Positions 1-64,000 of a DNA stretch of 64,000 nt are shown in pieces. How positions within the stretch are numbered: position 1 is the first letter of the stretch; each line of letters starts with the position of its first letter. The translations under genes and the position numbers were made by a program. The notes under the pieces were generated by a model. That model searched no databases, was not told where the DNA came from, and saw only the letters and a program-made list of their open reading frames with translations. Origin of the DNA: Dehalococcoidia bacterium (GTDB lineage Bacteria; Chloroflexota; Dehalococcoidia; DSTF01; JACRBR01); contig JBBDXD010000014.1 in the NCBI GenBank assembly GCA_040902535.1, forward strand, positions 42,111 through 106,110, read 5' to 3'.

Positions 1-168
1 TGCGGCGCGCCAAAGCTGCGGCGGGTGCGCGCACCCGCGCGATTGGGGTGCGATTACCGTGGCAGCGTTATGCGCGCAGACGATCCTTCTCACGTACAGG
101 ACGCATCTAGTGTGGTGCAGGGATCACCGCAATTACTCAGGCCGCGGGGCCATTCAGGAGGGTTTGGA

Positions 169-750
169 ATGAGTCGGATTAGGGATTTCTTCCGCCGCGT
201 GCGTGAGGAGCGCGGCATCACGGGTCTGGAGACCGCCATCGTCCTCATCGCGTTCGTAGTCGTTGCCGCCGTCTTCGCGTTCGTCGTGTTGAGCACGGGT
301 CTCTTCAGTTCGGAGCGGGGCAAGGAGACGGTGTACGCGGGCCTGCAGAAGACCCGTGGTTCCATGTCGCTCACGGGCGGCGTCATCGCCACGAGCGATG
401 GCACGGCAGTGACCAACCTGCAATTCGGGCTGACGCTCGCCGCCGGCGGCGACTCCGTTAACCTCGACCAGTCGGACGCCAACAACCGCACGGTCATCAG
501 CTACATCGACACGGCCGTGAACACGCCCGACATGACGTACGTGACCACGGAGGTCGTCGGCGACGCCGACGAGCTGCTGGAGGCCGGCGAGCTGGCGCAG
601 GTCGCCATCGACATGACCGCCGAGTGCGGCTGCACGATCAACGCGAACGAATCGTTCACGCTGGAGGTGAAGCCGCCGACCGGCTCGTACCTGGTCATCA
701 CGCGGACGACGCCCGCCTCGATGACCGAGACGATCGTCAACCTCAACTAA
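169..750 (+). CDS. arlB1: Archaellin 1 (archaeal-type flagellin, filament subunit)
   Basis: Major structural subunit of an archaellum filament, 193 aa. It opens with a charged class III (prepilin-like) leader of about 16 residues ending REERG, with predicted cleavage before ITGLE by a PibD/FlaK-type peptidase. A long hydrophobic assembly helix (ETAIVLIAFVVVAAVF) follows, then a beta-rich outer domain with archaellin landmarks: LLEAGE near residue 140, LEVKP, and RTTP near the C-terminus. The start is chosen at ATG 169 because AGGAGG lies at 156-161; an upstream extension of the frame adds only non-homologous sequence. The outer domain has a Cys-Gly-Cys motif and two N-x-S/T sequons (NRT, NES). 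A nearly identical N-terminal half occurs in the next gene. Assignment from the N-terminus is very secure; the rest is family inference. Confidence 0.95.
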   Translation: MSRIRDFFRRVREERGITGLETAIVLIAFVVVAAVFAFVVLSTGLFSSERGKETVYAGLQKTRGSMSLTGGVIATSDGTAVTNLQFGLTLAAGGDSVNLDQSDANNRTVISYIDTAVNTPDMTYVTTEVVGDADELLEAGELAQVAIDMTAECGCTINANESFTLEVKPPTGSYLVITRTTPASMTETIVNLN

Positions 751-770
751 GACCAGACGTCACGGATCAG

Positions 771-797
771 GAGGCCCCGCACGCGCGGGGCCTCTTG
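771..797 (+). terminator. Strong hairpin after archaellin 1
   Basis: A perfect 10-bp GC-rich stem (771-780 with 785-794, loop ACGC) lies 21 nt after the archaellin stop, followed by a short T-containing tract (TTGCT). It probably terminates most transcripts of the first archaellin, or protects its 3' end, separating its expression from the genes downstream. Confidence 0.75.
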
Positions 798-1154
798 CTG
801 TGCTCGCCGCGCCCGTGTGTCACGCAGGATTCGAGTAGGTGACCCCGCTGCGTGAAGTCGGGGGAATTCACCATGCGTTCTGGGGCGCCGCCACACGACC
901 CTTCAATTGGTACTGGACGTACCGACTGGGCAGAAGGCATGGACAGCCGCAAGCCCGGGCCCGACCGCCACTCCCAACTGAGGCGGAGGGCGGACGGAAG
1001 CAAGGGAGTGCGCACCAGGCCTGCACGCGATCCGAGGACAGGCAAACGCGCTTCGTAAGGAGGTGGCGACGCGACAGTAGCAAACGACTGACCTCGATCG
1101 CGTCCCCATCGGAGGGACGAAGAACAATCGGACTTCCTTTCAAGGAGGAATGCA
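798..1154 (+). other. Long leader between the two archaellins
   Basis: About 357 nt without a convincing gene. It probably contains the promoter and 5' leader of archaellin 2, although I could not pick a clear -35/-10 pair. Two helices are visible. CACGCAG (821-827) can pair with CTGCGTG (848-854). GGTGACCCCG (838-847) can pair with CGGGG (859-863) plus TCACC (868-872). The second helix encloses one arm of the first, so they form either a pseudoknot or alternative folds. An open frame at 852-1058 is Arg/Pro-rich, resembles nothing and is left out. A second purine-rich GGAGG occurs at about 1060, away from any start. Confidence 0.4.
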
Positions 1155-1739
1155 ATGAAGCGGTTTATGGAGTCCTTTCGCCGCGGGAGCGAAGAGCGCG
1201 GCATCACCGGTCTTGAGACGGCCATCGTCCTGATCGCGTTCGTCGTCGTCGCGGCCGTGTTCGCGTTCGTCGTCCTGAGCACCGGTCTCTTCAGCTCCGA
1301 GCGGGGCAAGGAGACGGTCTACGCGGGCCTGCAGAAGACCCGCGGCTCAATGTCGCTCACCGGTGGCGTGATCGCGACATCCAACGGTACGGCGATCACG
1401 GACCTCTCGTTTGGTCTGACGCTCGCGGCCGGCGGCGACTCGGTCAACCTGGACCAGAGCGACGCGAACAACCGCACGGTGATCGCGTACATCGACACAG
1501 CCGTGACGGACAATGACCTGACGTACACGACGACGGAAGTGGTCGGCGACGCGGACGAGCTGCTCGAAGCAGGCGAGCTCGCACAGATCGACATCGACCT
1601 GGCGACAGCCTGCCCGACGTGTACTGTCGGCGCGAACGAACAGTTCACGCTCGAAGTGAAGCCACCGTCCGGTTCGTACCTGGTGATCTCGCGGACGACG
1701 CCTGCGTCGATCGCGGAGACGATCATCAACCTGAACTAA
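1155..1739 (+). CDS. arlB2: Archaellin 2 (archaeal-type flagellin, filament subunit)
   Basis: Second archaellin, 194 aa. A 16-residue leader ending SEERG is followed by the same ITGLE-type assembly helix as archaellin 1. From that helix through about residue 75 the two proteins are almost identical, while synonymous positions and the outer domain have diverged, so this is an old tandem duplication under selection. AGGAGG at 1143-1148 fixes ATG 1155. The outer domain carries a Cys-Pro-Thr-Cys motif where archaellin 1 has Cys-Gly-Cys, which could give a filament-surface disulfide or metal site (inference). The conserved LLEAGE, LEVKP and RTTP elements are kept. In archaea with several archaellins, minor ones often form the hook-proximal segment; which is major here cannot be told. 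Confidence 0.95.
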   Translation: MKRFMESFRRGSEERGITGLETAIVLIAFVVVAAVFAFVVLSTGLFSSERGKETVYAGLQKTRGSMSLTGGVIATSNGTAITDLSFGLTLAAGGDSVNLDQSDANNRTVIAYIDTAVTDNDLTYTTTEVVGDADELLEAGELAQIDIDLATACPTCTVGANEQFTLEVKPPSGSYLVISRTTPASIAETIINLN

Positions 1740-1742
1740 CGG

Positions 1743-1792
1743 GACTCGCGCTCGAGTCTCACGGGCGGCCGCTCTTCGCAGGGCGGCCGCCC
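1743..1792 (+). terminator. Paired hairpins after archaellin 2
   Basis: Two hairpins follow the archaellin 2 stop: GACTCG/CGAGTC (1743-1748 with 1753-1758) and an 8-bp stem GGGCGGCC/GGCCGCCC (1763-1770 with 1785-1792). There is no T tract, so this looks like an attenuating or RNA-stabilising element rather than a full terminator. It would let limited transcription reach the machinery genes. Confidence 0.5.
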
Positions 1793-1825
1793 ACCTGAGC
1801 AACCCACGCGAAAGGCGGAGTGCCG

Positions 1826-2491
1826 GTGGAACCCCAGCAGTTGGCCACGAAGGTCACACAGCTCGAGTCACGGGTCGCCACGCTCGAAGATGAAGGCAAG
1901 ATCATCAAGGGCGAGGTCAAGCAGATCCTGACCGAGATCCGCAGCGCGATCCTCGTGCGGGAGAACCCGTTCGAGATGGAGAACGCGCGCGGCATGGCGG
2001 CCGGCGGGACAACCCACGTCATTTCAACAGCACCCTCCGCCACGAAGGTCGAACTCGTGATGCCGTCCGCGCCGGAGCCTGCACCCGTCGCTGAGCCCCA
2101 GCCGGAATTTGAGCCGGCGCCGGCCCGCACCCCGTACATCCCCGAGCCCTCGAAGGAGCCTGTGATGTTAAGGCCGCAGGCGCACATCGCGCCGTCCGAG
2201 CCGGATCGACCGCAGTGGAGCCTGCTGACCGTCGCAGGGCTATCGGCGTGGGCGGAAGAAGCCATGCGCCGCCTGGGTCCGCTGCGATTGGAGATCTTGC
2301 TGGACTTGTGCGAGGCCGCCGGCCACCTGACACCCGACGCGCGGACCGCACTTTCGCGCATAACGGAAATGGATACGGCCGAACCGGCGCAGGCGCCTTC
2401 CACCAACGATACGGTCGTCATTCTGCGGCAGCTCGAAGCGCTCGTGAACGACGATCAGGACTACGGCTCGCGACTGCAGCGCCACGCATAG
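1826..2491 (+). CDS. Archaellum accessory protein, ArlC-like coiled coil plus ArlD/E-like domain
   Basis: About 221 aa in two parts. Residues 5-50 form a coiled coil with heptads, ending in an ENPF motif like the end of the ArlC coiled-coil region. A Pro/Glu/Ala-rich linker follows. Residues of about 135-180 (WSLLTVAGLSAWAEEAMRRL then LLDLCEAAGHLTP) resemble the ArlD/E domain pattern of a Trp-containing helix, LxxLLDxY and GWIs. In euryarchaea, ArlC/D/E form the cytoplasmic ring that couples the motor to chemotaxis; here one protein may do that job (inference). GTG 1826 is preferred because AAGGCGGAG then has normal spacing; GTG 1820 in the same frame is possible. It lies between the archaellins and arlG. 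The family call rests on motif resemblance. Confidence 0.7.
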   Translation: MEPQQLATKVTQLESRVATLEDEGKIIKGEVKQILTEIRSAILVRENPFEMENARGMAAGGTTHVISTAPSATKVELVMPSAPEPAPVAEPQPEFEPAPARTPYIPEPSKEPVMLRPQAHIAPSEPDRPQWSLLTVAGLSAWAEEAMRRLGPLRLEILLDLCEAAGHLTPDARTALSRITEMDTAEPAQAPSTNDTVVILRQLEALVNDDQDYGSRLQRHA

Positions 2492-2533
2492 CCGAACGAG
2501 GGAACGCGCGGCAAACGCTGAAGGAGTGGCGTC

Positions 2534-3010
2534 ATCGACAAGGCAATCACGACCATCATGCTGACGATCGCGGCGATCGTAGCGATCGTCGCGGTCGTGA
2601 ACGCCGTGCTGCCGTCCGTCAGCAGGACGAGCGGCGCGTTGATCTCCGCGTCCAACGTCGTGGAGGACCGTATTTCGAGCCAGATCGAGATCGTACACGC
2701 AACGGGACAAGACGCCGACCCGGACGCCGAAGTGTGGGTAAAGAACACCGGCTCATCGACGTTGGCGGCGGTCGACCGCGTCGATGTCTTCTTCGGGCCG
2801 GACGGCGACTTTCAGCGCATCCCGCAGGGTGACCCGGGTTGCACAGCGCCTTGCTGGGAGTACGAGATCGAGAACGCCGCAAGCTGGGAGCCGACGGCCA
2901 CGCTGCACATCACCGTGCACGCGGACACCAACCTGGCGACTGGCACCACGTACTACGTGAAGGTGGTGACCCCGAACGGCATCGCCAATTCAAAGTTCTT
3001 CACGGTCTAG
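2534..3010 (+). CDS. arlG: Archaellum stator protein ArlG, probable ATC start
   Basis: About 158 aa with an N-terminal hydrophobic helix and an extracytoplasmic beta domain typical of ArlG: a WVKNTGSS-type strand, DVFFGPDGDF, a WEYEIEN segment, and VKVVTPNG near the end. ArlG forms a filament at the archaellum base and, with ArlF, contacts the S-layer in archaea. The first ATG in frame is 2558, but it has no ribosome site and would remove the start of the membrane helix. AAGGAG at 2521-2526 sits 7 nt before an in-frame ATC at 2534, giving an N-terminus (IDKAITTIM...) of the usual ArlG pattern. I therefore prefer ATC 2534, with moderate confidence in the start. It is followed by arlF after 9 nt. 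Confidence 0.85.
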   Translation: MDKAITTIMLTIAAIVAIVAVVNAVLPSVSRTSGALISASNVVEDRISSQIEIVHATGQDADPDAEVWVKNTGSSTLAAVDRVDVFFGPDGDFQRIPQGDPGCTAPCWEYEIENAASWEPTATLHITVHADTNLATGTTYYVKVVTPNGIANSKFFTV

Positions 3011-3019
3011 GGGCGCGAC

Positions 3020-3529
3020 GTGGAAAACGGACTGCCCGCGCTGATGCTCGCCGCGATGATGATGCTGGCCACCGTGCTGATGGCGCGCGGCGGCTTCCTG
3101 GGGGCGGATGCGATCGGCATGTCGCTGCGTGAATCCGAAGGCCGATACGCGGAGCAGAGCCGCACCGGGCTTACCGTCACGGGCAGCAGCATCGACGGTA
3201 CCGGCGCCAACGTGACGTTGACGGTGCGGAACGACGGCCAAACGCCGATTGCCGACTTCGCGGGCATGGATGTGGTGGTGCAGTACTTCGACGAGAACAC
3301 AGACCGTTACGACAGGTGGGTGCCATACACGGGCGGCGCTCTGGCATCGAACACGTGGACTGCGGGGAACTTCCAGGACGATGTCTTCGAGCCGGGCATC
3401 CTCAACAGCGGCGAGTCGATGGACATCACCGTGCGGGTGAACCCGGTCGTCGGCGCGGGCAGCGTTAACTGGGCGATCGTCGGCACGGATAAGGGCGTGA
3501 CGGTGCAGACGTACTTCGACGGGCCATAG
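3020..3529 (+). CDS. arlF: Archaellum stator protein ArlF
   Basis: 169 aa. An N-terminal membrane helix (about residues 5-25) is followed by a beta-sandwich with the ArlF pattern: LTVRNDGQTPIADF, MDVVVQYFDE, a Trp-containing strand (NTWTAGNF), then a PGILNSGESMDI turn. In archaea ArlF binds the S-layer and anchors the motor as a stator; many Chloroflexota also have S-layers, so the same use is plausible. The start is GTG 3020 with only a weak purine stretch before it. Gene order is G then F, the order seen in Sulfolobus rather than the euryarchaeal F then G. arlJ follows after 8 nt, with no arlH or arlI between. Confidence 0.85.
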   Translation: MENGLPALMLAAMMMLATVLMARGGFLGADAIGMSLRESEGRYAEQSRTGLTVTGSSIDGTGANVTLTVRNDGQTPIADFAGMDVVVQYFDENTDRYDRWVPYTGGALASNTWTAGNFQDDVFEPGILNSGESMDITVRVNPVVGAGSVNWAIVGTDKGVTVQTYFDGP

Positions 3530-3537
3530 GGGCGAGC

Positions 3538-5130
3538 ATGGCGATCTACACAAAGCTCATGCCGGCGTTCCTGAAGAAGCCCCCGGGCCGCAGCGAAGCC
3601 GTCGAAGAGGCGGCGAACTGGCAGCGGTCCACGTCCCTGTTCGCCCCGGCGCCGATGGAGTACGACCTGATTACGCAGCTCACGTATATGTCGGCGCTGG
3701 CTACCGCGAACGTCGGCCGCGAGCACCTGTTCGAGAAGACGGCCGGATTGGGCTATTCAACGTCCGGCTACTTCCACCGCGTCCATTTGGTCGCGCAGCG
3801 CCTCAACTACGACTACGCGCGCGCATGCCAACTGGTCGCCGACGCGACGGAGAACAGCGTCGTCAACAGCCTGCTGCTTCGATTCGCGAGTTCGCTGTCA
3901 TCGGGCGAGCCAGAATCTGTCTTCCTGGCGCGCGAGACAGAGATCCAGATCGAACAGTACTCCCGCAAGTACGAACGCGACCTGGAGTCGCTCAAGAAGT
4001 GGACCGATGCGTACGTCGCCCTGATGGTGTCCGTCACACTGGTCGTCGTCGTCTCGATGGTATCGATGATGATCTACAGCGTCGGCACCGTCTTCATCCT
4101 GGGGCTGGCGACTATGATGATCGGCGTCGCGGCGCTCGGTGACTGGATCATCTACCGCACGGCGCCGGTTGAGCCGAAGACGCATAAACGTGCCGTCCGG
4201 TCCCGCACCCAGGATCAGATGTTCGCGATCGCGAAGGTGTTATTGCCCGCCGGCGCCGCGCTCGGCGCGATCGTGGGCCTTGTCTTCAGCATCGGCGCGG
4301 GGATGGTCGCCGCAGGCATCACGATCGCACCGGTCGGCGTGCTGGCGTTTATGGACGATCGGCGCATCGACCAGCAGGACCGCGACATCTCGACGTTCCT
4401 GCGGTCACTGGGCTCCGTCGTCGGCGCGATCGGGACGACCGTCACCGAGGGCATGGACCGTCTCAATCAACGGTCCCTGGCATCGCTCGAACAAGGCGTC
4501 CGGCGTCTGCATGTGAGGCTGCGGAACGGCATTCGCCCTGACTACTGCTGGGACCGCTTCATCTCCGAAACGGGCAGTGAGCTTGTCGACCGTTCCGTCA
4601 GCACGTTCTGGGACACGACCAAAGTCGGCGGTGACCCTGACCAGATCGGATTCCTTTCATCGCTGTTCGCGCTGAAAATCTCGTTGATGCGAGAGAACCG
4701 CAAACTCGTATCACAGACGTTCATGTACTTGATGCTGCCCCTGCACACAGTGCTCGTGGGCATTCTGCTCTTCGTAACGGAAGTCATGGTCGTCTTCGCG
4801 CAACAACTCAACAACATCCAGACGCAAGCGCTGACCAATACCGACCCGACGACGACGGGCGGCATCGACGTCACGAACGTGCTGGCGTTCGCTTCTCCAA
4901 ACGTCGCGTTCCTGCGTGGCTTTGCCTTGATCGTGACCATCTTTCTGACGGTCGTCGATACGTGGTCGCCGCACGTCACAGCGGGCGGGCACCACCACAA
5001 GGTGTGGGGGTATGCGGCCGTGATGCTCGTCATCTCAGGTGTGCTGCTGTTGGGCGTGCCGGCGATGGTACAGGGCTTGTTCAGCAGCGTTTCCGGTGGG
5101 TTGGAAGAAAACGACATCAGTACCGGTTAA
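3538..5130 (+). CDS. arlJ: Archaellum membrane platform protein ArlJ
   Basis: 530 aa, the usual length for ArlJ, the inner-membrane platform on which the ATPase ArlI acts to assemble and rotate the filament. A cytoplasmic N-terminus is followed by two T2SF-type helical domains (about 48-155 and 285-395) and membrane segments near 158-180, 183-206, 230-250, 255-272, 395-422, 455-475 and 490-512. The positively charged cytoplasmic loops expected to contact ArlI are present. A GGHHHK loop near residue 484 is unusual. ATG 3538 has AGGGGCGAG before it. ArlJ is homologous to PilC/TadC, but the paired T2SF domains, the length and its place after arlG/arlF favour ArlJ. Its partner ArlI is missing from the window. 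Confidence 0.93.
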   Translation: MAIYTKLMPAFLKKPPGRSEAVEEAANWQRSTSLFAPAPMEYDLITQLTYMSALATANVGREHLFEKTAGLGYSTSGYFHRVHLVAQRLNYDYARACQLVADATENSVVNSLLLRFASSLSSGEPESVFLARETEIQIEQYSRKYERDLESLKKWTDAYVALMVSVTLVVVVSMVSMMIYSVGTVFILGLATMMIGVAALGDWIIYRTAPVEPKTHKRAVRSRTQDQMFAIAKVLLPAGAALGAIVGLVFSIGAGMVAAGITIAPVGVLAFMDDRRIDQQDRDISTFLRSLGSVVGAIGTTVTEGMDRLNQRSLASLEQGVRRLHVRLRNGIRPDYCWDRFISETGSELVDRSVSTFWDTTKVGGDPDQIGFLSSLFALKISLMRENRKLVSQTFMYLMLPLHTVLVGILLFVTEVMVVFAQQLNNIQTQALTNTDPTTTGGIDVTNVLAFASPNVAFLRGFALIVTIFLTVVDTWSPHVTAGGHHHKVWGYAAVMLVISGVLLLGVPAMVQGLFSSVSGGLEENDISTG

Positions 5131-5143
5131 CTAGGGAGGTGAT

Positions 5144-5545
5144 ATGAAGAACTTCTTCAAGAAGGATCAACCGGACGAACGTGCTCTGGAGCTGCCGCTC
5201 CGCGAAGCGCGCGAGTTTGTGCCGTCCTCAGCACAGTCGCCCGATGCACGTCGCTTCAGTCTGTTCAACCCGGAAGAGGAAATCGATGAGTCGAACGACG
5301 AGGACCTGGTGTTTCTGGCCTCGTTGGTCGATGCAACAAACGCGCCGGTGAAGAAGCCGGAAGCACAGCCACAGCCTGCTGAGCAACGCATGGACGATAT
5401 GGAAGTGTTCCGCGAAAGTGCGGCGCTTCGACAGCGGACCGAGATCGCCAAGCAACTGAAGGTCGACAACGTGGACATGGGGGATCTGCTGGAAGATCTC
5501 CAGACCACCCGGGCGGCGCTCCAGCACCGGCGAAAGGCCGCGTAG
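5144..5545 (+). CDS. Small acidic soluble protein of the archaellum operon, unknown function
   Basis: 133 aa, not recognised. It starts 13 nt after arlJ behind one of the best ribosome sites in the window (GGGAGGTGAT at 5134-5143), so it is clearly translated, and it ends 3 nt before the amidase gene. The protein has no signal peptide or membrane segment. It has an acidic middle (EEEIDESNDEDL near residues 45-55), a Pro/Gln-rich linker and a predicted helical C-terminal third (about 85-130) rich in Leu and Arg. Position and composition suggest a cytoplasmic adaptor for ArlJ, the ATPase or the following amidase, but this is inference only. Confidence 0.8.
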   Translation: MKNFFKKDQPDERALELPLREAREFVPSSAQSPDARRFSLFNPEEEIDESNDEDLVFLASLVDATNAPVKKPEAQPQPAEQRMDDMEVFRESAALRQRTEIAKQLKVDNVDMGDLLEDLQTTRAALQHRRKAA

Positions 5546-5548
5546 CGG

Positions 5549-6568
5549 ATGCCACGATGGCTGCTTGGCTCACTCGTCGCCTTCATGGCGCTTTGGACGG
5601 TCTTCACCGCTGTTGCCGGCTGGTATGCGTGGCAGAGCACGAACTCTTCGAACGCGTCCGCACAGGACGGGCCGGCTGCGTCTGATGACGCTGGCCCTGG
5701 CGGCGAACGCAGTTCAGACACCACTGCTGCCGGCGTGGAGCCGGCCATGCCGGCGAGCCTGACTGCGACGCCACAGGAGACGCCGGCGCGCGCGGTCGGC
5801 ATCGCGCGGCCGGTGCCTCGCGAGGCGACCTCCGGCGGCTTTGACGAGCGGGTGCGGCCGGCGAACGGAGAGGTGACGCGCAAACGGGCGGCGGCCGGGC
5901 GTTCGTCACTGGGCGTTGTCGTGCTCGATCCGGGCCACGGCCGCGGCGATCCGGGCGCAGTGCATTATCCTTCCGACGGCTCCGGCCGCTACGACGTCAC
6001 TGAGGCGCAGTCGAACCAGCTCAACGCGGAGTTGATCCGCGTCGAACTCATCGCTCTCGGCTACGACGTGTATCTCACACGTGAAGGCGCCGGCCGCGGC
6101 CCCGGCGGCCCACTGCCGCTGCAGTTCATCGCCAACGACCTGTATTGGCGGGTGCAGCTCGCGTCCGCCGTCGATGCGGATGTGTATCTCGCGATCCACG
6201 GCAACGGCGCCGTCGTCAAGTCGATCAGCGGGCCCGAGACGTGGTATTGCGGCAAGCACGAGGAGGGCGCCGCGAACGAGCGGCTCGCTTCGCTCGTGCA
6301 ACAGGCGATGATGGACGCGCTGCACGAGTATGGTTACGCCCCGCCAGATCGCGGCATCAAGGAAGACGCGCAGAGCCACCATTCCGGCGACTTCTGCCAG
6401 TTCGTAGTGACGCGGGAGACAGAGGTGCCGGCGGCGCTACTCGAGTTCCTATTCCTCTCGAACGACGCCGATGCGAGCGTGCTCGTCGACCCGCGTTCGC
6501 ATGAACTGCTGGCGCGGCACGTCGCAGCGGCCATCGACGTATTTATGCGGGAGCGCCGCGGTGAGTAG
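5549..6568 (+). CDS. Membrane-anchored N-acetylmuramoyl-L-alanine amidase (Amidase_3)
   Basis: 339 aa. One N-terminal membrane helix (about 5-27), a low-complexity Ser/Ala/Pro linker to about residue 118, then an Amidase_3 zinc hydrolase. The domain begins VVVLDPGHGRGDPGA and has the metal ligands His130, Glu152 (in TEAQSN) and His217 (in AIHGNG), with catalytic Glu299 (LLEFLFLSN). Such enzymes cleave the amide bond between muramic acid and the stem peptide. The N-terminal anchor would hold it on the outer face of the membrane. It follows the acidic protein by 3 nt and so belongs to the archaellum operon. A role in opening peptidoglycan for the filament is inferred; general cell-wall turnover is the alternative. 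Confidence 0.88.
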   Translation: MPRWLLGSLVAFMALWTVFTAVAGWYAWQSTNSSNASAQDGPAASDDAGPGGERSSDTTAAGVEPAMPASLTATPQETPARAVGIARPVPREATSGGFDERVRPANGEVTRKRAAAGRSSLGVVVLDPGHGRGDPGAVHYPSDGSGRYDVTEAQSNQLNAELIRVELIALGYDVYLTREGAGRGPGGPLPLQFIANDLYWRVQLASAVDADVYLAIHGNGAVVKSISGPETWYCGKHEEGAANERLASLVQQAMMDALHEYGYAPPDRGIKEDAQSHHSGDFCQFVVTRETEVPAALLEFLFLSNDADASVLVDPRSHELLARHVAAAIDVFMRERRGE

Positions 6569-6576
6569 CTTGGCGT

Positions 6577-6582
6577 TACAAT
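6577..6582 (+). promoter_or_regulatory. -10 box TACAAT for a leaderless sugar kinase mRNA
   Basis: TACAAT ends 7 nt before ATG 6590 and there is no Shine-Dalgarno, so transcription would start at or next to the start codon. No clear -35 is seen. Confidence 0.5.
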
Positions 6583-6589
6583 CGCGGCC

Positions 6590-7555
6590 ATGGTGAAGAT
6601 CGTGGTGCTCGCAAGCTTCAACATGGACCTCGTGATGCGCACCTCGCGCCAGCCGGCGCCCGGCGAGACGCTACAGGGCGAGTTCGCGACGTACCTCGGC
6701 GGCAAGGGCTTCAACCAGGCGATCGCGGCGCGCCGTCTCGGCGCAGGCGTGAGCGTGATCGGTCGCGTCGGCGACGATGAGTTCGGGCAGCGCTTCCTGG
6801 ATGCGCTCGACCGCGAGGGCATCGACCGCAGGTGCGTATCCGTCGATCCGGAAGCCGGCACGGGCGTCGCAACGATCGTCGTCGACGGTGATGGCGAGAA
6901 CGCGATCGTGCAGGCGCCGCAGGCGAACACGCGATTGACCTACGACGAGATCGTTGCGGTTGCGCCAACCTTCGAGGTGCATGGCGTCAAGATTCCTCAA
7001 CCGCTCGCGGAGGCGGATGCGTTTCTTACTTCGCTTGAGTGCCCGGTCGAACTGGGTGAGTTTCTTGCGTCCATCCTGCACGACCTGCGCACGGGAGTAC
7101 CGCTGATCCTGAACCCCGCCCCCGCATCGCGCATTGAGAATCTCCCGGTACATCCATGGTCGGTGCTGGTGCCCAATGCCATCGAAGTCTCGACGATCAC
7201 AGGTCACGCACGCGTCGACGTCGCGAGTGGCCTCGAAGCGGCACAACGGCTCGCGCGCATGGAGACCGCCGACTCTATCGTGGTTACGCTCGGTCAAGAT
7301 GGCGCCGTGGTGGCAGACCACGGACGGCTGCTGCCCGTTCCGGCTTTCGACGTGAAGGTCGTCGATACTGTCGGCGCCGGCGATGCCTTCTGCGCGGCGC
7401 TCGCCGTCGCCATGGCCGAGGGCGCCGATCTCGCGGAGGCGGTGCGCTTCGCGAACGCCGCGGGAGCGCTCGCGACTACGAAGCACGGCGCAGAGCCATC
7501 GATGCCGCACCGGCACGAAGTCGAGGCGTTGCTCGCGAAGGGAGCCACCGTATGA
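6590..7555 (+). CDS. PfkB-family sugar kinase, ribokinase-like
   Basis: 321 aa, the normal length for ribokinase. The N-terminal PfkB signature GGKGFNQA is at residues 37-44, and the C-terminal signature DTVGAGDAF has the catalytic base Asp265. An NPAPA motif in the middle matches ribokinases. It phosphorylates a sugar with ATP in the cytoplasm; ribose is the best guess but not proven. Its stop overlaps the start of the SIS-domain gene (ATGA), so the two are translationally coupled and probably act on one pathway. There is no ribosome site before ATG 6590; see the -10 box just upstream. Confidence 0.85.
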   Translation: MVKIVVLASFNMDLVMRTSRQPAPGETLQGEFATYLGGKGFNQAIAARRLGAGVSVIGRVGDDEFGQRFLDALDREGIDRRCVSVDPEAGTGVATIVVDGDGENAIVQAPQANTRLTYDEIVAVAPTFEVHGVKIPQPLAEADAFLTSLECPVELGEFLASILHDLRTGVPLILNPAPASRIENLPVHPWSVLVPNAIEVSTITGHARVDVASGLEAAQRLARMETADSIVVTLGQDGAVVADHGRLLPVPAFDVKVVDTVGAGDAFCAALAVAMAEGADLAEAVRFANAAGALATTKHGAEPSMPHRHEVEALLAKGATV

Positions 7556-8184
7556 CGACATTCGATCCCGATCACGAACGGCACATCCTGCTCGCCCGAG
7601 AAGTCATCAAGAACGAGGCACGCGCGCTCGACGAGGCGGCGGCAAACATCGGCCATGACTTCGTCGAAGCGGTGGAAATGATCGCAACGAGCCATGGCGC
7701 GCTGGGCATCATAGGCGTCGGCAAGTCCGGTCACGTCGCCAGGAAGCTCTCGTCGACGTTCGCGTCAACGGGAACACCGGCAACCTTCCTCCACGCTGGC
7801 GATGTCGTACACGGCGATTTAGGCGGGCTGCACAAGGGCGATACCGTCATGATCATTTCGCACAGCGGCGAGACGCCGGAGATCGTCGCGCTGTTGCCGA
7901 TGGTGAAGCGCATGGACCTGCCCATCATCGCCATCACCGACGGCGCGCGCTCGACGCTCGCCCTGGTTGCGAACATCGTCGTCGTGCCGGGCAATGTTTC
8001 GCGGGCGGACCCGATCGGCCTTGCGCCCACGGCAAGCTCCGCGGCTGCGCTCGCCATCGGCGATGCGATGGCGTTGGCGGTCGCCCAGCATCACGGGTAC
8101 ACGACGGCTGACTTTGAGCATAAGCCAGGCGGCGCGCTCGGCAGGCTCATGGAGTCCGTGTACCGCAGACCCTCTGACGGTTAG
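7552..8184 (+). CDS. SIS-domain sugar-phosphate isomerase, KdsD/GutQ-like without CBS domains
   Basis: 210 aa. A single SIS domain carries the motifs IIGVGKSGHVARKL, HAGDVVHGDLG and ISHSGETPEI, the last a phosphosugar-binding Ser/Thr loop. The best match is the arabinose-5-phosphate isomerase family (KdsD/GutQ/KpsF), but the two C-terminal CBS domains of those enzymes (about 320 aa) are missing. Coupling with the upstream kinase by a 4-nt overlap suggests isomerisation of that kinase's product. Kdo synthesis, the usual KdsD role, is not expected in a cell without LPS. ATG 7552 is chosen for the overlap; a longer open frame upstream is only the kinase gene read in another frame. Confidence 0.8.
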   Translation: MTTFDPDHERHILLAREVIKNEARALDEAAANIGHDFVEAVEMIATSHGALGIIGVGKSGHVARKLSSTFASTGTPATFLHAGDVVHGDLGGLHKGDTVMIISHSGETPEIVALLPMVKRMDLPIIAITDGARSTLALVANIVVVPGNVSRADPIGLAPTASSAAALAIGDAMALAVAQHHGYTTADFEHKPGGALGRLMESVYRRPSDG

Positions 8185-8951
8185 ATGCCGTTTTCCTGCA
8201 GGAAGCTCACGACGGCTTCGTTGAACTGCTCAGGTTGATAGAGGTTGACGGCGTGCGCCGCGCCCTCGATCGTCACCAGGTGCGCGTTCGGCGCCTTCCC
8301 GGCGATGTACTCGCAGCCCGCCTTATAGCGCTGGTCGTCGGCGCCCCATACGACGAGTACAGGCACGTCGATCTTCTCGATGGCGTCGATCACCTTGGCG
8401 TCGCGCTGCGTGAGGATGCCCCGTCCAGCGAACGCCAACCCTGCCGCGGAACGCTGGTACTGCTTCGTGGCGTCGATCTCGATCCCGCGGCCGAAGCCCT
8501 CGAGTCCGCGCTCTTCAAACCGTTTGGCGTACCCGATCGAAAAGTCGTTCCAGCCGTCGCGCGCGTCGTCCTTGCGATATCCGGGACCTGTGTTGCACAG
8601 GACGAGCGCGCTGACCATCTCTGGATGCGCGACGTAGAACTCCAGCGAGATGTAGCCGCCCAGCGACAACCCGCCGATGACCGCCTTCTCGATCCCGAGG
8701 TGCCGCAGCAGTGCCGCCATATCTTCGACCGTGAGCTTCTCGGTGTAGGCCGCCTCGTCAGGCGGGCTGTCGGTGCCGCCGTGCCCGCGCATGTCCCAGG
8801 CGATCACGCGGTAGTCGCGCCAGCCTTCGAACTGCGGTTTCCACATCTGCAGCGTCGCTGCGTAGGCGTGCGTCAGCAGGATCGGTGAACCGTAGTGTGC
8901 ACCGTGCTCTTCGTAGTTGATGCGGATCCCGTTGAGGTCGACGACCGGCAT
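8181..8951 (-). CDS. Alpha/beta hydrolase
   Basis: 256 aa from the internal ATG at 8951, preceded by GGGGAGCG; the longer open frame has a non-homologous N-terminus. Alpha/beta-hydrolase landmarks: LTHAY (oxyanion side), the nucleophile elbow GGLSLGG (Ser96), an acid in WGADDQ (Asp205 or 206) and a catalytic His in GAAHAV (His233). It is closest in style to 3-oxoadipate enol-lactonase or proline-iminopeptidase-like esterases, but the substrate cannot be set. Its stop overlaps that of the SIS gene on the opposite strand (convergent). Confidence 0.85.
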   Translation of the reverse strand: MPVVDLNGIRINYEEHGAHYGSPILLTHAYAATLQMWKPQFEGWRDYRVIAWDMRGHGGTDSPPDEAAYTEKLTVEDMAALLRHLGIEKAVIGGLSLGGYISLEFYVAHPEMVSALVLCNTGPGYRKDDARDGWNDFSIGYAKRFEERGLEGFGRGIEIDATKQYQRSAAGLAFAGRGILTQRDAKVIDAIEKIDVPVLVVWGADDQRYKAGCEYIAGKAPNAHLVTIEGAAHAVNLYQPEQFNEAVVSFLQENGI

Positions 8952-9196
8952 GCGCTCCCCAACCGTTGCAACGCGCGAAGGTCTCGTGGCGCCGCATCTT
9001 CGCGTACAGGCGCCCGGCGCACAAACTGGCACGGCAACGGTGTTAGAGCGTGAGGCGTCCAAGCCAGCCAAGCGACGGCGGCAGCTTTGGCGGCGGGGAA
9101 ACGGGCGCCTTCGGAGACACGGACTGTCCCGGCTTTACCTTCCTCATCTTATGCACAGACTCGGCACGCTGCCCCGAATCTGAACGACGGCTGAGT

Positions 9197-9202
9197 TAAC
9201 AT
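9197..9202 (+). promoter_or_regulatory. -10 box TAACAT for a leaderless MidA mRNA
   Basis: TAACAT ends 6 nt before ATG 9209; there is no Shine-Dalgarno between. The 257 nt upstream (8952-9208) otherwise show nothing recognisable. Confidence 0.45.
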
Positions 9203-9208
9203 TCATCG

Positions 9209-10369
9209 ATGACCATCCACCCTTCCCGAGACGAATTCGCCTCGATCACGGAAAGCACACCTCTCGTCGACGAACTCCATGCGCGCATCGCGCGCCACGG
9301 GCCGATCACGTTTCGCGAGTTCATGGATGCGGCGCTCTACCACCCGCGCTACGGCTACTACATGGCCGGTGCCGAAGTGACGACGCGGGCCGGTGATTAT
9401 GTCACGAGTCCCGAGGTGCACCCCGTCTTCGGGACGCTCGTAGCGAAGCAAATCATCGAACTCTGGCGCGCCCTCGACCGGCCGGCAACGTTCACGGTCG
9501 TCGAAGCAGGCGCGGGCCGCGGCGCGCTCGCTCGTGACGTGCTGGTGCGGGCCGCACGGGAGCCCGATTTTGGCGATGCGCTCAGGTATCGAATCTGGGA
9601 ACGAAGCCCACGCGCGCAAGCGACACAACATGAGACCCTATCCGAAGCGGCGATGGATCATTACGTCGAGTGGAGCGCCGATTCTCCTCGTGACATCGTG
9701 GGCTGCATCCTTACGAACGAGCTGATTGACGCGTTTCCTGTGCATCGCCTGTTCCGGAGCGCCGACGGCTTGCGCGAAGTCTACGTAGCCTCCGACGGCC
9801 GTGGCTTCCGCGATCAGTTCGGCCCCCTCTCGGATCCGCGACTCACGGGGTACTTCGACGCACTCGGCTTGGTGCCCGGTATGGACTGCTACGCTGAAGC
9901 GAACCTCGATGCGCCCGCCTGGATCGCGGAGGTTGCGCGTTCGCTGCGCCGCGGTTACGTGCTGACGTTCGATTACGGATACGAAGCCGTCGCCCTATAC
10001 GCCCCCTGGCGCCGCGATGGCACACTGCTCTGCTTCTACCGCCAATCCGTTAGCAGCGATCCCTATCAGCGCATCGGCAAGCAGGATATGACGGCGAGCG
10101 TCGACTTCACGACGCTGCGCATGGCGGGCGAAACGGCCGGTCTCCGCACCGTCGGTATGACGGACCAGGCGGCATTCCTTGTGGGGCTGGGCATCGCCGA
10201 AGGCGTCGCCGCGATCGCGAACGATCGGTCTCCGCAGATCGAGGAGTACTTCGCGCGACGAAACGTTGTGCTGGACCTCATCGATCCGGCGAAGCTGGGA
10301 CGCATCAAGGTGCTCCTGCAGGGGAAGGACGCGCCGGAAGCGGCGTTTACAGGCCTCACTGATGCCTGA
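9209..10369 (+). CDS. MidA/NDUFAF7-family SAM-dependent methyltransferase
   Basis: 386 aa, typical for the DUF185/NDUFAF7 (MidA) family. Family signatures: ITFREFMDAALYHPRYGYY near the N-terminus, the SAM-binding VVEAGAGRGALARDVL, GCILTNELIDAFPVHR, and TFDYGYEA. Mitochondrial members methylate an arginine of a complex I subunit; bacterial members are much less studied, so a role in NADH dehydrogenase assembly here is inferred by homology. It overlaps the peroxiredoxin gene by 8 nt. Confidence 0.88.
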   Translation: MTIHPSRDEFASITESTPLVDELHARIARHGPITFREFMDAALYHPRYGYYMAGAEVTTRAGDYVTSPEVHPVFGTLVAKQIIELWRALDRPATFTVVEAGAGRGALARDVLVRAAREPDFGDALRYRIWERSPRAQATQHETLSEAAMDHYVEWSADSPRDIVGCILTNELIDAFPVHRLFRSADGLREVYVASDGRGFRDQFGPLSDPRLTGYFDALGLVPGMDCYAEANLDAPAWIAEVARSLRRGYVLTFDYGYEAVALYAPWRRDGTLLCFYRQSVSSDPYQRIGKQDMTASVDFTTLRMAGETAGLRTVGMTDQAAFLVGLGIAEGVAAIANDRSPQIEEYFARRNVVLDLIDPAKLGRIKVLLQGKDAPEAAFTGLTDA

Positions 10370-10832
10370 CGCCATCGAAGTCGGCGATCCGGCGCCGGAC
10401 TTCACCTTGCCCTCGACCGAAGGCGACGTATCACTGAGCGCGCTGCTCGGCTGCGGCGATCGCGTGGTGCTCGCGTTCTACGTCGAGGATGGCACGCCTT
10501 CGTGCCAGACCGAAGTTTCGCTGCTGAAGGATTCGTACGAACTGTTACGGGAGTTCGGTGCGAGCGTCGTCGCCGCGAGTGCGGATTCGCTCAAATCGCA
10601 TCGCGCCTTCGCCGAACGGTTGAACGGCGTGCCGTTTCCGCTGGCATCCGATCAGGACCTTATCGCCGCGCGTGCGTACGGCGTTGTGGACGAGGGCGAC
10701 CCGCGCCGCTCGCGGCGTGCGGCCTTCGTCATCGATCGCGACGGCCGTGTATTGCTGGCGCTCTCGCCATTTCAGCCCTCGAATCTCGCAAGCGCCGAGG
10801 CCATTTTCCAGGCGTTGGGTATGGAGACGTAG
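10362..10832 (+). CDS. Peroxiredoxin (AhpC/TSA family, BCP-like)
   Basis: 156 aa thioredoxin-fold peroxidase. The N-terminus (VGDPAPDFTLPS) and active-site region GTPSCQTE place the peroxidatic cysteine at Cys48 with conserved Thr45; the usual upstream Pro is replaced by Val. No second Cys is seen in the BCP resolving position (C+5), so it may be a 1-Cys type. It reduces peroxides in the cytoplasm. ATG 10362 overlaps the MidA gene; the longer frame upstream is a shadow. It converges with the DinB pair downstream. Confidence 0.85.
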   Translation: MPDAIEVGDPAPDFTLPSTEGDVSLSALLGCGDRVVLAFYVEDGTPSCQTEVSLLKDSYELLREFGASVVAASADSLKSHRAFAERLNGVPFPLASDQDLIAARAYGVVDEGDPRRSRRAAFVIDRDGRVLLALSPFQPSNLASAEAIFQALGMET

Positions 10833-10839
10833 GCCTGCG

Positions 10840-11298
10840 CTACAAGCCCTGCTTGAACACCAGGTAATCAAGATCGCCCGGCGACGCGCCATGCTCGGAC
10901 ATCACCCCTGCGATCTCGGAGCGATGCTGCGTAGAGTGATTGATCACCTGGAAGAGCGTCTCGCCGAGCGGCAGCCGGTGGTCGTATCCCCAGCGCTTCC
11001 ACCACTGCTCGGAACGGTGCCACCCCTCGTCCGTCAGCGCACCGAAGTAATCGCGCATCTCTGCGTGCGAAGCATCGAACGCCGCACGCAATGCGTCAAA
11101 CGTCGGCGGCTTCGCCTCTTCGAACTCGCTGCCGGTCCAATTGGAATGCCAGAATTGCTGGGTGCCAAGGAAGTGCGCAAACGCGCCGGCGAGAGCCGCA
11201 TATTGTTCGTCGGTAAGTGCACGCGCGGCTTCGAGGAGTTGGTAGTTCGCCCACTCGTTGTATGCGACGAGCTGGCGCGCGTGATCAGCGAGTCCCAT
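10840..11298 (-). CDS. DinB-family protein (four-helix bundle, putative metal-dependent)
   Basis: 152 aa DinB/YfiT-like four-helix bundle. Metal-ligand candidates are His42 (AHFLGTQQFW) and the NHSTQHR pair near residue 120, in the family's expected places. In related Gram-positive proteins this fold serves bacillithiol or mycothiol transferases or metal-dependent hydrolases; the substrate here is unknown. It is the second gene of a two-gene unit and overlaps its paralogue by 14 nt. Confidence 0.8.
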   Translation of the reverse strand: MGLADHARQLVAYNEWANYQLLEAARALTDEQYAALAGAFAHFLGTQQFWHSNWTGSEFEEAKPPTFDALRAAFDASHAEMRDYFGALTDEGWHRSEQWWKRWGYDHRLPLGETLFQVINHSTQHRSEIAGVMSEHGASPGDLDYLVFKQGL

Positions 11299-11791
11299 CG
11301 TTAGCCACCCATTCGTCGAAGAAGTACACGATGTCGAGGTCTCCCGGCGACCAGCCGTGGGCAGCGAGCATCATACCGGTTTCGCCGCGGTGCGCCGCCC
11401 CGTGATTGACGACGTGCGTCAGGAGCAACCCGAGTGGTCGTTCGCGCGCAGTCCCTTCGCTGTCGCGGTAGGCGACGACGCGCGACCACTCGTCGGGTGG
11501 CATCCGGTCGAGAAGGGCGTGCCAGCGTGGGTACGATGCGTCGAATCCGGCGCGCACACGATCCATGGTCGTCATATCCACCGGGTCGAGATGCAGGAGC
11601 GCGATCCGCTGATACCAGGTGATGTGCGCGACGAGCACGTGCGCCATGCTTCCACGGATGCTCTCGACACCTGCACCGCCGGCATCCTCGAGCAGCGACG
11701 CCGGAACGTGGGATGCTGCGTCGAAGATCTTCGCGTTCGCCCACTTGTCGTAGGCGAACAGCATTCGCGCGTGTTCAACCAGACTACTCAC
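11285..11791 (-). CDS. DinB-family protein (paralogue of the next gene)
   Basis: 168 aa with the DinB layout: an N-terminal helix (LVEHARMLFAYDKWAN), a His in MAHVLVAHITWYQR, and the C-terminal HxxxH-type motif NHGAAHRGE. It shares the start pattern (HARxLxAYxxWAN) and the end pattern (HGxSPGDLD) with the downstream gene, so the two are tandem duplicates. The start is a GTG with GGAG upstream. Function unknown; a thiol-dependent or metal-dependent transferase is likely by family. Confidence 0.8.
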   Translation of the reverse strand: MSSLVEHARMLFAYDKWANAKIFDAASHVPASLLEDAGGAGVESIRGSMAHVLVAHITWYQRIALLHLDPVDMTTMDRVRAGFDASYPRWHALLDRMPPDEWSRVVAYRDSEGTARERPLGLLLTHVVNHGAAHRGETGMMLAAHGWSPGDLDIVYFFDEWVANDGTR

Positions 11792-11940
11792 TGGCGCAAT
11801 CTCCGAATCCGTATCCCTGTTTCGGCGATTCTAACAACCAACAGCCGGCTGTGCTTCCGCCTGTGGGCGCCTAGAAGTTAAAATCATGCACCGTTTCCGA
11901 CATGCCACCGCGCGAGGGCATCGCACGCCGGAGGGAACTC

Positions 11941-12444
11941 ATGGCAAACGACGGCAATGTGACCGTCCGCCCCATCGACTTCATTCGCGACGAGGCGCCC
12001 CTCAAATCTTTTCTCGTCGAGCGCGATCGGATGCGCCTGGATCATCTAGAGCCCGCAGTGCAGGCCGGCGACTGCTTCGCAATGGTCGCAGAGGAGGACG
12101 GTCTGGCCATCGGGTGGGCCGTCGTGCACACGAATTTCCGCGAAGATCAGGACTGGAGCCCACCCGACGAGGACACGAAACGGTTCCAGTCGGGCGAAAA
12201 CGCATATCTCGAAAACATCGAAGTCGCTGCCGGGATCCGCGGCAAGGGCGTCGGTACGGCGCTGCTTGAAGCGATCGAGCACGAAGCGAAGAAGCGCGGC
12301 AAGCAGCGGCTCTGGCTCCACACCAGCGAGAACAACGTCATGGCGCACAAGGTCTTCGACCGCGGCGGCTGGACGCATGAGACGAGCGTGTATCCGCCCT
12401 GGAAACCGTCATCGCGCACGCGCGTCTACACGAAGGAACTCTGA
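11941..12444 (+). CDS. GNAT-family N-acetyltransferase
   Basis: 167 aa. The acetyl-CoA loop signature is IEVAAGIRGKGVGTALLEAI (motif A, R/Q-x-x-G-x-G/A), followed by ENNVMAHKVFDRGGW (motif B). ATG 11941 has GGAGGGA 6-8 nt upstream and is preferred to the upstream ATG 11902. A TAAAAT box at 11880-11885 could be its -10. The acceptor substrate is unknown. It heads a likely co-transcribed set with the small membrane protein, PhzF and nucleotidyltransferase-like genes. Confidence 0.85.
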   Translation: MANDGNVTVRPIDFIRDEAPLKSFLVERDRMRLDHLEPAVQAGDCFAMVAEEDGLAIGWAVVHTNFREDQDWSPPDEDTKRFQSGENAYLENIEVAAGIRGKGVGTALLEAIEHEAKKRGKQRLWLHTSENNVMAHKVFDRGGWTHETSVYPPWKPSSRTRVYTKEL

Positions 12445-12450
12445 GCGACC

Positions 12451-12663
12451 ATGTCTAAGACATTTCTTCGGCTGCTCATCGTCAACGCGGCCCTGCAGTT
12501 CTTTCTCACCCGGATACGAGCGGGGCGCGCTGAGGAGGAGGGCGCTGCCGAAGCGATGTGGATCCGCTATCCGATCACCGTTGCCATCAACGCATTGATC
12601 TGGACACTCATGTTCTCGACCCTCGGGCGGATCATTCGCCCGATGCGGTCGCGGAGAGACTGA
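12451..12663 (+). CDS. Small membrane protein, unknown function
   Basis: 70 aa. An N-terminal hydrophobic stretch (LLIVNAALQFFL) is followed by a charged loop and a clear membrane helix (YPITVAINALIWTLMFSTLG), with Arg-rich ends. It starts 6 nt after the GNAT gene and its stop overlaps the PhzF start (TGATG), which argues that it is real. No family recognised. Confidence 0.65.
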   Translation: MSKTFLRLLIVNAALQFFLTRIRAGRAEEEGAAEAMWIRYPITVAINALIWTLMFSTLGRIIRPMRSRRD

Positions 12664-13529
12664 TGCGCACCATCCGCCACGTCGACGCCTTCACGACGGT
12701 ACCGCTGGAGGGGAATCCGGCGGCGGTCGTCGATGGCGAGGACCTCTCGACGGACGTCATGCAGCGCATCGCGCTTAACCAACATCTGTCGGAGACGGTG
12801 TTCCTGCTGCCGCCGGAAGATCCGTCCAATCATGCACGCCTACGCATCTTCACGCCGGACACCGAGTTGCCCTTCGCAGGCCATCCCACGCTCGCTTCAG
12901 CACACGTGCTCGTGAGCGAGGGGCGCGTTTCACTGGCAGTTGGCGAGGCATTGCGGCTCGAAACCGGCGCGGGCGTCATTCCCGTCGAGATCGGTGCAGG
13001 TGAACCGCCGCGCTACACGATGACGCAGGCCAGGCCCGCGTTTCGGGATGCGACCGAGACGCGGGAGGAGATCGCGGCCTGGATCGGGCTGCGCCCCGAG
13101 GACGTCGTCCACGCCGAGCACGTGTCGACCGGGCTGTTCTGGCTGCTCGCGCAGATCTCGTCGCTCGATGCGATGATGCGCGTGCAGCCGGACTTCGGCG
13201 CGCTTGCCGGCAAGGAAATCTCGATCTTCTGCATCGGCGCCGAGCAGCCCGACGCACAGGTGCATGTGCGCACCTTCGCACCGGGCGCCGGCGTCACGGA
13301 GGATCCGGTCACCGGCAGTAGCAACGGCTGCATCGGCGCGCTCATCGCCCGGCTGGGGTTGCTGCCGCAGCGCGAAGGCGTCATCGAATACGTGGCGGAG
13401 CAGGGCATTGAGATGAAGATGCCGGGACGCGTGTTCGTGCGTTTGACGGGGACGGGCGACGAGATGCAGGTGCAGGTCGGCGGCTACGCGGTCACCGTGC
13501 TGCGTGGCGAACTGCTGCTCCCGGGCTGA
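12663..13529 (+). CDS. PhzF-family isomerase/epimerase
   Basis: 288 aa. Typical PhzF features: N-terminal VDAFTTVPLEGNPAAVV, the catalytic Glu in HLSETVFLLPP, TPDTELPFAGHPTLASAHVL, and the second-half repeat FAPGAGVTEDPVTGSSNGCIG. The family (diaminopimelate-epimerase fold) catalyses proton-shift isomerisations; only a few members make phenazine and no other phenazine gene is near, so the substrate is unknown. ATG 12663 is chosen for the stop-start overlap with the preceding gene. Confidence 0.88.
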   Translation: MRTIRHVDAFTTVPLEGNPAAVVDGEDLSTDVMQRIALNQHLSETVFLLPPEDPSNHARLRIFTPDTELPFAGHPTLASAHVLVSEGRVSLAVGEALRLETGAGVIPVEIGAGEPPRYTMTQARPAFRDATETREEIAAWIGLRPEDVVHAEHVSTGLFWLLAQISSLDAMMRVQPDFGALAGKEISIFCIGAEQPDAQVHVRTFAPGAGVTEDPVTGSSNGCIGALIARLGLLPQREGVIEYVAEQGIEMKMPGRVFVRLTGTGDEMQVQVGGYAVTVLRGELLLPG

Positions 13530-14125
13530 TGGCGCTCGCTGCGATCATCATCGCGACAGCGCGCGCCCCCTGGTCAGACGCAGCGATCGCACTCCTTCCG
13601 TGGAACGACGGCCAATCCTTGATCGAGTTTCACATCGCGCAGCTCAAAGCAGCGGGTGTCCGCGACATCGAAGTCGTGCTCGGACACGACGCGGAACGTG
13701 TGATTCCAGTCGTCTCGGGAGGAGACACCGAGCCGATCGTGAACGCGCTGTGGGAGCACGATGCGGCATCGTCGCTGCGCGCGGGCGCGGCGGCAGTCGT
13801 GCGGGGTACCACCGCCGCCTTCATCGTCGATGTGGCGGAGCCGCGTGCCTCCGCCGTCTTGCGCGCACTGATCGATGCGCACGCCGAAGGTGACTCAGAC
13901 GTCACGCTGCCAGGATTCGGGGGTATGCATGGGACGCCGCTCATCATGAGCGATCGTGCGCTTGCAGCGCTGCGCAACGTCCGCGGAAACGCCGATCAAT
14001 GGTCGATCGTCGAGCGGTTTCCCGATACGACGCGCGTGGTCGCCGTCGAGTCGGATCAGGGCCTGATCCGCATCGGCTCGCTCGATGACTATCACCGAGC
14101 GAAGCGTGCATTGGGTGCGGGCTAG
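13529..14125 (+). CDS. MobA/MocA-like nucleotidyltransferase, degenerate
   Basis: 198 aa with the outline of the MocA/MobA-type NTP transferase fold: LAAIIIATARAPW at the N-terminus, LLPWNDGQSLIEF, and a helix/strand pattern through VVLGHD. The usual glycine-rich AAGxSxRMG nucleotide loop is replaced by a sequence without those glycines and arginine, so catalysis is doubtful. It starts on the last base of the PhzF stop. It may be a diverged or regulatory member. Confidence 0.6.
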   Translation: MALAAIIIATARAPWSDAAIALLPWNDGQSLIEFHIAQLKAAGVRDIEVVLGHDAERVIPVVSGGDTEPIVNALWEHDAASSLRAGAAAVVRGTTAAFIVDVAEPRASAVLRALIDAHAEGDSDVTLPGFGGMHGTPLIMSDRALAALRNVRGNADQWSIVERFPDTTRVVAVESDQGLIRIGSLDDYHRAKRALGAG

Positions 14126-14141
14126 TGGGAACTACAGCTAG

Positions 14142-15338
14142 TCAGGCCGGCACAGATGCACTCGCGGGTAGCAGGCGCTGGAACAACTCGTTGCTCAGCA
14201 AGCGGCCCCGTCGCGTCAGGCGAAGATGCGTCGTCGTGCGTTCGAGGATGCCGTACCCCTCAAATTCGACAAGCAGGTTCCCGTGCACATCATCGACCGT
14301 CCCCCCATAGCGTCGACAAAACGCCGCCATGTCCACGCCATCGTTGAGCCGCAGCCCCAGGATGAGCGTGTCGGCAATCGAGAGCTCTTCGGTGATCGAC
14401 TCCGCACCGATCACATGCTTCATCGCCCCGCGCCCGTCCGACATCTCGTCCGCCGACTCGTCCACCAACTCGATGTAGCGGTTCGGGAGCAGCACGGTCG
14501 AGAAGCGTGCGCCGTTAAGGAATGAATGCGCGCCCGCGCCCAGGCCCAGGTACTGCCGGTTTCGCCAGTACACAAGATTATGCTCGCAGCGACGTCCCGG
14601 CAGTGACCAGTTCGAGATCTCGTACTGGTCGTAGCCGGCCCGAGCCATGCGGTCCAACGTCCACTCATAATGGTCGGCCTGCATGTCGGGGTCGGGCGCT
14701 GCGACGCGCCCGCGTGCGACATCGCGAGCAAGCGGCGTGCCCTCTTCGATCGTCAATGCATAGAGCGACAGGTGCTCGGGTCTCAGAGCGATCGCTTGTT
14801 CCAACGTCCGCTGCCAATGCTCGAGCGGCTGCTGCGAAAGGCCGTAGATAAAGTCGAGGTTGACGTTCTCGAACCCCGCTGCGCGTGCGGCCGCATACGC
14901 ATCGCGTGCCTCGGCGCCAGTGTGAATGCGGTCCAGCGACACCAGCTCCTCATCATCGAATGACTGGACGCCGATCGACAGGCGATTGAATCCAAGATCG
15001 CGTAATCCGCCCAGATATTCCGCCGTGAGGCTGCCGGGATTGGCTTCCAGTGAGATCTCGGCGGTTGGCTCGAAGGCGAAGATCCCGCGCAACCCCTCCA
15101 TCAGGTGGGCCATCTCCTCGACGGGCGCGAGGCTCGGCGTGCCGCCGCCGAAGAACAGCGTCCCGATCGTTCGCGCACCGACGGCATCCTTCCAGAGGGC
15201 TGCATCCTTCAGCAGCGACTGCGAGTATGCAGGGATCAGGTGGTCGTGGCCGGCGTACGAGTTGAAGTCGCAGTAGCCGCACTTCGCCGTACAGAACGGG
15301 ATATGGACGTAAAGCCCTATTGAGGCGTCGAGAATCAC
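14142..15338 (-). CDS. hemW: Radical SAM heme chaperone HemW
   Basis: 398 aa. The radical SAM cluster motif is Cys16-x3-Cys20-x2-Cys23 in YVHIPFCTAKCGYCDF, and the HemW-type fourth residue after the motif is Phe. FFGGGTPSL and the HemW C-terminal domain are present. HemW binds heme and hands it to respiratory proteins; it was long misannotated as oxygen-independent coproporphyrinogen oxidase. The start is GTG 15338, with a TAGGCT -10 box 5 nt upstream and no Shine-Dalgarno. Confidence 0.9.
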   Translation of the reverse strand: MILDASIGLYVHIPFCTAKCGYCDFNSYAGHDHLIPAYSQSLLKDAALWKDAVGARTIGTLFFGGGTPSLAPVEEMAHLMEGLRGIFAFEPTAEISLEANPGSLTAEYLGGLRDLGFNRLSIGVQSFDDEELVSLDRIHTGAEARDAYAAARAAGFENVNLDFIYGLSQQPLEHWQRTLEQAIALRPEHLSLYALTIEEGTPLARDVARGRVAAPDPDMQADHYEWTLDRMARAGYDQYEISNWSLPGRRCEHNLVYWRNRQYLGLGAGAHSFLNGARFSTVLLPNRYIELVDESADEMSDGRGAMKHVIGAESITEELSIADTLILGLRLNDGVDMAAFCRRYGGTVDDVHGNLLVEFEGYGILERTTTHLRLTRRGRLLSNELFQRLLPASASVPA

Positions 15339-15343
15339 GCTAC

Positions 15344-15349
15344 AGCCTA
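15344..15349 (-). promoter_or_regulatory. -10 box TAGGCT for leaderless hemW
   Basis: On the minus strand TAGGCT ends 5 nt before the GTG start of hemW; there is no ribosome site. One of several such start-proximal boxes in the window. Confidence 0.4.
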
Positions 15350-15375
15350 GCAGCCACGTTCGCCGGCGAGCAGGT

Positions 15376-16269
15376 TCACGTCACTGCAGCGAGCCATCCG
15401 ACGGCAATGACCACGGAGGCTATGCCGATGCCGCCGAAGCCAATCTGAAGCGCGAAGTCATCCCTGCGGACGGCGTAGATGGCGATTGCGCCCGCAAGGC
15501 AAATGGCGCCAGACCCGGCGGCAGGCGCGTACACGGCCAGCTCATAGTCGAGCAGCGGTACGAGCGCGACGCTGATCAGCAGCGCCAGCGCAAACGACGA
15601 CCACCCGATCGCTGCAGAGCGAGTGGCCCCAAGCCGGTGAGCCAGCCCGCGCACGCCGAAGCGCGCGTCCTCGCGGAGGTCCGGGAGCGTGTTCGCCAGG
15701 TGCAGCGCCAGTCCGATGAGCGCGCCGAGCGGCGCCAACCACAACAGCGAATTCTCCCATTCGCCGAGCGTCACCCACACCCAGATCGGCAGCGTCGGGA
15801 TGGCGACCATGAATGGGACCGCGCTGAACATCGAACGCTTGAGCCGGACGTCGTAGGCCAGGCCGCATGACAGACCCAGCATCGCAAGCGCGAAGCTCGC
15901 GACGCCGAGCGTGATGCCAAGGATCGCCGTTGCGGCGACGAGCGCGATCAGGAGCGCGGTGGCCATCTCCGGCCGGATGACGCCGGCGACGAGCGGCTTC
16001 CATGGCTTGGTGCGCGCGTCCAGCTCGCGGTCGAACAGGTCGTTCGTGGTGCCGATCGCACTTTGCGCAAAGAGCATGAGCAGCATCATTCGGACCAGGC
16101 GCGACGCATCGGGTGCTCCGTCTGCGGCGACGAAGGCGAGGCCTGCCGTCGCCGCGACGTTCAGCAGCGTTGGGAATGGGTGGATGATGCGCAACGCCTG
16201 CACGGGGCGCCGCGGTGCTTCGACAGCCCCCGGCCCCGTCCGCGCCATCGGCGCCGCCTGCGGCTTCAT
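15376..16269 (-). CDS. UbiA-family prenyltransferase
   Basis: 297 aa polytopic membrane protein. The first Asp-rich motif NDLFDRELD (residues 76-84, NDxxDxxxD) binds the prenyl diphosphate through Mg; the second is LPDLREDARFG. Eight or nine hydrophobic segments follow the UbiA pattern. It attaches a prenyl chain to an aromatic or other acceptor (quinone, heme O or lipid synthesis); which one cannot be decided, since no other pathway gene is near. The start is ATG 16269, with a GAGAGGCGGA stretch upstream; the longer frame runs into the intergenic region. Confidence 0.85.
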   Translation of the reverse strand: MKPQAAPMARTGPGAVEAPRRPVQALRIIHPFPTLLNVAATAGLAFVAADGAPDASRLVRMMLLMLFAQSAIGTTNDLFDRELDARTKPWKPLVAGVIRPEMATALLIALVAATAILGITLGVASFALAMLGLSCGLAYDVRLKRSMFSAVPFMVAIPTLPIWVWVTLGEWENSLLWLAPLGALIGLALHLANTLPDLREDARFGVRGLAHRLGATRSAAIGWSSFALALLISVALVPLLDYELAVYAPAAGSGAICLAGAIAIYAVRRDDFALQIGFGGIGIASVVIAVGWLAAVT

Positions 16270-16374
16270 CGGCGTTCCGCCTCTCTCGGTGTCGATAATA
16301 CTCCCGCCCGCGAGCGGCAGGCAGCATGGAGGACGAATTGTGCCCCTTTGTGATGCCTGCTTCACACGGCGTGC

Positions 16375-16404
16375 TTGACAGGTCGGACGATCCCGCAATA
16401 TGTT
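16375..16404 (+). promoter_or_regulatory. Sigma70-type promoter of the attenuator leader
   Basis: TTGACA (16375-16380, perfect -35) and TATGTT (16399-16404, -10) with 18 nt between. Transcription should start near 16411, giving about 290 nt of leader before the phosphoribosyltransferase gene. Confidence 0.75.
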
Positions 16405-16463
16405 AGAAAGTGCCCGATCCGGACGGGCGCACATGAGCACTGAATGGACCAAGGAGGTGCTTC

Positions 16464-16508
16464 ATGAACAACCGCATCCGTTGGGGTGTTTGGCAAGTTG
16501 ACTGGTGA
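16464..16508 (+). CDS. Trp-containing leader peptide (14 aa)
   Basis: A 14-codon frame, MNNRIRWGVWQVDW, with an excellent ribosome site (AAGGAGG at 16451-16457, 6 nt before the ATG). Three of 14 codons are Trp and two are Arg. A hairpin (GCCCTG 16509-16514 with CAGGGC 16528-16533) begins directly at the stop codon, and a terminator lies further on. This is the layout of a translation-controlled attenuator, so ribosome stalling at Trp codons may decide transcription of the gene below. It was found by reading the region and is inference. Confidence 0.6.
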   Translation: MNNRIRWGVWQVDW

Positions 16509-16660
16509 GCCCTGTCTTCACAATGGGCAGGGCGCGCCGACAAGGCAGGCTCCAAGAACATTCGCTGGCATACGGGACTTCTGATGAAGCTAAATCCCAG
16601 CCGTGATGGGGGTTTCCTATCATGGGGTCTGCCAAAGACACAAGACTACATAGTCGATGA
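16509..16660 (+). promoter_or_regulatory. Structured attenuator leader RNA
   Basis: Between the leader-peptide stop and the terminator. It holds the hairpin at 16509-16533, an AT-richer stretch, and CCC/GGG segments near 16590-16625 that can pair in more than one way. No T-box (AGGGTGG), PyrR, SAM or cobalamin signature was found. Probably the antiterminator part of the attenuator. Confidence 0.45.
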
Positions 16661-16694
16661 AAAAGGCTTTCCCGATCGGAAGGCCTTTTCATTT
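16661..16694 (+). terminator. Rho-independent terminator just before the phosphoribosyltransferase gene
   Basis: A 12-bp stem (16661-16672 with 16678-16689, one G-T wobble, 5-nt loop) followed by a T-rich end (TTTTCATTT). It sits 6 nt before the start codon at 16700, so it must be bypassed for expression of that gene, as in attenuation. Confidence 0.8.
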
Positions 16695-16699
16695 GCCCC

Positions 16700-17350
16700 A
16701 TGAGCGACGAAGCGCTTTCCAACCAGTCCAACCTCTGGCTTGCCGATACGCTCTGGCGCCTCGGTGCCGTGCAGTTTGGCGACTTCACGCTCGGCCGCAC
16801 GACGGTCAATTCGCCGATTTACGTGAACCTGCGGCTGCTGATTGCGCATCCGACGGCGCTGCAGAAAGCCGCGCACATCCTGCAGCACGAAATCATGGCG
16901 CTGCAGGCGATGCGCCATCCGCAGATCGACGAGTTCGACGTGGTCTGCGGCGTGCCATTCGGCGGTATGACCATCGGACAGGCCTATTCGCTGGCATCAA
17001 AGGTGCCGCTGATCTACCTGCACCCTCACAAGGACGACCTGGAGTTCGACGTCGAGGGGATTTACCACCCGAGCCAGACCGCGCTCATCATGGACGACCT
17101 CATCACCGGCGGCGGCAGCGTCCTCGTTACGGCTAATCGGCTACGCGACGAGGGGCTGTTCGTTCGGGACGCCGTCGTGCTCTTCGACCGGCAGTCGGGG
17201 GGCCGCTCAAAGCTCGAAGAACTCGGCATCCGCCTCGTGTCCGTCCTCACCCTCGACGTCCTGCTGACCTACCTGCGCTCGAGCGGGAAGATCGGCGACG
17301 ACTGGTATCGCAAGAGCATGGCGTACCTCGAAGCGACGCGCGAAGGGTAG
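16700..17350 (+). CDS. Type I phosphoribosyltransferase, orotate PRTase-like
   Basis: 216 aa. The N-terminus (LGAVQFGDFTLGRTTVNSPIYVNLR) follows the orotate phosphoribosyltransferase pattern of GxFxLxSGxxSxxYxxxR, but the SG is replaced. The PRPP loop is ALIMDDLITGGGSV (DD plus TGGG). It would join a base to PRPP; orotate is the best guess, and the deviations leave room for another base. There is no Shine-Dalgarno before ATG 16700; the terminator hairpin occupies that space. Regulation by a Trp-rich leader is unexpected for a pyrimidine gene. Confidence 0.75.
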   Translation: MSDEALSNQSNLWLADTLWRLGAVQFGDFTLGRTTVNSPIYVNLRLLIAHPTALQKAAHILQHEIMALQAMRHPQIDEFDVVCGVPFGGMTIGQAYSLASKVPLIYLHPHKDDLEFDVEGIYHPSQTALIMDDLITGGGSVLVTANRLRDEGLFVRDAVVLFDRQSGGRSKLEELGIRLVSVLTLDVLLTYLRSSGKIGDDWYRKSMAYLEATREG

Positions 17351-17380
17351 GGGTGCATGGGGCAGGAGGCGGGTGTCGGG

Positions 17381-17608
17381 CTAGAGGAGCCTTCGTATCG
17401 GCTTGCGGCCCGGCCTGGGGTCGTAGTTCGACTTGAACATCTCAAGCTTGTCCCGTTCGATCAGGTACTTGCCTGCGAAGAGAACCGCGGGCACCTTCTT
17501 CTGCTTAATCAGGCGGCGCAGGCTCTGAGGGTGGATCCCCAGCGTGCGCGCCGCCTCCACGAGGTCCAGATAGTTCTCGAACGGGCTGGTGACCATCCGC
17601 GGCCCCAC
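17381..17608 (-). CDS. Small helix-turn-helix DNA-binding protein (excisionase/MerR-like)
   Basis: 75 aa from GTG 17608, or 71 aa from ATG 17596. The segment LVEAARTLGIHPQSLRRLIKQ plus KYLIERDKLEMF is the winged helix-turn-helix of the excisionase/HTH_17 family. The basic C-terminus (RPGRKPIRRLL) would help DNA binding. No integrase is next to it, so it is likely a chromosomal regulator rather than a phage excisionase. Confidence 0.7.
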   Translation of the reverse strand: MGPRMVTSPFENYLDLVEAARTLGIHPQSLRRLIKQKKVPAVLFAGKYLIERDKLEMFKSNYDPRPGRKPIRRLL

Positions 17609-17694
17609 TACTAATCCGCTATATCAGATGACCGATTGTAACATGAAGTGTCAAGCGAGGGAAGCGCGCAGCACGGGCGGTTTCGCGGTCTATG

Positions 17695-18174
17695 TCAACG
17701 GCGGAATGGCCATAAGCCCCGCCGTTTGGTGTCTGCCGCAGGCAACGAATCCGGTGCGCGCTCGGGTGATGGTCGCAAAGCCCGCTCGATCCGCCGGTGC
17801 AGCATCATCATCGACTCAGCGACCTCCAGCGCGGCCTCCGGCTCCGGCGCGATCTCCGGGAAGATGTCTCGCGCCGTCTCCGTAAATCGTCCGACCGTGC
17901 TCTCGGCGCCGCTACGCATATGGTAGAGGCGCAACTCGTTGACCGAGCCGTAGATGGCGGACAGCAGACGCTCTACCTGGTAGTCGTCGACTTCGATGAC
18001 GGCGGCGTCCTGAAGGAGTTGATTGCCAAGCGCGAGCTTCACCTCACGCAGGCCATGTTCGAGGGGTTGCTTCGTCGCGGGATCTAGCTCCGAACCAGGT
18101 CTGCCCAGGTGATAGACGAGCGCCAGAAATACCAGCTTGGGTTCGTCGTGAGTGAGCTTCAGGGCGATAGTCAC
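17695..18174 (-). CDS. Hypothetical alpha-helical protein
   Basis: 159 aa, mostly helical, no signal peptide, not recognised. Hydrophobic N-terminal helices (LVFLALVYHLG), an acidic middle and a basic tail ending RRGLWPFRR. It starts at GTG 18174, with a TACAAT box 6 nt upstream and no ribosome site, which supports the start. It stands alone between the HTH gene and the COX24 microprotein, same strand. Confidence 0.6.
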   Translation of the reverse strand: MTIALKLTHDEPKLVFLALVYHLGRPGSELDPATKQPLEHGLREVKLALGNQLLQDAAVIEVDDYQVERLLSAIYGSVNELRLYHMRSGAESTVGRFTETARDIFPEIAPEPEAALEVAESMMMLHRRIERALRPSPERAPDSLPAADTKRRGLWPFRR

Positions 18175-18180
18175 CCAGTC

Positions 18181-18186
18181 ATTGTA
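18181..18186 (-). promoter_or_regulatory. -10 box TACAAT for a leaderless hypothetical gene
   Basis: On the minus strand TACAAT ends 6 nt before the GTG at 18174. No -35 is evident. Confidence 0.45.
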
Positions 18187-18203
18187 ATGGCGGACGCTCG
18201 GCG

Positions 18204-18239
18204 AAACGAAAAGAGAGGCCCCGGAACGAGACCTCTCTT
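18204..18239 (-). terminator. Terminator of the COX24-type microprotein gene
   Basis: On the minus strand AAGAGAGG (18239-18232) pairs with CCTCTCTT (18218-18211), followed by TTTTCGTTT. It lies about 30 nt after the microprotein stop. Confidence 0.8.
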
Positions 18240-18268
18240 CGAAAAACCCTACAGCGCGGCGCGCTGAG

Positions 18269-18364
18269 CTACTTGTGCTTGCGCTGCCAGCGCGTCTTCT
18301 TCAGCATCTTGCGGTGCTTGTGCTTGCGCATCTTCTTACGGCGCTTTTTCACAACAGAGCTCAT
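18269..18364 (-). CDS. AURKAIP1/COX24-domain ribosomal microprotein (bS22-like)
   Basis: 31 aa, almost all basic: MSSVVKKRRKKMRKHKH is followed by RKMLKKTRW. This matches the short AURKAIP1/COX24-domain proteins of Actinobacteria and Chloroflexota, related to mitoribosomal mS38; the mycobacterial counterpart bS22 sits on the small ribosomal subunit. The start is ATG 18364, with AGGAGGAG upstream. A longer frame to 18532 would only add non-homologous sequence. A strong terminator follows. It is divergent from the S1 gene, so both may share the control region 18365-18586. Confidence 0.85.
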   Translation of the reverse strand: MSSVVKKRRKKMRKHKHRKMLKKTRWQRKHK

Positions 18365-18586
18365 AGGCGCTCTCCTCCTCTCGAAGAGTTGGCGCGAAGC
18401 CGATGGAACAGCGATTCGGGCCGGGCGAGAGTATATCGGAGCGAGCGCTTGCGCACGAGGGTTCGCTTCCGCGCGTAGATGAAGCTGTGATAAACTCAGG
18501 TCAAGGCCGACCGGTGCGACACTCCGGGCCATGGTAGCCGGAGCGCTGCACGGGGCGGCTCATTTTGTTAGGGAGGACGCACATCG

Positions 18587-20224
18587 TTGACGGAATTGAG
18601 TAGTGGTGAAGTCGCCGATCCGGAGGTAGCCGCCTCCGACGAAGACTTCACGATGCAAAGCTGGCTGGACTCGCAGACCGACTTCCGGACGCTCCGCCGC
18701 GGAGAGGTCGTCGAGGGGACGATCATGGGCATCCAGCGTGATGGCGTGCTCGTCGATCTCGGCGCAAAGTCGGAGGGCGTGATCCCGCCGCACGAAATGC
18801 ACTCCCTTGGCGCTGATCCGCTCAGCAAGGTGCAGGTCGATGAGAAGATCCTGGTCTACGTCATGCAGCCTGAGGCGGACCAGGGACAGATCATGCTTTC
18901 GGTGGACCGCGCCCGCGGCGAGCGCGGCTGGCGCGTGCTGCAACAGCGGTACGAAGAAGGCGAAGCGTTCGAGGCGGAAGTGACCGGCTCGAACAAGGGC
19001 GGCCTGCTCGTAAACGTCGAGGGCGTGCACGCGTTTGTCCCGTTGTCGCAAGTTGTCGGCGTGCGCCCGGATCAGGAGGGTGAGGGCGGACTGTCGTCGG
19101 TCGTTGGCAAGCAGTTGCGGCTGAAGGTGATCGAGATCAATCGCCGCCGCAACCGCGTGATTCTTTCTGAGCGCGCGGCGCTGCAAGAATGGCGGTCCCA
19201 GCAAAAGGATCGGCTGCTCTCGGAACTCAAGGAAGGCGAAATTCGCAAGGGCCGCGTCTCGAGCGTGCGGAGCTTCGGTGTGTTCATCGACCTCGGCGGC
19301 GCCGACGGCCTGGCGCATCTCAGCGAAGTCTCGTGGGATCGCAACCGGTCGCCGGAGGACATGTACAAGATCGGCGACGAAGTCGACGTATACGTGATGA
19401 AGGTCGACCCCGATACGAAGAAGATCGCCTTGAGCCTGCGTCGCGCGCAGCCTCAAGCGTGGGATGACATCGTCGACAAGTACGAGGTCGGTCGCGTCGT
19501 GCCGGGCATGGTGACCAAGCTGGTGACGTTCGGCGCATTTGCACGCATCGAGGGGCCCGTCGAGGGGCTGATCCACGTCTCGGAACTCGTCGACCGGCGC
19601 ATCCAGCACCCGAAGGAAGTCGTGCGCGAGGGCGATCTGCTGCCATTGAAGATCGTGCGGATCGAGCGCGACCGGCATCGGCTCGGGCTGAGCCTGCGCG
19701 AAGCGCGCGAAGAAGGCGAGCGCATGGGCTTCCGGTTCACGGACGCCGGCGAGGTTATCGAAGTACCAGAGGACGTGCGCAGAGAGTTCGAAGAACGAGA
19801 AGGCGTAGCGATTCCGCAGCGGTCGCCGGAGGAGATTCGGAGCGCGCTCGCGGAGAACGCCGAGCCGGCGGGCGTCACGACAGCCGACGACGAAGTGTCA
19901 GCGACGGCAGCGCCGGAGACGCCGGCAGCCCCCCCGCCGCCGGTGGAAGAAGAAGCGCCTTCGACGGCAATGGCGGAAGCGTTCAAAGCGGCCAGCGCTG
20001 CGGTCGACGCAGACGACACCGACGCAACGGCGGAGCCAGTAAGCACGGCGGCGTCGACCGAACCAACGGAAGCGACGCCCGCGGATGCGACGGAGGCTGT
20101 CGACGACGCAGGTGCTGCCGACATACCGTCGGCTGCTGCTGATGCCGGCGAGCAAGAGCCGGCCGCCGCCGACACCAGCACCGCCGCCACACCCGTGACG
20201 GAAGAGACAGACAAAACCGAATAG
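18587..20224 (+). CDS. rpsA: 30S ribosomal protein S1
   Basis: 545 aa. Four S1 RNA-binding domains at about residues 38-107, 125-195, 213-283 and 300-370, each with the GxVxxxxxxGxxVxL pattern (for example KGRVSSVRSFGVFIDLGG). Residues of about 400-545 form a low-complexity Ala/Thr/Glu/Pro/Asp tail without structure. S1 binds mRNA and brings it to the 30S subunit. The start is TTG 18587 with AGGGAGGA upstream; the next ATG (18651) would be only 21 codons further. Four-domain S1 is usual outside proteobacteria (which have six). Confidence 0.92.
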   Translation: MTELSSGEVADPEVAASDEDFTMQSWLDSQTDFRTLRRGEVVEGTIMGIQRDGVLVDLGAKSEGVIPPHEMHSLGADPLSKVQVDEKILVYVMQPEADQGQIMLSVDRARGERGWRVLQQRYEEGEAFEAEVTGSNKGGLLVNVEGVHAFVPLSQVVGVRPDQEGEGGLSSVVGKQLRLKVIEINRRRNRVILSERAALQEWRSQQKDRLLSELKEGEIRKGRVSSVRSFGVFIDLGGADGLAHLSEVSWDRNRSPEDMYKIGDEVDVYVMKVDPDTKKIALSLRRAQPQAWDDIVDKYEVGRVVPGMVTKLVTFGAFARIEGPVEGLIHVSELVDRRIQHPKEVVREGDLLPLKIVRIERDRHRLGLSLREAREEGERMGFRFTDAGEVIEVPEDVRREFEEREGVAIPQRSPEEIRSALAENAEPAGVTTADDEVSATAAPETPAAPPPPVEEEAPSTAMAEAFKAASAAVDADDTDATAEPVSTAASTEPTEATPADATEAVDDAGAADIPSAAADAGEQEPAAADTSTAATPVTEETDKTE

Positions 20225-20255
20225 CGCGCGCAACGCGAAGTGAGCCCGACGGATC

Positions 20256-20275
20256 CGGGCCGCGGGTGCGGCCCG
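20256..20275 (+). terminator. Hairpin after rpsA
   Basis: Perfect 8-bp stem CGGGCCGC/GCGGCCCG with a GGGT loop, 32 nt after the S1 stop. There is no T tract, so it may act as a weak terminator or 3' stabiliser. Confidence 0.5.
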
Positions 20276-20370
20276 ACGGAGATAAGGGGATCGCCGGTCG
20301 AGACGCATCTGTAAGAGTCCGAAGACCGATGTACGTACCGGCCCGCGAGCCGATCGCAACATCGTCCTAC

Positions 20371-20399
20371 TAGACTCGCCGCTTCCGTTGTGCTAGAAT
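20371..20399 (+). promoter_or_regulatory. Promoter of clpC
   Basis: TAGACT (20371-20376) and TAGAAT (20394-20399), spaced by 17 nt, about 40 nt before the clpC start. Confidence 0.6.
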
Positions 20400-20439
20400 C
20401 GATAGGCAAGGTTAGCAATTATATGGTTGGAGCGGAGCG

Positions 20440-22914
20440 ATGGCTGACCGGTTCGATAAATTCACAGAACGCGCCCGCAGAGTCCTCACCCTGGCCCAGG
20501 AAGAGGCTCAGCGGTTCAATCACAACTACATCGGCACGGAGCACCTGCTCCTCGGCCTCGTCCGTGAGGGCGATGGCGTTGCCGCCAAGGTATTGGCCAA
20601 CCTCGGCGTTGAACTCAACAAGGTCCGTTCGGCGGTCGAGTTCATCATCGGCCGCGGCGACCGAGCTGTGCTCGGCGAGATCGGCCTGACGCCGCGCGCG
20701 AAAAAGGTCATCGAGTTAGCGGTCGATGAGGCGCGGCGCTTGAATCACCACTACATCGGCACAGAACACCTGTTGCTTGGTCTTGTCCGCGAGGGTGAAG
20801 GCATCGCGGCGGGCGTGCTCGAAAGCCTCGGCGTGAACCTGGAGCGCGTGCGCGCGGAGACGACGCGCATTCTCTCGCAGAGCATGCCGCAGAGCGCCGG
20901 CGCCGGCGCGCGGTCATCGACCCGCACGCCGACGGTCGATCAGCTTGGCATGGACCTGACGCAGGCGGCACGCGCGGGCAAGCTCGACCCGGTGATCGGA
21001 CGCAGCAAGGAGATCGAGCGCGTCATCCAGATCCTGTCGCGCCGCACCAAGAACAACCCCGTACTCATCGGCGAGCCCGGCGTTGGCAAGACCGCTATCG
21101 CCGAGGGGCTTGCGCACCGCATCGTCGCCGGCGACGTGCCGGAAACGCTGCAAGGCAAGCGCCTGCTCACGCTCGACATTGGATCGCTCGTCGCGGGCAC
21201 GAAGTACCGTGGTGAGTTCGAAGAGCGCCTGAAGAAAGTCATCGAAGAGATCAAGTCGAGCGGCAACTGCGTGCTTTTCGTCGATGAGCTGCACATGCTT
21301 GTCGGCGCGGGCGCGGCGGAGGGTGCGGTCGATGCGGCGAACATCCTGAAGCCATCGCTTGCACGCGGTGAGCTCCAGTGCGTCGGCGCGACAACGCTCG
21401 ACGAGTACCGCAAGCACATCGAACGCGATGCTGCGCTCGAGCGCCGCTTCCAGCCGATCGTCGTCGAGGAGCCGACCGTCGAAGAGACGATCGAGATCCT
21501 CAAGGGCGTGAAGGGAAACTACGAAGAGCACCACAAGCTGACAATTTCCGACGAAGCGTTGAAGGTCGCGGCGGAACTGGCATCGCGCTACGTCGCGGAC
21601 CGCTTCCTGCCCGATAAGGCCATCGACCTCGTCGATGAAGCATCGAGCCGCGTGCGCATCCGGCGCTCCGCGACGCCGCCCTCACTGAAGGAAGCGTCGC
21701 GCGGGCTCGAGTCGCTGCGTCGCGAGAAGGACGCGGCGATCTCATCGCAACAGTACGAGTACGCAGCGGAGCTGCGCGATCGCGAGGTCAAACTCCAGGA
21801 GAAGATCGAGTCGATGGAGGAAGGACTCGAGGTCGCGCGCGAGGGCGAAAAGCCCGTCGTGACCGAAGAGGACATCGCCGAAGTCGTCAGCATGTGGACC
21901 GGCATTCCCGTCGCGCGCATCGCGAGCGAGGAGTCCGCACGGCTGCTGCAGATGGAAGACGTGCTGCACAGCCGCGTGATCGGCCAGGACGAAGCGATCA
22001 CGGCGATCGCGAAGTCCGTGCGGCGCTCACGCGCCGGCCTGAAGGATCCGAAGCGCCCGATCGGCGTCTTCATGTTCCTGGGCCCGACCGGCGTCGGCAA
22101 GACGTACCTGCCGCGCGTGCTCGCGGAGTTCATGTTCGGCAGCGAAGACTCGATGATCAAGCTCGACATGAGCGAGTTCATGGAGAAGCACAACGTCTCG
22201 CGGCTGGTCGGTGCGCCTCCCGGCTATATCGGTTACGACGACGGCGGGCAGCTCACGGACACCGTGCGGCGCAAGTCCTATTGCTTGATCCTGCTCGACG
22301 AGATCGAGAAGGCACACCCCGACGTCTACAACATGCTGCTGCAGATTTTCGATGACGGGCACCTGACCGACGCGAAGGGCCGGCGGGTCGATTTCCGGAA
22401 CACGATCATCATCATGACGAGCAACGTCGGGTCGGACTTGATCCGCCGTGAAGGCAACCTGGGATTCAGCGTCCAAAAGGACGAGGTGAAAACGGCGGAG
22501 CAGCAGTACTCGAGGATGAAGGACAAGGTGCTCGAAGAGCTGAAGCGCGTCTTCCGCCCGGAGTTCTTGAACCGCATCGACCAGCAGGTGGTGTTCCACA
22601 CGCTGAGCAAGGAGCACATCCGCAGCATCGTGGAGCTGGATTTGAAGGACCTCGAGAAGCAGCTCATCCTCAAGGGCGTGGCGCTCGAGATGTCGGGCGC
22701 CGCGAAGGATTGGCTCGGCGAGAAGGGCTACGACCACGTGTTCGGCGCCCGGCCGCTGCGCCGCGTGATTCAGAACGAACTGGAGGACCGCCTTTCGGAG
22801 GCGCTGCTCCAGGAGCGCTTCGGCCCCGGCGACACGGTGTTCATCGATGTCCAGGGCGAGGACCTCGTCATGGAGAAGAAGGAGCCAGAGCCCGCAGAGC
22901 CGGCGCTGACGTAA
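20440..22914 (+). CDS. clpC: ATP-dependent Clp protease ATP-binding subunit ClpC
   Basis: 824 aa Hsp100 unfoldase. N-domain double repeat (about 1-145, two copies of the [18 protein letters not shown] pattern), AAA domain D1 with Walker A GEPGVGKT (about 211), a UVR-type coiled middle near 425, and D2 with Walker A GPTGVGKT (about 549) and Walker [11 protein letters not shown]. ClpC unfolds proteins for ClpP and is the general quality-control machine in Gram-positive-like bacteria. The VGDGxT-type proteins of ClpB lack the UVR. GGAGCGGAG precedes ATG 20440. No mcsA, mcsB or ctsR is adjacent, unlike in Firmicutes. Confidence 0.96.
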
Positions 22915-22936
22915 GCCCGGCGAGACCGAATCGACA

Positions 22937-22966
22937 GAAGCCCCTCGCGGTTGCGAGGGGCTTCTT
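22937..22966 (+). terminator. Terminator of clpC
   Basis: Perfect 12-bp stem (22937-22948 with 22953-22964), GGTT loop, then TTGTCGG. It lies 22 nt after the clpC stop. Confidence 0.85.
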
Positions 22967-23004
22967 GTCGGTTACCTTTTGCGCGCTCAGGCGTTATACG
23001 AACC

Positions 23005-23526
23005 ATGAGAGCGCCCTTCTTAGCATCGCTCACGATTTTGGCGCTGGCGTCCGCCGCTCCGACATGCGTCACGTCGTCTTCGCAACGCGGTGACGCCGGG
23101 CCATGGGTGGGCGAAGTTCGCAACACTGGAAACGAGTTCGTGTCAGAATCGCTGGTGCGCGCCGAAATTGTGGATCCGAGCGGCACACACTACTCCGTCG
23201 CCGCGCCCACCTGTCCGCAACAACTCGCCCCCCGCGAGACGGCAACGTTCCAGATCTTCGGCCCGGAGGCGCACTTCGGCCTCCAACCTCCGCTGAAGGC
23301 CACCTTCGTCGCTGAGAGCTTCACCGTCGATCACGGACGGCGTACCGTAGACATCCGCCCGGAGATCATCGAACGCGATCCCGCGCGCCACTACGTTCGT
23401 GCGGCTCACGAACAATACCGACGAGGACCTCCGCGGACTTACCATTTGCGCGAACCTGCGCGCTCCCGACGGACGTCTGCTCGAAGTTGGCAATTCCTAC
23501 GTCCGGCCCAGCTCGCTCGCCCGTGA
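23005..23526 (+). CDS. N-terminal part of a frameshifted secreted protein
   Basis: From ATG 23005 the protein has a hydrophobic signal-like N-terminus with a cysteine (LALASAAPTC), then a beta-rich segment (WVGEVRNTGNEFV) of the FxLYD type that handles domain-domain contacts in surface proteins. Sense is lost after about residue 125: from about 23385 the useful frame is the next one. The rest of this open frame is Arg/His-rich shadow. It is read together with the next entry as one broken gene. Confidence 0.55.
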   Translation: MRAPFLASLTILALASAAPTCVTSSSQRGDAGPWVGEVRNTGNEFVSESLVRAEIVDPSGTHYSVAAPTCPQQLAPRETATFQIFGPEAHFGLQPPLKATFVAESFTVDHGRRTVDIRPEIIERDPARHYVRAAHEQYRRGPPRTYHLREPARSRRTSARSWQFLRPAQLARP

Positions 23527-24214
23527 CGAGAGCGTCACCGCGATTATCTACTTCAACTCGTTCCCCGCCGACGCAAACGTGGAGTTCTTTCCGCAGGCGA
23601 ACCGCGGCTGTTGCGCGGTGCCAAAGATTGATGCGCGGGACATCCGCTTCGAGTCGACGCAGATCGTCACTGGCGCATCGGGCGGGCGATTCCTGCTCGT
23701 CGCGGCGAGCGCCGTGAACACGACAGGTTTGACGTTTGACGCGTCGCAGTTCGACGCCTACGTCGAAGGATCGGCCGGCGACCGCATAGAATACGCGACC
23801 GCGGGATGCGACGGCGTGATGGGGGCGGGGGGCGAACCCGTTCCCATGACGTTCCTGCTGCCGCTTCCCGGGTCGGCCGCTTCGCCGACGCCCGTCATCT
23901 CCGGCATCGAAGGGCGGGTTGCGCAGTTCGATTACCACAGGCTCCGTACCCGCAACGTACGCCGCGACGGCAACACCGTCGGCGGGACCATCGTCAATGA
24001 CACCGACCGGCGCCTCTGGGTCTCGGGGGTCTGCTTCGTCCTTCGCGAACAGGGGGGCCAGCTGCTCGGCAGCGCCGCGACGAGCCCCCAGGTCCCGCTC
24101 GAGCCCGGCGAGTCGGTCACGCTCGAAGCGATCGTGCCGTCGACTGTTGATCCGGAAGTGGCCGAGATCATCGCTTACGGCGACGACGCTCCCCGTGTCC
24201 CTCCTCCCTCGTGA
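23399..24214 (+). CDS. C-terminal part of a frameshifted secreted protein
   Basis: 271 aa in the frame one base ahead of the previous entry. The frame is open from 23351, so the shift lies between 23351 and 23399. Two FxLYD-like modules are visible (LTNNTDEDLRGLTICANLRAPD and VNDTDRRLWVSGVCFVLREQ), showing the family. The protein has no start of its own with a ribosome site. Either the gene decayed or the assembly carries a one-base error. Nothing nearby suggests a function beyond surface or envelope. Confidence 0.6.
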   Translation: MRLTNNTDEDLRGLTICANLRAPDGRLLEVGNSYVRPSSLARDESVTAIIYFNSFPADANVEFFPQANRGCCAVPKIDARDIRFESTQIVTGASGGRFLLVAASAVNTTGLTFDASQFDAYVEGSAGDRIEYATAGCDGVMGAGGEPVPMTFLLPLPGSAASPTPVISGIEGRVAQFDYHRLRTRNVRRDGNTVGGTIVNDTDRRLWVSGVCFVLREQGGQLLGSAATSPQVPLEPGESVTLEAIVPSTVDPEVAEIIAYGDDAPRVPPPS

Positions 24215-24309
24215 AGCGCCCGTAGCACTCCATAGCGCCAGGCGTTTCCGCGGCCGACGCCGCCGGATAAGATCATCTCAGCAGCGAACACCAGCGGAAG
24301 GACACGATC

Positions 24310-24561
24310 ATGGCGGTGCGCGGGTACGTACTCATCGAGGCGGAAGTCGGCAAGGCGAAGGCTGTCGGCGAGGCGATACGCGGCGTCAAGCACGACGAGG
24401 CGCGTGTGCTCGCCGTCGATACGGTGACCGGGCCGTTCGATGTCATCGTGCAGCTCGAGGCAGATGACCTGGACAAGCTCGGTAACGCCATCACGGAAGG
24501 CGTGCAGAAGGTCGAAGGCGTGCAACGCACGACGACGTGCCTGGCAGTGAAGCTCGGGTGA
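24310..24561 (+). CDS. Stand-alone Lrp/AsnC ligand-binding (RAM) domain protein
   Basis: 83 aa, consisting only of the effector-binding domain of Lrp/AsnC regulators (GPFDVIVQLEADDLDKLG and the RTTTC end), without a helix-turn-helix. Such SARD proteins bind amino acids and may modulate full-length regulators. GGAAGGA lies before ATG 24310, and GATAAGAT near 24264 may be the -10. Confidence 0.85.
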   Translation: MAVRGYVLIEAEVGKAKAVGEAIRGVKHDEARVLAVDTVTGPFDVIVQLEADDLDKLGNAITEGVQKVEGVQRTTTCLAVKLG

Positions 24562-24570
24562 CGCCGAAGC

Positions 24571-24635
24571 TATAAGTTCTAAGTTGTAAGTAGATCGCCA
24601 CTGCGCGCGCGACGCACAACTTAAGCCTTACAACT
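24571..24635. repeat. Inverted repeat between convergent genes
   Basis: AGTTGTAAG (24582-24590) and CTTACAACT (24627-24635) are perfect complements, with further partial matches (AAGTTGT with ACAACTT) between. It resembles short word-like intergenic repeats seen elsewhere in the window and may serve as a bidirectional terminator. Confidence 0.5.
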
Positions 24636-24638
24636 CAC

Positions 24639-25457
24639 CTAGTCGCATTCCTCAGAAACGCCGCGCGGTTCCTCGAACTGCGGCGGTGACTGCGCATCTC
24701 CCGTGTACAGAAAGATCACGTTGTCGTTGTCGTATTTGAGGAGTTTGTGGTCGTCCGTGGTGGCGAACCACGCTTCGTGCGACTGCCCTTCGGCAAGGAT
24801 CGCCATGTACCAGGCGTCGAACGACCCGGCGGGGGTTTCGACGCGTTCCTGGCGAATGACGCTCAGCGTCACGTCGCGTCGCAGCCGCCTGTTCGGGATC
24901 GACGCCGTGTAGATCACGTCGTGATCCTCCTCGAACTGGATCGTCCGCCACAGAAACAACGACGAGTCGTTGTCGTACGCGTTCTCGGGCAGCTTGAGCG
25001 GATTGCATCGCTCGCTTTCCGGGTCTTCTTCCGTGGCCGGGTCGAAGTTGCGTTCCCGGATGCGTACGCCGTAGGAGCCGTCGCTCAGCTCGCTGTACTG
25101 CGTATCCAGCAGCACGCGGCGATCATCCTCGGCGTCGACGATCTCGCGCGCGCCGGCGAGTGGCTCGAGCGTCTCGGCATCGACGAGCAATACCGAGCGG
25201 TCTGAATTGCCATCCTCGTCGTCGAAGTCCTGGATGATCGCGAACCGCCCCGCCTGCTCGATCACGCTCAGCGAGCCCGATCCCTGCTCCTGGCCGTCGT
25301 CATCCATCAGGATGTACTCATACGACTCCGGCGCGGTCCAGGGTACATCGATGACGATCTCGTTTGCCGGTTCCAGGTCCTCGTCGCCGCAGGCGAGGAC
25401 GCCCATAGCGACGGTCAGGGTCAGGGTCGCGGCAAGCGCGAGCCGTCGCAGCGTCAT
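24639..25457 (-). CDS. Lipoprotein with unknown extracytoplasmic domain
   Basis: 272 aa. A bacterial lipoprotein signal (RRLALAATLTLTVAMGVLAC) has its lipobox VLAC at Cys23, followed by an acidic beta-rich domain without a recognised family. The layout (ratings of a probe-like molecule such as ETPAGSFDAWYM) faintly resembles DUF3108-type proteins; this is uncertain. It overlaps the threonine aldolase gene by 4 nt and is its downstream partner in the operon. Confidence 0.75.
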   Translation of the reverse strand: MTLRRLALAATLTLTVAMGVLACGDEDLEPANEIVIDVPWTAPESYEYILMDDDGQEQGSGSLSVIEQAGRFAIIQDFDDEDGNSDRSVLLVDAETLEPLAGAREIVDAEDDRRVLLDTQYSELSDGSYGVRIRERNFDPATEEDPESERCNPLKLPENAYDNDSSLFLWRTIQFEEDHDVIYTASIPNRRLRRDVTLSVIRQERVETPAGSFDAWYMAILAEGQSHEAWFATTDDHKLLKYDNDNVIFLYTGDAQSPPQFEEPRGVSEECD

Positions 25458-26494
25458 GCGAGCGCCGCGGCGGCGTTACTAGCGCGTTCCAGCGCATCTT
25501 CGATGTCGGCGCGCTCGATGCCGAAGTGCGTGACGGCGCGGATGCGTCCGGGCACCGGTGCGGACGTCAGCACGCCGCCCTGCTTCAGCGCACGCGCAAA
25601 GCTCATCCAGTCGACGCGCACGTCGAAGATGACGATGTTCGAGTCGATGTTCGTCGGGTCGAGGTCGACCATGGGCAGTGCGGCGAGGCCGCGCGCGAGC
25701 AGACGTGCGTTTTCGTGATCGTCGGCGAGCCGCCCGACCATGTTCTCCAGCGCGTACACGCCGGCGGCGGCGATGATGCCGGCCTGCCGCATGCCGCCGC
25801 CGACCATCTTGCGCATCTTGCGCGCGCTGGCGATGAACGCGCCTGAGCCGCAGAGCACGGACCCGACGGGCGCCCCGAGCCCCTTCGAAAGGCAAAAGCC
25901 GACGGAGTCTGAGGGCTCGGAAAGCTCGGCGACGGTCTTTCCCAGCGCAAGCGCAGCGTTGAAGATACGGGCGCCGTCAATGTGGACGCGCGCACCATGG
26001 CGGTGTGCGACCTCCGCGAGCGCCCGCGTGTCGTCGGCGGTGATCGCCGCGCCCGAGCAGCGGTTGTGCGTATTCTCGAGGCAGAGGAGTGACGTGCGCG
26101 GCAGATGCACGTTCTGGCCTCGCACGGCGGCTTCTACATCTGCTGGACTGATTCGTCCGCGCGCGTCATTCGGGACGGCCCGCAGCTGAACGCCTGCCAC
26201 GCCGGCCGCGCCTGCCACTTCGTAGTGCAGGATGTGCGCCTCGCTGCCAACGATCGCTTCGTCGCCGCGCGCGCAGTGCGCCATGATGGCGACGAGATTG
26301 CTCATGGTGCCACTCGCGACGAGCAGCGCGGATTCCTTGCCGGTACGCTCGGCGGCCAGTTCTTCCAGCCTTCGCACTGTGGGGTCTTCGCCGTAGACAT
26401 CGTCGCCTACGGCCGCCCCGGCGATGGCGCGGCGCATTGCGTCCGACGGCAGCGTCACAGTGTCAGATCGCAGGTCGATGATGCGGCCGGCCAT
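25454..26494 (-). CDS. ltaE: Low-specificity L-threonine aldolase
   Basis: 346 aa PLP enzyme of fold type I. It has the typical N-terminus (DLRSDTVTLPSDAMRRA), GDDVYGEDPTV, the conserved HIDGAR with the PLP-binding Asp, and Lys204 in SKGLGAPVG. It cleaves L-threonine (and allo-threonine) to glycine and acetaldehyde. It follows a hypothetical gene by 4 nt and overlaps a lipoprotein gene; the unit may not be metabolic as a whole. Confidence 0.93.
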   Translation of the reverse strand: MAGRIIDLRSDTVTLPSDAMRRAIAGAAVGDDVYGEDPTVRRLEELAAERTGKESALLVASGTMSNLVAIMAHCARGDEAIVGSEAHILHYEVAGAAGVAGVQLRAVPNDARGRISPADVEAAVRGQNVHLPRTSLLCLENTHNRCSGAAITADDTRALAEVAHRHGARVHIDGARIFNAALALGKTVAELSEPSDSVGFCLSKGLGAPVGSVLCGSGAFIASARKMRKMVGGGMRQAGIIAAAGVYALENMVGRLADDHENARLLARGLAALPMVDLDPTNIDSNIVIFDVRVDWMSFARALKQGGVLTSAPVPGRIRAVTHFGIERADIEDALERASNAAAALA

Positions 26495-26498
26495 GGTA

Positions 26499-26936
26499 TT
26501 AACCCCGTTCCCACAGCGTCTTGAAACCCTCGCCGCCGCGTATCGCCGTGATCTCAGCGCGGCGCTCAGCGGCGATCAGTTCGCGCATCGCCGCCTCGCA
26601 ATCGTCCGATGTCGCAGGCCCCCCGATCGCCACGGCGCGCCGCGCCAGGTGCTCCCACAGTCCCGAGTCGACGAGAGATCGCGCGTGACGCGGCCACTGA
26701 AACGTCAGGATGCGTTCAGGTGGCGGGAATCCTGGCCGCAGGGCGCGCAACGCCTTGAAGCGCTCCTCGCCCGACGCTACGGGCGGCACGACGCGCACCA
26801 ACGGGCCGTCGGCATCGTTCGTCCGTGTGTCTACGAGCAAACGCCGGTCTGTGAGAGAGAATCGCACCACGAGGACCACCGCGCCGTCGATGACACGGCG
26901 CACCTCTTCCAGGTCAATGCCAAAATCGGTGCTCAC
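26499..26936 (-). CDS. Hypothetical protein upstream of ltaE
   Basis: 145 aa, no signal or membrane helix, not recognised. Mixed alpha/beta, with a central strand (LLVDTRTN), GEERFKALRALRPGFPPPERI, and an Ala/Glu-rich helix (CEAAMRELIAAERRAE). GTG 26936 is the start, preceded by GAGGAA with TAAAAT about 20 nt upstream. It is co-transcribed with ltaE (4-nt gap). Confidence 0.6.
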   Translation of the reverse strand: MSTDFGIDLEEVRRVIDGAVVLVVRFSLTDRRLLVDTRTNDADGPLVRVVPPVASGEERFKALRALRPGFPPPERILTFQWPRHARSLVDSGLWEHLARRAVAIGGPATSDDCEAAMRELIAAERRAEITAIRGGEGFKTLWERG

Positions 26937-27043
26937 AGTTCCTCGCCCAACGTCATTTTAGATTCGCACCGGTGGCCAAACAAGCGTGCGATCGTCCGAC
27001 GGACGCGAGGAAGGCCGTCCGTCCCTTCGTACATTCCTCTAGC

Positions 27044-28192
27044 CTAGAGCGCGCTCTTGTAGATTGCTGAAAGGTCCTCTGCCGTCGCAGGTCGCGGTGC
27101 GGCGATAAAGATCCCCTGCGACTTCTGCGCATCATCGACAAACTGCGGCACGTCGGACTCGCTCATGCCGACCTCGCTGAGCTTCGAAGGGATGCCGATC
27201 TCCTTGCGGAGCGACCGGACATTCTTCACGATCTCCGCCGCTGCTTTGTCAGCCGGCATGCCGTGCGCGTTGATCCCCATCAGCGGTGCAATCTCCAGCA
27301 TTTGTTCCTTGAGAAAGTCCTTGTGGTAGTCGAAGACCTGCGACAGCAAGATCGCGTTCGCGACGCCATGGGCGGTGCCGAGGCGGCCGCTGACGACGTG
27401 CGAAAGTCCGTGGACCTGGCCGAGGCCGGATGCCATCGATTGGCCAGCGATGTTCGCTGCATACAGCATGTTGCGCAGTGCAGCCGTCCGGTCAGGCCCG
27501 TTCACCGCCGTGCGCAAGTGGGCGCTGATCTGGTGAATGGCGCGCGTCGCGAACATGCGTGTGAACGGCGTGTTGCCCGGATTGACGTATGCCTCCATCG
27601 CGTGCGTCAGCGCATCCATGCCCGTCGCAGCGGTGATCGGCGGCGGCATCTTCGCGACCAGGTTCGGATCGAGGATTGCGACGTTGGGCGTGGTGTTCAG
27701 CAGCAGGTGCTTGTAATGCGTATCGGGGTCTGTGATCACGGCTGCCGGCGAGATCTCCGAGCCCGTGCCGCAGGTCGTGGGAATCGTGAACAGCGGCTTC
27801 ATGCTGGCCGGAAACGGCACCGTGCCCGCCCCAAACAAGTACGTCTTCGCGGAGCCGCCGAGCTGCGCCGTAACGGCGATGCCCTTGGCGGCGTCCATCG
27901 CGCTGCCACCGCCCACCGCGACGACAAAGTCCGCCCCGGCGTCATGGAAAGCCTGCGTGCCGCCATCAACCTCGGGAATCGTCGGATTGGGCGTAACGTT
28001 GTCGTAGACGCTGTGCGCGATCTCGGCCTCATCCAGCGACGAAAGCACCGAATCGAGTATCCCCGCAGCCTTGATGCCCGGGTCCGTGACGACAAGCGCG
28101 TGTTTGTAGCCGGCGGCCTTGGCGCGCTGCCCGAGTTCGGCGATCGATCCATCACCGAAGACGGTCTCGACGCGCAAGGCGAATGATGGCAT
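27044..28192 (-). CDS. Iron-containing alcohol dehydrogenase
   Basis: 382 aa group III (Fe-dependent) dehydrogenase. NAD(P)-binding GGGSAMDAAKG, then the metal-ligand region TGMDALTHAMEAY and the HGLSHVVSGRLGTAHG segment with His ligands. It oxidises or reduces an alcohol/aldehyde or glycerol-type substrate. The start is ATG 28192, behind ACAGGAGGAC; the longer frame upstream has no homology. It is monocistronic, with no partner nearby, so the physiological substrate is not set. Confidence 0.9.
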   Translation of the reverse strand: MPSFALRVETVFGDGSIAELGQRAKAAGYKHALVVTDPGIKAAGILDSVLSSLDEAEIAHSVYDNVTPNPTIPEVDGGTQAFHDAGADFVVAVGGGSAMDAAKGIAVTAQLGGSAKTYLFGAGTVPFPASMKPLFTIPTTCGTGSEISPAAVITDPDTHYKHLLLNTTPNVAILDPNLVAKMPPPITAATGMDALTHAMEAYVNPGNTPFTRMFATRAIHQISAHLRTAVNGPDRTAALRNMLYAANIAGQSMASGLGQVHGLSHVVSGRLGTAHGVANAILLSQVFDYHKDFLKEQMLEIAPLMGINAHGMPADKAAAEIVKNVRSLRKEIGIPSKLSEVGMSESDVPQFVDDAQKSQGIFIAAPRPATAEDLSAIYKSAL

Positions 28193-28357
28193 GTGTCCTC
28201 CTGTCTGGACGGATGTGTACGTCTGCCTCCGAGGCGGAGACACTATGCATAACGGCGACGCTTCGATCAATCTGCCGGTGATCGGTGCCGGAGGCGGGCC
28301 GTCGCCGACGCATTCGGGCCGGTGTTTGCAAGCCATTCGCTAGTATGGTTGTGCCTA

Positions 28358-28431
28358 TGCCGGATCGTTCAATGGTAGGACAGCGGCCTTTGAAGCCGTG
28401 AATCTAGGTTCGAATCCTAGTCCGGCAGCCA
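28358..28431 (+). tRNA. tRNA-Gln (anticodon TTG), CCA encoded
   Basis: Full cloverleaf: acceptor TGCCGGA/TCCGGCA, D arm, anticodon arm GCGGC-CTTTGAA-GCCGT with anticodon TTG (Gln), and T arm CTAGG-TTCGAAT-CCTAG. The 3' CCA is encoded (28429-28431). A possible -10 TAGTAT lies at 28341-28346. Confidence 0.95.
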
Positions 28432-28456
28432 GTGCTCACTTCCCGCGTGGTGCCAC

Positions 28457-29383
28457 ATGACGCAGATCGTCCGGCTCGAAGGTGCGCGCACACGCATTTC
28501 GATCGCCCCTGAACTCGGTGGGCGCATCGCGCAGATCGAGGCGCTCCATCGCGGCGCATGGGTGTCGTTGCTGCACGAACCGGTCGAGATCATGCCGGGC
28601 GAACGCGATCCGATGACCTGGGGCTCGTTTGTGATGGCGCCCTGGCCCAACCGCGTCGCGAACGCGCGCTTCGATTGGCGAGGGGAGACGATCCTCCTGG
28701 CGGCCAACGACACACCGCACGCCATCCATGGCGTCTGCTTCGACCGGCAATGGACTGTCGATGCGCAGACGGATAGTGCGTGTGCGCTGCGCATCGTGTT
28801 CGACGAGACGTGGCCCTTCGGCGGCCATGCTGTGCAGCACATTGAAGCTCTCGATGATGGTGTCGCGCAAACCATTGAAGTGCATGCCGCGCGCACGCCG
28901 TTTCCGGCCGGCGCGGGCTGGCACCCGTGGTTCCGGCGCCAGATCTATGGCGCTGAGCATGTGCACGCGCAGGTCGACGCGTCGACGCGATACGAGTTAC
29001 GCGATCAAGTTCCGACCGGGCGTCTCCTTCCGGTCGATGGCGAACACGATCTTCGCGCGTATCGCCCGCTGGATGCACGCCGGCTTGATGATTGCTATCG
29101 ATGCCCGTCGGGCACGTTGCGGCTGCGCTGGGACGACCTTGAGCTGTGGATGGAGTCATCCGCAAACGTCGACCACGCGATGGTCTACACGCCCGAGCAC
29201 GCCGTATGCCTTGAACCCCAGACGTGTGCCGCCGATGCGTTCAACCTCGCCGCGCGCGGCGTGCCGGGCGCCGGTGTGTTTGTGGTCGAGCCGGGCCGAC
29301 CACTGGTCGCGACCACCACCTGGCGCTGGGCCACCGCCGAGCCTCAATGGCAACAGATCCATCCAGGCGGCGCCGATGCTTAG
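28457..29383 (+). CDS. Aldose 1-epimerase family protein
   Basis: 308 aa. Catalytic and binding landmarks of the galactose mutarotase family: HGVCF with a His, GWHPWFRR with the second catalytic His, and CLEPQTC with the catalytic Glu. It interconverts alpha and beta anomers of a sugar. The segment MAPWPNRVANARF is a conserved sugar-binding stretch. It begins 25 nt after tRNA-Gln, so it may be transcribed with it. A symmetrical hairpin ends the unit. Confidence 0.85.
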   Translation: MTQIVRLEGARTRISIAPELGGRIAQIEALHRGAWVSLLHEPVEIMPGERDPMTWGSFVMAPWPNRVANARFDWRGETILLAANDTPHAIHGVCFDRQWTVDAQTDSACALRIVFDETWPFGGHAVQHIEALDDGVAQTIEVHAARTPFPAGAGWHPWFRRQIYGAEHVHAQVDASTRYELRDQVPTGRLLPVDGEHDLRAYRPLDARRLDDCYRCPSGTLRLRWDDLELWMESSANVDHAMVYTPEHAVCLEPQTCAADAFNLAARGVPGAGVFVVEPGRPLVATTTWRWATAEPQWQQIHPGGADA

Positions 29384-29466
29384 CACGACGGCCGGGCGCG
29401 CGCGCTCCCGCGCCTTCGGCGACCGCCATGGTGCGGCTCACAAGCGGCGCCTCGGGTGGGGGAGCG

Positions 29467-29493
29467 AACGACCTCGTCTGCGGCGAGGTCGTT
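29467..29493. terminator. Bidirectional terminator hairpin
   Basis: Perfect 10-bp stem AACGACCTCG/CGAGGTCGTT with a 7-nt loop between convergent genes (aldose epimerase and EVE). On the plus strand it is followed by TCCTG. Confidence 0.65.
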
Positions 29494-29503
29494 TCCTGTA
29501 TGT

Positions 29504-29905
29504 CTAGAACGCGCCCTGCTTTTGCAGCCACGTCCAGAACGCGGCGGGTGCTTCCATCGTGCTGAGACGGCCCATGCGGACGAGCGCCCAATCGTCGAAC
29601 TCGTGTGACTCCTTGATCTCGCGCAGCGTCACCGGTCGCTTAGCGTGCTTCACGTACTTGAAGTCGGCGACCCAACTCCTGCCATCGTTCGCATCGGGGC
29701 GTGGTTCCGAAACGACTTCAGCCAGGCCGACGACTGCCGTTTCCTTCTGCGAGTGATAGATGATCACCTTGTCACCGGGCTTCATCGCTTTGATTGCGTT
29801 GATCGCGGCCGGATTGCGGACGCCGTCCCACTCGGTCTGCCCGTCCTTCTTAAGATCGTCGAGCGAGTACGTCTCGGGATCGGTCTTCGCGAGGAAGTAG
29901 GCCAT
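29504..29905 (-). CDS. EVE-domain protein
   Basis: 133 aa, essentially a single EVE domain (PUA-like): MAYFLAKTDPETYSLDDL, the WDGVRNPAA segment, and MKPGDKVIIYHSQ, ending in VRMGRLSTMEAP. EVE domains read modified bases in DNA or RNA and sit in restriction, translation or RNA-modification contexts. No nuclease is close, so it is a housekeeping-type stand-alone protein. It converges with the aldose epimerase gene. Confidence 0.85.
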   Translation of the reverse strand: MAYFLAKTDPETYSLDDLKKDGQTEWDGVRNPAAINAIKAMKPGDKVIIYHSQKETAVVGLAEVVSEPRPDANDGRSWVADFKYVKHAKRPVTLREIKESHEFDDWALVRMGRLSTMEAPAAFWTWLQKQGAF

Positions 29906-29959
29906 GCCTTTGGCTCCACCGTTGCATCAGCATTGCGGCGAGCGTACCACGGCGGACGG

Positions 29960-30175
29960 CTACTTGCGGAGTTGCACAGGTATATACGTGAAGGCCACGG
30001 TGTCCGGAGATTCCGTTGCGCGCGTGTACGTCAGTTCGTGTCGAAGCCAGCCGTTAGCCTCGTCCAGCCACGCGAGAGGCGCCATGAGTGAGCGCATGTC
30101 GCGCCCGACGGCCTCCTCGTGCAGGCGGTCGAGGAGCATATTGAGCTCTTCGGCAAGTTGGGAGACGCGATCCAT
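29960..30175 (-). CDS. Small hypothetical protein
   Basis: 71 aa; N-terminal amphipathic helix rich in Leu/Glu (SQLAEELNMLLDRLHEEA), followed by a short beta region. AAGGAGG precedes ATG 30175, so it is likely translated. No family seen. It lies between the EVE gene and the PRC-barrel gene. Confidence 0.65.
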   Translation of the reverse strand: MDRVSQLAEELNMLLDRLHEEAVGRDMRSLMAPLAWLDEANGWLRHELTYTRATESPDTVAFTYIPVQLRK

Positions 30176-30354
30176 CGGTCGTCCTCCTTGACGTGGTTGA
30201 GGGAGCGTCGCCGATTATACGCCGCTCGCCACTCGGTGCAATGGGGCAGCGGATTAAGAATTGGTGTAATCTCGACTGCTGTCCCGGCGCCCGCGATGAG
30301 CTACCATAATCGCAACCGTCACTATCCGTTATCGAAGCCGCCAAAAAGAGACGC

Positions 30355-31023
30355 ATGGACCTCGAAGATCTTCACCTGAGCGCCGGCGTGGTCAGCGTCG
30401 ATGGACACAGGCTGGGCACGCTGAGCCGGTTTGTCGTCGATACCGAATCGTGGCGCCTTACCCATATCGTCGTGGACACGGGCATCTTCCGCAGCGGCGA
30501 AGCGCTGTGGAAGGGCGGATGGGGCATGTCCCACGACCGCGTCGTGCCATTCGGCGCCCTTGCAGCGGCCACGTCGGACGAGATTCACCTAACGATGTCC
30601 GCGGACGAATTCAAGGAGTTGTCGACCGACTACCTGGAGGAGTATTTCATCCGCGTGCCCGATGCGAAGCCCGGCTTCCCCGACTCGTCCGATGTCCAGC
30701 GCTTGGTGATGTCGATTCCGGGCGAACCGGGCCCGTACCTGCTGCAACAAACGATGGCGCTGCGCCCGGACGAAGCCGAGATCGGCAAGGATGCGCCGGT
30801 ATGGCGACTCAGCCCGCATCAAAAAATCGGTGAAGTCGAGCGCGTTCTATACGACGATACAAGCAGCAAGCTGAGCGCACTCGTCATTCGGCGCGGCTTC
30901 GTGTTCACGAAGGATGTCGTGTTAGCCATGCAGTACGTCGACGAGGTTGTCGGCGATATCGTCCGCGTCAGTATCGACGATGACACCCTCGGCAAGCTGC
31001 CCGAGTTCCAGGCGCCTGACTAA
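30355..31023 (+). CDS. PRC-barrel domain protein (two copies)
   Basis: 222 aa with two PRC-barrel-like halves: residues 8-70 (GVVSVDGHRLGTLSRFVVD) and about 145-205 (KIGEVERVLYDDTSSKLSALVIRRG). PRC barrels are small beta barrels found in ribosome maturation (RimM) and photosynthetic reaction-centre subunits. No signal peptide. Role unknown; stress or RNA-related functions have been proposed for such proteins in this kind of bacterium. Confidence 0.8.
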   Translation: MDLEDLHLSAGVVSVDGHRLGTLSRFVVDTESWRLTHIVVDTGIFRSGEALWKGGWGMSHDRVVPFGALAAATSDEIHLTMSADEFKELSTDYLEEYFIRVPDAKPGFPDSSDVQRLVMSIPGEPGPYLLQQTMALRPDEAEIGKDAPVWRLSPHQKIGEVERVLYDDTSSKLSALVIRRGFVFTKDVVLAMQYVDEVVGDIVRVSIDDDTLGKLPEFQAPD

Positions 31024-31054
31024 CAGTCGTGCTTCATTTGCGCTCGGTTCTCCC

Positions 31055-32005
31055 GTGACGTCCAACGGAACTGTGCTCCGCGCGCGCGACCGCATATTTC
31101 CGTTGGGCGCGCGCACGTACATCATGGCGATCCTCAATCTCACCAGCGACTCATTCTCAGGCGATGGAATCGGCGCCGACCTCGACGCCGCCGTGCGCCA
31201 TGCGGCGGCCGCAGTGGCCGATGGCGCCGACATCATCGACGTGGGCGCCGAGAGCGCACGCGCCGACGTGCCGGCACGCGCACCCGGCGAGGAGGCAGAA
31301 CTGGTTGGCGAAGCGATTCGTCGCATAAGCGCGGAGACGGGTGCGATCGTCTCCGTCGATACCTACAAGGGCGCCGTCGCCGATGCTGCGCTGGAGGCGG
31401 GAGCGCACATCGTCAACGACATTGGCGGATTCAAGATCGATGCCAGCACGACGCGAGCCGCCGCAAAACATGGCGCCGCGCTCGTGATCAACTACACGTA
31501 TGAGCGGCCGAAGGTGCGTCCCGTAGAACCGCCCCGCTACGACGATCTCATTGCCGAACACCTCGCGCTCCTTAAGGAGCAGATCGCCGTCGCCGAGCGC
31601 GCCGGCCTCGCGCCCGATGCGGTGATCGTCGATCCCGGGATCGCGTTCGGAAAGTCACACGACGAGGACCTGCAGGTACTGCGACGGCTTCGCGAATTCA
31701 CGTCGCTGGGACGCCCGGTCCTCGTCGCAGCTTCGCGGAAACACTTCATCGGCAGCGTGACAGGACTGCCACCGTCCGCGCGCGATATCGCGACCGTCGC
31801 GGTGACCGCGCTCGCGATTGCCGCCGGCGCCGACATTGTGCGGGTGCACGACGTGCGGGCGAACGTGGAAGCAGCGCGCATAGCCGACGCTATTGTGCGA
31901 AGCGCGCCGGGAGATTACGCGGCGACGGGGGAGTCGTGGCCTTGGGCGTCCAGCGCTCAGCCGATCGCCGGGACGACGATCCAGCCTCACGAACCGAAGA
32001 CATAG
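31055..32005 (+). CDS. Dihydropteroate synthase-like protein
   Basis: About 316 aa TIM barrel with the DHPS motif order: MAILNLTSDSFSGDG, GADIIDVGAESAR, VSVDTYKGAVA, NDIGG, DPGIAFGK, and ASRKHFIG. Canonical DHPS reads NVTPDSFSDGG and GGESTRPG; here TS replaces TP and AESARAD replaces the pABA-side GGESTRP. It could be a true folate enzyme that is diverged, or a DHPS paralogue. GTG 31055 is preferred because the ATG upstream overlaps the preceding gene. No other folate gene is near. Confidence 0.75.
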   Translation: MTSNGTVLRARDRIFPLGARTYIMAILNLTSDSFSGDGIGADLDAAVRHAAAAVADGADIIDVGAESARADVPARAPGEEAELVGEAIRRISAETGAIVSVDTYKGAVADAALEAGAHIVNDIGGFKIDASTTRAAAKHGAALVINYTYERPKVRPVEPPRYDDLIAEHLALLKEQIAVAERAGLAPDAVIVDPGIAFGKSHDEDLQVLRRLREFTSLGRPVLVAASRKHFIGSVTGLPPSARDIATVAVTALAIAAGADIVRVHDVRANVEAARIADAIVRSAPGDYAATGESWPWASSAQPIAGTTIQPHEPKT

Positions 32006-32018
32006 GCACGCGCAGGCG

Positions 32019-32591
32019 CTAGCTGGTCATTCCCTCGAGGCCGACAAGCGCGCGACCGTGCTCTATCTCGCCCATATGGCGCAGACCGTGCTGGTAGACG
32101 AAGCATTCCAGGACGTCGAGCTTGCGGAGCGGCGCGTCGGGTCCGATGACGATGGCGCAGAAGATGTTCTGCATGTTCGGAGGCAACTTCGGCAGCAAGA
32201 CCTGCTCGAGCGTCTCCTGATCGAGGGACGCCAACACGTTGTCGGTGCGCGCGAGCACCTGCTGCTGGTAGGCGCCCCACGCGTCGAGGTCTCCGAAACG
32301 CAGGTGCTGCATCTCGTCGATCGTCTCTTCGCGGCCCAACGCATCGACCGTGACGCCGACCCTCTCCGCCCAGCCGCCCGTCTCCCACAGCGGCGCCTCG
32401 GCGAGGAAGGGGCGGCTGATGGCCTGATCCTGCGCACGGATGTAATGGCTCAGACTGAACGCGATCGGCAACACGCGGTCGCGCTCCTGGTAGTTGACGT
32501 GATCGAGCGTCATGTCTTCGATGCAACGTGACCAGAGCGTGTTCATCGCGCGGATGCGGTTACGAAGCGATGCGACGAAGATGTCCGACAC
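32019..32591 (-). CDS. DinB-family protein
   Basis: 190 aa, DinB-like four-helix bundle with His residues in SLSHYIRAQDQ and YQHGLRHMGEIEH in the two metal positions. It resembles the protein at 39074 more than the pair at 10840-11791 (both have a GGWAERxG segment). Function unknown; see the findings on the DinB family. It is on the same strand as the acyl-CoA dehydrogenase, 12 nt after its stop. Confidence 0.75.
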   Translation of the reverse strand: MSDIFVASLRNRIRAMNTLWSRCIEDMTLDHVNYQERDRVLPIAFSLSHYIRAQDQAISRPFLAEAPLWETGGWAERVGVTVDALGREETIDEMQHLRFGDLDAWGAYQQQVLARTDNVLASLDQETLEQVLLPKLPPNMQNIFCAIVIGPDAPLRKLDVLECFVYQHGLRHMGEIEHGRALVGLEGMTS

Positions 32592-32603
32592 GAGCGACCG
32601 TTC

Positions 32604-33839
32604 CTAGCCCAGGTACATGCCCGAGATCGCCCGGGCGATGACAAGCCGTTGCACCTCGGATGTACCTTCGAAGATGGTGTAGATCTTCGCATCGCGCGCC
32701 CAGCGCTCGACCGGGGCTTCGCGGACGTATCCCATACCGCCGAGGATCTGGATCGCCTGCTCGGTGACCCGGACGGCGGTCTCGCCTGCCTTGAGCTTGG
32801 ACATCGAGCCTTCGGCGGCGGTGAACTGCTTGCGGTTGCGCGCCATCCACGCGGCGCGCCAGACCAGCAATCGTGACGCATCGATCTCTGTTTTCATGTC
32901 GGCGAGCGCGAACGAGATCGCCTGGTTCTCGATAATCGGACGTCCGAACTGGCGTCGCTGCTTCGCGTACTCCAGAGCGTATTCGTACGCAGCGCGCGCC
33001 GTGCCAAGCGCCATGGCGCCCACCGAAGGTCGCGTTGCCTCGAACGTCGCGAGCGCGGCCTGGGTACCGGTGCGCTTGCCTTCGCGGGCGCGGGCGAGCC
33101 GCTCGTCGAGGCGCTCCTTGCCGCCGAGCAGGTTCTTGCCGGGCACGCGCACGTCATCCAGGTACACCTCGGCGGTGTGCGATGCCTTGATGCCGTGCTT
33201 CTTGAACTTCACGCCCTGCCGCAAGCCCGGCGTATCGGGGCCGACTACGAACGATGCCTGTCCGCGCGTCCCAAGCGTCGGGTCGACGGACGCGACGACC
33301 ACATGGACCGCAGCGATGCCGCCGTTCGAGATCCAGGTCTTCTGTCCGTTGAGCACCCACTCGTCCTTCGCCTCGTCATAGACGGCGCGCGTCTTCAGCG
33401 ACGACACGTCAGAACCGGCGTCCGGCTCGGAGACACAAAATGCGCCGAGCTTCGGCTCATCGACGGTGCCGAAGCACTGCGGGATCCATTCTCCGATCTG
33501 CTCCGGCGTACCATTGCCCGCGAGGGCGGCGACCGCCAACGACGTGCCCATGATCGCCATGCCGATACCGGCGTCACCCCAGAAGATCTCCTCGATCGAG
33601 ATCGGGAGCATGAGGCCCGTCGGGTCGGCGGTCATGTGTCCCAGGAACTGCGGGCCGTAGATCCCGACCTTCGCCGCTTCCTGGATGATCGGCCAGGGCG
33701 TCTCCTCGCGCTCGTCCCATTCGTGGGCGGCCGGGCGGATCACGTTCTCGGCGAACTCGTGCAGCCACTGCTGCATCTGGGTTTGTTCGTCGTTCAGCTC
33801 CAGCGAGAACGCCGGAGCCGCGGCTACTTCGGTGGTCAT
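32604..33839 (-). CDS. Acyl-CoA dehydrogenase
   Basis: 411 aa FAD enzyme. Family signatures FCVSEPDAGSDVSSLKTRA and the C-terminal QILGGMGYVREAPVERWARD, with ARD-type FAD and CoA contacts. A catalytic Glu is expected in the IFEGTSEVQRL segment near the C-terminus. It oxidises an acyl-CoA to the enoyl-CoA. GAGG lies before ATG 33839. Chain-length specificity cannot be told. Upstream of the MBL gene and on the same strand, but separated by 103 nt. Confidence 0.93.
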   Translation of the reverse strand: MTTEVAAAPAFSLELNDEQTQMQQWLHEFAENVIRPAAHEWDEREETPWPIIQEAAKVGIYGPQFLGHMTADPTGLMLPISIEEIFWGDAGIGMAIMGTSLAVAALAGNGTPEQIGEWIPQCFGTVDEPKLGAFCVSEPDAGSDVSSLKTRAVYDEAKDEWVLNGQKTWISNGGIAAVHVVVASVDPTLGTRGQASFVVGPDTPGLRQGVKFKKHGIKASHTAEVYLDDVRVPGKNLLGGKERLDERLARAREGKRTGTQAALATFEATRPSVGAMALGTARAAYEYALEYAKQRRQFGRPIIENQAISFALADMKTEIDASRLLVWRAAWMARNRKQFTAAEGSMSKLKAGETAVRVTEQAIQILGGMGYVREAPVERWARDAKIYTIFEGTSEVQRLVIARAISGMYLG

Positions 33840-33942
33840 GTGCTACCTCTGCTCATCGATGAACCTGAGGCAGTGTTACCTAAATACGCTCAATCCGCGA
33901 GGTACGGACAGCAGAATCCTGATTCGGGATAGCCAGATCGTG

Positions 33943-34833
33943 CTAACCCAGGGATACCTTCTGCCGGTCCTGGGCGACGATCAACTCACCCTTAAAGATG
34001 TCCCGCATGCCCACGACGAATTGCTCGACGAGCGGTCCTTCGTTCGGGATCGGCGGGATCAGGTGCGTCAGCACAAGCTTCGGCACGCCGGCGTCGCGCG
34101 CCATCTCTGCGACGTCGTGCGTCGGTGCATGGTAGGCGCACGCTTCCTCCAGCATCTGCGCCATGCGCTCGTTGTCGGAGCCTCTCAGCATCTTGATGCG
34201 ATCAGCCATCATGCCAAGATGCACGGCCTCACTGACCAGCATGTCGGCGCCTTTCGCCGCGTCGACAAGTGACTGCACGCGCACCGTATCGCCGGAGAAC
34301 ACGACTTTCTTGCCCCGCGCCTCCACCTTGAATCCGAACGCGGGCACCACCGGACGATGGTCAACCTCGAACGAACCGACCTCGATGGCATCGACCGTCG
34401 CGACATGCGATACCGCAGACGTCGCCGGTATCTCGTGCACGATGACTTCGATGCCGTCGCGCGAGAGCTTCTCGCCGTGATGTGCGAATCGATAGCGGAC
34501 GTCAGGGTTGAGGCCGGCGCGAAAACCCTCGATCGCCTCCCGCGTCCCTTCAGGACCGTAGACGTGCAGCGGCTTCGTCGACCCGCCGAGCGTCCAGCGC
34601 ATCATCATGAAGTCCGGGAAGTCCGTGATGTGGTCCGAATGCATATGCGTGAAGAAGACGTTATCGATCATCCCGAGCGGCACGCCTGTCGCAACGAGCC
34701 GTCGGGCGGCGCCCCAGCCGCAGTCGATGAGGACGGCGCGTCCCTCGGACACGACGAGCTGTCCCGCTCCGCAACGGTTGCCTGACGGCAGCGGACTTCC
34801 CGTCCCTAGCAGCGTGATCTCCATGTCCGGCAT
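33943..34833 (-). CDS. MBL-fold metallo-hydrolase, ribonuclease Z-like
   Basis: 296 aa. Metal motif THMHSDHITD (HxHxDH), upstream GTGSPLPSGNRCGAG, and a later VFSGDT loop with Asp, as in RNase Z/arylsulfatase-type MBL proteins. The GTGSPxP start and the SGDT motif place it in the RNase Z-like clade, but the AxDxHD-type arm region of true tRNase Z is not clear. The start ATG 34833 has GAGGAGA upstream. It follows the sulfatase in the same direction (54-nt gap). Confidence 0.85.
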   Translation of the reverse strand: MPDMEITLLGTGSPLPSGNRCGAGQLVVSEGRAVLIDCGWGAARRLVATGVPLGMIDNVFFTHMHSDHITDFPDFMMMRWTLGGSTKPLHVYGPEGTREAIEGFRAGLNPDVRYRFAHHGEKLSRDGIEVIVHEIPATSAVSHVATVDAIEVGSFEVDHRPVVPAFGFKVEARGKKVVFSGDTVRVQSLVDAAKGADMLVSEAVHLGMMADRIKMLRGSDNERMAQMLEEACAYHAPTHDVAEMARDAGVPKLVLTHLIPPIPNEGPLVEQFVVGMRDIFKGELIVAQDRQKVSLG

Positions 34834-34887
34834 CGGGTTCTCCTCTATTTAGTCTTGCTGCAATTTCCTCATTGAACGCGCCCCTGT

Positions 34888-36504
34888 CTACGTCGGCGCT
34901 TCGACGGCCAGCCGCGGATCGCGTGCCGCCGGCATATTGTCGTAAAGGTCGCGGACCAGATCCTTCTTGATCGACGCGTATTTCTCGTCGTTCCAGAGGT
35001 TACGCCACTGGTGCGGATCCTCACTGTGGTCGTACAGTTCGCCTTCCGAGCCGTCGTACAAGATGTCGGTCGATGGCAGGCTGCCGTCTCGGCGTCGCAT
35101 CGCGATACCGCCGAGCCTCGGATCCAGTGACGCGTCGAGACCAGTATCGTCGCGCGTGCTCGGCTCGTAGACCGTACACGTGATGCCGTCGCGGTGAATC
35201 GTGCGCAGGTGCATGCCGTAGCCGGGAAATTGACTGTCCCACTCGGTGATCATGCGCTCGTGGCCGGTACCGGGCGTCTTCGGCAGAGCCTTGCCCTGCA
35301 TCCAGTCCGCCGCGGGCAAGCCTGCGATCTCGCAAAACGTGGGCGCGAGGTCGACCTGGCCGACCGGGTCTTCGATCTCGGCCCGCGGCACGGCGGCGGA
35401 AGGTCCGGGCCGCCAGATCAGCGGGATGCGCATCAGCGCGTCGCAATGGTACGGGCCTTTGAACATCAGTCCGAAGTCGCCTTGCAGTTCCCCGTGGTCG
35501 GTCGTGAAGAAGACGTCGGTGTCATTGGCCCAGCCCCGCTCCTCCACCCGTTTGATGACACGCCCGCAGGCCTCGTCGATGAGTTCGTTCTGGATATGCA
35601 TCATCGCGTTGATTTCGCGGACCTGGTCGTGCGTCATGAGCTTCGGCACGAAGCGCGCCGGACCGCCCTCGACGTTGCGATAGCGCCCCTCGAAGTACGC
35701 GAGCCAGTGCGCGGGCTTCTGCGCCAGGATCTCGACGCATTTGTCCACGCTGCCAGGATGCCCTTCCGGCAGATCGAGGTCCCGCCAGTTGACGCGATTC
35801 AACTCGGACTCGGGCGGGTCCCAGGGATGGTGCGGGTCGGGGAAGCTCATCCAGATGAACCAGTCGCAGTCCGCCGGCAGCGAGTTGATGTGGCGGATAG
35901 TGCGTTCCGCAACCCAGTCGGTGTGGTAGTACTCACGCGGCAGCGGGTTGAACTTCACTTCCGGCGCGCCGGTGTCGCCGCCGCCTTCGTCGTTCATGCC
36001 CTTCGAAGTGAAAAGCTGGTAAAACCCGCTGACGTACGCCGGGTGGTTGTCGCCGAGCCACTTGCCGTAGTGCCACTGCGGTTGCGGGCCGTGCATCGCA
36101 AGTTCCATGTGCTGAAAGCCGCGATACGGCCCGGTCGAGTTCTCCCGCGCCAGGCGATTTTCGGCCCACTTGCCGGCGAGATCAAACGCCGGCTGAAAGT
36201 GCGCCTTCCCGATCAGCGCCGTGCGATAGCCAGCTTGCTCGTGCAGGTAACCGACGACACTCGGCGCGTCCTCCGGAAGCGGCACGCCGTTCGCGACGAC
36301 ACCGTGCGTGCGCGCGTACTGCCCGGTGATCATGCTCGAACGCGCCGGCATGCAGACGACGTTCTGATTGTTCGCGCGACGGTAGTTGATGCCGTTCGCC
36401 GCCAGCGCATCGGCCACCGGCGTGCGCGCGATCTTGCCGCCGTTGCACCCCAGGGAGTCGTAGCGCATCTGGTCGGTGGTGATGAAGAGAATCTTGCGGC
36501 CCAC
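34888..36504 (-). CDS. Sulfatase-family hydrolase
   Basis: 538 aa alkaline-phosphatase-superfamily sulfatase. The formylglycine motif is Cys51-x-Pro-x-Arg55 (CMPARSSMITGQ), with metal ligands expected at Asp11 (TTDQM) and DHGEL later on (a second DH). No signal peptide, so it acts inside the cell or needs no export. Maturation would need an FGE/anSME enzyme from elsewhere. The substrate could be a choline- or other small sulfate or phosphonate ester. It starts 4 nt after the DUF1330 gene and is one of the catabolic minus-strand set. Confidence 0.9.
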   Translation of the reverse strand: MGRKILFITTDQMRYDSLGCNGGKIARTPVADALAANGINYRRANNQNVVCMPARSSMITGQYARTHGVVANGVPLPEDAPSVVGYLHEQAGYRTALIGKAHFQPAFDLAGKWAENRLARENSTGPYRGFQHMELAMHGPQPQWHYGKWLGDNHPAYVSGFYQLFTSKGMNDEGGGDTGAPEVKFNPLPREYYHTDWVAERTIRHINSLPADCDWFIWMSFPDPHHPWDPPESELNRVNWRDLDLPEGHPGSVDKCVEILAQKPAHWLAYFEGRYRNVEGGPARFVPKLMTHDQVREINAMMHIQNELIDEACGRVIKRVEERGWANDTDVFFTTDHGELQGDFGLMFKGPYHCDALMRIPLIWRPGPSAAVPRAEIEDPVGQVDLAPTFCEIAGLPAADWMQGKALPKTPGTGHERMITEWDSQFPGYGMHLRTIHRDGITCTVYEPSTRDDTGLDASLDPRLGGIAMRRRDGSLPSTDILYDGSEGELYDHSEDPHQWRNLWNDEKYASIKKDLVRDLYDNMPAARDPRLAVEAPT

Positions 36505-36507
36505 GGC

Positions 36508-36894
36508 TCAGCCTTTCGATGAGGAACGTGATTGCGGCGTCGTCGCGAGCAGCACGGTGCGCTCGAGTCCCGCCTCGCGGTGCGTATGCGCCTGCTGATA
36601 GTCCTTGCGGCTCACCATCTCGATGAATGCGCCACGTGATGGGTACTCGACCAGCGCGATCGCGTCCCAGGCCTGAGAGTCGTCGCCGATCAACACCTGG
36701 TCGCACCGTCCGATGTACAGCACGCGACCGCCGCCTTCGGCGACCATCTTTGAAGCCGCACTGCCGTACGCGTCGTATTCTTGTGCACCGTCACCGGCCT
36801 TGAACTTGAGCAGGTTGAGCATCACGACCGGGCCTTCTTCGGCGCTCGCCGCAAGCTCCCGAAACTGTTCGGCGTTCGGCGTGATGCTGCTCAT
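36508..36894 (-). CDS. DUF1330-family protein
   Basis: 128 aa alpha/beta-barrel (dimeric ferredoxin-like) of the DUF1330 type: VVMLNLLKFKAGDG at the start and WDAIALVEYPSRGAFIEMV later. The family occurs next to degradative enzymes; catalytic role not established. It sits 17 nt after a SnoaL-like gene and 3 nt before the sulfatase. Confidence 0.8.
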   Translation of the reverse strand: MSSITPNAEQFRELAASAEEGPVVMLNLLKFKAGDGAQEYDAYGSAASKMVAEGGGRVLYIGRCDQVLIGDDSQAWDAIALVEYPSRGAFIEMVSRKDYQQAHTHREAGLERTVLLATTPQSRSSSKG

Positions 36895-36911
36895 TTGCTC
36901 TACTGTCGCCG

Positions 36912-37235
36912 CTAGCCACCCATGCCGATGTCGATCTTGTTGATCTTGTCATCGGCATTGAACGTCAGGGTCATCTTGATCGGTCCGAAGGGCAGGCCTG
37001 TGCCGACCGAACTCACGTTGTCGCCTTCCGCCTGCGGATCGCTCCACGTGATCTCCATGCCCGGCATTTCCGGTTGTGACCGCATGCCCGCTTCAACGGC
37101 CGCTTTGCCGCTCACGGCGCCGGTCATCGGGTTCGATGCGACGACGTCGTCGGCGAGCATCTTCGACACGTCGTCGAACTTCCGGTCGGTCGAGAGCGCC
37201 ATGAACTCCTTCGCGAGTGCTGTCCGGTCTGCCAT
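36912..37235 (-). CDS. SnoaL-like/NTF2-fold protein
   Basis: 107 aa single-domain NTF2-like protein (MALSTDRKFDDVSKMLADDVV, NPMTGAVSGKAAVEAGMR, and a beta-rich end). Members act as small hydratases/isomerases or as ligand binders. GAAGGAGG lies before ATG 37235. It is flanked by the dehalogenase upstream (22-nt gap). Confidence 0.75.
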   Translation of the reverse strand: MADRTALAKEFMALSTDRKFDDVSKMLADDVVASNPMTGAVSGKAAVEAGMRSQPEMPGMEITWSDPQAEGDNVSSVGTGLPFGPIKMTLTFNADDKINKIDIGMGG

Positions 37236-37257
37236 GGTTGGTGTTCCTCCTTCGCGC

Positions 37258-38148
37258 TTACGTGCGCCTCATGAAATCCACGACCACGTACGCAAGTTCC
37301 TCGCCGTGGTCTTCCTGGATGAAGTGTCCACCACCAGCGATGGTTGTGTGAAGCTGTCCTTTCGCGCCGGGCACGCGCGCCTGGAAGGCCTTGTCGGCGT
37401 TGCGCGTGATCGGGTCGCTGTCGCCGAACGCCGTCAGGAACGGCTTGTCCCATCGATCGAGCACCTTCCACGCTTCGCGATTGGGCTCGGATGCAGGGTC
37501 ATCGGGACGCGTGGGCACGAGCGCCGGGAATCTGCGCGCGCCTGCTTTGAAGCTGTCGTCCGGGAACGGGGCGTCGTACGCCGCCACGACGTCGGCGGGC
37601 AGGTCCGTCGTCGTGCCGTTGTTGATGATACGGCCGATCTCGAACGACGGCGCCGTTTGCGAGAACTTCTGCCAGCGAAGGAACGCCTCGCCCGGCGGCA
37701 GGTCACCCGTGGGCAGAAACGTGTTGGCCGCTACGATGCGTGCGAAACGATCCTCGTGCTCGGCGACGACACGCAGCCCAATCAGCCCGCCCCAGTCCTG
37801 GCAGACGAGCGTGATACGGCGCAGGTCGAGCTGCGCAACGAACGACGCGATCGCGTCGACGTGCAGTTGATACGTGTAGTCGTCCTGGCTGGCGGGCTTG
37901 TCGCTCCGGCCGAAGCCGAGCAGATCCGGCGCGACAGATCGATAGCCAGCCCCTGTGATGATCGGGATCATCTTGCGATACAAATACGACCACGATGGCT
38001 CTCCATGCAGCATGAGCACCGGCTCTGAATCGCGCGGACCGTCGTCGATGTAATGCATGCGTATCCCGTCGACGTCTGCGTAATGCGGTTCGAAGGCGTA
38101 GCCGGGCAGGCTCTGAAACCGCTCGTCGGGGGTGCGCAGTACGTTCAT
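37258..38148 (-). CDS. Haloalkane dehalogenase
   Basis: 296 aa alpha/beta hydrolase with dehalogenase features: HGEPSWSYLYRKMIP (oxyanion and halide-side Trp53), nucleophile elbow LVCQDWGGLIGLR (Asp118 with Trp119 for halide binding), and a late His in GGGHFIQEDHGEE. It releases halide from a haloalkane by hydrolysis. The nearest well-known relatives are DhlA-type enzymes. Its ATG 38148 lies 8 nt after the TetR gene stop, so both are one unit. Whether the true substrate is halogenated cannot be told from sequence; epoxide hydrolases share this fold but lack the halide Trp pair. Confidence 0.85.
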   Translation of the reverse strand: MNVLRTPDERFQSLPGYAFEPHYADVDGIRMHYIDDGPRDSEPVLMLHGEPSWSYLYRKMIPIITGAGYRSVAPDLLGFGRSDKPASQDDYTYQLHVDAIASFVAQLDLRRITLVCQDWGGLIGLRVVAEHEDRFARIVAANTFLPTGDLPPGEAFLRWQKFSQTAPSFEIGRIINNGTTTDLPADVVAAYDAPFPDDSFKAGARRFPALVPTRPDDPASEPNREAWKVLDRWDKPFLTAFGDSDPITRNADKAFQARVPGAKGQLHTTIAGGGHFIQEDHGEELAYVVVDFMRRT

Positions 38149-38156
38149 AAGTGTGG

Positions 38157-38765
38157 CTACCCCTGTTCCAGCAGCGCTGACAGCATGCGTTTCATGACGC
38201 GTCGTGCTTGCGCGATTGAAAGCCCCTGGTGCGCACGCAGCGCCTCCCACGTCGACCAGGACGCAGCGGCGGTCAACGCCTCCGTGACGTCGCGCCGCGC
38301 GGCAGGAGGCAGCCGCTTGAGTTCGATGGCGAACACTTTCTCGATCTCGAGGCGACCGCGACCGCGTATCCATGAGAGGTGCCTCGCGATTACGGGTGAC
38401 GACGGCTCGAAGGACAGCGCGGAGCGTCGCACCGGCGAGATCACCTCGAGCGCCGAAGCACGCGAAGCTACCAGCGCGTCGATGCGATCCGCCAGCCCGC
38501 CCTCCCGCCGTACGCGTCTCAGGTCCGTCAGGTGACGCTGCATCTGGCGCCGCGCGCCCGTGGCAAACAGCGCCTCCAGGTCTTCGAAGTGGTGGAATAC
38601 CGTGCGGAGCGACACGCCAGCGCGCTCAGCGATGCGTGGCGCCGTTGGCCGCAGGTCTCCCGTCTCAATGAGGTCGAGCATCGCGCTCACGACGGCATCG
38701 TGCGTGCGTTCGCCGCGTTCGGCGCGTCCATCCCGTACGGGTGCGGGCGTCGTTGTTTCTGTCAT
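38157..38765 (-). CDS. TetR-family repressor of the dehalogenase unit
   Basis: 202 aa. The N-terminal TetR helix-turn-helix is at about residues 41-60 (PTAPRIAERAGVSLRTVFHHF). The start is taken at ATG 38765, just after its -10 box and without a ribosome site; a longer frame to 38816 would span the promoter. A perfect palindrome lies in its promoter, a typical autoregulation site. The ligand domain is unlike known ones; the inducer is presumably a substrate of the neighbouring enzymes. Confidence 0.88.
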   Translation of the reverse strand: MTETTTPAPVRDGRAERGERTHDAVVSAMLDLIETGDLRPTAPRIAERAGVSLRTVFHHFEDLEALFATGARRQMQRHLTDLRRVRREGGLADRIDALVASRASALEVISPVRRSALSFEPSSPVIARHLSWIRGRGRLEIEKVFAIELKRLPPAARRDVTEALTAAASWSTWEALRAHQGLSIAQARRVMKRMLSALLEQG

Positions 38766-38772
38766 GGGCACG

Positions 38773-38803
38773 ACGATACCACTACTTGCACTGATAGTGC
38801 AAG
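38773..38803 (-). promoter_or_regulatory. TetR-unit promoter with perfect operator palindrome
   Basis: On the minus strand TTGCAC (-35, 38802-38797) and TATCGT (-10, 38778-38773) are spaced by 18 nt. CTTGCACT-GAT-AGTGCAAG (38785-38803) is a perfect 8+3+8 palindrome that covers the -35 box and much of the spacer. Bound repressor would block RNA polymerase, giving autorepression and control of the downstream dehalogenase. Transcription would begin near the ATG. Confidence 0.8.
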
Positions 38804-39073
38804 AAGATTTTATCATCGCCTCTCAGGACGTCTAGCTGCTCACATTCCCGCTCGGCGCAAGGGTAGGCGCGCCAAAGCGGTTCGTGCAGCGACGAGAGAT
38901 TGCCGCGATGTGATCGGACCATCTCAGATGTGCTCGAGCCGATCGCGCCGATCCTGCTCGCGCGCGTCGATGAGACCGCCGGTCACCGATATATGCCGGC
39001 CGCGCGCCGGGCACTTGTCTGAGCGAACGTGTATCGTGCGCCCGTGCCGCGAGCTTAGTCCGGGAGCAATGCC
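38804..39073. other. Divergent intergenic region
   Basis: Between the TetR promoter (reading left) and the DinB gene (reading right). I see no gene, no tRNA and no repeat here. A GGGAG ribosome site at 39062-39066 belongs to the next gene. Confidence 0.4.
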
Positions 39074-39607
39074 TTGAACCTCGTCGAATTCATCCACGCC
39101 GAACTGCGTCGCCTGCACACGATGCTCGACCGCTCGACCGCCGATCTCACACCGGAGCAATGGCACACGATTCCGGCAGCCAATCCGGCCGCAAATCACC
39201 TCGCGTTCGAGATGTGGCACTACGCACGGACCGAGGACAACGTCGTGCGATTTATCTTGCAGGGGCTGCGCCCAACCGTCTGGATGGAAGGCGGATGGGC
39301 GGAGCGGCTGGGATTGCCACCCGTCACGCAGGGCACCGGTATGCCTGCTACCGATGCGCAGGCGTTGCGGATCGACGACCTGTCGCTCTTCGGCGAGTAC
39401 GTCGACGCCGTTTGGGCGAGCACCGAAGCGTATCTTTCGAACCCCGACGAGTCGGCGTTCGACACGCTGGTGACGGTGAAGCCGCTCGGGGATATGCCGG
39501 CCATCCGCGCACTCGGCCAGGTGTGCATGACGCACGGCTTCACCCATCTCGGCGAGATCGAACTCGTGCGCACGTTGCTGGGATTGAGGCCCGCGATCGG
39601 GGTGTAG
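39074..39607 (+). CDS. DinB-family protein
   Basis: 177 aa DinB-like bundle. The start is TTG 39074 with GGGAG at 39062-39066; no ATG in frame is close. His residues in LAFEMWHYARTEDN and CMTHGFTHLGEIE fit the metal positions. The GGWAERLG segment is shared with the protein at 32019, so they are paralogues. The role is unknown. Confidence 0.78.
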   Translation: MNLVEFIHAELRRLHTMLDRSTADLTPEQWHTIPAANPAANHLAFEMWHYARTEDNVVRFILQGLRPTVWMEGGWAERLGLPPVTQGTGMPATDAQALRIDDLSLFGEYVDAVWASTEAYLSNPDESAFDTLVTVKPLGDMPAIRALGQVCMTHGFTHLGEIELVRTLLGLRPAIGV

Positions 39608-39680
39608 AGGGCCGCTGTCCTACAACGCACAGCCGTTCATAATCCGAAGGACAGGACCGAACAGACAAGGAGCGATTGCC

Positions 39681-40676
39681 ATGACCTACCGGCTGTGCAT
39701 CGGCGTCAACTGGCAAGGCGAGTTCGACCGCGAGAAGGTCTTCGAGCGCGTAAAGATCGCCGATGACGCCGGCGTCGAGTCGTGCCTCGTCGCGGAGGCC
39801 TGGGGGCGTGACGCGTTCACGCTGCTGACGCAACTCGCCGAACGCACGAACCGCATTCAACTCGGTACGGGCATCGTGAACTACTACTCGCGCAGTCCGG
39901 CAGCGCTGGCGCAGCACTTCGGTACGCTCGACGAGTTGAGCAACGGCCGCATGATCATCGGCCTCGGCGCGTCGAGCGCGAACGTCATCGAACACTTTCA
40001 CGGCATCAAGTTCGAACCGGCGCTCGCCCGGATGCGCGAGACCGTACAGATCATCAACATGCTCATGGCGAATCAGAACCTGGTGTACAAGGGGAAACTG
40101 TTCCAGATGGAACGCGGCTTCACGTTGCGCTTCCAGCCGGTGCGCGAGCACATTCCCGTCTACATCGCTTCGTTCCGGCCCAAGGCCACGAAGGTCGTCG
40201 CGGAAGTCGCCGACGGCTGGATGCCGACGATGATTCCGATTCAGCAGGCGAAGGCGCAGGTCGACCGCTTCATGGGTTACGTGCGCGAGGCCGGCCGCGA
40301 TCCATCGACGATGACCGTGCGCTTCGGCGGCGTGACGGTTGCGAAGGACAGGGAGCGCGCCCTGCATGGTGCGAAGGCGGGCACCGCGTTCTACATCGCA
40401 CGGATGGGCGATTTCTACTACCAGCAGCTCAGCGACATGGGTTTCGCCGACGAGGCGAACGCGATTCGCAAGGCGTGGAAAGATGGCGGTTCGGGCGCTG
40501 GCATCGCCGCCGTGACTGATGAGCTGTCTAACTCACTGGGCTTCATCGGTTCGGTCGATGAGTGCCGCGACCGTCTCGCCGAGGAGGAGCACGCGGGCAT
40601 TAACCTCCACTCCGCGGGCGTCGCGGGCTACGACGCGATCGAAGAGGGCAAGATCTTCGAGCAGTTGATGAAGTAA
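39681..40676 (+). CDS. LLM-class flavin/F420-dependent oxidoreductase
   Basis: 331 aa bacterial luciferase-like TIM barrel, with the N-terminal pattern of F420-dependent members (ADDAGVESCLVAEAWGRDAF, TGIVNYYSRSPAALAQ). It has GLGASS and SFRPKATKVVAEVADGW. It uses reduced FMN or F420 to act on an unknown substrate; Chloroflexota are among the bacteria that may carry F420. AAGGAGC precedes ATG 39681. Confidence 0.88.
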   Translation: MTYRLCIGVNWQGEFDREKVFERVKIADDAGVESCLVAEAWGRDAFTLLTQLAERTNRIQLGTGIVNYYSRSPAALAQHFGTLDELSNGRMIIGLGASSANVIEHFHGIKFEPALARMRETVQIINMLMANQNLVYKGKLFQMERGFTLRFQPVREHIPVYIASFRPKATKVVAEVADGWMPTMIPIQQAKAQVDRFMGYVREAGRDPSTMTVRFGGVTVAKDRERALHGAKAGTAFYIARMGDFYYQQLSDMGFADEANAIRKAWKDGGSGAGIAAVTDELSNSLGFIGSVDECRDRLAEEEHAGINLHSAGVAGYDAIEEGKIFEQLMK

Positions 40677-40682
40677 CTCCAG

Positions 40683-41102
40683 CTACTCGTCGTGCTCGGA
40701 CGGCTCGGGCTTCGCGGAAGTGACGTACTGCTGCACGAGCGGCAGCCAGTCCTTCTCGTCCTTCTCGCCGAAGTCCCACCAGACCTGCTCACCCTGGGCT
40801 GTCTCGACGACGAGGCACTGCTGACGGCTGGACGGCATGCCCATCGTCGCGCCGGGCCACGGATACAAGCCCGTCGACGTGACGTCGGCGTAGGGCACGG
40901 ACATCCACTTCGCGTCACCCTTCTCCGCTTCGAAGAGCAACCGGCGGTTCGTCATGTGCAAAACGCCCTTCTTCACTTGTTTGCCGTAGAGCAGCGTGGC
41001 CTTCGTCGCTTGCTTCACCTCTTCGCCGGAAGGCAGCGCCATGGAGGGCGGCGCCAGCGGTTTCGGCGCACGGTCCTTCTTGCCGAAGAACGGGATCCTC
41101 AT
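40683..41102 (-). CDS. GRAM/PH-like domain protein
   Basis: 139 aa. KKGVLHMTNRRLLFEAEKG followed by PYADVTSTGLYP resembles the strand pattern of GRAM/PH-like (bPH) domains that bind lipids or proteins. The start ATG 41102 overlaps the stop of the DinB gene (ATGA); an upstream extension overlaps that gene. It is the last of four overlapping minus-strand genes (43556 to 40683). Confidence 0.7.
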   Translation of the reverse strand: MRIPFFGKKDRAPKPLAPPSMALPSGEEVKQATKATLLYGKQVKKGVLHMTNRRLLFEAEKGDAKWMSVPYADVTSTGLYPWPGATMGMPSSRQQCLVVETAQGEQVWWDFGEKDEKDWLPLVQQYVTSAKPEPSEHDE

Positions 41103-42109
41103 CGCATCGACCTCGCGTACTTCATCGCCGGGCGCAGCTGCGTGCGATGGCGCCGGTCGTGGTTCGAGAACATCAGCACATAATCGAGGATCGTATGCCG
41201 GTTGGGACGGGGCTGCCACCAGAATTCCGCCGTCAGTTCCAGGTGCTTCGGTTTGAGTTGCGACAGCAACAGCAACGTCTCGTGACGCATCGAAAGATAC
41301 TCGTCGATCAGCGCGCGATCCGGCGAGTATTGGCGCTCGCCGACACGCTCCGCGTTGCCCGCCTCGACATCGGGCCACTCATCTACGCTGTCCGTCTCGA
41401 TGATGTGGCGCAGATGGCCCTGCAGCACCCAGTCGCCCGTCGCGATGTGCGCCAGGAGTTGGCGATTCGTCCAGCCCGGGTTCACCGATGGTAGTTCCCA
41501 CGCCGCAGCGTCGACGCTATAGATCACGTACAGGCTTTCATCCGGCGCCAGCGCGTCGACGCCTGCCTGGATCGCAGGCAGGAACTTCAGGTTCTGCGGA
41601 TACCAGCTCTGTTCGCGCGCGCGCCGAACGTCAGCCAGGTGCAGGCGGTCGTGATAGCCGAGCCAGATCCGTTCGCGCACCGAGTTGTGCTCCGCACCGA
41701 ACGCCGGCAGCGACAGCGCGAGGTGCCGCGGCTCCAGCAGCTCGAACAGGCTGAGGAGCAGTTGGCGTCGCGAGTGCATCTCTTCGATGAGCTGTGCGGG
41801 CGTGCGCTGGCGGCCGCGTTTCACGGCGCGTTCGCGGGCAGCGCGCGCTTCCTCCGGTGTGATCGGCTTCGCGTCCGCGCCCTCGCCCCGGAGCAATCCC
41901 TTGGCCGCGAGCGCCCAAGTGTGGTCTGCCGCGGCTATGTGCGCGAGCACGTCGTGCAGCGTGCGCGAGCCGTAGGGGACGAACTTGCCCCATTCTTGCG
42001 GTTGCACGCCTTCCAGCGTCTCGGTCAGGACATCACGCGCCATCTGCATGTCCTGCACAGCGTCGTGAACGTAGGCCTCCATGGGCGCAGTGTATCGATG
42101 CCGCGCCAT
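41099..42109 (-). CDS. Tandem DinB-domain protein
   Basis: 336 aa with two DinB-like four-helix bundles. The first half has HDVLAHIAAADHTWALA and a His in HDRLHLADVRRA; the second has RQLLAHIATGDWVLQGHLRHI and FSNHDRRHRTQ. Each has the paired His positions of the family. The ATG at 42109 overlaps the DUF488 stop (TGATG); a later ATG at 42082 is possible. The double domain suggests an internal dimer, as in maleylpyruvate isomerase-like or mycothiol-type transferases. Substrate unknown. Confidence 0.78.
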   Translation of the reverse strand: MARHRYTAPMEAYVHDAVQDMQMARDVLTETLEGVQPQEWGKFVPYGSRTLHDVLAHIAAADHTWALAAKGLLRGEGADAKPITPEEARAARERAVKRGRQRTPAQLIEEMHSRRQLLLSLFELLEPRHLALSLPAFGAEHNSVRERIWLGYHDRLHLADVRRAREQSWYPQNLKFLPAIQAGVDALAPDESLYVIYSVDAAAWELPSVNPGWTNRQLLAHIATGDWVLQGHLRHIIETDSVDEWPDVEAGNAERVGERQYSPDRALIDEYLSMRHETLLLLSQLKPKHLELTAEFWWQPRPNRHTILDYVLMFSNHDRRHRTQLRPAMKYARSMR

Positions 42110-42639
42110 CACAGCATCGCCGGATACGTCACGCGCCCATGCTCGATCCGGGCGAATCGCGTCATCCGGTGCGTATCGGCGTTCGATGCGGACATGATGT
42201 GATCCACGGAATGGCCGCGCGCAGTGAGCGCATCGGCGATCAGCGAGCGATGGCATCGCCACGGCACCGCCTCCGCGCACATGATGGCGGCTCTCGACGC
42301 GCCGGCGAGCGCGATCAGGCGTTCGAGCGCAGCCGCGAAGTCTGCGGTGAGCATGTAATCGGCGTATCCGCGGAACGACTCATTTTGCCACGCCATGTTC
42401 GCCGAGTCTGCACGCGGCTTGCGGAAGCCACCGAGCTCCGGCAGATGCACGTACGCGATGCTTCGCTCCGGCAGCGCCGCGGCGAGCGCATCGCTGTTGA
42501 AGTGCGGATGCCGCCGCGAACGGGGCACCGTGCGCACGTCGACCAGCGTCTCGATGCGCCATGCTGTGAGCATCGATACGAACTCATCGAACGTGCGCGT
42601 CGAGTGGCCGACCGTCCACAGCTCGACCGCGTCGCTCAT
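42109..42639 (-). CDS. DUF488-family protein
   Basis: 176 aa DUF488 protein: ELWTVGHSTRTFDEFVSML at the N-terminus, VDVRTVPRSRRHPHFN and MCAEAVPWRCHRSLIADAL with a conserved CHR. Fold and function are not well established; members are sometimes linked to nucleic acid or stress roles. Start chosen at ATG 42639 because of its ATGA overlap with the phosphotransferase gene. Confidence 0.85.
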   Translation of the reverse strand: MSDAVELWTVGHSTRTFDEFVSMLTAWRIETLVDVRTVPRSRRHPHFNSDALAAALPERSIAYVHLPELGGFRKPRADSANMAWQNESFRGYADYMLTADFAAALERLIALAGASRAAIMCAEAVPWRCHRSLIADALTARGHSVDHIMSASNADTHRMTRFARIEHGRVTYPAML

Positions 42640-43556
42640 CCCGTCTGCGGCTCCGCAAGCCCGAACGCCCATCGGAACTGCGTAACGAGCAGGTCGAGCG
42701 GAGCGTCCCACTCACCTGCGAAGCGCATCCCGAGGTGGATCAGCCGTGCGCACTGGTTCGCGAATTGCACGCGGTCGACGAAGCCGTCGTCCGCCGGCCG
42801 CGCGTAATGGGCGAGCACCTGCTCGACGAATGGCATCCCGAGCCACAGCGCTACGCCTACGAACTCCGTCGCTGGATCGCCGATCGCCGCGTCCGCCCAG
42901 TCGATAATCCCGTGAAGATCATCGCCTTTCGGCGTCAGGATGTAGTGCTCACCCTTCAGGTCGTGATGCAGGAGCACCTCGGGCAACGTTGACGGACGCG
43001 GCGGCTCCACCTCCCCAAGCAGGTAGCGCTCGACCTCGTCCGTGAGGAGCGCCGGTGCTTCGCGACGGATCAGATCCGCATAACCCTCGATGCGCCGCCT
43101 CAGCTCCGATGCCGGAGGCGCAGCGTGCGGCACGACGCCGCATGCCCGGGCATCGGCGAGCGGAAACGCGTGCAGGATGGACAGCGCGCGGCCCAGCGTC
43201 TCCGCGCAACATGCACGATCGGCGCCGACGGGCCGATGCGTCTCCCCCGACAGCCCTTCGACCTTTCGATACGCCGCAACCCCGTACGGGAAGCGCTCGT
43301 CGGGCTCATGCACGTACTCGAACACGGGGATCGCGACAGGCAGCAGTGGCGCCAGCCGTGGCAACAGTTCCCGCTCGATCCCGAGACACCGCGCCGACGT
43401 GTCGTCGCGCGGTACGCGGATTACCACGTGGCCGTCGATCTCGTAGTTCGTGAAGTCGCCACGCTCGTCCATCAACCTTACGTGGCCAAAGGTCAACGAC
43501 GGAAAGCGCGCACGGAGCGCCGATAGACCGCTGAAGTCAGGGATCGCAGACTGCAT
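42636..43556 (-). CDS. APH-family phosphotransferase (aminoglycoside/choline kinase-like)
   Basis: 306 aa from ATG 43556 (a GTG at 43589 would add 11 residues). The catalytic loop LLHHDLKGEHYIL and the metal loop GIIDWADAAIGDPATEF are the Brenner and DFG-equivalent motifs of the APH fold. The substrate could be an aminoglycoside, a sugar or another small molecule; chromosomal context suggests metabolism, not resistance. It is first of a tightly overlapping set (APH, DUF488, tandem DinB, GRAM) read on the minus strand. Confidence 0.85.
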   Translation of the reverse strand: MQSAIPDFSGLSALRARFPSLTFGHVRLMDERGDFTNYEIDGHVVIRVPRDDTSARCLGIERELLPRLAPLLPVAIPVFEYVHEPDERFPYGVAAYRKVEGLSGETHRPVGADRACCAETLGRALSILHAFPLADARACGVVPHAAPPASELRRRIEGYADLIRREAPALLTDEVERYLLGEVEPPRPSTLPEVLLHHDLKGEHYILTPKGDDLHGIIDWADAAIGDPATEFVGVALWLGMPFVEQVLAHYARPADDGFVDRVQFANQCARLIHLGMRFAGEWDAPLDLLVTQFRWAFGLAEPQTG

Positions 43557-43711
43557 ATTCGCCGGTATCCGCTCCGCCGCGTACTCCACTCCGTCGATGC
43601 GTTCCGCGCATCGCGTTATGTCGTGTTATCGTCCTCGCCAGATTCAGATCTGCTATTCTGGACTCAACGGTATCATGCGAGACCATACGGGCTGTGAACG
43701 AGGAGGCGGGA

Positions 43712-44842
43712 ATGTCCAGGGCGAAGGTGGCAGTGCTGTTCTCGAAGCCTGAAACGGTGCACGAGGACTACGAGCGGCTCATGGACATGGCGGACTTTCG
43801 CCAGCACCTGAACCCCAACGCCACGACCATCCTCAAGGACAACATCTCCTGGCACTTCCCGTTCCCGTCCGCCAACACGACGCCCTGGCAGCTCGAGGCG
43901 GCTATTACGGGCCTGCGCAAGGCCGGCTACGACGACCTGATCTGCGTGCAGAACAAGACCGTCGTGACCGACGCCTTCAAGGGCGAAGACCTCAACAAGT
44001 ACCTGCCTGTCTTCAAGCACCACGACGTGCCGGTGAAGTTCAACTTCCGCGACCAGGACATGACCTGGGAGGTCTACCGGCCCCGCAAGCCCATGCTGGT
44101 GCTGGACAAGATCTTTCCGGACGGCGTCAAGATCCCTGACTTCTTTCATGGCAAGAACATCGTCCACCTGCCGACGGTGAAGTGCCACATCTATACGACG
44201 ACGACCGGCGCCATGAAGAATGCGTTCGGCGGGCTGCTGAGCACCAACCGCCACTACACGCACAGCCACATCCACGAGACGCTCGTCGACCTGCTGACGA
44301 TCCAGAAGGAGATCCACAGCGGCATCTTCGCGCTGATGGACGGCACTTCCGCCGGCAACGGTCCGGGGCCGCGCATCATGAAGCCTGAGCAGAAGAACGT
44401 TATTCTCGCGTCCGGCGACCAGGTCGCGATCGACGCCATCGCGGCGAAGATGATGGGCTTCGACCCGATGAGCATCCAATACATCAACCTGGCGCATCAC
44501 GCCGGACTCGGCGTCGGCGACCCGCGCGACATCGAGATCGTCGGCGCGGACATCACGAACGAGTCGTGGGGGTTCAAGGTCGGCGCGACGCTGCACAGCG
44601 TCATGGGCTACCTGGCGTGGTTCGGCCCGACGAAAGTGCTGCAGAAGGCGATCTTCCGCACGCCGCTCGTGCACGCGACGAACCTCTTCTCGGAGGCGTT
44701 CCACGACTACTACCACTGGCCGCTGAAGGAAAAGAAGATCTACGAGCAGTGGCTCACCGAATCCCCGTGGGGCCACCTGTTCCAGAAGTACATCGACGAA
44801 GGGGCGCAGTCCCCATCGACGGCGCCGGTCGCCACCGCATAA
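43712..44842 (+). CDS. DUF362-domain protein
   Basis: 376 aa DUF362 protein. The segment VHLPTVKCHIYTTTTGAMKN, with a Cys and Thr-rich turn, and DGTSAGNGPGPRIM later match the family, whose members often bind an iron-sulfur cluster; the classical CxxC clusters are not obvious here. Role unknown. ATG 43712 has GAGGAGGCGGGA before it and is preferred over GTG 43694. Confidence 0.82.
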   Translation: MSRAKVAVLFSKPETVHEDYERLMDMADFRQHLNPNATTILKDNISWHFPFPSANTTPWQLEAAITGLRKAGYDDLICVQNKTVVTDAFKGEDLNKYLPVFKHHDVPVKFNFRDQDMTWEVYRPRKPMLVLDKIFPDGVKIPDFFHGKNIVHLPTVKCHIYTTTTGAMKNAFGGLLSTNRHYTHSHIHETLVDLLTIQKEIHSGIFALMDGTSAGNGPGPRIMKPEQKNVILASGDQVAIDAIAAKMMGFDPMSIQYINLAHHAGLGVGDPRDIEIVGADITNESWGFKVGATLHSVMGYLAWFGPTKVLQKAIFRTPLVHATNLFSEAFHDYYHWPLKEKKIYEQWLTESPWGHLFQKYIDEGAQSPSTAPVATA

Positions 44843-44854
44843 CGGCCTCCTGCG

Positions 44855-45613
44855 ATGATCGCCGTAACGGCCACGCTGCCCGATGACGCGGCGCTTCGTG
44901 CGTCGGTGGTGCTCGTGCACGGCGCGGCGAATTCAGCGTCAGTGTGGACGTACTGGCAGCGCGCGCTGGCGGAACATGGCTTCGCTTCGTACGCGGTCGA
45001 CCTGCGCGGGCACGGCGCGAGTGACCCCGTCGACCTGTCCCGGACATCGATGCGGGACTACGTTGACGACGTCGTAAACCTCATTAACGAACTCGGCGGC
45101 AAGCGGGATTACTGGATCTCCATGGGATGGAGCATGGGCGGGTTGGTGGCGATGCAAGCCGCGTACGACCAGTGCGCGCTGGCATTCGTCGGGCTGGCGC
45201 CGAGCACGCCGGCGCTCGCGCGTGACGCTTCGATGCCGCTCCGCGAAGGCGTGTTCGGCATCGAAGAGTACGGCATCACGGACTTCGATCCGGACGCGGA
45301 TCAGCCGGCGATGGTCGACCTCGATCAAGAGGAGCGTGCGATCGCGCTGGCATCGCGATCGTCGGAGTCACGCTACGCACGCGATGAGCGTGCGGCGGGC
45401 GTCGTGGTGAGCGACCTCGACTGTCCGTCGCTGATCGTGACGAGCACCGGCGACACGCAGTGGCCGCGCTCGCGCTACGACTCTATGCATCTGCCGGTCG
45501 AGCACCTGAGCGTCGAAGGCGCGTCGCACTGGGGGTTGGTGCTGAACCGGCGCGTCATCGAGGCGCTTGTTCCGCGCGTGGTGGCATGGATTGATGGCGT
45601 GGCGCCTGAGTGA
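44855..45613 (+). CDS. Alpha/beta hydrolase
   Basis: 252 aa. VLVHGAANSASVW (HG oxyanion), nucleophile elbow GWSMGG, a later acidic residue in TSTGDTQWP and His in GASHWG. No cap insert is obvious. It follows DUF362 by 12 nt and may be co-transcribed. Esterase/lactonase-type, substrate unknown. Confidence 0.83.
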   Translation: MIAVTATLPDDAALRASVVLVHGAANSASVWTYWQRALAEHGFASYAVDLRGHGASDPVDLSRTSMRDYVDDVVNLINELGGKRDYWISMGWSMGGLVAMQAAYDQCALAFVGLAPSTPALARDASMPLREGVFGIEEYGITDFDPDADQPAMVDLDQEERAIALASRSSESRYARDERAAGVVVSDLDCPSLIVTSTGDTQWPRSRYDSMHLPVEHLSVEGASHWGLVLNRRVIEALVPRVVAWIDGVAPE

Positions 45614-45655
45614 GATTTGCCTTCGGCCTGGCCAAGGACGTGTGTGTGCAATTCG

Positions 45656-45686
45656 TGAGAGATTCTTCGCTGCGCTCAGAATGACC
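45656..45686. repeat. Intergenic repeat of the TTCGCTGCGCTCAGAAT type
   Basis: The stretch contains GATTCTTCGCTGCGCTCAGA followed by ATGAC. ATTCT and AGAAT form an imperfect hairpin. To my knowledge very similar sequences recur between genes in many unrelated GC-rich genomes and metagenomes, so this is probably a mobile or selected repeat. Only one copy is in this window. Confidence 0.5.
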
Positions 45687-45693
45687 GCGAGCG

Positions 45694-46425
45694 TTACTCC
45701 GTAAACAGCAGCAGCCGATAGTCCGCAGGCGCATAATCGATGATCTCACGGCCCGCCTGCGTGGCGCCACCTTCCGTGAGCAGATCGAAGTGCAATACGG
45801 GCTGCACCTGCGACAGATCGATGTCCAGCCGGATGCCGGCGATCTGGCTGTCCGCCGAGGCGAGCGGCGCAAAACCGGTGAACTTCGGCGGACCCGCGAA
45901 GCCGACCACGTAGCGCCACGGCTCGGGCCGTGATTGCACGGCGAGCTTGAGCGCGAGCGGCGGCTCGGTGAGCAACGGCTCCACGTACTCGCGGATGACG
46001 GCCTCGGATGCGTATTCGGTCGTCGGCCCCACTCGAATCGTATTCACAGACGCGCCTTCGTACCGCTGGCAGATGGCGGAGCCGCGGAGGCCGCTGCAGA
46101 TGCGCGGCTCCCAGTTGAACGTCGCCAACAGCGCATCGACGTTTTGTGCGGCGATGGCCGAGATGATCGCGTCGAGCGCTGGCTCCTGCGAGAGCATCGC
46201 AGCCGCGGCGTCGGGAGGCAGGGCTTCGCCGAGGTCGGGGGTCGCCGTCGAGACGACGAGCCCTTCGGGCACGAGACCGGCGGTCGCAGCCGCGACGAGC
46301 GTAGCGCGCGCTTCGGTTGGGTTCGGCGTCGGTGTTGTTACCCCTGCCTGTGACGGCGGCGGCGCTTCGCAGGCTGACGCGAGAGCCGCCATCATCAGCA
46401 TCACCAGTACGACGTTCTTCCGCAT
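45694..46425 (-). CDS. Lipoprotein of unknown function
   Basis: 243 aa from ATG 46425 (a GTG at 46434 is possible), with AGGTGG upstream. The lipoprotein signal MMAALASAC has its Cys near residue 19, followed by a Pro/Thr-rich stretch. The beta/alpha domain beyond (residues 70-240) is not recognised; it has Cys-containing RICSGLRGSAICQRY. It is anchored on the outer face of the membrane. No partner gene is adjacent in the same direction. Confidence 0.78.
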   Translation of the reverse strand: MRKNVVLVMLMMAALASACEAPPPSQAGVTTPTPNPTEARATLVAAATAGLVPEGLVVSTATPDLGEALPPDAAAAMLSQEPALDAIISAIAAQNVDALLATFNWEPRICSGLRGSAICQRYEGASVNTIRVGPTTEYASEAVIREYVEPLLTEPPLALKLAVQSRPEPWRYVVGFAGPPKFTGFAPLASADSQIAGIRLDIDLSQVQPVLHFDLLTEGGATQAGREIIDYAPADYRLLLFTE

Positions 46426-46533
46426 CACCGCCACCTCACACCTCGTCGCGTGACGCGATGGTAGCGGATTCGCCGGCGTTGATCCCGACGCGTTGCCTAC
46501 GCCCGGGTGACGCCATCCGCGCGAGCTTACACG

Positions 46534-47604
46534 CTACGTCGAATGTTCAGCGTGCGCCGGGTCGCGCTCTTCCGCGACGTTGAAGCGGCGCACAAGGCGG
46601 AAGTAGGCGAGGTCCACGCGCCGGTTGCGGCCCACGACCTCGCGCAGCGGCACCGCCACGATATCCAGCCCCTGCGCGGCGGCGATAACGCCCGTGCGCT
46701 TTTCGTGCAAGAAATCGACGGCTGTGGCGCCCATGCGCGTCGCCAGCACGCGGTCGAACATCGAAGGCGAGCCGCCGCGCTGCACGTGGCCGAGCACGGT
46801 GACCCGCGCTTCCGCGCCCGTGCGAGCTTCCAGCGCCTCCGCCAGGCGCGTCCCGATGCCGCGCGTGGCAAGCTGCGCGTGCCCGAACTGGTCCACGCGG
46901 CCCGCCGCATCGCCGGAGTCGACACCTTCGACCTTCGCGCCTTCGGCCACCACGACGATGCTGAAGCGGCGCGACTCCATCCGGTGCTGCACGTGGTGTA
47001 CGCACAGGTCGAGCGAGATCGGCTCTTCCGGAATGATGATGAGATCGGCGCCGCCGGCAATGCCCCCCGTGAGGGCGAGCCAGCCTGCATCGCGGCCCAT
47101 GACTTCGACCACCATGACGCGCCGGTGCGCTTCCGCCGTCGTATGCAGCCGGTCGAGCGCTTCGCCCACAATGTCGACCGCCGAGTCGAAGCCGATGCAG
47201 TAGTCCGTCCCCCAGACGTCGTTGTCGATCGTCTTGGGGACGCCGATGACCGAGAAGCCCCGCTCAGCGAGCTTCGCCGAGACGCTGAGCGTGTCGTCGC
47301 CGCCGATCGTGATCAGCCCTTCGATCCCGCGGCGCTGCAGGTTGTCTTCGACCTGCCGCATTTCCTCCTCGTTACGCGCCGGGTTGGTGCGCGACGAACC
47401 GAGGATGGTGCCCCCCAGGTGCAGGATGCCCGCGACTTCCTCCGACGTCAGCAGCAGCGAGTTGCCGGCGCCGAGCAGCCCCGCCCAGCCCTCGCGGAAG
47501 CCGTGGACCTCGTCGCCGCGCATCCACGCCCGGTGGGCGATTGCCCGGATGGCCGCATTGAGGCCCGGGCAGTCGCCGCCGCCCGTGAGGACTGCGATGC
47601 GCAT
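46534..47604 (-). CDS. pfkA: Phosphofructokinase with pyrophosphate-type active-site residues
   Basis: 356 aa. GGGDCPGLNAAIR (residues 8-20), GGDDT (101-105) and PKTIDND (123-129). In the standard numbering, Gly104 and Gly124 mark ATP-dependent enzymes, while Asp104 and Lys124 mark pyrophosphate-dependent ones; here both diagnostic residues are Asp104 and Lys124. The enzyme converts fructose 6-phosphate to the 1,6-bisphosphate, probably reversibly with PPi. GGAGG precedes ATG 47604. Some actinobacterial enzymes with these residues use other phosphoryl donors, so the donor is not certain. Confidence 0.9.
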   Translation of the reverse strand: MRIAVLTGGGDCPGLNAAIRAIAHRAWMRGDEVHGFREGWAGLLGAGNSLLLTSEEVAGILHLGGTILGSSRTNPARNEEEMRQVEDNLQRRGIEGLITIGGDDTLSVSAKLAERGFSVIGVPKTIDNDVWGTDYCIGFDSAVDIVGEALDRLHTTAEAHRRVMVVEVMGRDAGWLALTGGIAGGADLIIIPEEPISLDLCVHHVQHRMESRRFSIVVVAEGAKVEGVDSGDAAGRVDQFGHAQLATRGIGTRLAEALEARTGAEARVTVLGHVQRGGSPSMFDRVLATRMGATAVDFLHEKRTGVIAAAQGLDIVAVPLREVVGRNRRVDLAYFRLVRRFNVAEERDPAHAEHST

Positions 47605-47884
47605 GGGCGTCACCTCCGTGCGTCGATCATGCGGTCTTGCCTGCAGCATACGGGAATCAGGAAGACCCTGAGTTCAGCCGACGAACGGACTCGGCATTGA
47701 GGGGAGCCTGAGCGTCAAGTTTCATGAGCGGCGCGTGGCGGTGTCCGGCGGCGCTACGTTATGGTAGGACGCACACTCGAACGAACTTGACGGCTGCCCC
47801 GCCCGCCTCGGACGCGTGTTTTCGCGTTTCGGGTAGGAGGGGGAACGTGTCGTACTGCCACATAGAGCCCAGGAGGACCGCCTG

Positions 47885-48181
47885 ATGAGCGACTCGTCGT
47901 TGCTCTCCCAGTTGGAGCAGCGCACACAGCAGGTGAAGATCACGCTGGCGAACCTCGAAGCGGAGAAAACCCGCATCGAGAACCTCATCGGCCAGTTGCA
48001 GCCTCTTGTGCCGCAGTACGACGCACTCATTTCCGCCGAGAAGCTGCTCGGCGAAGCGAATATTGAACTGCACTCGTTGGCGCAGGATCGCCCGGACGAG
48101 CACCAACCGCAGCACAACGGCTGGGGTGATGCGCAGCCGCAGCAACAGGAGCAGGAGCAGGAGCATCCCTGGGGCGGCTGA
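47885..48181 (+). CDS. Small coiled-coil protein with a Gln-rich tail
   Basis: 98 aa. A long helical coiled coil (LLSQLEQRTQQVKITLANLE and on to about residue 65), then a His/Gln-rich tail (QPQQQEQEQEHPWGG). AGGAGG lies before ATG 47885. No family known. No partner obvious; it is an isolated gene with 280 nt of upstream sequence (47605-47884) that shows no clear promoter. Confidence 0.65.
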   Translation: MSDSSLLSQLEQRTQQVKITLANLEAEKTRIENLIGQLQPLVPQYDALISAEKLLGEANIELHSLAQDRPDEHQPQHNGWGDAQPQQQEQEQEHPWGG

Positions 48182-48421
48182 ACGTTGGAAGCGTGAAGCG
48201 AGAGGCGGGAAGCAGGATCAACGCCTCCGTTGAGCCGTCGGTGCAACAGGCCGTTGGTGCAATCGGCCTCCGTCCTCCGTCACACCGCTTCCCGCTACTA
48301 TCACGTAGCCTATGCGCTGCCGCGGCGCTGACGTAGCATGTAATGGAGGCAGGAGACACATCCTGCCTTCGTCATGTCCGGCGCATCTGCATCGACCGAA
48401 GCCCTCCAGAAAGGGACAGCG
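48182..48421. repeat. Word-like intergenic repeat region before an MBL gene
   Basis: The stretch after 48181 has partly repeated purine-rich words (GGAAGCGTGAAGCG, GGCGGGAAGCAGG) and later CGCTTCCCGCT near 48290, which can pair with AGCGGGAAG-type words to form hairpins. It resembles the inverted word repeats at 24571-24635 and 56357-56436. Confidence 0.4.
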
Positions 48422-49441
48422 ATGACAAGCGAAGTCGAGACGAAGCACCCCGTCCAGATCATGGACGGCCTGTTGCAACTCAAAGTCCCGATCCCCAACA
48501 ACCCGCTCGGGTGGGTGCTCCCGTACCTCATCGAGGGGCACGACGGCTGGACGCTCGTCGACTCCGGGTGGAACGTGCCGGAGGCGTGGGATGCTCTGGA
48601 ACAGCAACTGCGCGACGCCGGAGTAACGTTCGACAAGCTGAAGACGCTGCTGGTCACGCACATCCATCCCGACCACTACGGGCTTGCCGGGCGCGTGAAG
48701 GAGCATAGCGGCGCCAAGGTCATCGTCCACCAGCGCGAACGCGATCTGATCCGTTCGCGCTACCGTGATCCGTCGCAACTGCTGGCGACGATGGGCGACT
48801 GGCTGATCATGAACGGCGTGCCGAGAAGTTCGATGGAAGACCTCAAGGCGTCGGCGATGCCGGTGCGCGCGTATGTGGACCCCGTCGAACCCGATGAGGT
48901 CGTGTGGGGCGGCGAACGCCTGCCGATCGGCCGCTTCGAGTTCGAGGTGTGGTGGACGCCCGGGCATTCGCCCGGCCACATCTGCTTTCTCGAGCGCGGC
49001 AAGAAGTTCATTCTCACGGGGGACCACGTGCTCCCCACGATCACGCCGAACATCAGCCTGCATCCGCAGCAGCAGGGCAACCCGCTGGGCGACTACATCG
49101 CATCGCTCGAACGGCTTGAGGATCTCGACGTCGAACAGGTGCTTCCCGCGCACGAGTTCATGTTCAACGACCTGAAGGCGCGCCTCCGCAGCATCGAGTT
49201 GCACCATCGCGAGCGGCTGGACGAGATGATCGCCGCGATCGGGCGCGCCCAAAAAACTGCGTACGATGTCGCGGCGAAGGTGAAATGGGCGACGGGCGAC
49301 TTCAGCACCTTCTCTTCGTGGATGCAGCGTGCCGCGATCGGTGAGACGATCGCACACCTGGACTACCTGGTGATCGAAGGCGTGCTGGCGAAGTTCATGC
49401 AGGAAGGTGTGCAGTACTACAAGAAATCTGGCAATGACTGA
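48422..49441 (+). CDS. MBL-fold metallo-hydrolase
   Basis: 339 aa. The HxHxDH motif is THIHPDHYGLAG; the later GDHVLP and AHEFMF supply other ligands. It belongs to the broad glyoxalase II/lactonase-like set rather than RNase Z. ATG 48422 has AAAGGGA before it. It overlaps the Ogt gene by 8 nt. C-terminal extension (about 60 residues) is helical. Substrate unknown. Confidence 0.85.
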   Translation: MTSEVETKHPVQIMDGLLQLKVPIPNNPLGWVLPYLIEGHDGWTLVDSGWNVPEAWDALEQQLRDAGVTFDKLKTLLVTHIHPDHYGLAGRVKEHSGAKVIVHQRERDLIRSRYRDPSQLLATMGDWLIMNGVPRSSMEDLKASAMPVRAYVDPVEPDEVVWGGERLPIGRFEFEVWWTPGHSPGHICFLERGKKFILTGDHVLPTITPNISLHPQQQGNPLGDYIASLERLEDLDVEQVLPAHEFMFNDLKARLRSIELHHRERLDEMIAAIGRAQKTAYDVAAKVKWATGDFSTFSSWMQRAAIGETIAHLDYLVIEGVLAKFMQEGVQYYKKSGND

Positions 49442-49958
49442 GCTGTCTGTCGCGTACTACACGCACGCCAGCACGGCCGTCGGTCCGTTGCTGATCGCGG
49501 GCGACCGCTGCAGCCTCATGGCCATCAAGTTCGACGTCGAGGTGTACCAGATCGCTCGGGAAGTCGAGCGGCTCTACGACGAACTGCGCCAACGTTTCGT
49601 GCTGGAGCGCGACGATGCGCGGATGGCGGGCGTCGTACAACAGGTGGTCGACTACGTCGAAGGCAAACGGACGAAGTTCAAACTGTCCCTCGATCTGTCG
49701 TTCCTGACGCCGTTTCAACAGGCGGTACTGCTCGAGTGCGCACGCATCCCCCGCGGCGAGATCGCGAGTTACGCCGAACTCGCGCGGCGCGTCGGCAAGC
49801 CGCTGGCGTTTCGCGCCGTCGGCAACACCATGCGCATCAATCCGATCCCGATCGTCATCCCATGCCATCGCGTCGTGGCGAGCGACGGCATCGGCGGCTA
49901 CGGGGGTGGGCTGGCCGTCAAGCGGCAACTGCTCGCGCTCGAAGGCGTGTCGATCTAA
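49434..49958 (+). CDS. ogt: Methylated-DNA-[protein]-cysteine methyltransferase
   Basis: 174 aa Ogt/MGMT. The acceptor cysteine is Cys144 in IPCHRV, with FRAVGNTMRINP before it and YGGGLAVKRQLLALEG after. It removes alkyl groups from O6-guanine by suicide transfer to its cysteine. The start ATG 49434 overlaps the MBL stop, so the two are coupled. Confidence 0.92.
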   Translation: MTELSVAYYTHASTAVGPLLIAGDRCSLMAIKFDVEVYQIAREVERLYDELRQRFVLERDDARMAGVVQQVVDYVEGKRTKFKLSLDLSFLTPFQQAVLLECARIPRGEIASYAELARRVGKPLAFRAVGNTMRINPIPIVIPCHRVVASDGIGGYGGGLAVKRQLLALEGVSI

Positions 49959-50095
49959 CTTCGCCTCTGTTTCTCGCGCGGCCCGTGCCTGCTTCACCGC
50001 GCCGGCCGCGTCGGCCCAAGATCGCGCAGGCGCTCAACCTTCGTCCAATGATCACGCAGGACGCGTGTGCGACGGCGAGCGCGGGGGAGCTTCGC

Positions 50096-51832
50096 ATGCA
50101 CAGGCCACTCGCGCTACTGGCGGCGGTCGTCTTCTTGGTGGCCGCAGGATCCGTCTCTTCCGTCGTTCCACGCGTCACCGAAGCGGCGCCGGTGTTCAAC
50201 GAGGCGGCTTGCGACGACCGCGCGTTATCGCCGGAAGGCTTTGACAGATCAAGGATGCGCTGCGGATTCGTCACGGTTGAAGAGTCGAGCCGCAGCGATA
50301 CCCGAATGATCGACATCTGGGCGGTCGTGATCGAGGCAACCTCGCCGAACCCTGAGCCCGATCCCATCGTCTTCCTGCCTGGCGGCCCCGGACAACCGGG
50401 GGTCGACTTCGCGGCGTACTCCTCGGAGTGGTACAGCCAGGCGCTCGACGACCGTGATTTCATCTGATTTCATCGCGTTCGATTTCCGTGGCACGGGACT
50501 ATCCGGAAAGCTCGCGTGTACGGAATACGACTCGGTGCTCGCTGATGCGCTCAAGGAAAAGCTGACCGAACAGCAGACGGACATGCGATACGACGCAGCG
50601 ATGGACTTGTGTCTGGAGCGCTACGCGGCGGACGGTGTCGATCTCAGCACCTACGATAGCGCGACGATCGTCGAGGACATGGTCGAGTTGATGACAGCGC
50701 TCGGATACGACGAGTGGAACCTGATCGGCGGTTCGTATGGCACGCGGCTAGCACTCACGGCGGTGCGCGATGCGCCGGAGCACATCCGCAGCGCTGTGCT
50801 CGATGCGCGTCGCGCCGGTGATCGATGTCGACGTCGAGCGCATAGCGTTGTTCGAGTCCAAGCTGAATGAGCTTTGGGACGCATGCCTGGCGGACGCGGA
50901 ATGCGGTGGCGCGTACCCGGCCATCGAGCAGACATTCTGGGACCTTGTCGCGCGGGCGAACGCGAATCCGATCGCCGTTCAAGCAACGGCACCCGATGGC
51001 ACGCCGGTGGATGTCGAGATCGACGGATCCGCCATCATCGAGGGCACATTCCGTCGCGATGTGGGACACCTCGCTGTTGCCGCTCATACCGTTCGCGATC
51101 GACGACATTGCCCGCGGGAACACGGGCGTGCTCAGCCAGGTCACATCCCAGCTGTTGTTCCAGGATTTCGGCATCGCCACCGGCATGTTCTGGAGCGTGC
51201 AATGTAATGAGGAGTGGCCGTTCTATACGGCGGCGGCCGTCCGCGCGGCGACGGAGGGGGTGCGAGAAGAAGTCATCGAAGCGGGGATCGGTGGCGCGAC
51301 GAGTCCCGCCGCGGTCGACGAACTGCAAGCGCTCTGCGAAGAGCTGAGCACCCCGGATCCGGATGCGATCGAACGTCAGGCCGTAACGAGTTCGATACCG
51401 ACATTGATCCTCGCCGGGGAATTCGACACCAACACTCCGACGGAGTTCGGCGAGGTGGCCGCGGAGACGCTCTCGAACAGTTATCTGATCGAGGTGCCAT
51501 CGTCGGGCCACTTCGTGACGTTCCCGCGGCAGGAGTGTACGAATCCGCTGATCGCGGCGTTTTTCGCCGCGCCGCAGCGGCGTCCCGATGATTCATGCGT
51601 GCAGGCGATCCCGCCGGTGGACTTCATCGTGGCCGGTGAGGAAGCCGCACCGTCCCCAACGCCTGCCGGTCCGCCGACGCCGCCGGAACCTGTGGGCGTG
51701 ATCACCGCGCCTGACACTGGCACTGGCCAACTCATGCGCGACGATCGGCCGTCGTGGGTCCTGTCGGCGATGGCGCTCTTGGGGATGTCACTGCTGGTGC
51801 TCGGTTCGAAGCGCGGGGTTCGCGGCCGGTAA
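50096..51832 (+). pseudogene. Frameshifted TAP-type alpha/beta hydrolase
   Basis: One protein of about 575 residues spread over three reading-frame changes. 50096 to about 50460 holds a secretion signal and FLPGGPGQPG. 50454 to about 50810 holds FRGTGLS and the nucleophile GGSYGTR. About 50800-51060 holds the lid, and 51060-51832 holds the acid-containing LAGEFDTNTPTEFG, the His region SSGHFVT, and a C-terminal membrane anchor ending SKRGVRGR. Each change is in the +1 direction. The family is the tripeptidyl-aminopeptidase (TAP)/proline iminopeptidase hydrolases that act on peptides outside the cell. GGGGGAG lies before ATG 50096. Either a decayed gene or indel errors. Confidence 0.75.
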
Positions 51833-51885
51833 TAGTCCCGCCGCCCGGTGCTGTGCGCAGCCAGTCCCTCCGGCGCGTACCTCTG

Positions 51886-52515
51886 TCAGCTACTCAGATC
51901 GGCGCCGTCCGTCGAAGGGGCGGGCTTTGGCGGGGCGGGTGGCGTATAGGTGGCCGTGCTGGGACGGCGCGGGCGCGTCAGGCGAGATGGCTGCTGGGCG
52001 GGAGACGGCGCGCCAACTCCCGACGATGCGTCGGCGGCGACCGGCTGAGGACGCTGAGGCATCGCTTGCGGGCCGCGGTCGGCGCCGCAGTACGGGCACA
52101 CCACCCAGCGCGCCAGCAGCGGCTTCTGGCACGACTCACAGGGTATGCGCAGCGTCGAGCGGCAGTACGGGCAGGCCACGAACGCGTCCTCGATCCGGCG
52201 CCGGCACGACGGGCACGTCGCCTGCTCCTGGATCTCGTGCAGAAGCGCCTCGGCTTCGAGCTGGCGGTCGTAGCGGTCAGCAATCGTGTCTTTCGGCCGC
52301 AGGATCAGGTACAGGAACATGCCGGGCAGGTTGAAGACGAGCACCGTGAGCACCGATACAGTCTGCGTGAGCGGGTCGCGTGTGCGCGAAGCAATGTCGC
52401 GGTAGGTCCACACGAGCGCCGCGATCCACATGACGATCAAGTAGGCGACCATGATGATCACCGCTATCGTCAGGGCGTCTTGCCAGACGCCGTCATCCCA
52501 GATCGCGAGCAGCAT
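51886..52515 (-). CDS. Membrane protein with double zinc ribbon
   Basis: 209 aa. Two N-terminal membrane helices (LTIAVIIMVAYLIVMWIAAL and TVSVLTVLVFNLPGMFLYLI), then a cytoplasmic double zinc ribbon with CPSCRRRI, CPYCRS, CESCQK and CPYCGA (four CxxC pairs), then a Pro-rich tail. Such DZR domains bind zinc and serve as protein contact modules. Function unknown. It faces the PcrA gene divergently with a 183-nt gap. Confidence 0.8.
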   Translation of the reverse strand: MLLAIWDDGVWQDALTIAVIIMVAYLIVMWIAALVWTYRDIASRTRDPLTQTVSVLTVLVFNLPGMFLYLILRPKDTIADRYDRQLEAEALLHEIQEQATCPSCRRRIEDAFVACPYCRSTLRIPCESCQKPLLARWVVCPYCGADRGPQAMPQRPQPVAADASSGVGAPSPAQQPSRLTRPRRPSTATYTPPAPPKPAPSTDGADLSS

Positions 52516-52684
52516 GTGCTTCTCCCTCGCTACGGCGGCGGTGCGGGGCCGCCGGCCGTGATCCCGCCGATTATATCAGCATTGCGATGCCATCCCGTCT
52601 CAAGCGAGCATCACAAATGGGCCGTCAACCATAGGACGATCCGTCATCGTCGTCCGATGCCTGTCTGCCGGCCATGGCGCTGGA

Positions 52685-52690
52685 TACCCT
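52685..52690 (+). promoter_or_regulatory. -10 box TACCCT for leaderless pcrA/uvrD
   Basis: TACCCT ends 8 nt before ATG 52699; no ribosome site is present. Confidence 0.4.
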
Positions 52691-52698
52691 GAGAGACG

Positions 52699-54954
52699 AT
52701 GCCCACGACGGTCGATCACATCCTTGGAGAACTGAATCCACCGCAGCGAGAGGCCGTCACGGCGACGCTCGGGCCACTGCTGATCCTGGCGGGCCCGGGG
52801 TCTGGCAAGACCCGCGTCATCGCCCACCGGATAGCCTATCTCGTCGAGCACGAGGAGGTGGAGCCGTGGCGTATCGTCGCGGTGACGTTCACGAACAAGG
52901 CCGCGCGCGAGATGCGCGGCCGCGTCGTATCACACCTCGACGAACGCGCGAGCGAGGTGATGCTGGGCACGTTTCACTCGATCTGCGCCCGCATTCTGCG
53001 CATCGACGGGCAACGGATCGGGCTCGATCGGTCATTCAATATCTACGATGACGCCGACCAGATGGCGCTCATGAAGCGCGTCGCCGACGCCCTTGCGATC
53101 GACACGCGCGCGATCAAGGAGCGGGCGATCCTGTCGGCGATCTCGCAGGCGAAGAGCGAACTGATCACGCCGTCTGACTACGCATCGAAGACGCACGACT
53201 GGTTCACGGAGGTCATCGCGCGGGCATACGAGCGTTACCAGCAGATGCTCGCGGAGAACAGCGCGCTCGACTTCGACGACCTGATCGTGAAAACCGTGCA
53301 GCTTCTGCAGGACGACGAGCACACCCGCCGCAAGTACCAGGATCGATTCCTGCACGTGCTCGTAGACGAGTTCCAGGACACGAACGTGGCGCAGTACCAG
53401 CTCGCACGGCTGTTCGCGGCGTTTCACGGCAACATCTGCGTCGTCGGCGACCCGGACCAGTCGATCTACTCGTGGCGCAGCGCCGATATCCGCAACATCC
53501 TCAACTTCGAGCGCGACTTCCCGAATGCGAAGATCGTGCTGCTCGAGCAGAACTATCGCTCGACGCAGACGATCCTCGATGCCGCACACGCCGTGATCGC
53601 CGGCAACAAGCAGCGCAAAGAGAAGTCGCTCTGGACCGACCGCGGCGCCGGCCAGCCGATCTGCGTGTACGAGGCGTACGACGAGCAGGAAGAGGCCCAA
53701 TTCGCCGCAGACGAGATAGCCGGGCTGCTGCGCAACGGGCACGACGAGCGTGACTTCGCGGTGATGTATCGCACGAACGCCCAGTCGCGAGCGCTCGAAG
53801 AGGCGCTGATCCGGGCCGGCATCCGCTACCAACTCGTCGGCGGCACGCGATTCTACGAGCGCCGCGAAGTCAAGGACGTGCTGGCCTACATGCGGCTCGT
53901 CCACAATCCATATGACGTCGTGAGCTTCGCGCGCGTCGTGAACGTGCCGGGCCGCGGCATCGGCGACAAGACGATGGAACAGCTCGAGCTGTGGGCGGGG
54001 CGCCTCGGCATGCCGCTGTACACCGCGCTGCAAATCCTCTCGGCGCAACAGGGCGGCAACCACGAGCACGAGGCCGCGAAGCTGGAACCGCACCCCGTAG
54101 GCACGCGGCAGGCCAACGCGCTGGTCAGTTTTCTGGAGATGCTCGACGAGTTGATCGACGTCGCAGCGAAGAACAACGTTTCGACGTTGATCGATGGCGT
54201 GCTCGAACGCACGCAGTACCGCAAGTGGCTGTTTGCATCCGCAGAGGACGACCTCGAGGCGGAGGAGCGCTGGGCGAACGTCGAGGAACTGCGCAACGTC
54301 GCAAGCGACTACGACGGCCTGGCGGCGGGCCACGGACTGGTGTCGTTCCTCGAAGACGTGGCGTTGATCTCAGACGCCGACACGATCGACGACACCGAGG
54401 ACGACGGCGGGCGGGTGACGCTGATTACGCTGCACTCGGCCAAGGGGCTGGAATACCCGGTCGTGTTCATGATCGCCATGGAGGAAGGCGTGCTGCCGCA
54501 CGTGCGGTCGTTCGACGATCCCTCGCAGATGGAGGAGGAACGGCGACTCGCGTACGTCGGCATGACGCGCGCAAAGTCGCGACTGTACCTGCTGCGTTCG
54601 TTCCGCCGCTACGGGATCGGCATGTCGACGCACAACCCGCCTTCGCGGTTCCTGCGCGACATCCCCTCCGAGTTGATCACGGCGAAGTCGGCGGTGTCGG
54701 AGGCGTCGGGGACGCAGGCCGAGCGCGGCCAGTTGCGCTACCGCGCAGCCGAGCGCGTTCGCGAACGCGACACCGCGGATGCCGACGCAGCGTTCTTCTC
54801 GGGCGGCGAGCGCGTGCGTCATCCGCGCTTCGGCGAGGGGATCGTCGTCGCAGCGGTGACGAAGGGCGACGACCAGGAGCTGACGATCGCGTTTAAGGGC
54901 GAGGCCGGAATGAAGAAGCTGATGCTGTCGTTCGCGCCGTTGGAGCGGATGTGA
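52699..54954 (+). CDS. pcrA: DNA helicase PcrA/UvrD
   Basis: 751 aa superfamily 1A helicase. Walker A GPGSGKT (32-38), the DEFQDTN Walker B, QNYRSTQ, and the C-terminal VTLITLHSAKGLEYPVVF motif V/VI region. The C-terminal segment (RHPRFGEGIVV) is the Tudor-like domain that binds RNA polymerase in UvrD/PcrA. It unwinds DNA in repair and replication restart. It begins without a Shine-Dalgarno and is followed by convergent genes. Confidence 0.95.
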   Translation: MPTTVDHILGELNPPQREAVTATLGPLLILAGPGSGKTRVIAHRIAYLVEHEEVEPWRIVAVTFTNKAAREMRGRVVSHLDERASEVMLGTFHSICARILRIDGQRIGLDRSFNIYDDADQMALMKRVADALAIDTRAIKERAILSAISQAKSELITPSDYASKTHDWFTEVIARAYERYQQMLAENSALDFDDLIVKTVQLLQDDEHTRRKYQDRFLHVLVDEFQDTNVAQYQLARLFAAFHGNICVVGDPDQSIYSWRSADIRNILNFERDFPNAKIVLLEQNYRSTQTILDAAHAVIAGNKQRKEKSLWTDRGAGQPICVYEAYDEQEEAQFAADEIAGLLRNGHDERDFAVMYRTNAQSRALEEALIRAGIRYQLVGGTRFYERREVKDVLAYMRLVHNPYDVVSFARVVNVPGRGIGDKTMEQLELWAGRLGMPLYTALQILSAQQGGNHEHEAAKLEPHPVGTRQANALVSFLEMLDELIDVAAKNNVSTLIDGVLERTQYRKWLFASAEDDLEAEERWANVEELRNVASDYDGLAAGHGLVSFLEDVALISDADTIDDTEDDGGRVTLITLHSAKGLEYPVVFMIAMEEGVLPHVRSFDDPSQMEEERRLAYVGMTRAKSRLYLLRSFRRYGIGMSTHNPPSRFLRDIPSELITAKSAVSEASGTQAERGQLRYRAAERVRERDTADADAAFFSGGERVRHPRFGEGIVVAAVTKGDDQELTIAFKGEAGMKKLMLSFAPLERM

Positions 54955-54960
54955 TCGTCA

Positions 54961-55491
54961 TCACGGCGCTAAAGCCGTACGCTTGAGCAAACTCTTCTTG
55001 AAGTCTGCAACGTCGCCGGTTGACCGGCAGCGCACGACCTTCTCTGCGTAGTCCGCTAGCAACTGCACTGTCTCCGCTCGCTGCCTTCGCGCCGTGCGCC
55101 GATTGTAATCAAGGAAGCTCGCGAGCCGGCGCCAACCGCGGTGGACGTTCGTCCGCGCGAGTTCCGCACGCACGTGTCGCTTGACGATGCGGGCGAGGCA
55201 TGCACGGAGCGGTACGTCCAGCCACGCGATCGCATCGGCCTCGTCCAGCAGCGGTCTGAGCCATGCGTCGTGGTAAGCGCCCTCCGTGACCCACCCCGGC
55301 AGCGATCGTATCTCGTCGACGCGGGCGACGATCTCGTCGTGCGGGCGTTCGCCTTTCTCAACGTCGTACACGACGAAATCGAGGTCATGCGCCACAACGG
55401 CGAACGTATCACCGATCCAGCGCGCAAGCGTCGTCTTGCCGCTGCCCGCAATGCCGATGACGTGCACTTTGACGCTGCCGTCGCGAGTCAC
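54961..55491 (-). CDS. P-loop nucleotide kinase-like protein (topology-modulation/FlaR type)
   Basis: 176 aa. Walker A is GIAGSGKTTLARW at the N-terminus. The layout (short P-loop NTPase with LDVPLRACLARIVKRHVR) is that of adenylate kinase-like or topology-modulation proteins. The start GTG 55491 lies only 6 nt after the next gene's stop, so the two are probably co-transcribed. Substrate unknown. Confidence 0.75.
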   Translation of the reverse strand: MTRDGSVKVHVIGIAGSGKTTLARWIGDTFAVVAHDLDFVVYDVEKGERPHDEIVARVDEIRSLPGWVTEGAYHDAWLRPLLDEADAIAWLDVPLRACLARIVKRHVRAELARTNVHRGWRRLASFLDYNRRTARRQRAETVQLLADYAEKVVRCRSTGDVADFKKSLLKRTALAP

Positions 55492-55497
55492 CCTCTC

Positions 55498-56343
55498 TCA
55501 CTCCAATTCCATCTGCCATTCGAGCGGGTTGATGCCGCGCAGGACGGCCCCGCCATGCCTGCCAGCGCGCGTGCAAGCTTCGAGGAGCGGGAAGCCGCGC
55601 GCGAGATACCACGTGAGCGCCGCGGCAAACGTGTCACCCGCTCCGTATGCCGCAACGGTCCTGTCCGGTACAACTGGCGCCGGAAAGCGCACGACGCCGT
55701 CGCGTGTCTCGATGTAGCCTCCCCGCTCGCCCTCCGTCATCACGAGCGCCGCCGGCGAAGGCGTGTAGTCCGAAAGCACGCTGAACTCGCGCTTGTCCTT
55801 CGTGCTGCCGACGACGACGTCGGCGCGCACGCCCGAAGCATCGAGCGCCTGCTTGCGACGCGATGTGACGACGAGCACGCGCGCCTTGCGTGCTTCAATG
55901 AGCGTTTCAGGATCTTGGCCGGTGAAGTAGACGGCGTCGCACGTCTCGAGCACCTCCCACGGAAGATCGTCGCGCAGGCGCGGGTGCAGCGGTTCGCCAA
56001 TGACGAAGATCGTGCGCTCGCCATCAGGCGTGATGACGGCGAGGTCGCGCGTGTGCGGCAGATCGCGGCGCGCGATGTGGATTTCGGCGGGGATCCTCGA
56101 TAGCGCGCGCTCGACGGCGTGGCCCGCCTCGTCGCTGCCTGTTGCCGTGAAGAGATGCACCTCGCCGGGGCTGCGCGCGAGCTGATGGAACGCGATACCG
56201 GCACCGCCGCCGGCGATCGTGCACGATTCGGCGAGATGCGCAATCTCGCCGGGCGCTGGGAGCGCCGGCGCACGCCCAATCGTCACGTGCTCAACGTGGC
56301 CGATGACGGCAACGCGCAACTTCTCCGGCGCGACGTCTGTCAT
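55498..56343 (-). CDS. PfkB-family carbohydrate kinase
   Basis: 281 aa, with a PfkB core of AAYGAGDTFAAALTWYLARG near the C-terminus (base Asp in GAGDT) and a Gly-rich GGGAGIAFHQLA region in place of the N-terminal signature. A sugar or nucleoside is the likely substrate. ATG 56343 is the start; the longer frame is not homologous. It precedes the P-loop kinase on the same strand. Confidence 0.83.
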   Translation of the reverse strand: MTDVAPEKLRVAVIGHVEHVTIGRAPALPAPGEIAHLAESCTIAGGGAGIAFHQLARSPGEVHLFTATGSDEAGHAVERALSRIPAEIHIARRDLPHTRDLAVITPDGERTIFVIGEPLHPRLRDDLPWEVLETCDAVYFTGQDPETLIEARKARVLVVTSRRKQALDASGVRADVVVGSTKDKREFSVLSDYTPSPAALVMTEGERGGYIETRDGVVRFPAPVVPDRTVAAYGAGDTFAAALTWYLARGFPLLEACTRAGRHGGAVLRGINPLEWQMELE

Positions 56344-56356
56344 GCGGCGAGGATAA

Positions 56357-56436
56357 CAGGATGGGAGAACCTCGAACCTCGAACCCGGAACCATTTGGAC
56401 TCAGGTTCGAGGTTCTTGGTTCCAGGTTCTTACAAG
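56357..56436. repeat. Inverted word-like repeat between the divergent kinase and cinA genes
   Basis: Tandem near-copies of AACCTCGAACC and their complement (GGTTCGAGGTTC at 56403-56414 and similar words) make a structure in which either half can pair with the other. Related word-type repeats occur at 24571-24635 and 48182-48300. Confidence 0.5.
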
Positions 56437-56439
56437 CTG

Positions 56440-56445
56440 TACATT
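56440..56445 (+). promoter_or_regulatory. -10 box TACATT for leaderless cinA
   Basis: TACATT ends 7 nt before ATG 56453; a TTGGTT-like -35 is possible 18 nt upstream. Confidence 0.45.
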
Positions 56446-56452
56446 CGACGCC

Positions 56453-57709
56453 ATGAAGGCAGAGATCCTCTCGATCGGCACCGAGATCCTGCTCGGCGAG
56501 ATCACAGACACCAACGCCCAGTACATCGCGTCTCGGTTGCCCGGGCTGGGCATCGACCTGTATTTCAAGGCGGTCGTCGGCGACAACATGGAGCGGCTCA
56601 CCGAGACCATCGGCCGGGCGCGTGAACGGTCCGACGTCGTGATCTGCACGGGCGGACTCGGGCCGACAGAGGACGACCTCACGCGCGAGGCGATTTCCGC
56701 GGTCCTCGGCGAAGAGCCGCACGTCGATCCGGACCTCGAGGCGACCTTGCGGTCGTTCTTCGAACGTCGCGGCTACGCCATGCCCGAAAGCAACGTCAAG
56801 CAGTGCTGGCTGATCCCGTCGGCGCGCGCAATACAGAATCCGCGCGGCACGGCGCCGGGATGGTGGGTCGAGCGCGATGGCAAAATTATCGTCGCTATGC
56901 CGGGGCCGCCGACCGAAATGACCCGCATGTGGGAGAACGAAGTTGCGCCCGCGTTAAAGGCCCGCAACCCCGGCGGCATCCTCGTCACGCGCACGCTTAA
57001 GACGGCCGGCGTCGGCGAAGGCACCGTGGACGAAATGATGAGCCCGCTGCTCAAGTCGCAAAACCCGAGCATCGGCATCTACGCGAGGGCGGACGGCGTG
57101 CACGTGCGCCTCGCCGCGAAAGCCGCCGACGAGGAGTCGGCTTGGCGATTGATCGTCCCCGTTGAAGAGGAGGTGCGGCAGATCCTGGGCGCGGCGATCT
57201 GGGGCGCTGATGATGACACCTTCGAGAGTGTGATCGGCGACATGGCGAAGGAACGCGGCGTCTCCATCGCGACCATGGAGTCGTGTACGGGCGGCATGCT
57301 GGCGAGCACGCTTACGGACGTACCCGGATCGTCAGCATTCTTTCGCAGCGGCCTGGTCTCCTACCAGACGGAAGTGAAGATCGAGTACGGCGTCCCCGCC
57401 GAGATCGTCGAAGAGCACGGCGTGATCAGTCCCGAGTGCGCCCGCGCGATGGCCAAAGCGACACGCGAGCGCTTCGAGGCCAGCGTGGGGGTCGGGATCA
57501 CCGGTGTGGCCGGTCCGGAGGAGCAGGAAGGCAAGCCCGTGGGCACGATCCATATCGCGATCGACGCGATCTGGGCGGCGCCTCAGTCGATGAGTTACGT
57601 GTTCCCGCAGGGGCGCACCGCCGTGAAGCGTCGCGCGGTGACGACGGCGCTCGTGCTGCTGCGACAGTCGCTGCTGGAGTACAAGTCGGAGGACCTGCGT
57701 GAGTTTTGA
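56453..57709 (+). CDS. cinA: CinA-family nicotinamide-nucleotide amidase
   Basis: 418 aa two-domain CinA. The N-terminal MoaB-like domain has SIGTEILLGEITDTNAQYI and GGLGPTEDDLTREA. The C-terminal amidohydrolase domain (about 270-410) has MESCTGGMLASTLTDVPGSS with catalytic Ser. It deamidates NMN to nicotinate mononucleotide in NAD salvage. It is a natural companion of DNA repair genes in many bacteria; here PcrA is 1.5 kb upstream but on the same strand only after the two opposite kinases. Confidence 0.93.
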   Translation: MKAEILSIGTEILLGEITDTNAQYIASRLPGLGIDLYFKAVVGDNMERLTETIGRARERSDVVICTGGLGPTEDDLTREAISAVLGEEPHVDPDLEATLRSFFERRGYAMPESNVKQCWLIPSARAIQNPRGTAPGWWVERDGKIIVAMPGPPTEMTRMWENEVAPALKARNPGGILVTRTLKTAGVGEGTVDEMMSPLLKSQNPSIGIYARADGVHVRLAAKAADEESAWRLIVPVEEEVRQILGAAIWGADDDTFESVIGDMAKERGVSIATMESCTGGMLASTLTDVPGSSAFFRSGLVSYQTEVKIEYGVPAEIVEEHGVISPECARAMAKATRERFEASVGVGITGVAGPEEQEGKPVGTIHIAIDAIWAAPQSMSYVFPQGRTAVKRRAVTTALVLLRQSLLEYKSEDLREF

Positions 57710-57712
57710 GTT

Positions 57713-58108
57713 GTGAGTGCGTCTGACAAGGCCGATGTCGTTGTGTCTCGTCCCGGAGAGGCGATGTCCGCCACCGGTGCGGCCTTTGCACTACGCGAAT
57801 GGACAGGGGGACCCGGCGGCGGTCCGCCGTTGCACGTGCACCACCACGACACTGAAGCGTGGTACGTGCTGGAAGGTACGCTTCGCTTCAGGCTCGCGGA
57901 TCGCACGTTCGACGTCGCGGCCGGCGGCTGCGTGTTCGTCCCGGGCGGCGTAGCGCACACATTCAACAATCCCGGGCCAGGCGACGTGCGCTACCTTATC
58001 GTCCTAACACGCCGCATCCTGGACTTAATTGGCGCGTTGCACGAAGACATCACCCCGGATCGCGTCGCCGCGGTATACCGGGACTACGACTCGGAGTTAC
58101 TCGAGTAG
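57713..58108 (+). CDS. Cupin-domain protein
   Basis: 131 aa single cupin. The first motif is PLHVHHHDTEAWYVLEGTLRF and the second is VFVPGGVAHTFNNPG, with His and Glu metal ligands. No signal. Small-molecule metal-dependent role, unknown. It begins with GTG 57713, 3 nt after the cinA stop. Confidence 0.85.
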   Translation: MSASDKADVVVSRPGEAMSATGAAFALREWTGGPGGGPPLHVHHHDTEAWYVLEGTLRFRLADRTFDVAAGGCVFVPGGVAHTFNNPGPGDVRYLIVLTRRILDLIGALHEDITPDRVAAVYRDYDSELLE

Positions 58109-58109
58109 G

Positions 58110-58796
58110 ATGATGGACGACAGAGCCGAACTGTTCCGCCACGTCGGACAGGGAAACCGAGACGCGCCGGCGGAGATGCTCCGCTACAGGCCAGATCCGG
58201 CACGCGCGCGCGACGCATCTTCGCTCTCAGTCCTCTCGTTCGCGAAATACATGCGTCGGCATGCGATACTCGACCTACTGCTAATCCAAACCGGCCCTCC
58301 GCTCGACATCTTCGAAGCAGCGTCCATCGACCGCGGACGACGCGCGCGACCTGCTCGCGGCGGATCGGGCGCTCGTCTATGCCTACTCTTCGGACGGGTT
58401 CACGGCGCTGCACTTCGCGGCGTATTTCGGGGCGACGGCGGCGATCGAAGCGTTGCTCGCGGGCGGTGCGAACATCGAAGCCCGCACGAAGAACTTTCTC
58501 GACAACATGCCGCTGCACGCCGCCGCGGCCGGCGGCCGCACGAAGCCGCGCGGCTGTTGCTGTGGCACGGCGCAGACCCGAACGCGCGCCAGCATGGCAA
58601 GTATACGTCCCTCATGACGGCGGCGTTCGCCAACAACCGCGAGCTCGCCGAAATGCTGATCGCCCGCAACGCCGACGCCGACATGCGCAACGAGGAAGGC
58701 AGGACCGCGGCCGATGTCGCCGCCGGAGTTGGCAACATGGAGCTTGCGGCGCGGCTGCGGCTCGCCGAGCGCGTGGTCGACCGGCGGAATGCCTGA
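58110..58796 (+). pseudogene. Frameshifted ankyrin-repeat protein
   Basis: Starts with ATGATG at 58110 and ends at 58796, but the useful ankyrin frame moves by +1 near 58335 (to DLLAADRALVYAYSSDGFTA and ALHFAAYFGATAAIEALLAG) and back by -1 near 58545 (LLLWHGADPNARQ, LAEMLIARNADADMR). Three or four ankyrin units can be rebuilt from the two frames. Because the two shifts compensate, a two-base change would restore the gene; decay and assembly error are both possible. It begins 1 nt after the cupin stop. Confidence 0.75.
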
Positions 58797-58904
58797 ACCG
58801 TCCGTCCACACCTGCTGCGCATCGAATCAAGACGCTCTGGATGCGTTACGCATGGACGCATTGTGCGCGACCCGAGCGGAGCAACCGTCGGCGCTCCACC
58901 AGCG

Positions 58905-59384
58905 CTAATCGTCGAGCCGCAGCAGGAGCGGCGTCTGGACGTCCGAGGGCCACACTTTAAGCGCCATGTCCGCCGGGAAGATGCTGAGGGACGCAGCTTC
59001 GTCGCGCGTAAACCAGCCGTGGCCGTGGAACGTCGTAATGCCGTCGCGCTCGGGGAGCGCGCACTCCTGCGGCCACCCGTCGGGTCGCGTTAGAAACGTG
59101 AAGCCCACCGCGAAGAGTTGATCCGACCGATACATCTCGAACACGGCCACCAGGCGCTCGATGCGCACGCGCAGTCCCGACTCCTCGAAGATCTCGCGGA
59201 CGGCGCATTCCTCGATCGACTCGCCGTACTCGAGGCCGCCGCCGATGGAGCCCCAGTGGCGGACGTCGCCGCGCTGCTGGTCGATCAGCAGCAGCCGGCC
59301 CTCCGGGTCGACGACGTAGCCGCCGGCGCCCAGCTCGACCTTCGGCAGGTTGCGCACGCTGGCGGAAGGGATCGATTCGCTCAT
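58905..59384 (-). CDS. Nudix hydrolase
   Basis: 159 aa. The Nudix box GGGLEYGESIEECAVREIFE (residues 48-67) continues to EESG and has the REUxEExGU pattern, with Glu at 64, 67 and 68. It cleaves a nucleoside diphosphate derivative. The start ATG 59384 has a TAGAAT box 9 nt upstream and no ribosome site. Substrate unknown (MutT-like or ADP-ribose-type). Confidence 0.88.
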   Translation of the reverse strand: MSESIPSASVRNLPKVELGAGGYVVDPEGRLLLIDQQRGDVRHWGSIGGGLEYGESIEECAVREIFEESGLRVRIERLVAVFEMYRSDQLFAVGFTFLTRPDGWPQECALPERDGITTFHGHGWFTRDEAASLSIFPADMALKVWPSDVQTPLLLRLDD

Positions 59385-59393
59385 GGTGTCCCG

Positions 59394-59399
59394 ATTCTA
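59394..59399 (-). promoter_or_regulatory. -10 box TAGAAT for the leaderless Nudix gene
   Basis: On the minus strand TAGAAT ends 9 nt before the ATG at 59384. No ribosome site. Confidence 0.5.
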
Positions 59400-59492
59400 C
59401 GCGTGTTCTCGCTGGAACGCGACGGTGCGCCTCGCTACGCTGATCGCATGACATCGAGCCTCGAAACACTCCAATCGACGAAGGAGACCCCC

Positions 59493-60209
59493 ATGACCAT
59501 GCCGGAGACGGACAATAAGGTCGCGCTCATCGTCGCCGCGCACCCGGATGATGCCGACTTCGGCGCGGCCGGCACTGCGTATCTGTGGTCGAAGGAAGGC
59601 TGGACGTTCTACTACCTCGTCTGCACGGACGGCAGCAAAGGTACCGATGACCCGAATATGGACCCCGCCGCACTCATCAAGATTCGGCGTGAGGAGCAGC
59701 GCGAGGCCGCCCGGCGCGCAGGCGTGACCGACGTCTTCTTCCTCGACAACGTCGACGGGGAGCTGACGTACACCCGCGGCCTGCTCGGCGACATCGTGCG
59801 GTACATCCGGATGCTGAAGCCGTACGCCGTGTTCACGCACGAGCCGGAGGCGTTCATCGTGCGAAACAGCTTCGTGAATCACGCGGACCATCGATGCACC
59901 GGTCAGGCGACGATCGACGCTATCTATCCGTCAGCGCGAGACCGGCTGAACTTCCCCGAGCAGATCGCCGAAGGACTCGAGCCGCACAAGGTGAAAGAGA
60001 TCTACATTTGGGGTTCCGAGCAGGCTAACTTCGATTCCGACATCAGCGATGCCGTCGAACAAAAGATCTTCGCGCTGAACGCACACGTCAGCCAGGGATT
60101 GAGCAGCGAAGATCCGAACAGCGACTTCCTGAAGTTCGTGCGTGAACGCTGGCGTGGCGAGGACGGCCGCTACACGGAGCGGTTCCGCCGCGTGGTGCTT
60201 TTCCGCTGA
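59493..60209 (+). CDS. PIG-L family deacetylase
   Basis: 238 aa LmbE/PIG-L. The metal motif AAHPDDADFG (His17, Asp19, Asp20) and the late HADH segment with His ligands are present. It deacetylates an N-acetylglucosamine-type sugar conjugate (GlcNAc-Ins, GlcNAc-malate or bacillithiol precursors). AAGGAG at 59481-59486 supports ATG 59493. The DinB proteins in the window could be partners, as bacillithiol and mycothiol transferases are (inference). Confidence 0.88.
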   Translation: MTMPETDNKVALIVAAHPDDADFGAAGTAYLWSKEGWTFYYLVCTDGSKGTDDPNMDPAALIKIRREEQREAARRAGVTDVFFLDNVDGELTYTRGLLGDIVRYIRMLKPYAVFTHEPEAFIVRNSFVNHADHRCTGQATIDAIYPSARDRLNFPEQIAEGLEPHKVKEIYIWGSEQANFDSDISDAVEQKIFALNAHVSQGLSSEDPNSDFLKFVRERWRGEDGRYTERFRRVVLFR

Positions 60210-60287
60210 TCTCCTGATCTCCCCTTCACCTGATCATCGCCGCGTGCTACTATCGCGCGCGGCGGGGCGCTGGAACAGGGGCTGCGG

Positions 60288-60869
60288 GTGAAGTGGATCG
60301 GGACGATCCTCGCCTTCGTGTTTGCGCTCTCGTGGGCGTTCTCTCCTCACATGGCATCCGCACAGGAAGAGCGGGATCCGCTCATCTCCCCGCAGGTGGG
60401 TGAGCGCGGCTCGCGCTTTCAGATCGTCGGGCAGTTCGGCTGGACGCCGGGGGAGCAGGTGGCGCTCAGCATCGGCTTCGTGCAGGCGCAGCCGTTCGCG
60501 TTCGACGGCCCCTTCGCCTTCGAACAGGAAGTCACCGTGCTGCGAGACGGCACGTGGAGCTTCCCCGTCGTGCTTAACGATGCGCTCGGGCTGCCGCTGG
60601 CGGGCGACCCCGGCTACGTGGTCGTGCGGGCACAGAGCCCTTCGAAGACCGCCACCAACGCCTTCGTCTACACGGTCGATGGACGGACGCCCGTAGGCGC
60701 CGAGCAGATCGCGGATCTCGGCTTCGGGCCGGGCTTCGCGAACGTCGCGCTGCCGCTGGGCATCGCTCTGTTCGCGCTGGGCATCGGATCCCTGCTTATC
60801 GTGAGCGGCGAGTTGCGGCGACGGGATGCGACGCTTCTCGGCGCTGGGCGATACACGGGGCCGAGCTAA
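60288..60869 (+). CDS. Secreted or membrane protein, unknown function
   Basis: 193 aa. An N-terminal signal peptide (AFVFALSWAFSPHMASAQ) is followed by an outward beta domain (FQIVGQFGWTPGEQVALSIG) and a C-terminal membrane helix (VALPLGIALFALGIGSLLIV) that anchors it, with a short basic end. The start GTG 60288 is chosen as the frame's first codon in a short leader. No family seen. Confidence 0.65.
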   Translation: MKWIGTILAFVFALSWAFSPHMASAQEERDPLISPQVGERGSRFQIVGQFGWTPGEQVALSIGFVQAQPFAFDGPFAFEQEVTVLRDGTWSFPVVLNDALGLPLAGDPGYVVVRAQSPSKTATNAFVYTVDGRTPVGAEQIADLGFGPGFANVALPLGIALFALGIGSLLIVSGELRRRDATLLGAGRYTGPS

Positions 60870-60943
60870 AGCGCGGCAGACAACCACCACACCTGCGTCT
60901 GCGTCGCGGGCTGAATGCCCGCGCCAACGAGCGGCACACGCAC

Positions 60944-62908
60944 TCAGGCCGGCAGGCCGAGGCTCCGCAGGAACGCGTCCGTGTTGGGCTCCCGCCCGAG
61001 GAAGTCGCGCACGAGCACATCGCCGTCCACCGTGCCGCCGCGTTCGAGGATCGTACGCCGGTACTCACGGCCCGTCTCACCATCGAAGACGCCGGCATGC
61101 TCGAAGCGCGTGAACATGTCGTCGCCGAAGACGCGCGACCAGAGATACCCGTAGTAGCCCGCGTCGTAGCCGAACAGGTGGCCGAAGCCCGACTGGAAGT
61201 GCGTGCCCTCCGGATACGGGAAAGCCGTCGTCGGGTACAGCTCGCGCACGGCTTTGGTGGTGTCGCCGTCGAAGCCGGGGGAGTGGAACTTGAAGTCGAG
61301 CCGCGCGAAGAACATCTGACGCAGTTCGCGGAGGCCCGAGCTGACGTTCTTGGCGCGGATCATGGCGTCGAGGAGGTCCGCAGGCAGCGGATCGCCAGAC
61401 TGGTGGTGCGCGGCGAAGCGATTCAGCACGTCGCGGTCCCAGACCCAGTGCTCGAGCATTTGCGACGGCGCCTCGACGAAGTCGCGCTCGGTCGATGATC
61501 CGCTGAACTCCAGGAAGTCCGCCCGCGTGAGCGTCTGGTGCAGGATGTGGCCGAACTCGTGCCAGAACGTCACGACTTCCGTGTGCCGCAGCAGCGAAGG
61601 GCTTTCCGCCGATGGCTTGGTGAAGTTCGCGACGATGGCGCTGATCGGCTTCTGGTAGGAGCCATCGTCGAGGCGGCGGCCGCTGCGCAGCGTGAAGGCG
61701 GCGGCATGATTGAACTTGTTCGGGCGCGGGTACAGGTCCATGTAGAAGCGCGCGATCGGTTCGCCGCCGGCCTGCGCGTCGAAGATGTCGTATGCCTGCA
61801 CGTCTTCGTGCCAGATCGGCGCCTCTGGCGCAGCCTCGTACCGGATGCCGAGCAGTTCCTGCGTGACGAGAAAGAGGCCACGGACGGCGGCATCGAGCGG
61901 GAAGTAGTTCGCCACTTCAAAGTCGTCGACGGCGTACTCGGTCTTGAGCAGCCGGTTCGTGTAGAACCACCAGTCCCACGCATCGACGGTGGCATTGCCG
62001 GCGTGCGCTTGCTTTACGCGCGAGAGGGTCTCGATGTCGGCGGCAGCTTTCGGGCGAAGCTGCTGTTCGAGGTCGCGCAGAAACGTGTCGACGCTGTCAC
62101 GCGTCTTCGCCATGCGCTTCTCGACGACGTACGCAGCCCACGAGTCGTAGCCAAGCAGTGTCGCGATCTCGTTCCGGGTGGCGATCGCTTCTTCCAGCAC
62201 CTTGACATTAGGCTCGCCGCCCTTGTTCTGGTTCTTGAGGAACATCGTCCGTCGCAGGTCGCCTGATTCCGCGTTGTCCATGAACGGCATGATCTCGGGG
62301 TAGTCGAGCGTGACGCGGTACTTCGTCTCCCCGTCCTCCTCGACCGTCGTGAGCCCGTCGATCCAGCGGTCGGGCATGCCGGCAAGCTGATCGCGAGCCA
62401 CCGTGATGCCGTCTTCCCAGGTGTCGATCGCCTTACGAAAGTCGGTACCAAGCTCGACGAGGCGCGAGTTGAGGTCCTGTATCCGCTTGCGCCTGTCCTT
62501 CGGCAGGTCGAAGCCGGCGCGCCGGTAGTCACGCAGCGTATGTTCCAACAGGCGCTTCCGCTCACCCTGCAACGACGCCGCTTCCGGCGACTCGGAGTAC
62601 TCCTTGATTGCCTGGTACAGGTCCTCGCGGTAGGTGAGGTCCACGGCGTACTTGCTGATCTTCTCGTCCCACTCGCGGGCGGTCTCGCGCAGGTTGTCAT
62701 CGAGCGCGACGTAGGCCATGAAGGCGTAGGCGCCCGACGCCTGGCCGACGTAGTCCGCGGCGGTCTCGAGCGCGGCGAAGGTGTTAGCGAAGGTGCGCTC
62801 GCCGGCCGGCACCGCCACGATTCTCGTGATGGCGGCGTCGCAGTCGCGCATGGCCTGCTCGCAGCCTGCGGCGACCTTCTCCGGCGTCAGGTTCCCGTAT
62901 TCGATCAT
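60944..62908 (-). CDS. M3-family oligoendopeptidase
   Basis: 654 aa zinc metallopeptidase. The motif HEFGH lies near residue 450 (TFWHEFGHILHQ), with the third ligand Glu in the following helix, and the layout is thimet oligopeptidase/Dcp-like (about 650-680 aa). No signal, so cytoplasmic. It degrades peptides released by proteases such as ClpCP. CAAGGAG is before ATG 62908. Confidence 0.93.
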   Translation of the reverse strand: MIEYGNLTPEKVAAGCEQAMRDCDAAITRIVAVPAGERTFANTFAALETAADYVGQASGAYAFMAYVALDDNLRETAREWDEKISKYAVDLTYREDLYQAIKEYSESPEAASLQGERKRLLEHTLRDYRRAGFDLPKDRRKRIQDLNSRLVELGTDFRKAIDTWEDGITVARDQLAGMPDRWIDGLTTVEEDGETKYRVTLDYPEIMPFMDNAESGDLRRTMFLKNQNKGGEPNVKVLEEAIATRNEIATLLGYDSWAAYVVEKRMAKTRDSVDTFLRDLEQQLRPKAAADIETLSRVKQAHAGNATVDAWDWWFYTNRLLKTEYAVDDFEVANYFPLDAAVRGLFLVTQELLGIRYEAAPEAPIWHEDVQAYDIFDAQAGGEPIARFYMDLYPRPNKFNHAAAFTLRSGRRLDDGSYQKPISAIVANFTKPSAESPSLLRHTEVVTFWHEFGHILHQTLTRADFLEFSGSSTERDFVEAPSQMLEHWVWDRDVLNRFAAHHQSGDPLPADLLDAMIRAKNVSSGLRELRQMFFARLDFKFHSPGFDGDTTKAVRELYPTTAFPYPEGTHFQSGFGHLFGYDAGYYGYLWSRVFGDDMFTRFEHAGVFDGETGREYRRTILERGGTVDGDVLVRDFLGREPNTDAFLRSLGLPA

Positions 62909-63248
62909 CTCGCGCTCCTTGGTCTGCCGCAGTGCCGGGACAGGCTATCGCGGGTTGAAGCGCCGCACCAACGAGGGCGCCGTTTCCCGTGCCAACTTGA
63001 TTGTCTGAATTTTCCGGGAGCGATCCGCGGGCTCTCAGATACGAATCTTGATTGTCCGGTTTGATTGAGTGCGGCTCAGGGTTCTGCCGAAACGCCGAGC
63101 CGCGATCGCAGCGAACGGCGAGCCATGCGTTGGCTCGCAGTCACCCGGCGCGATCCTAGCAGCAAGGGGCGGTGAACGCCGAGTATCAGACGGCACAGTG
63201 CCGCCGCGGCCGTATTCCGGCCAGATCCGCAGGTGTTATCCTCGAACC
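62909..63248. other. Intergenic region with short direct repeats
   Basis: 340 nt between the divergent M3 peptidase and the nitrilase-family gene. Two near-copies of CTTGATTGTC (62996-63005 and 63047-63056) and another TTGATTG at 63061. No gene, tRNA or clear -35 is seen. The right side carries the TATCCT box of the next gene. Confidence 0.4.
63237..63242 (+). promoter_or_regulatory. -10 box TATCCT for the leaderless nitrilase-family gene
   Basis: TATCCT ends 6 nt before ATG 63249; no ribosome site is present. Confidence 0.4.
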
Positions 63249-64000
63249 ATGGCACGCTCAGCCCGGATCGCACTGCTGCAGCTTCCGGCGTTCTCCATCG
63301 AGGACGCGGCGTCTTCGCTGGAGCACACGCTGCGCCGGATCGACGACGCCGCGCGCGAGAAGCCTGACCTGATTGCGCTGCCGGAGGTCACGTACCCGGC
63401 GTACTTCATCGGCGAAGGTGCGGCGCCGGGCGTGATCTCCCCTGGGGACGCGATGGCGCAGTTCGCCGCGAAGGCGCGCCAGCACGGGGTATACATCGCG
63501 GCGGGCATGGCGCTCGACGCCGACGGGGGCGGGCTCGCAAACGGCGCTGCGCTGTTCGGCCGCGACGGCACGCTGGCGGGCAGATACGACAAGTCGTTCC
63601 TCTGGCACTTCGATACGCGCTGGTTCGCCGGCGGCGCGGCGTATCCGGTGTTCGAGACGGACTTCGGGCGCGTGGGGATGCTGGTGTGCGCCGACGGTCG
63701 GCTGCCGGAGATCGCGCGATCCCTGGCGCTCAACGGCGCGCAGATCATCCTCGATTTGACGGCATGGGTGAGCAGCGGCCGCAGCGTCGACGAGTTGACG
63801 ACGGTGCAGCGCGAATACATGATGCCCGTCCGGGCCGTGGAAAACGGCGTCTGGGTCGCGGCCGCGAGCAAGTTCGGCATCGAAGCGGAGAGCATCGTCT
63901 ACTGCGGGCGTTCGTGCTTTATTGATCCGCGCGGGCGCATCGTCGCCGAACTGGGGTCGCACGAGGATGCAGCGCTCTGCTACGACGTCCCGCTGCACGA
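63249..64000 (+). CDS. Carbon-nitrogen hydrolase (nitrilase family), partial at window end
   Basis: At least 250 aa; the frame is still open at 64000. The catalytic triad of the nitrilase superfamily is Glu46 (LPEV), Lys115 (YDKSFL) and Cys147 (LVCADGR). It hydrolyses a C-N bond in an amide, N-carbamoyl or nitrile. Starting ATG 63249 without a ribosome site fits the leaderless pattern. The C-terminal end is beyond the window. Confidence 0.9.
   Translation, partial: MARSARIALLQLPAFSIEDAASSLEHTLRRIDDAAREKPDLIALPEVTYPAYFIGEGAAPGVISPGDAMAQFAAKARQHGVYIAAGMALDADGGGLANGAALFGRDGTLAGRYDKSFLWHFDTRWFAGGAAYPVFETDFGRVGMLVCADGRLPEIARSLALNGAQIILDLTAWVSSGRSVDELTTVQREYMMPVRAVENGVWVAAASKFGIEAESIVYCGRSCFIDPRGRIVAELGSHEDAALCYDVPLH

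What the first reader, a model, noticed from the sequence alone, without database searches (positions are those of the whole stretch)
169..5130. Archaellum (archaeal-type motility) operon in a bacterium
Two archaellins with class III leaders, ArlD/E-like coiled-coil protein, ArlG, ArlF and ArlJ lie in one direction with short gaps, in a window whose other genes (S1, ClpC, HemW, PcrA) are bacterial. Seen directly: archaellin N-termini, ArlG/F strand patterns, an ArlJ-size platform. Known: archaella have been reported in Chloroflexota. Inferred: a horizontally acquired, still-functional motility system.
Basis: partly seen in the sequence, partly recalled or inferred. Interest (0 to 1): 0.75.

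Follow-up and report, generated by a model that had tools for sequence, protein, structure and literature searches.

The report
Split archaellum motility genes in Chloroflexota
This Chloroflexota bacterium carries an archaeal-type rotary swimming filament, a kind already shown to work in a relative, but here its motor genes have moved elsewhere in the genome, no chemotaxis receptors were found, and its stator gene appears to start with an unusual, long-conserved start codon.

Summary
The window encodes two archaellins (two more lie just upstream), an ArlCDE-position coiled-coil protein, ArlG, ArlF and ArlJ on one strand. ArlJ scores 450 bits against the archaellum profile and only 20 against T2SSF. 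The ArlF model's top fold match is Sulfolobus FlaF. The kind is already published (SAR202 2023; Litorilinea aerophila 2025, with structure and swimming), so the headline is known.

New here:
(1) The operon has no arlH or arlI. Both lie on another contig, at least 176 kb away. All five genomes of this family in which both arlI and arlJ were found are split. All 35 arlI/arlJ pairs outside the family are same-strand within 2.2 kb. Trees show the parts co-descend.
(2) arlG has no usable ATG, GTG or TTG start. It most likely starts at ATC (2534), 7 nt after a Shine-Dalgarno. ATC/ATT/ATA occupies this position in 17 loci, position-equivalent to ATG/GTG/TTG in other lineages. This resembles infC and implies throttled stator translation.
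(3) No chemoreceptor, CheA/CheW or flagellar FlhA was found.
(4) A cell-wall amidase gene closes the operon in this and a sister family.

Function (rotation, start-codon use) is inferred, not tested.

The parts
169..750 (+). arlB (archaellin), third of four in the array
   Evidence: PF01917 E 2.3e-27; class III leader; closest solved structure is the L. aerophila archaellin 9i5h/9sie (E 9e-34)
1155..1739 (+). arlB (archaellin), fourth of the array; 85% identical to the third
   Evidence: PF01917 E 2.8e-27; identity
1820..2491 (+). coiled coil + Pro-rich linker + C-terminal helical domain; stands in the arlCDE position (candidate ArlCDE counterpart, not proven)
   Evidence: homologues between arlB and arlG, or between arlJ and arlH, in 27 class-wide loci; no Pfam/NCBIfam hit; AlphaFold model shows helix 5-47 and a helical C-terminal domain 135-222, no PDB match
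2534..3010 (+). arlG (stator), 158 aa, most likely with non-canonical ATC start; first ATG only at 2558
   Evidence: NCBIfam ArlG E 3.6e-11; start analysis
2521..2533 (+). Shine-Dalgarno AAGGAG and 7-nt spacer before the ATC start of arlG
   Evidence: SD core 6-8 nt before an ATC/ATT/ATA codon in 15 of 17 loci
3020..3529 (+). arlF (stator), GTG start
   Evidence: NCBIfam ArlF E 0.0018; AlphaFold model (pLDDT 87.5) best PDB match 4p94 S. acidocaldarius FlaF, E 5e-10, rmsd 1.3 A, TM(target) 0.84-0.86
3538..5130 (+). arlJ (membrane platform), 530 aa
   Evidence: NCBIfam ArlJ NF004703 E 1e-134, 450 bits
5144..5545 (+). small acidic ORF of 133 aa, conserved downstream of arlJ in this family; function unknown
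   Evidence: no Pfam/NCBIfam hit
5549..6568 (+). membrane-anchored N-acetylmuramoyl-L-alanine amidase (Amidase_3), last clear gene of the operon
   Evidence: PF01520 E 2.2e-29; H130, E152, H217, E299 invariant in 7 orthologues, all downstream of arlJ

Best explanation
This is the filament, stator and platform half of an archaellum inherited within the class Dehalococcoidia (Chloroflexota). Archaellins carry class III leaders and are presumably cleaved by the genome's single type IV leader peptidase (C9:99324). ArlJ and the hexameric ATPase ArlI, with its KaiC-like partner ArlH, assemble the filament and then turn it. ArlF and ArlG fix the motor to the envelope. In this family the arlHI pair left the operon by rearrangement, so the ATPase/regulator module and the filament/stator/platform module must be co-expressed in trans. 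arlG is probably translated from an AUC codon behind a good Shine-Dalgarno, a weak, IF3-sensitive start that would keep the stator scarce relative to filament subunits. No chemoreceptor or CheA/CheW protein was found in the genome, so any swimming would be controlled through expression (an adjacent NarL-type regulator and kinase-like protein) rather than by a classical chemotaxis array. The amidase at the operon's end most likely opens peptidoglycan where the machine crosses the wall. Shown: gene identities, the split, conservation, co-descent, absence of MCP/CheW/FlhA hits. Inferred: rotation, co-expression, low stator translation, the amidase's role.
For: Gene identity. Location of arlH/arlI on C18, at least 176 kb from arlJ whatever the contig order. 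Split in all 5 family members with both genes, none of 35 arlI/arlJ pairs elsewhere. In G003 the pair is still on the same contig, inverted, 6.4 kb away. Co-descent: ArlI and ArlJ trees each give the family 100/100 and place it with the other families of the order. ATH start of arlG: clustered on the ArlJ tree (3 changes; shuffled mean 10.3). No MCP, no CheW/CheA, no FlhA, with controls ringing as expected. Amidase synteny and active-site conservation. Precedent for function: L. aerophila swims with its archaellum (PMC12488501). Precedent for conserved AUA/AUU starts with strong SD that hold expression low: PMC13009471.
Against: Nothing was expressed or seen. Archaellum-bearing SAR202 isolates are described as non-motile with no archaella observed (PMC10444878), so genes do not guarantee motility. 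The genome is about 96% complete, so a missing chemotaxis cluster cannot be fully excluded from one genome, though it was also not found in any of 8 family members. The coiled-coil protein fails ArlD/E profiles. In one family member (G004) the amidase is not next to arlJ.
Confidence: 0.85

Rival explanations
1. The locus builds an archaeal-type non-rotating pilus (adhesion or DNA uptake) rather than a swimming archaellum.
For: No chemotaxis receptors or CheA/CheW found. Some archaellated SAR202 isolates are described as non-motile. The authors of PMC12488501 report a second, pilus-clade transfer into Anaerolineales.
Against: ArlF, ArlG and ArlH are archaellum-specific and all present. ArlI passes the archaellum-motor equivalog cut-off and scores far lower on the bindosome ATPase (629 against 181 bits). 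Archaellins, not pilins.
Confidence: 0.12
2. The split is an artefact: mis-binned or mis-assembled contigs, or arlHI belong to another organism in the sample.
For: The genome is in 28 contigs, unnamed, and a 100-N scaffold gap lies inside the archaellin array.
Against: Five genomes of four genera show the same separation. The arlHI neighbour (a CoA-binding/acyl-CoA synthetase-like gene) is conserved in three genera. ArlI and ArlJ trees agree. arlHI lies 130 kb or more inside its contig.
Confidence: 0.03
3. arlG starts at the internal ATG (2558), 8 codons downstream, and the conserved ATH codon is just the last residue of a leader or chance.
For: Gene callers would choose ATG 2558. An ATG exists near there in this genome and several relatives.
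Against: G002, G003, G008, G009, G016 and G047 have no such ATG. The codons between change mostly synonymously. The SD sits about 7 nt before ATH in 15 of 17 loci. The same codon is ATG, GTG or TTG in other families. Starting at 2558 drops conserved residues of the membrane helix.
Confidence: 0.07

Closest known systems
Archaellum of Litorilinea aerophila (Chloroflexota; PMC12488501, PDB 9SIE/9SII/9I5H)
   Same: Archaellins (best PDB match), ArlG before ArlF (arl2 order), ArlJ/I/H, no bacterial flagellum
   Different: There and in the other Chloroflexota loci described all genes remain in one locus; here arlHI is unlinked. L. aerophila has a cheY and pilN/pilO-LysM nearby; here no MCP/CheW was found, and an amidase gene ends the operon. 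I saw no mention of the arlG start codon in the parts of that paper I read.
SAR202 archaellum cluster (Candidatus Lucifugimonas, PMC10444878)
   Same: Same class; several tandem archaellins plus scattered extra archaellin genes; Peptidase_A24 elsewhere
   Different: flaGFHIJ are contiguous there
Euryarchaeal arl2 cluster (for example Archaeoglobus)
   Same: arlB - arlCDE position - arlG - arlF ... arlJ order
   Different: arlCDE is replaced by a single protein without detectable PF04659 similarity; HI removed from between F and J
infC/ccpN-type non-canonical AUA/AUU starts (PMC13009471, PMC9410913)
   Same: Conserved ATH start behind a strong SD, keeping expression low and IF3-dependent
   Different: Here on a stator gene of a rotary machine, across six numbered families plus three SAR202-like MAGs; no expression data

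Membership tests
Archaellum | Archaellin filament subunits with class III leader | tested here: met
Archaellum | ArlJ platform protein | tested here: met
   NF004703 1e-134 over almost full length; 450 bits, below the 570-bit equivalog cut-off, as are all 40 class genomes with a hit
Archaellum | ArlI motor ATPase | tested here: met
   NF058587 629 bits, cut-off 550; on another contig
Archaellum | ArlH KaiC-like regulator | tested here: met
   NF004723 270 bits, cut-off 194; ArlH NF052589 199 bits, cut-off 215
Archaellum | ArlF and ArlG stator proteins | tested here: met
   ArlG E 3.6e-11 (below the equivalog cut-off); ArlF by fold to 4p94
Archaellum | ArlCDE (or ArlX) adaptor | tested here: inconclusive
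   Right position and class-wide conservation; no PF04659 hit in 18 genomes of the order, no profile hit, no fold match
Archaellum | Class III signal/prepilin peptidase | tested here: met
   One Peptidase_A24 at C9:99324-99635; substrate not tested
Archaellum | ATP-driven rotation and swimming | not testable with these tools
   Shown for L. aerophila only (PMC12488501)
Single-locus Chloroflexota archaellum cluster as published | arlH, arlI and arlJ in one locus | tested here: not met
   arlJ on C14, arlHI on C18; family-wide
Tad or type IV pilus | ATPase and platform group with TadA/PilB and TadB/PilC | tested here: not met
   ArlI: TadA 160 bits against 629; ArlJ: T2SSF 20 bits against 450

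The most novel reading that the evidence does not exclude
The bacterial archaellum in much of Dehalococcoidia keeps its stator scarce through a deeply conserved non-AUG (AUC/AUU/AUA) start codon on arlG, making stator synthesis an IF3-sensitive checkpoint. In one family this comes with a motor module unlinked from the filament module and with no chemosensory array: a rotary motor run without classical chemotaxis.
Probability: 0.5. Interest if true: 0.65.

Novelty: new variant of a known kind. Interest (0 to 1): 0.5.

Why it matters
Bacterial archaella are a recent discovery, and how an archaeal motor was fitted into a peptidoglycan wall and bacterial regulation is open: PMC13319060 states that it is unknown how members lacking PilO/PilN anchor archaella. 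This lineage offers three testable handles: an amidase in the operon, a stator gene with a throttled start codon, and a natural separation of the ATPase module. It also shows archaellum genes kept where no MCP or CheA/CheW was found, so one can ask what steers such cells.

Tried and rejected
Pfam/NCBIfam identification of the coiled-coil protein as ArlD/E gave nothing, and its AlphaFold model has no PDB match. A plasmid search for archaeal ArlI outgroups returned only general secretion/CpaF ATPases and haloarchaeal type II/IV ATPases, so I made no archaeal-rooted tree and rely on the published one for the donor. The kinase-like protein upstream has no strong domain hit. The idea that arlHI was acquired separately was rejected by matching trees. 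The idea that the split is specific to this assembly was rejected by four other genomes. Weak similarity between the 133-aa ORF after arlJ and small ORFs after arlI in four relatives (E 1e-4 to 6e-6) was seen but is too weak to build on. In the tree the label 'f4' wrongly also covered families f41 and f44, because their names begin alike; the f1, f2 and f3 results are not affected.

Full report
OBSERVATION. The first 6.6 kb of the window hold an unbroken + strand series: archaellin (169-750), archaellin (1155-1739), a coiled-coil protein (1820-2491), ArlG, ArlF (3020-3529), ArlJ (3538-5130), a 133-aa ORF (5144-5545) and an Amidase_3 protein (5549-6568). From the second archaellin on, gaps are 3-80 nt. 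Archaellins score 97 bits on Arch_flagellin (cut-off 29.5). ArlJ scores 450 bits on the NCBIfam ArlJ profile and only 20 on T2SSF. ArlG hits the ArlG profile at 3.6e-11. ArlF is weak by sequence (E 0.0018), but its AlphaFold model (pLDDT 87.5) matches the crystal structure of S. acidocaldarius FlaF (4p94) first, at E 5e-10 and 1.3 A; FlaG and archaellins follow. The closest solved structure to the archaellins is that of L. aerophila (9i5h/9sie/9sii).

THE ARRAY BEGINS OUTSIDE THE WINDOW. The window is contig C14:42111-106110 of a 3.18-Mb, 28-contig, 96%-complete genome. Its first base follows a 100-N scaffold gap. Upstream lie two more archaellins (C14:40665, 41444), a NarL-type regulator on the opposite strand and a kinase-like protein. 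Two further archaellin-like genes are scattered at C14:1408 and C9:88355.

THE HOST. The host is therefore taken to be a Dehalococcoidia bacterium (Chloroflexota).

THE MOTOR GENES ARE ELSEWHERE. arlH and arlI are not in this operon. They form a two-gene unit on contig C18 (162.5-165.1 kb of 295.9 kb). ArlI scores 629 bits against the archaellum-motor equivalog (cut-off 550) and ArlH 270 bits against FlaH (cut-off 194). Given the contig lengths, the two loci are at least 176 kb apart in any contig order. Of 216 genomes of the class, 40 have ArlJ and 39 have ArlI. In all 35 arlI/arlJ pairs outside this family the two genes are on the same contig and strand within 2.2 kb. In all five family members where both were found they are apart: four on different contigs, and one (G003) on the same contig but inverted, with arlHI pointing away from the kinase-archaellin-GFJ unit. 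ArlI and ArlJ trees both make the family a 100/100 clade next to the other families of the order, whose operons still read G-F-H-I-J. So the pair was moved within a vertically inherited cluster. [quoted passage not shown]

A NON-CANONICAL START ON arlG. The first ATG in the arlG frame is at 2558, but the ArlG profile and the homologues extend about 8 residues further. Between the upstream in-frame stop and 2558 there is no ATG, GTG, TTG or CTG. There is a Shine-Dalgarno AAGGAG, seven bases, and then ATC GAC AAG GCA ATC (IDKAI). The equivalent codon is ATC, ATT or ATA in 17 loci: this family, three other families of the order, families f34 and f16, and three SAR202-like MAGs. It is ATG, GTG or TTG in other families of the class (MDKVL, VDKVI, LDKAI). 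The SD core ends 6-8 nt before the codon in 15 of the 17. Codons 2-8 vary mostly synonymously within the family. Several members lack the downstream ATG altogether. On the ArlJ tree the ATH state needs 3 changes against 10.3 for shuffled labels, so it is old and inherited. Conserved AUA/AUU starts with strong SDs are known for infC, ccpN and cvfC1, where they hold expression low (PMC13009471; E. coli infC, PMC9410913). A full-text search found no report of such a start in archaellum genes (titles and abstracts of two hits only, open-access library only). The start is predicted, not mapped.

NO CLASSICAL CHEMOTAXIS FOUND. MCP signalling domains and CheW domains, which also catch CheA, give no hit in this genome or in any of the 8 family members. 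In the order only G010 and G013 have them, both archaellated. FlhA is not found anywhere in the order. The adjacent NarL-type regulator stands divergent from the archaellins in several families. In this genome and G004 its receiver has Gly where the phosphoacceptor Asp should be, while sister-family members keep the Asp. It may therefore act without phosphorylation (inference).

AMIDASE. The Amidase_3 gene follows arlJ and the small ORF in this genome and in four other family members where that region was read (G001, G003, G006, G007; G004 is an exception), and it follows arlJ in both members of sister family f2; it was not seen in the other loci examined. The predicted zinc and catalytic residues H130, E152, H217 and E299 are invariant, and the N-terminus looks like a membrane anchor. 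PMC13319060 says it is unknown how Chloroflexota lacking PilN/PilO anchor archaella. A wall-opening enzyme in the operon is a plausible part of the answer, untested.

WHAT IS NOT SETTLED. The coiled-coil protein is the class-wide occupant of the arlCDE position but matches no ArlC/D/E profile and no solved fold. Rotation, co-expression of the two loci, translation from AUC and the amidase's role are inferences. SAR202 isolates with archaellum genes have been described as non-motile, so presence is not proof of swimming. The archaeal origin and donor group rest on the published tree, which I did not repeat.

VERDICT. A genuine bacterial archaellum of a published kind. The headline is known. The family-wide split, the conserved ATH start of arlG and the apparent absence of MCP/CheW make it a variant worth following.

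Noticed in passing
window 2521-2560: arlG most likely starts at ATC 2534 behind AAGGAG with a 7-nt spacer; an ATH codon holds this position in 17 loci of the class, and ATG/GTG/TTG in others.
   Followed up: yes
L008:16672-17943 (C14, upstream of the window): NarL-type regulator divergent from the archaellin array; its receiver has Gly in place of the phosphoacceptor Asp in this genome and G004, while the sister family keeps Asp.
   Followed up: partly
C14:1408-1899 (-) and C9:88355-88816 (-): Two solitary archaellin-like genes away from the operon; the C9 one is divergent (about 33-41% identical to the array) and lies just upstream of pheS.
   Followed up: partly
L072:7447-7938, L073:8012-8359, L078:10363-10842, L079:1217-1639: Small acidic ORFs directly downstream of arlI in relatives resemble weakly (E 1e-4 to 6e-6) the 133-aa ORF downstream of arlJ, so both half-operons may end in related small proteins.
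   Followed up: partly
L117, L120 and L119 (G111, G074, G069): Tandem duplicate arlI genes next to arlJ in some other Dehalococcoidia families, with an in-frame stop inside one matched copy in two of them.
   Followed up: no
C14:42010-42110: A 100-N scaffold gap inside the archaellin array immediately before the window, probably caused by near-identical archaellin genes; the true copy number may be higher than four.
   Followed up: no
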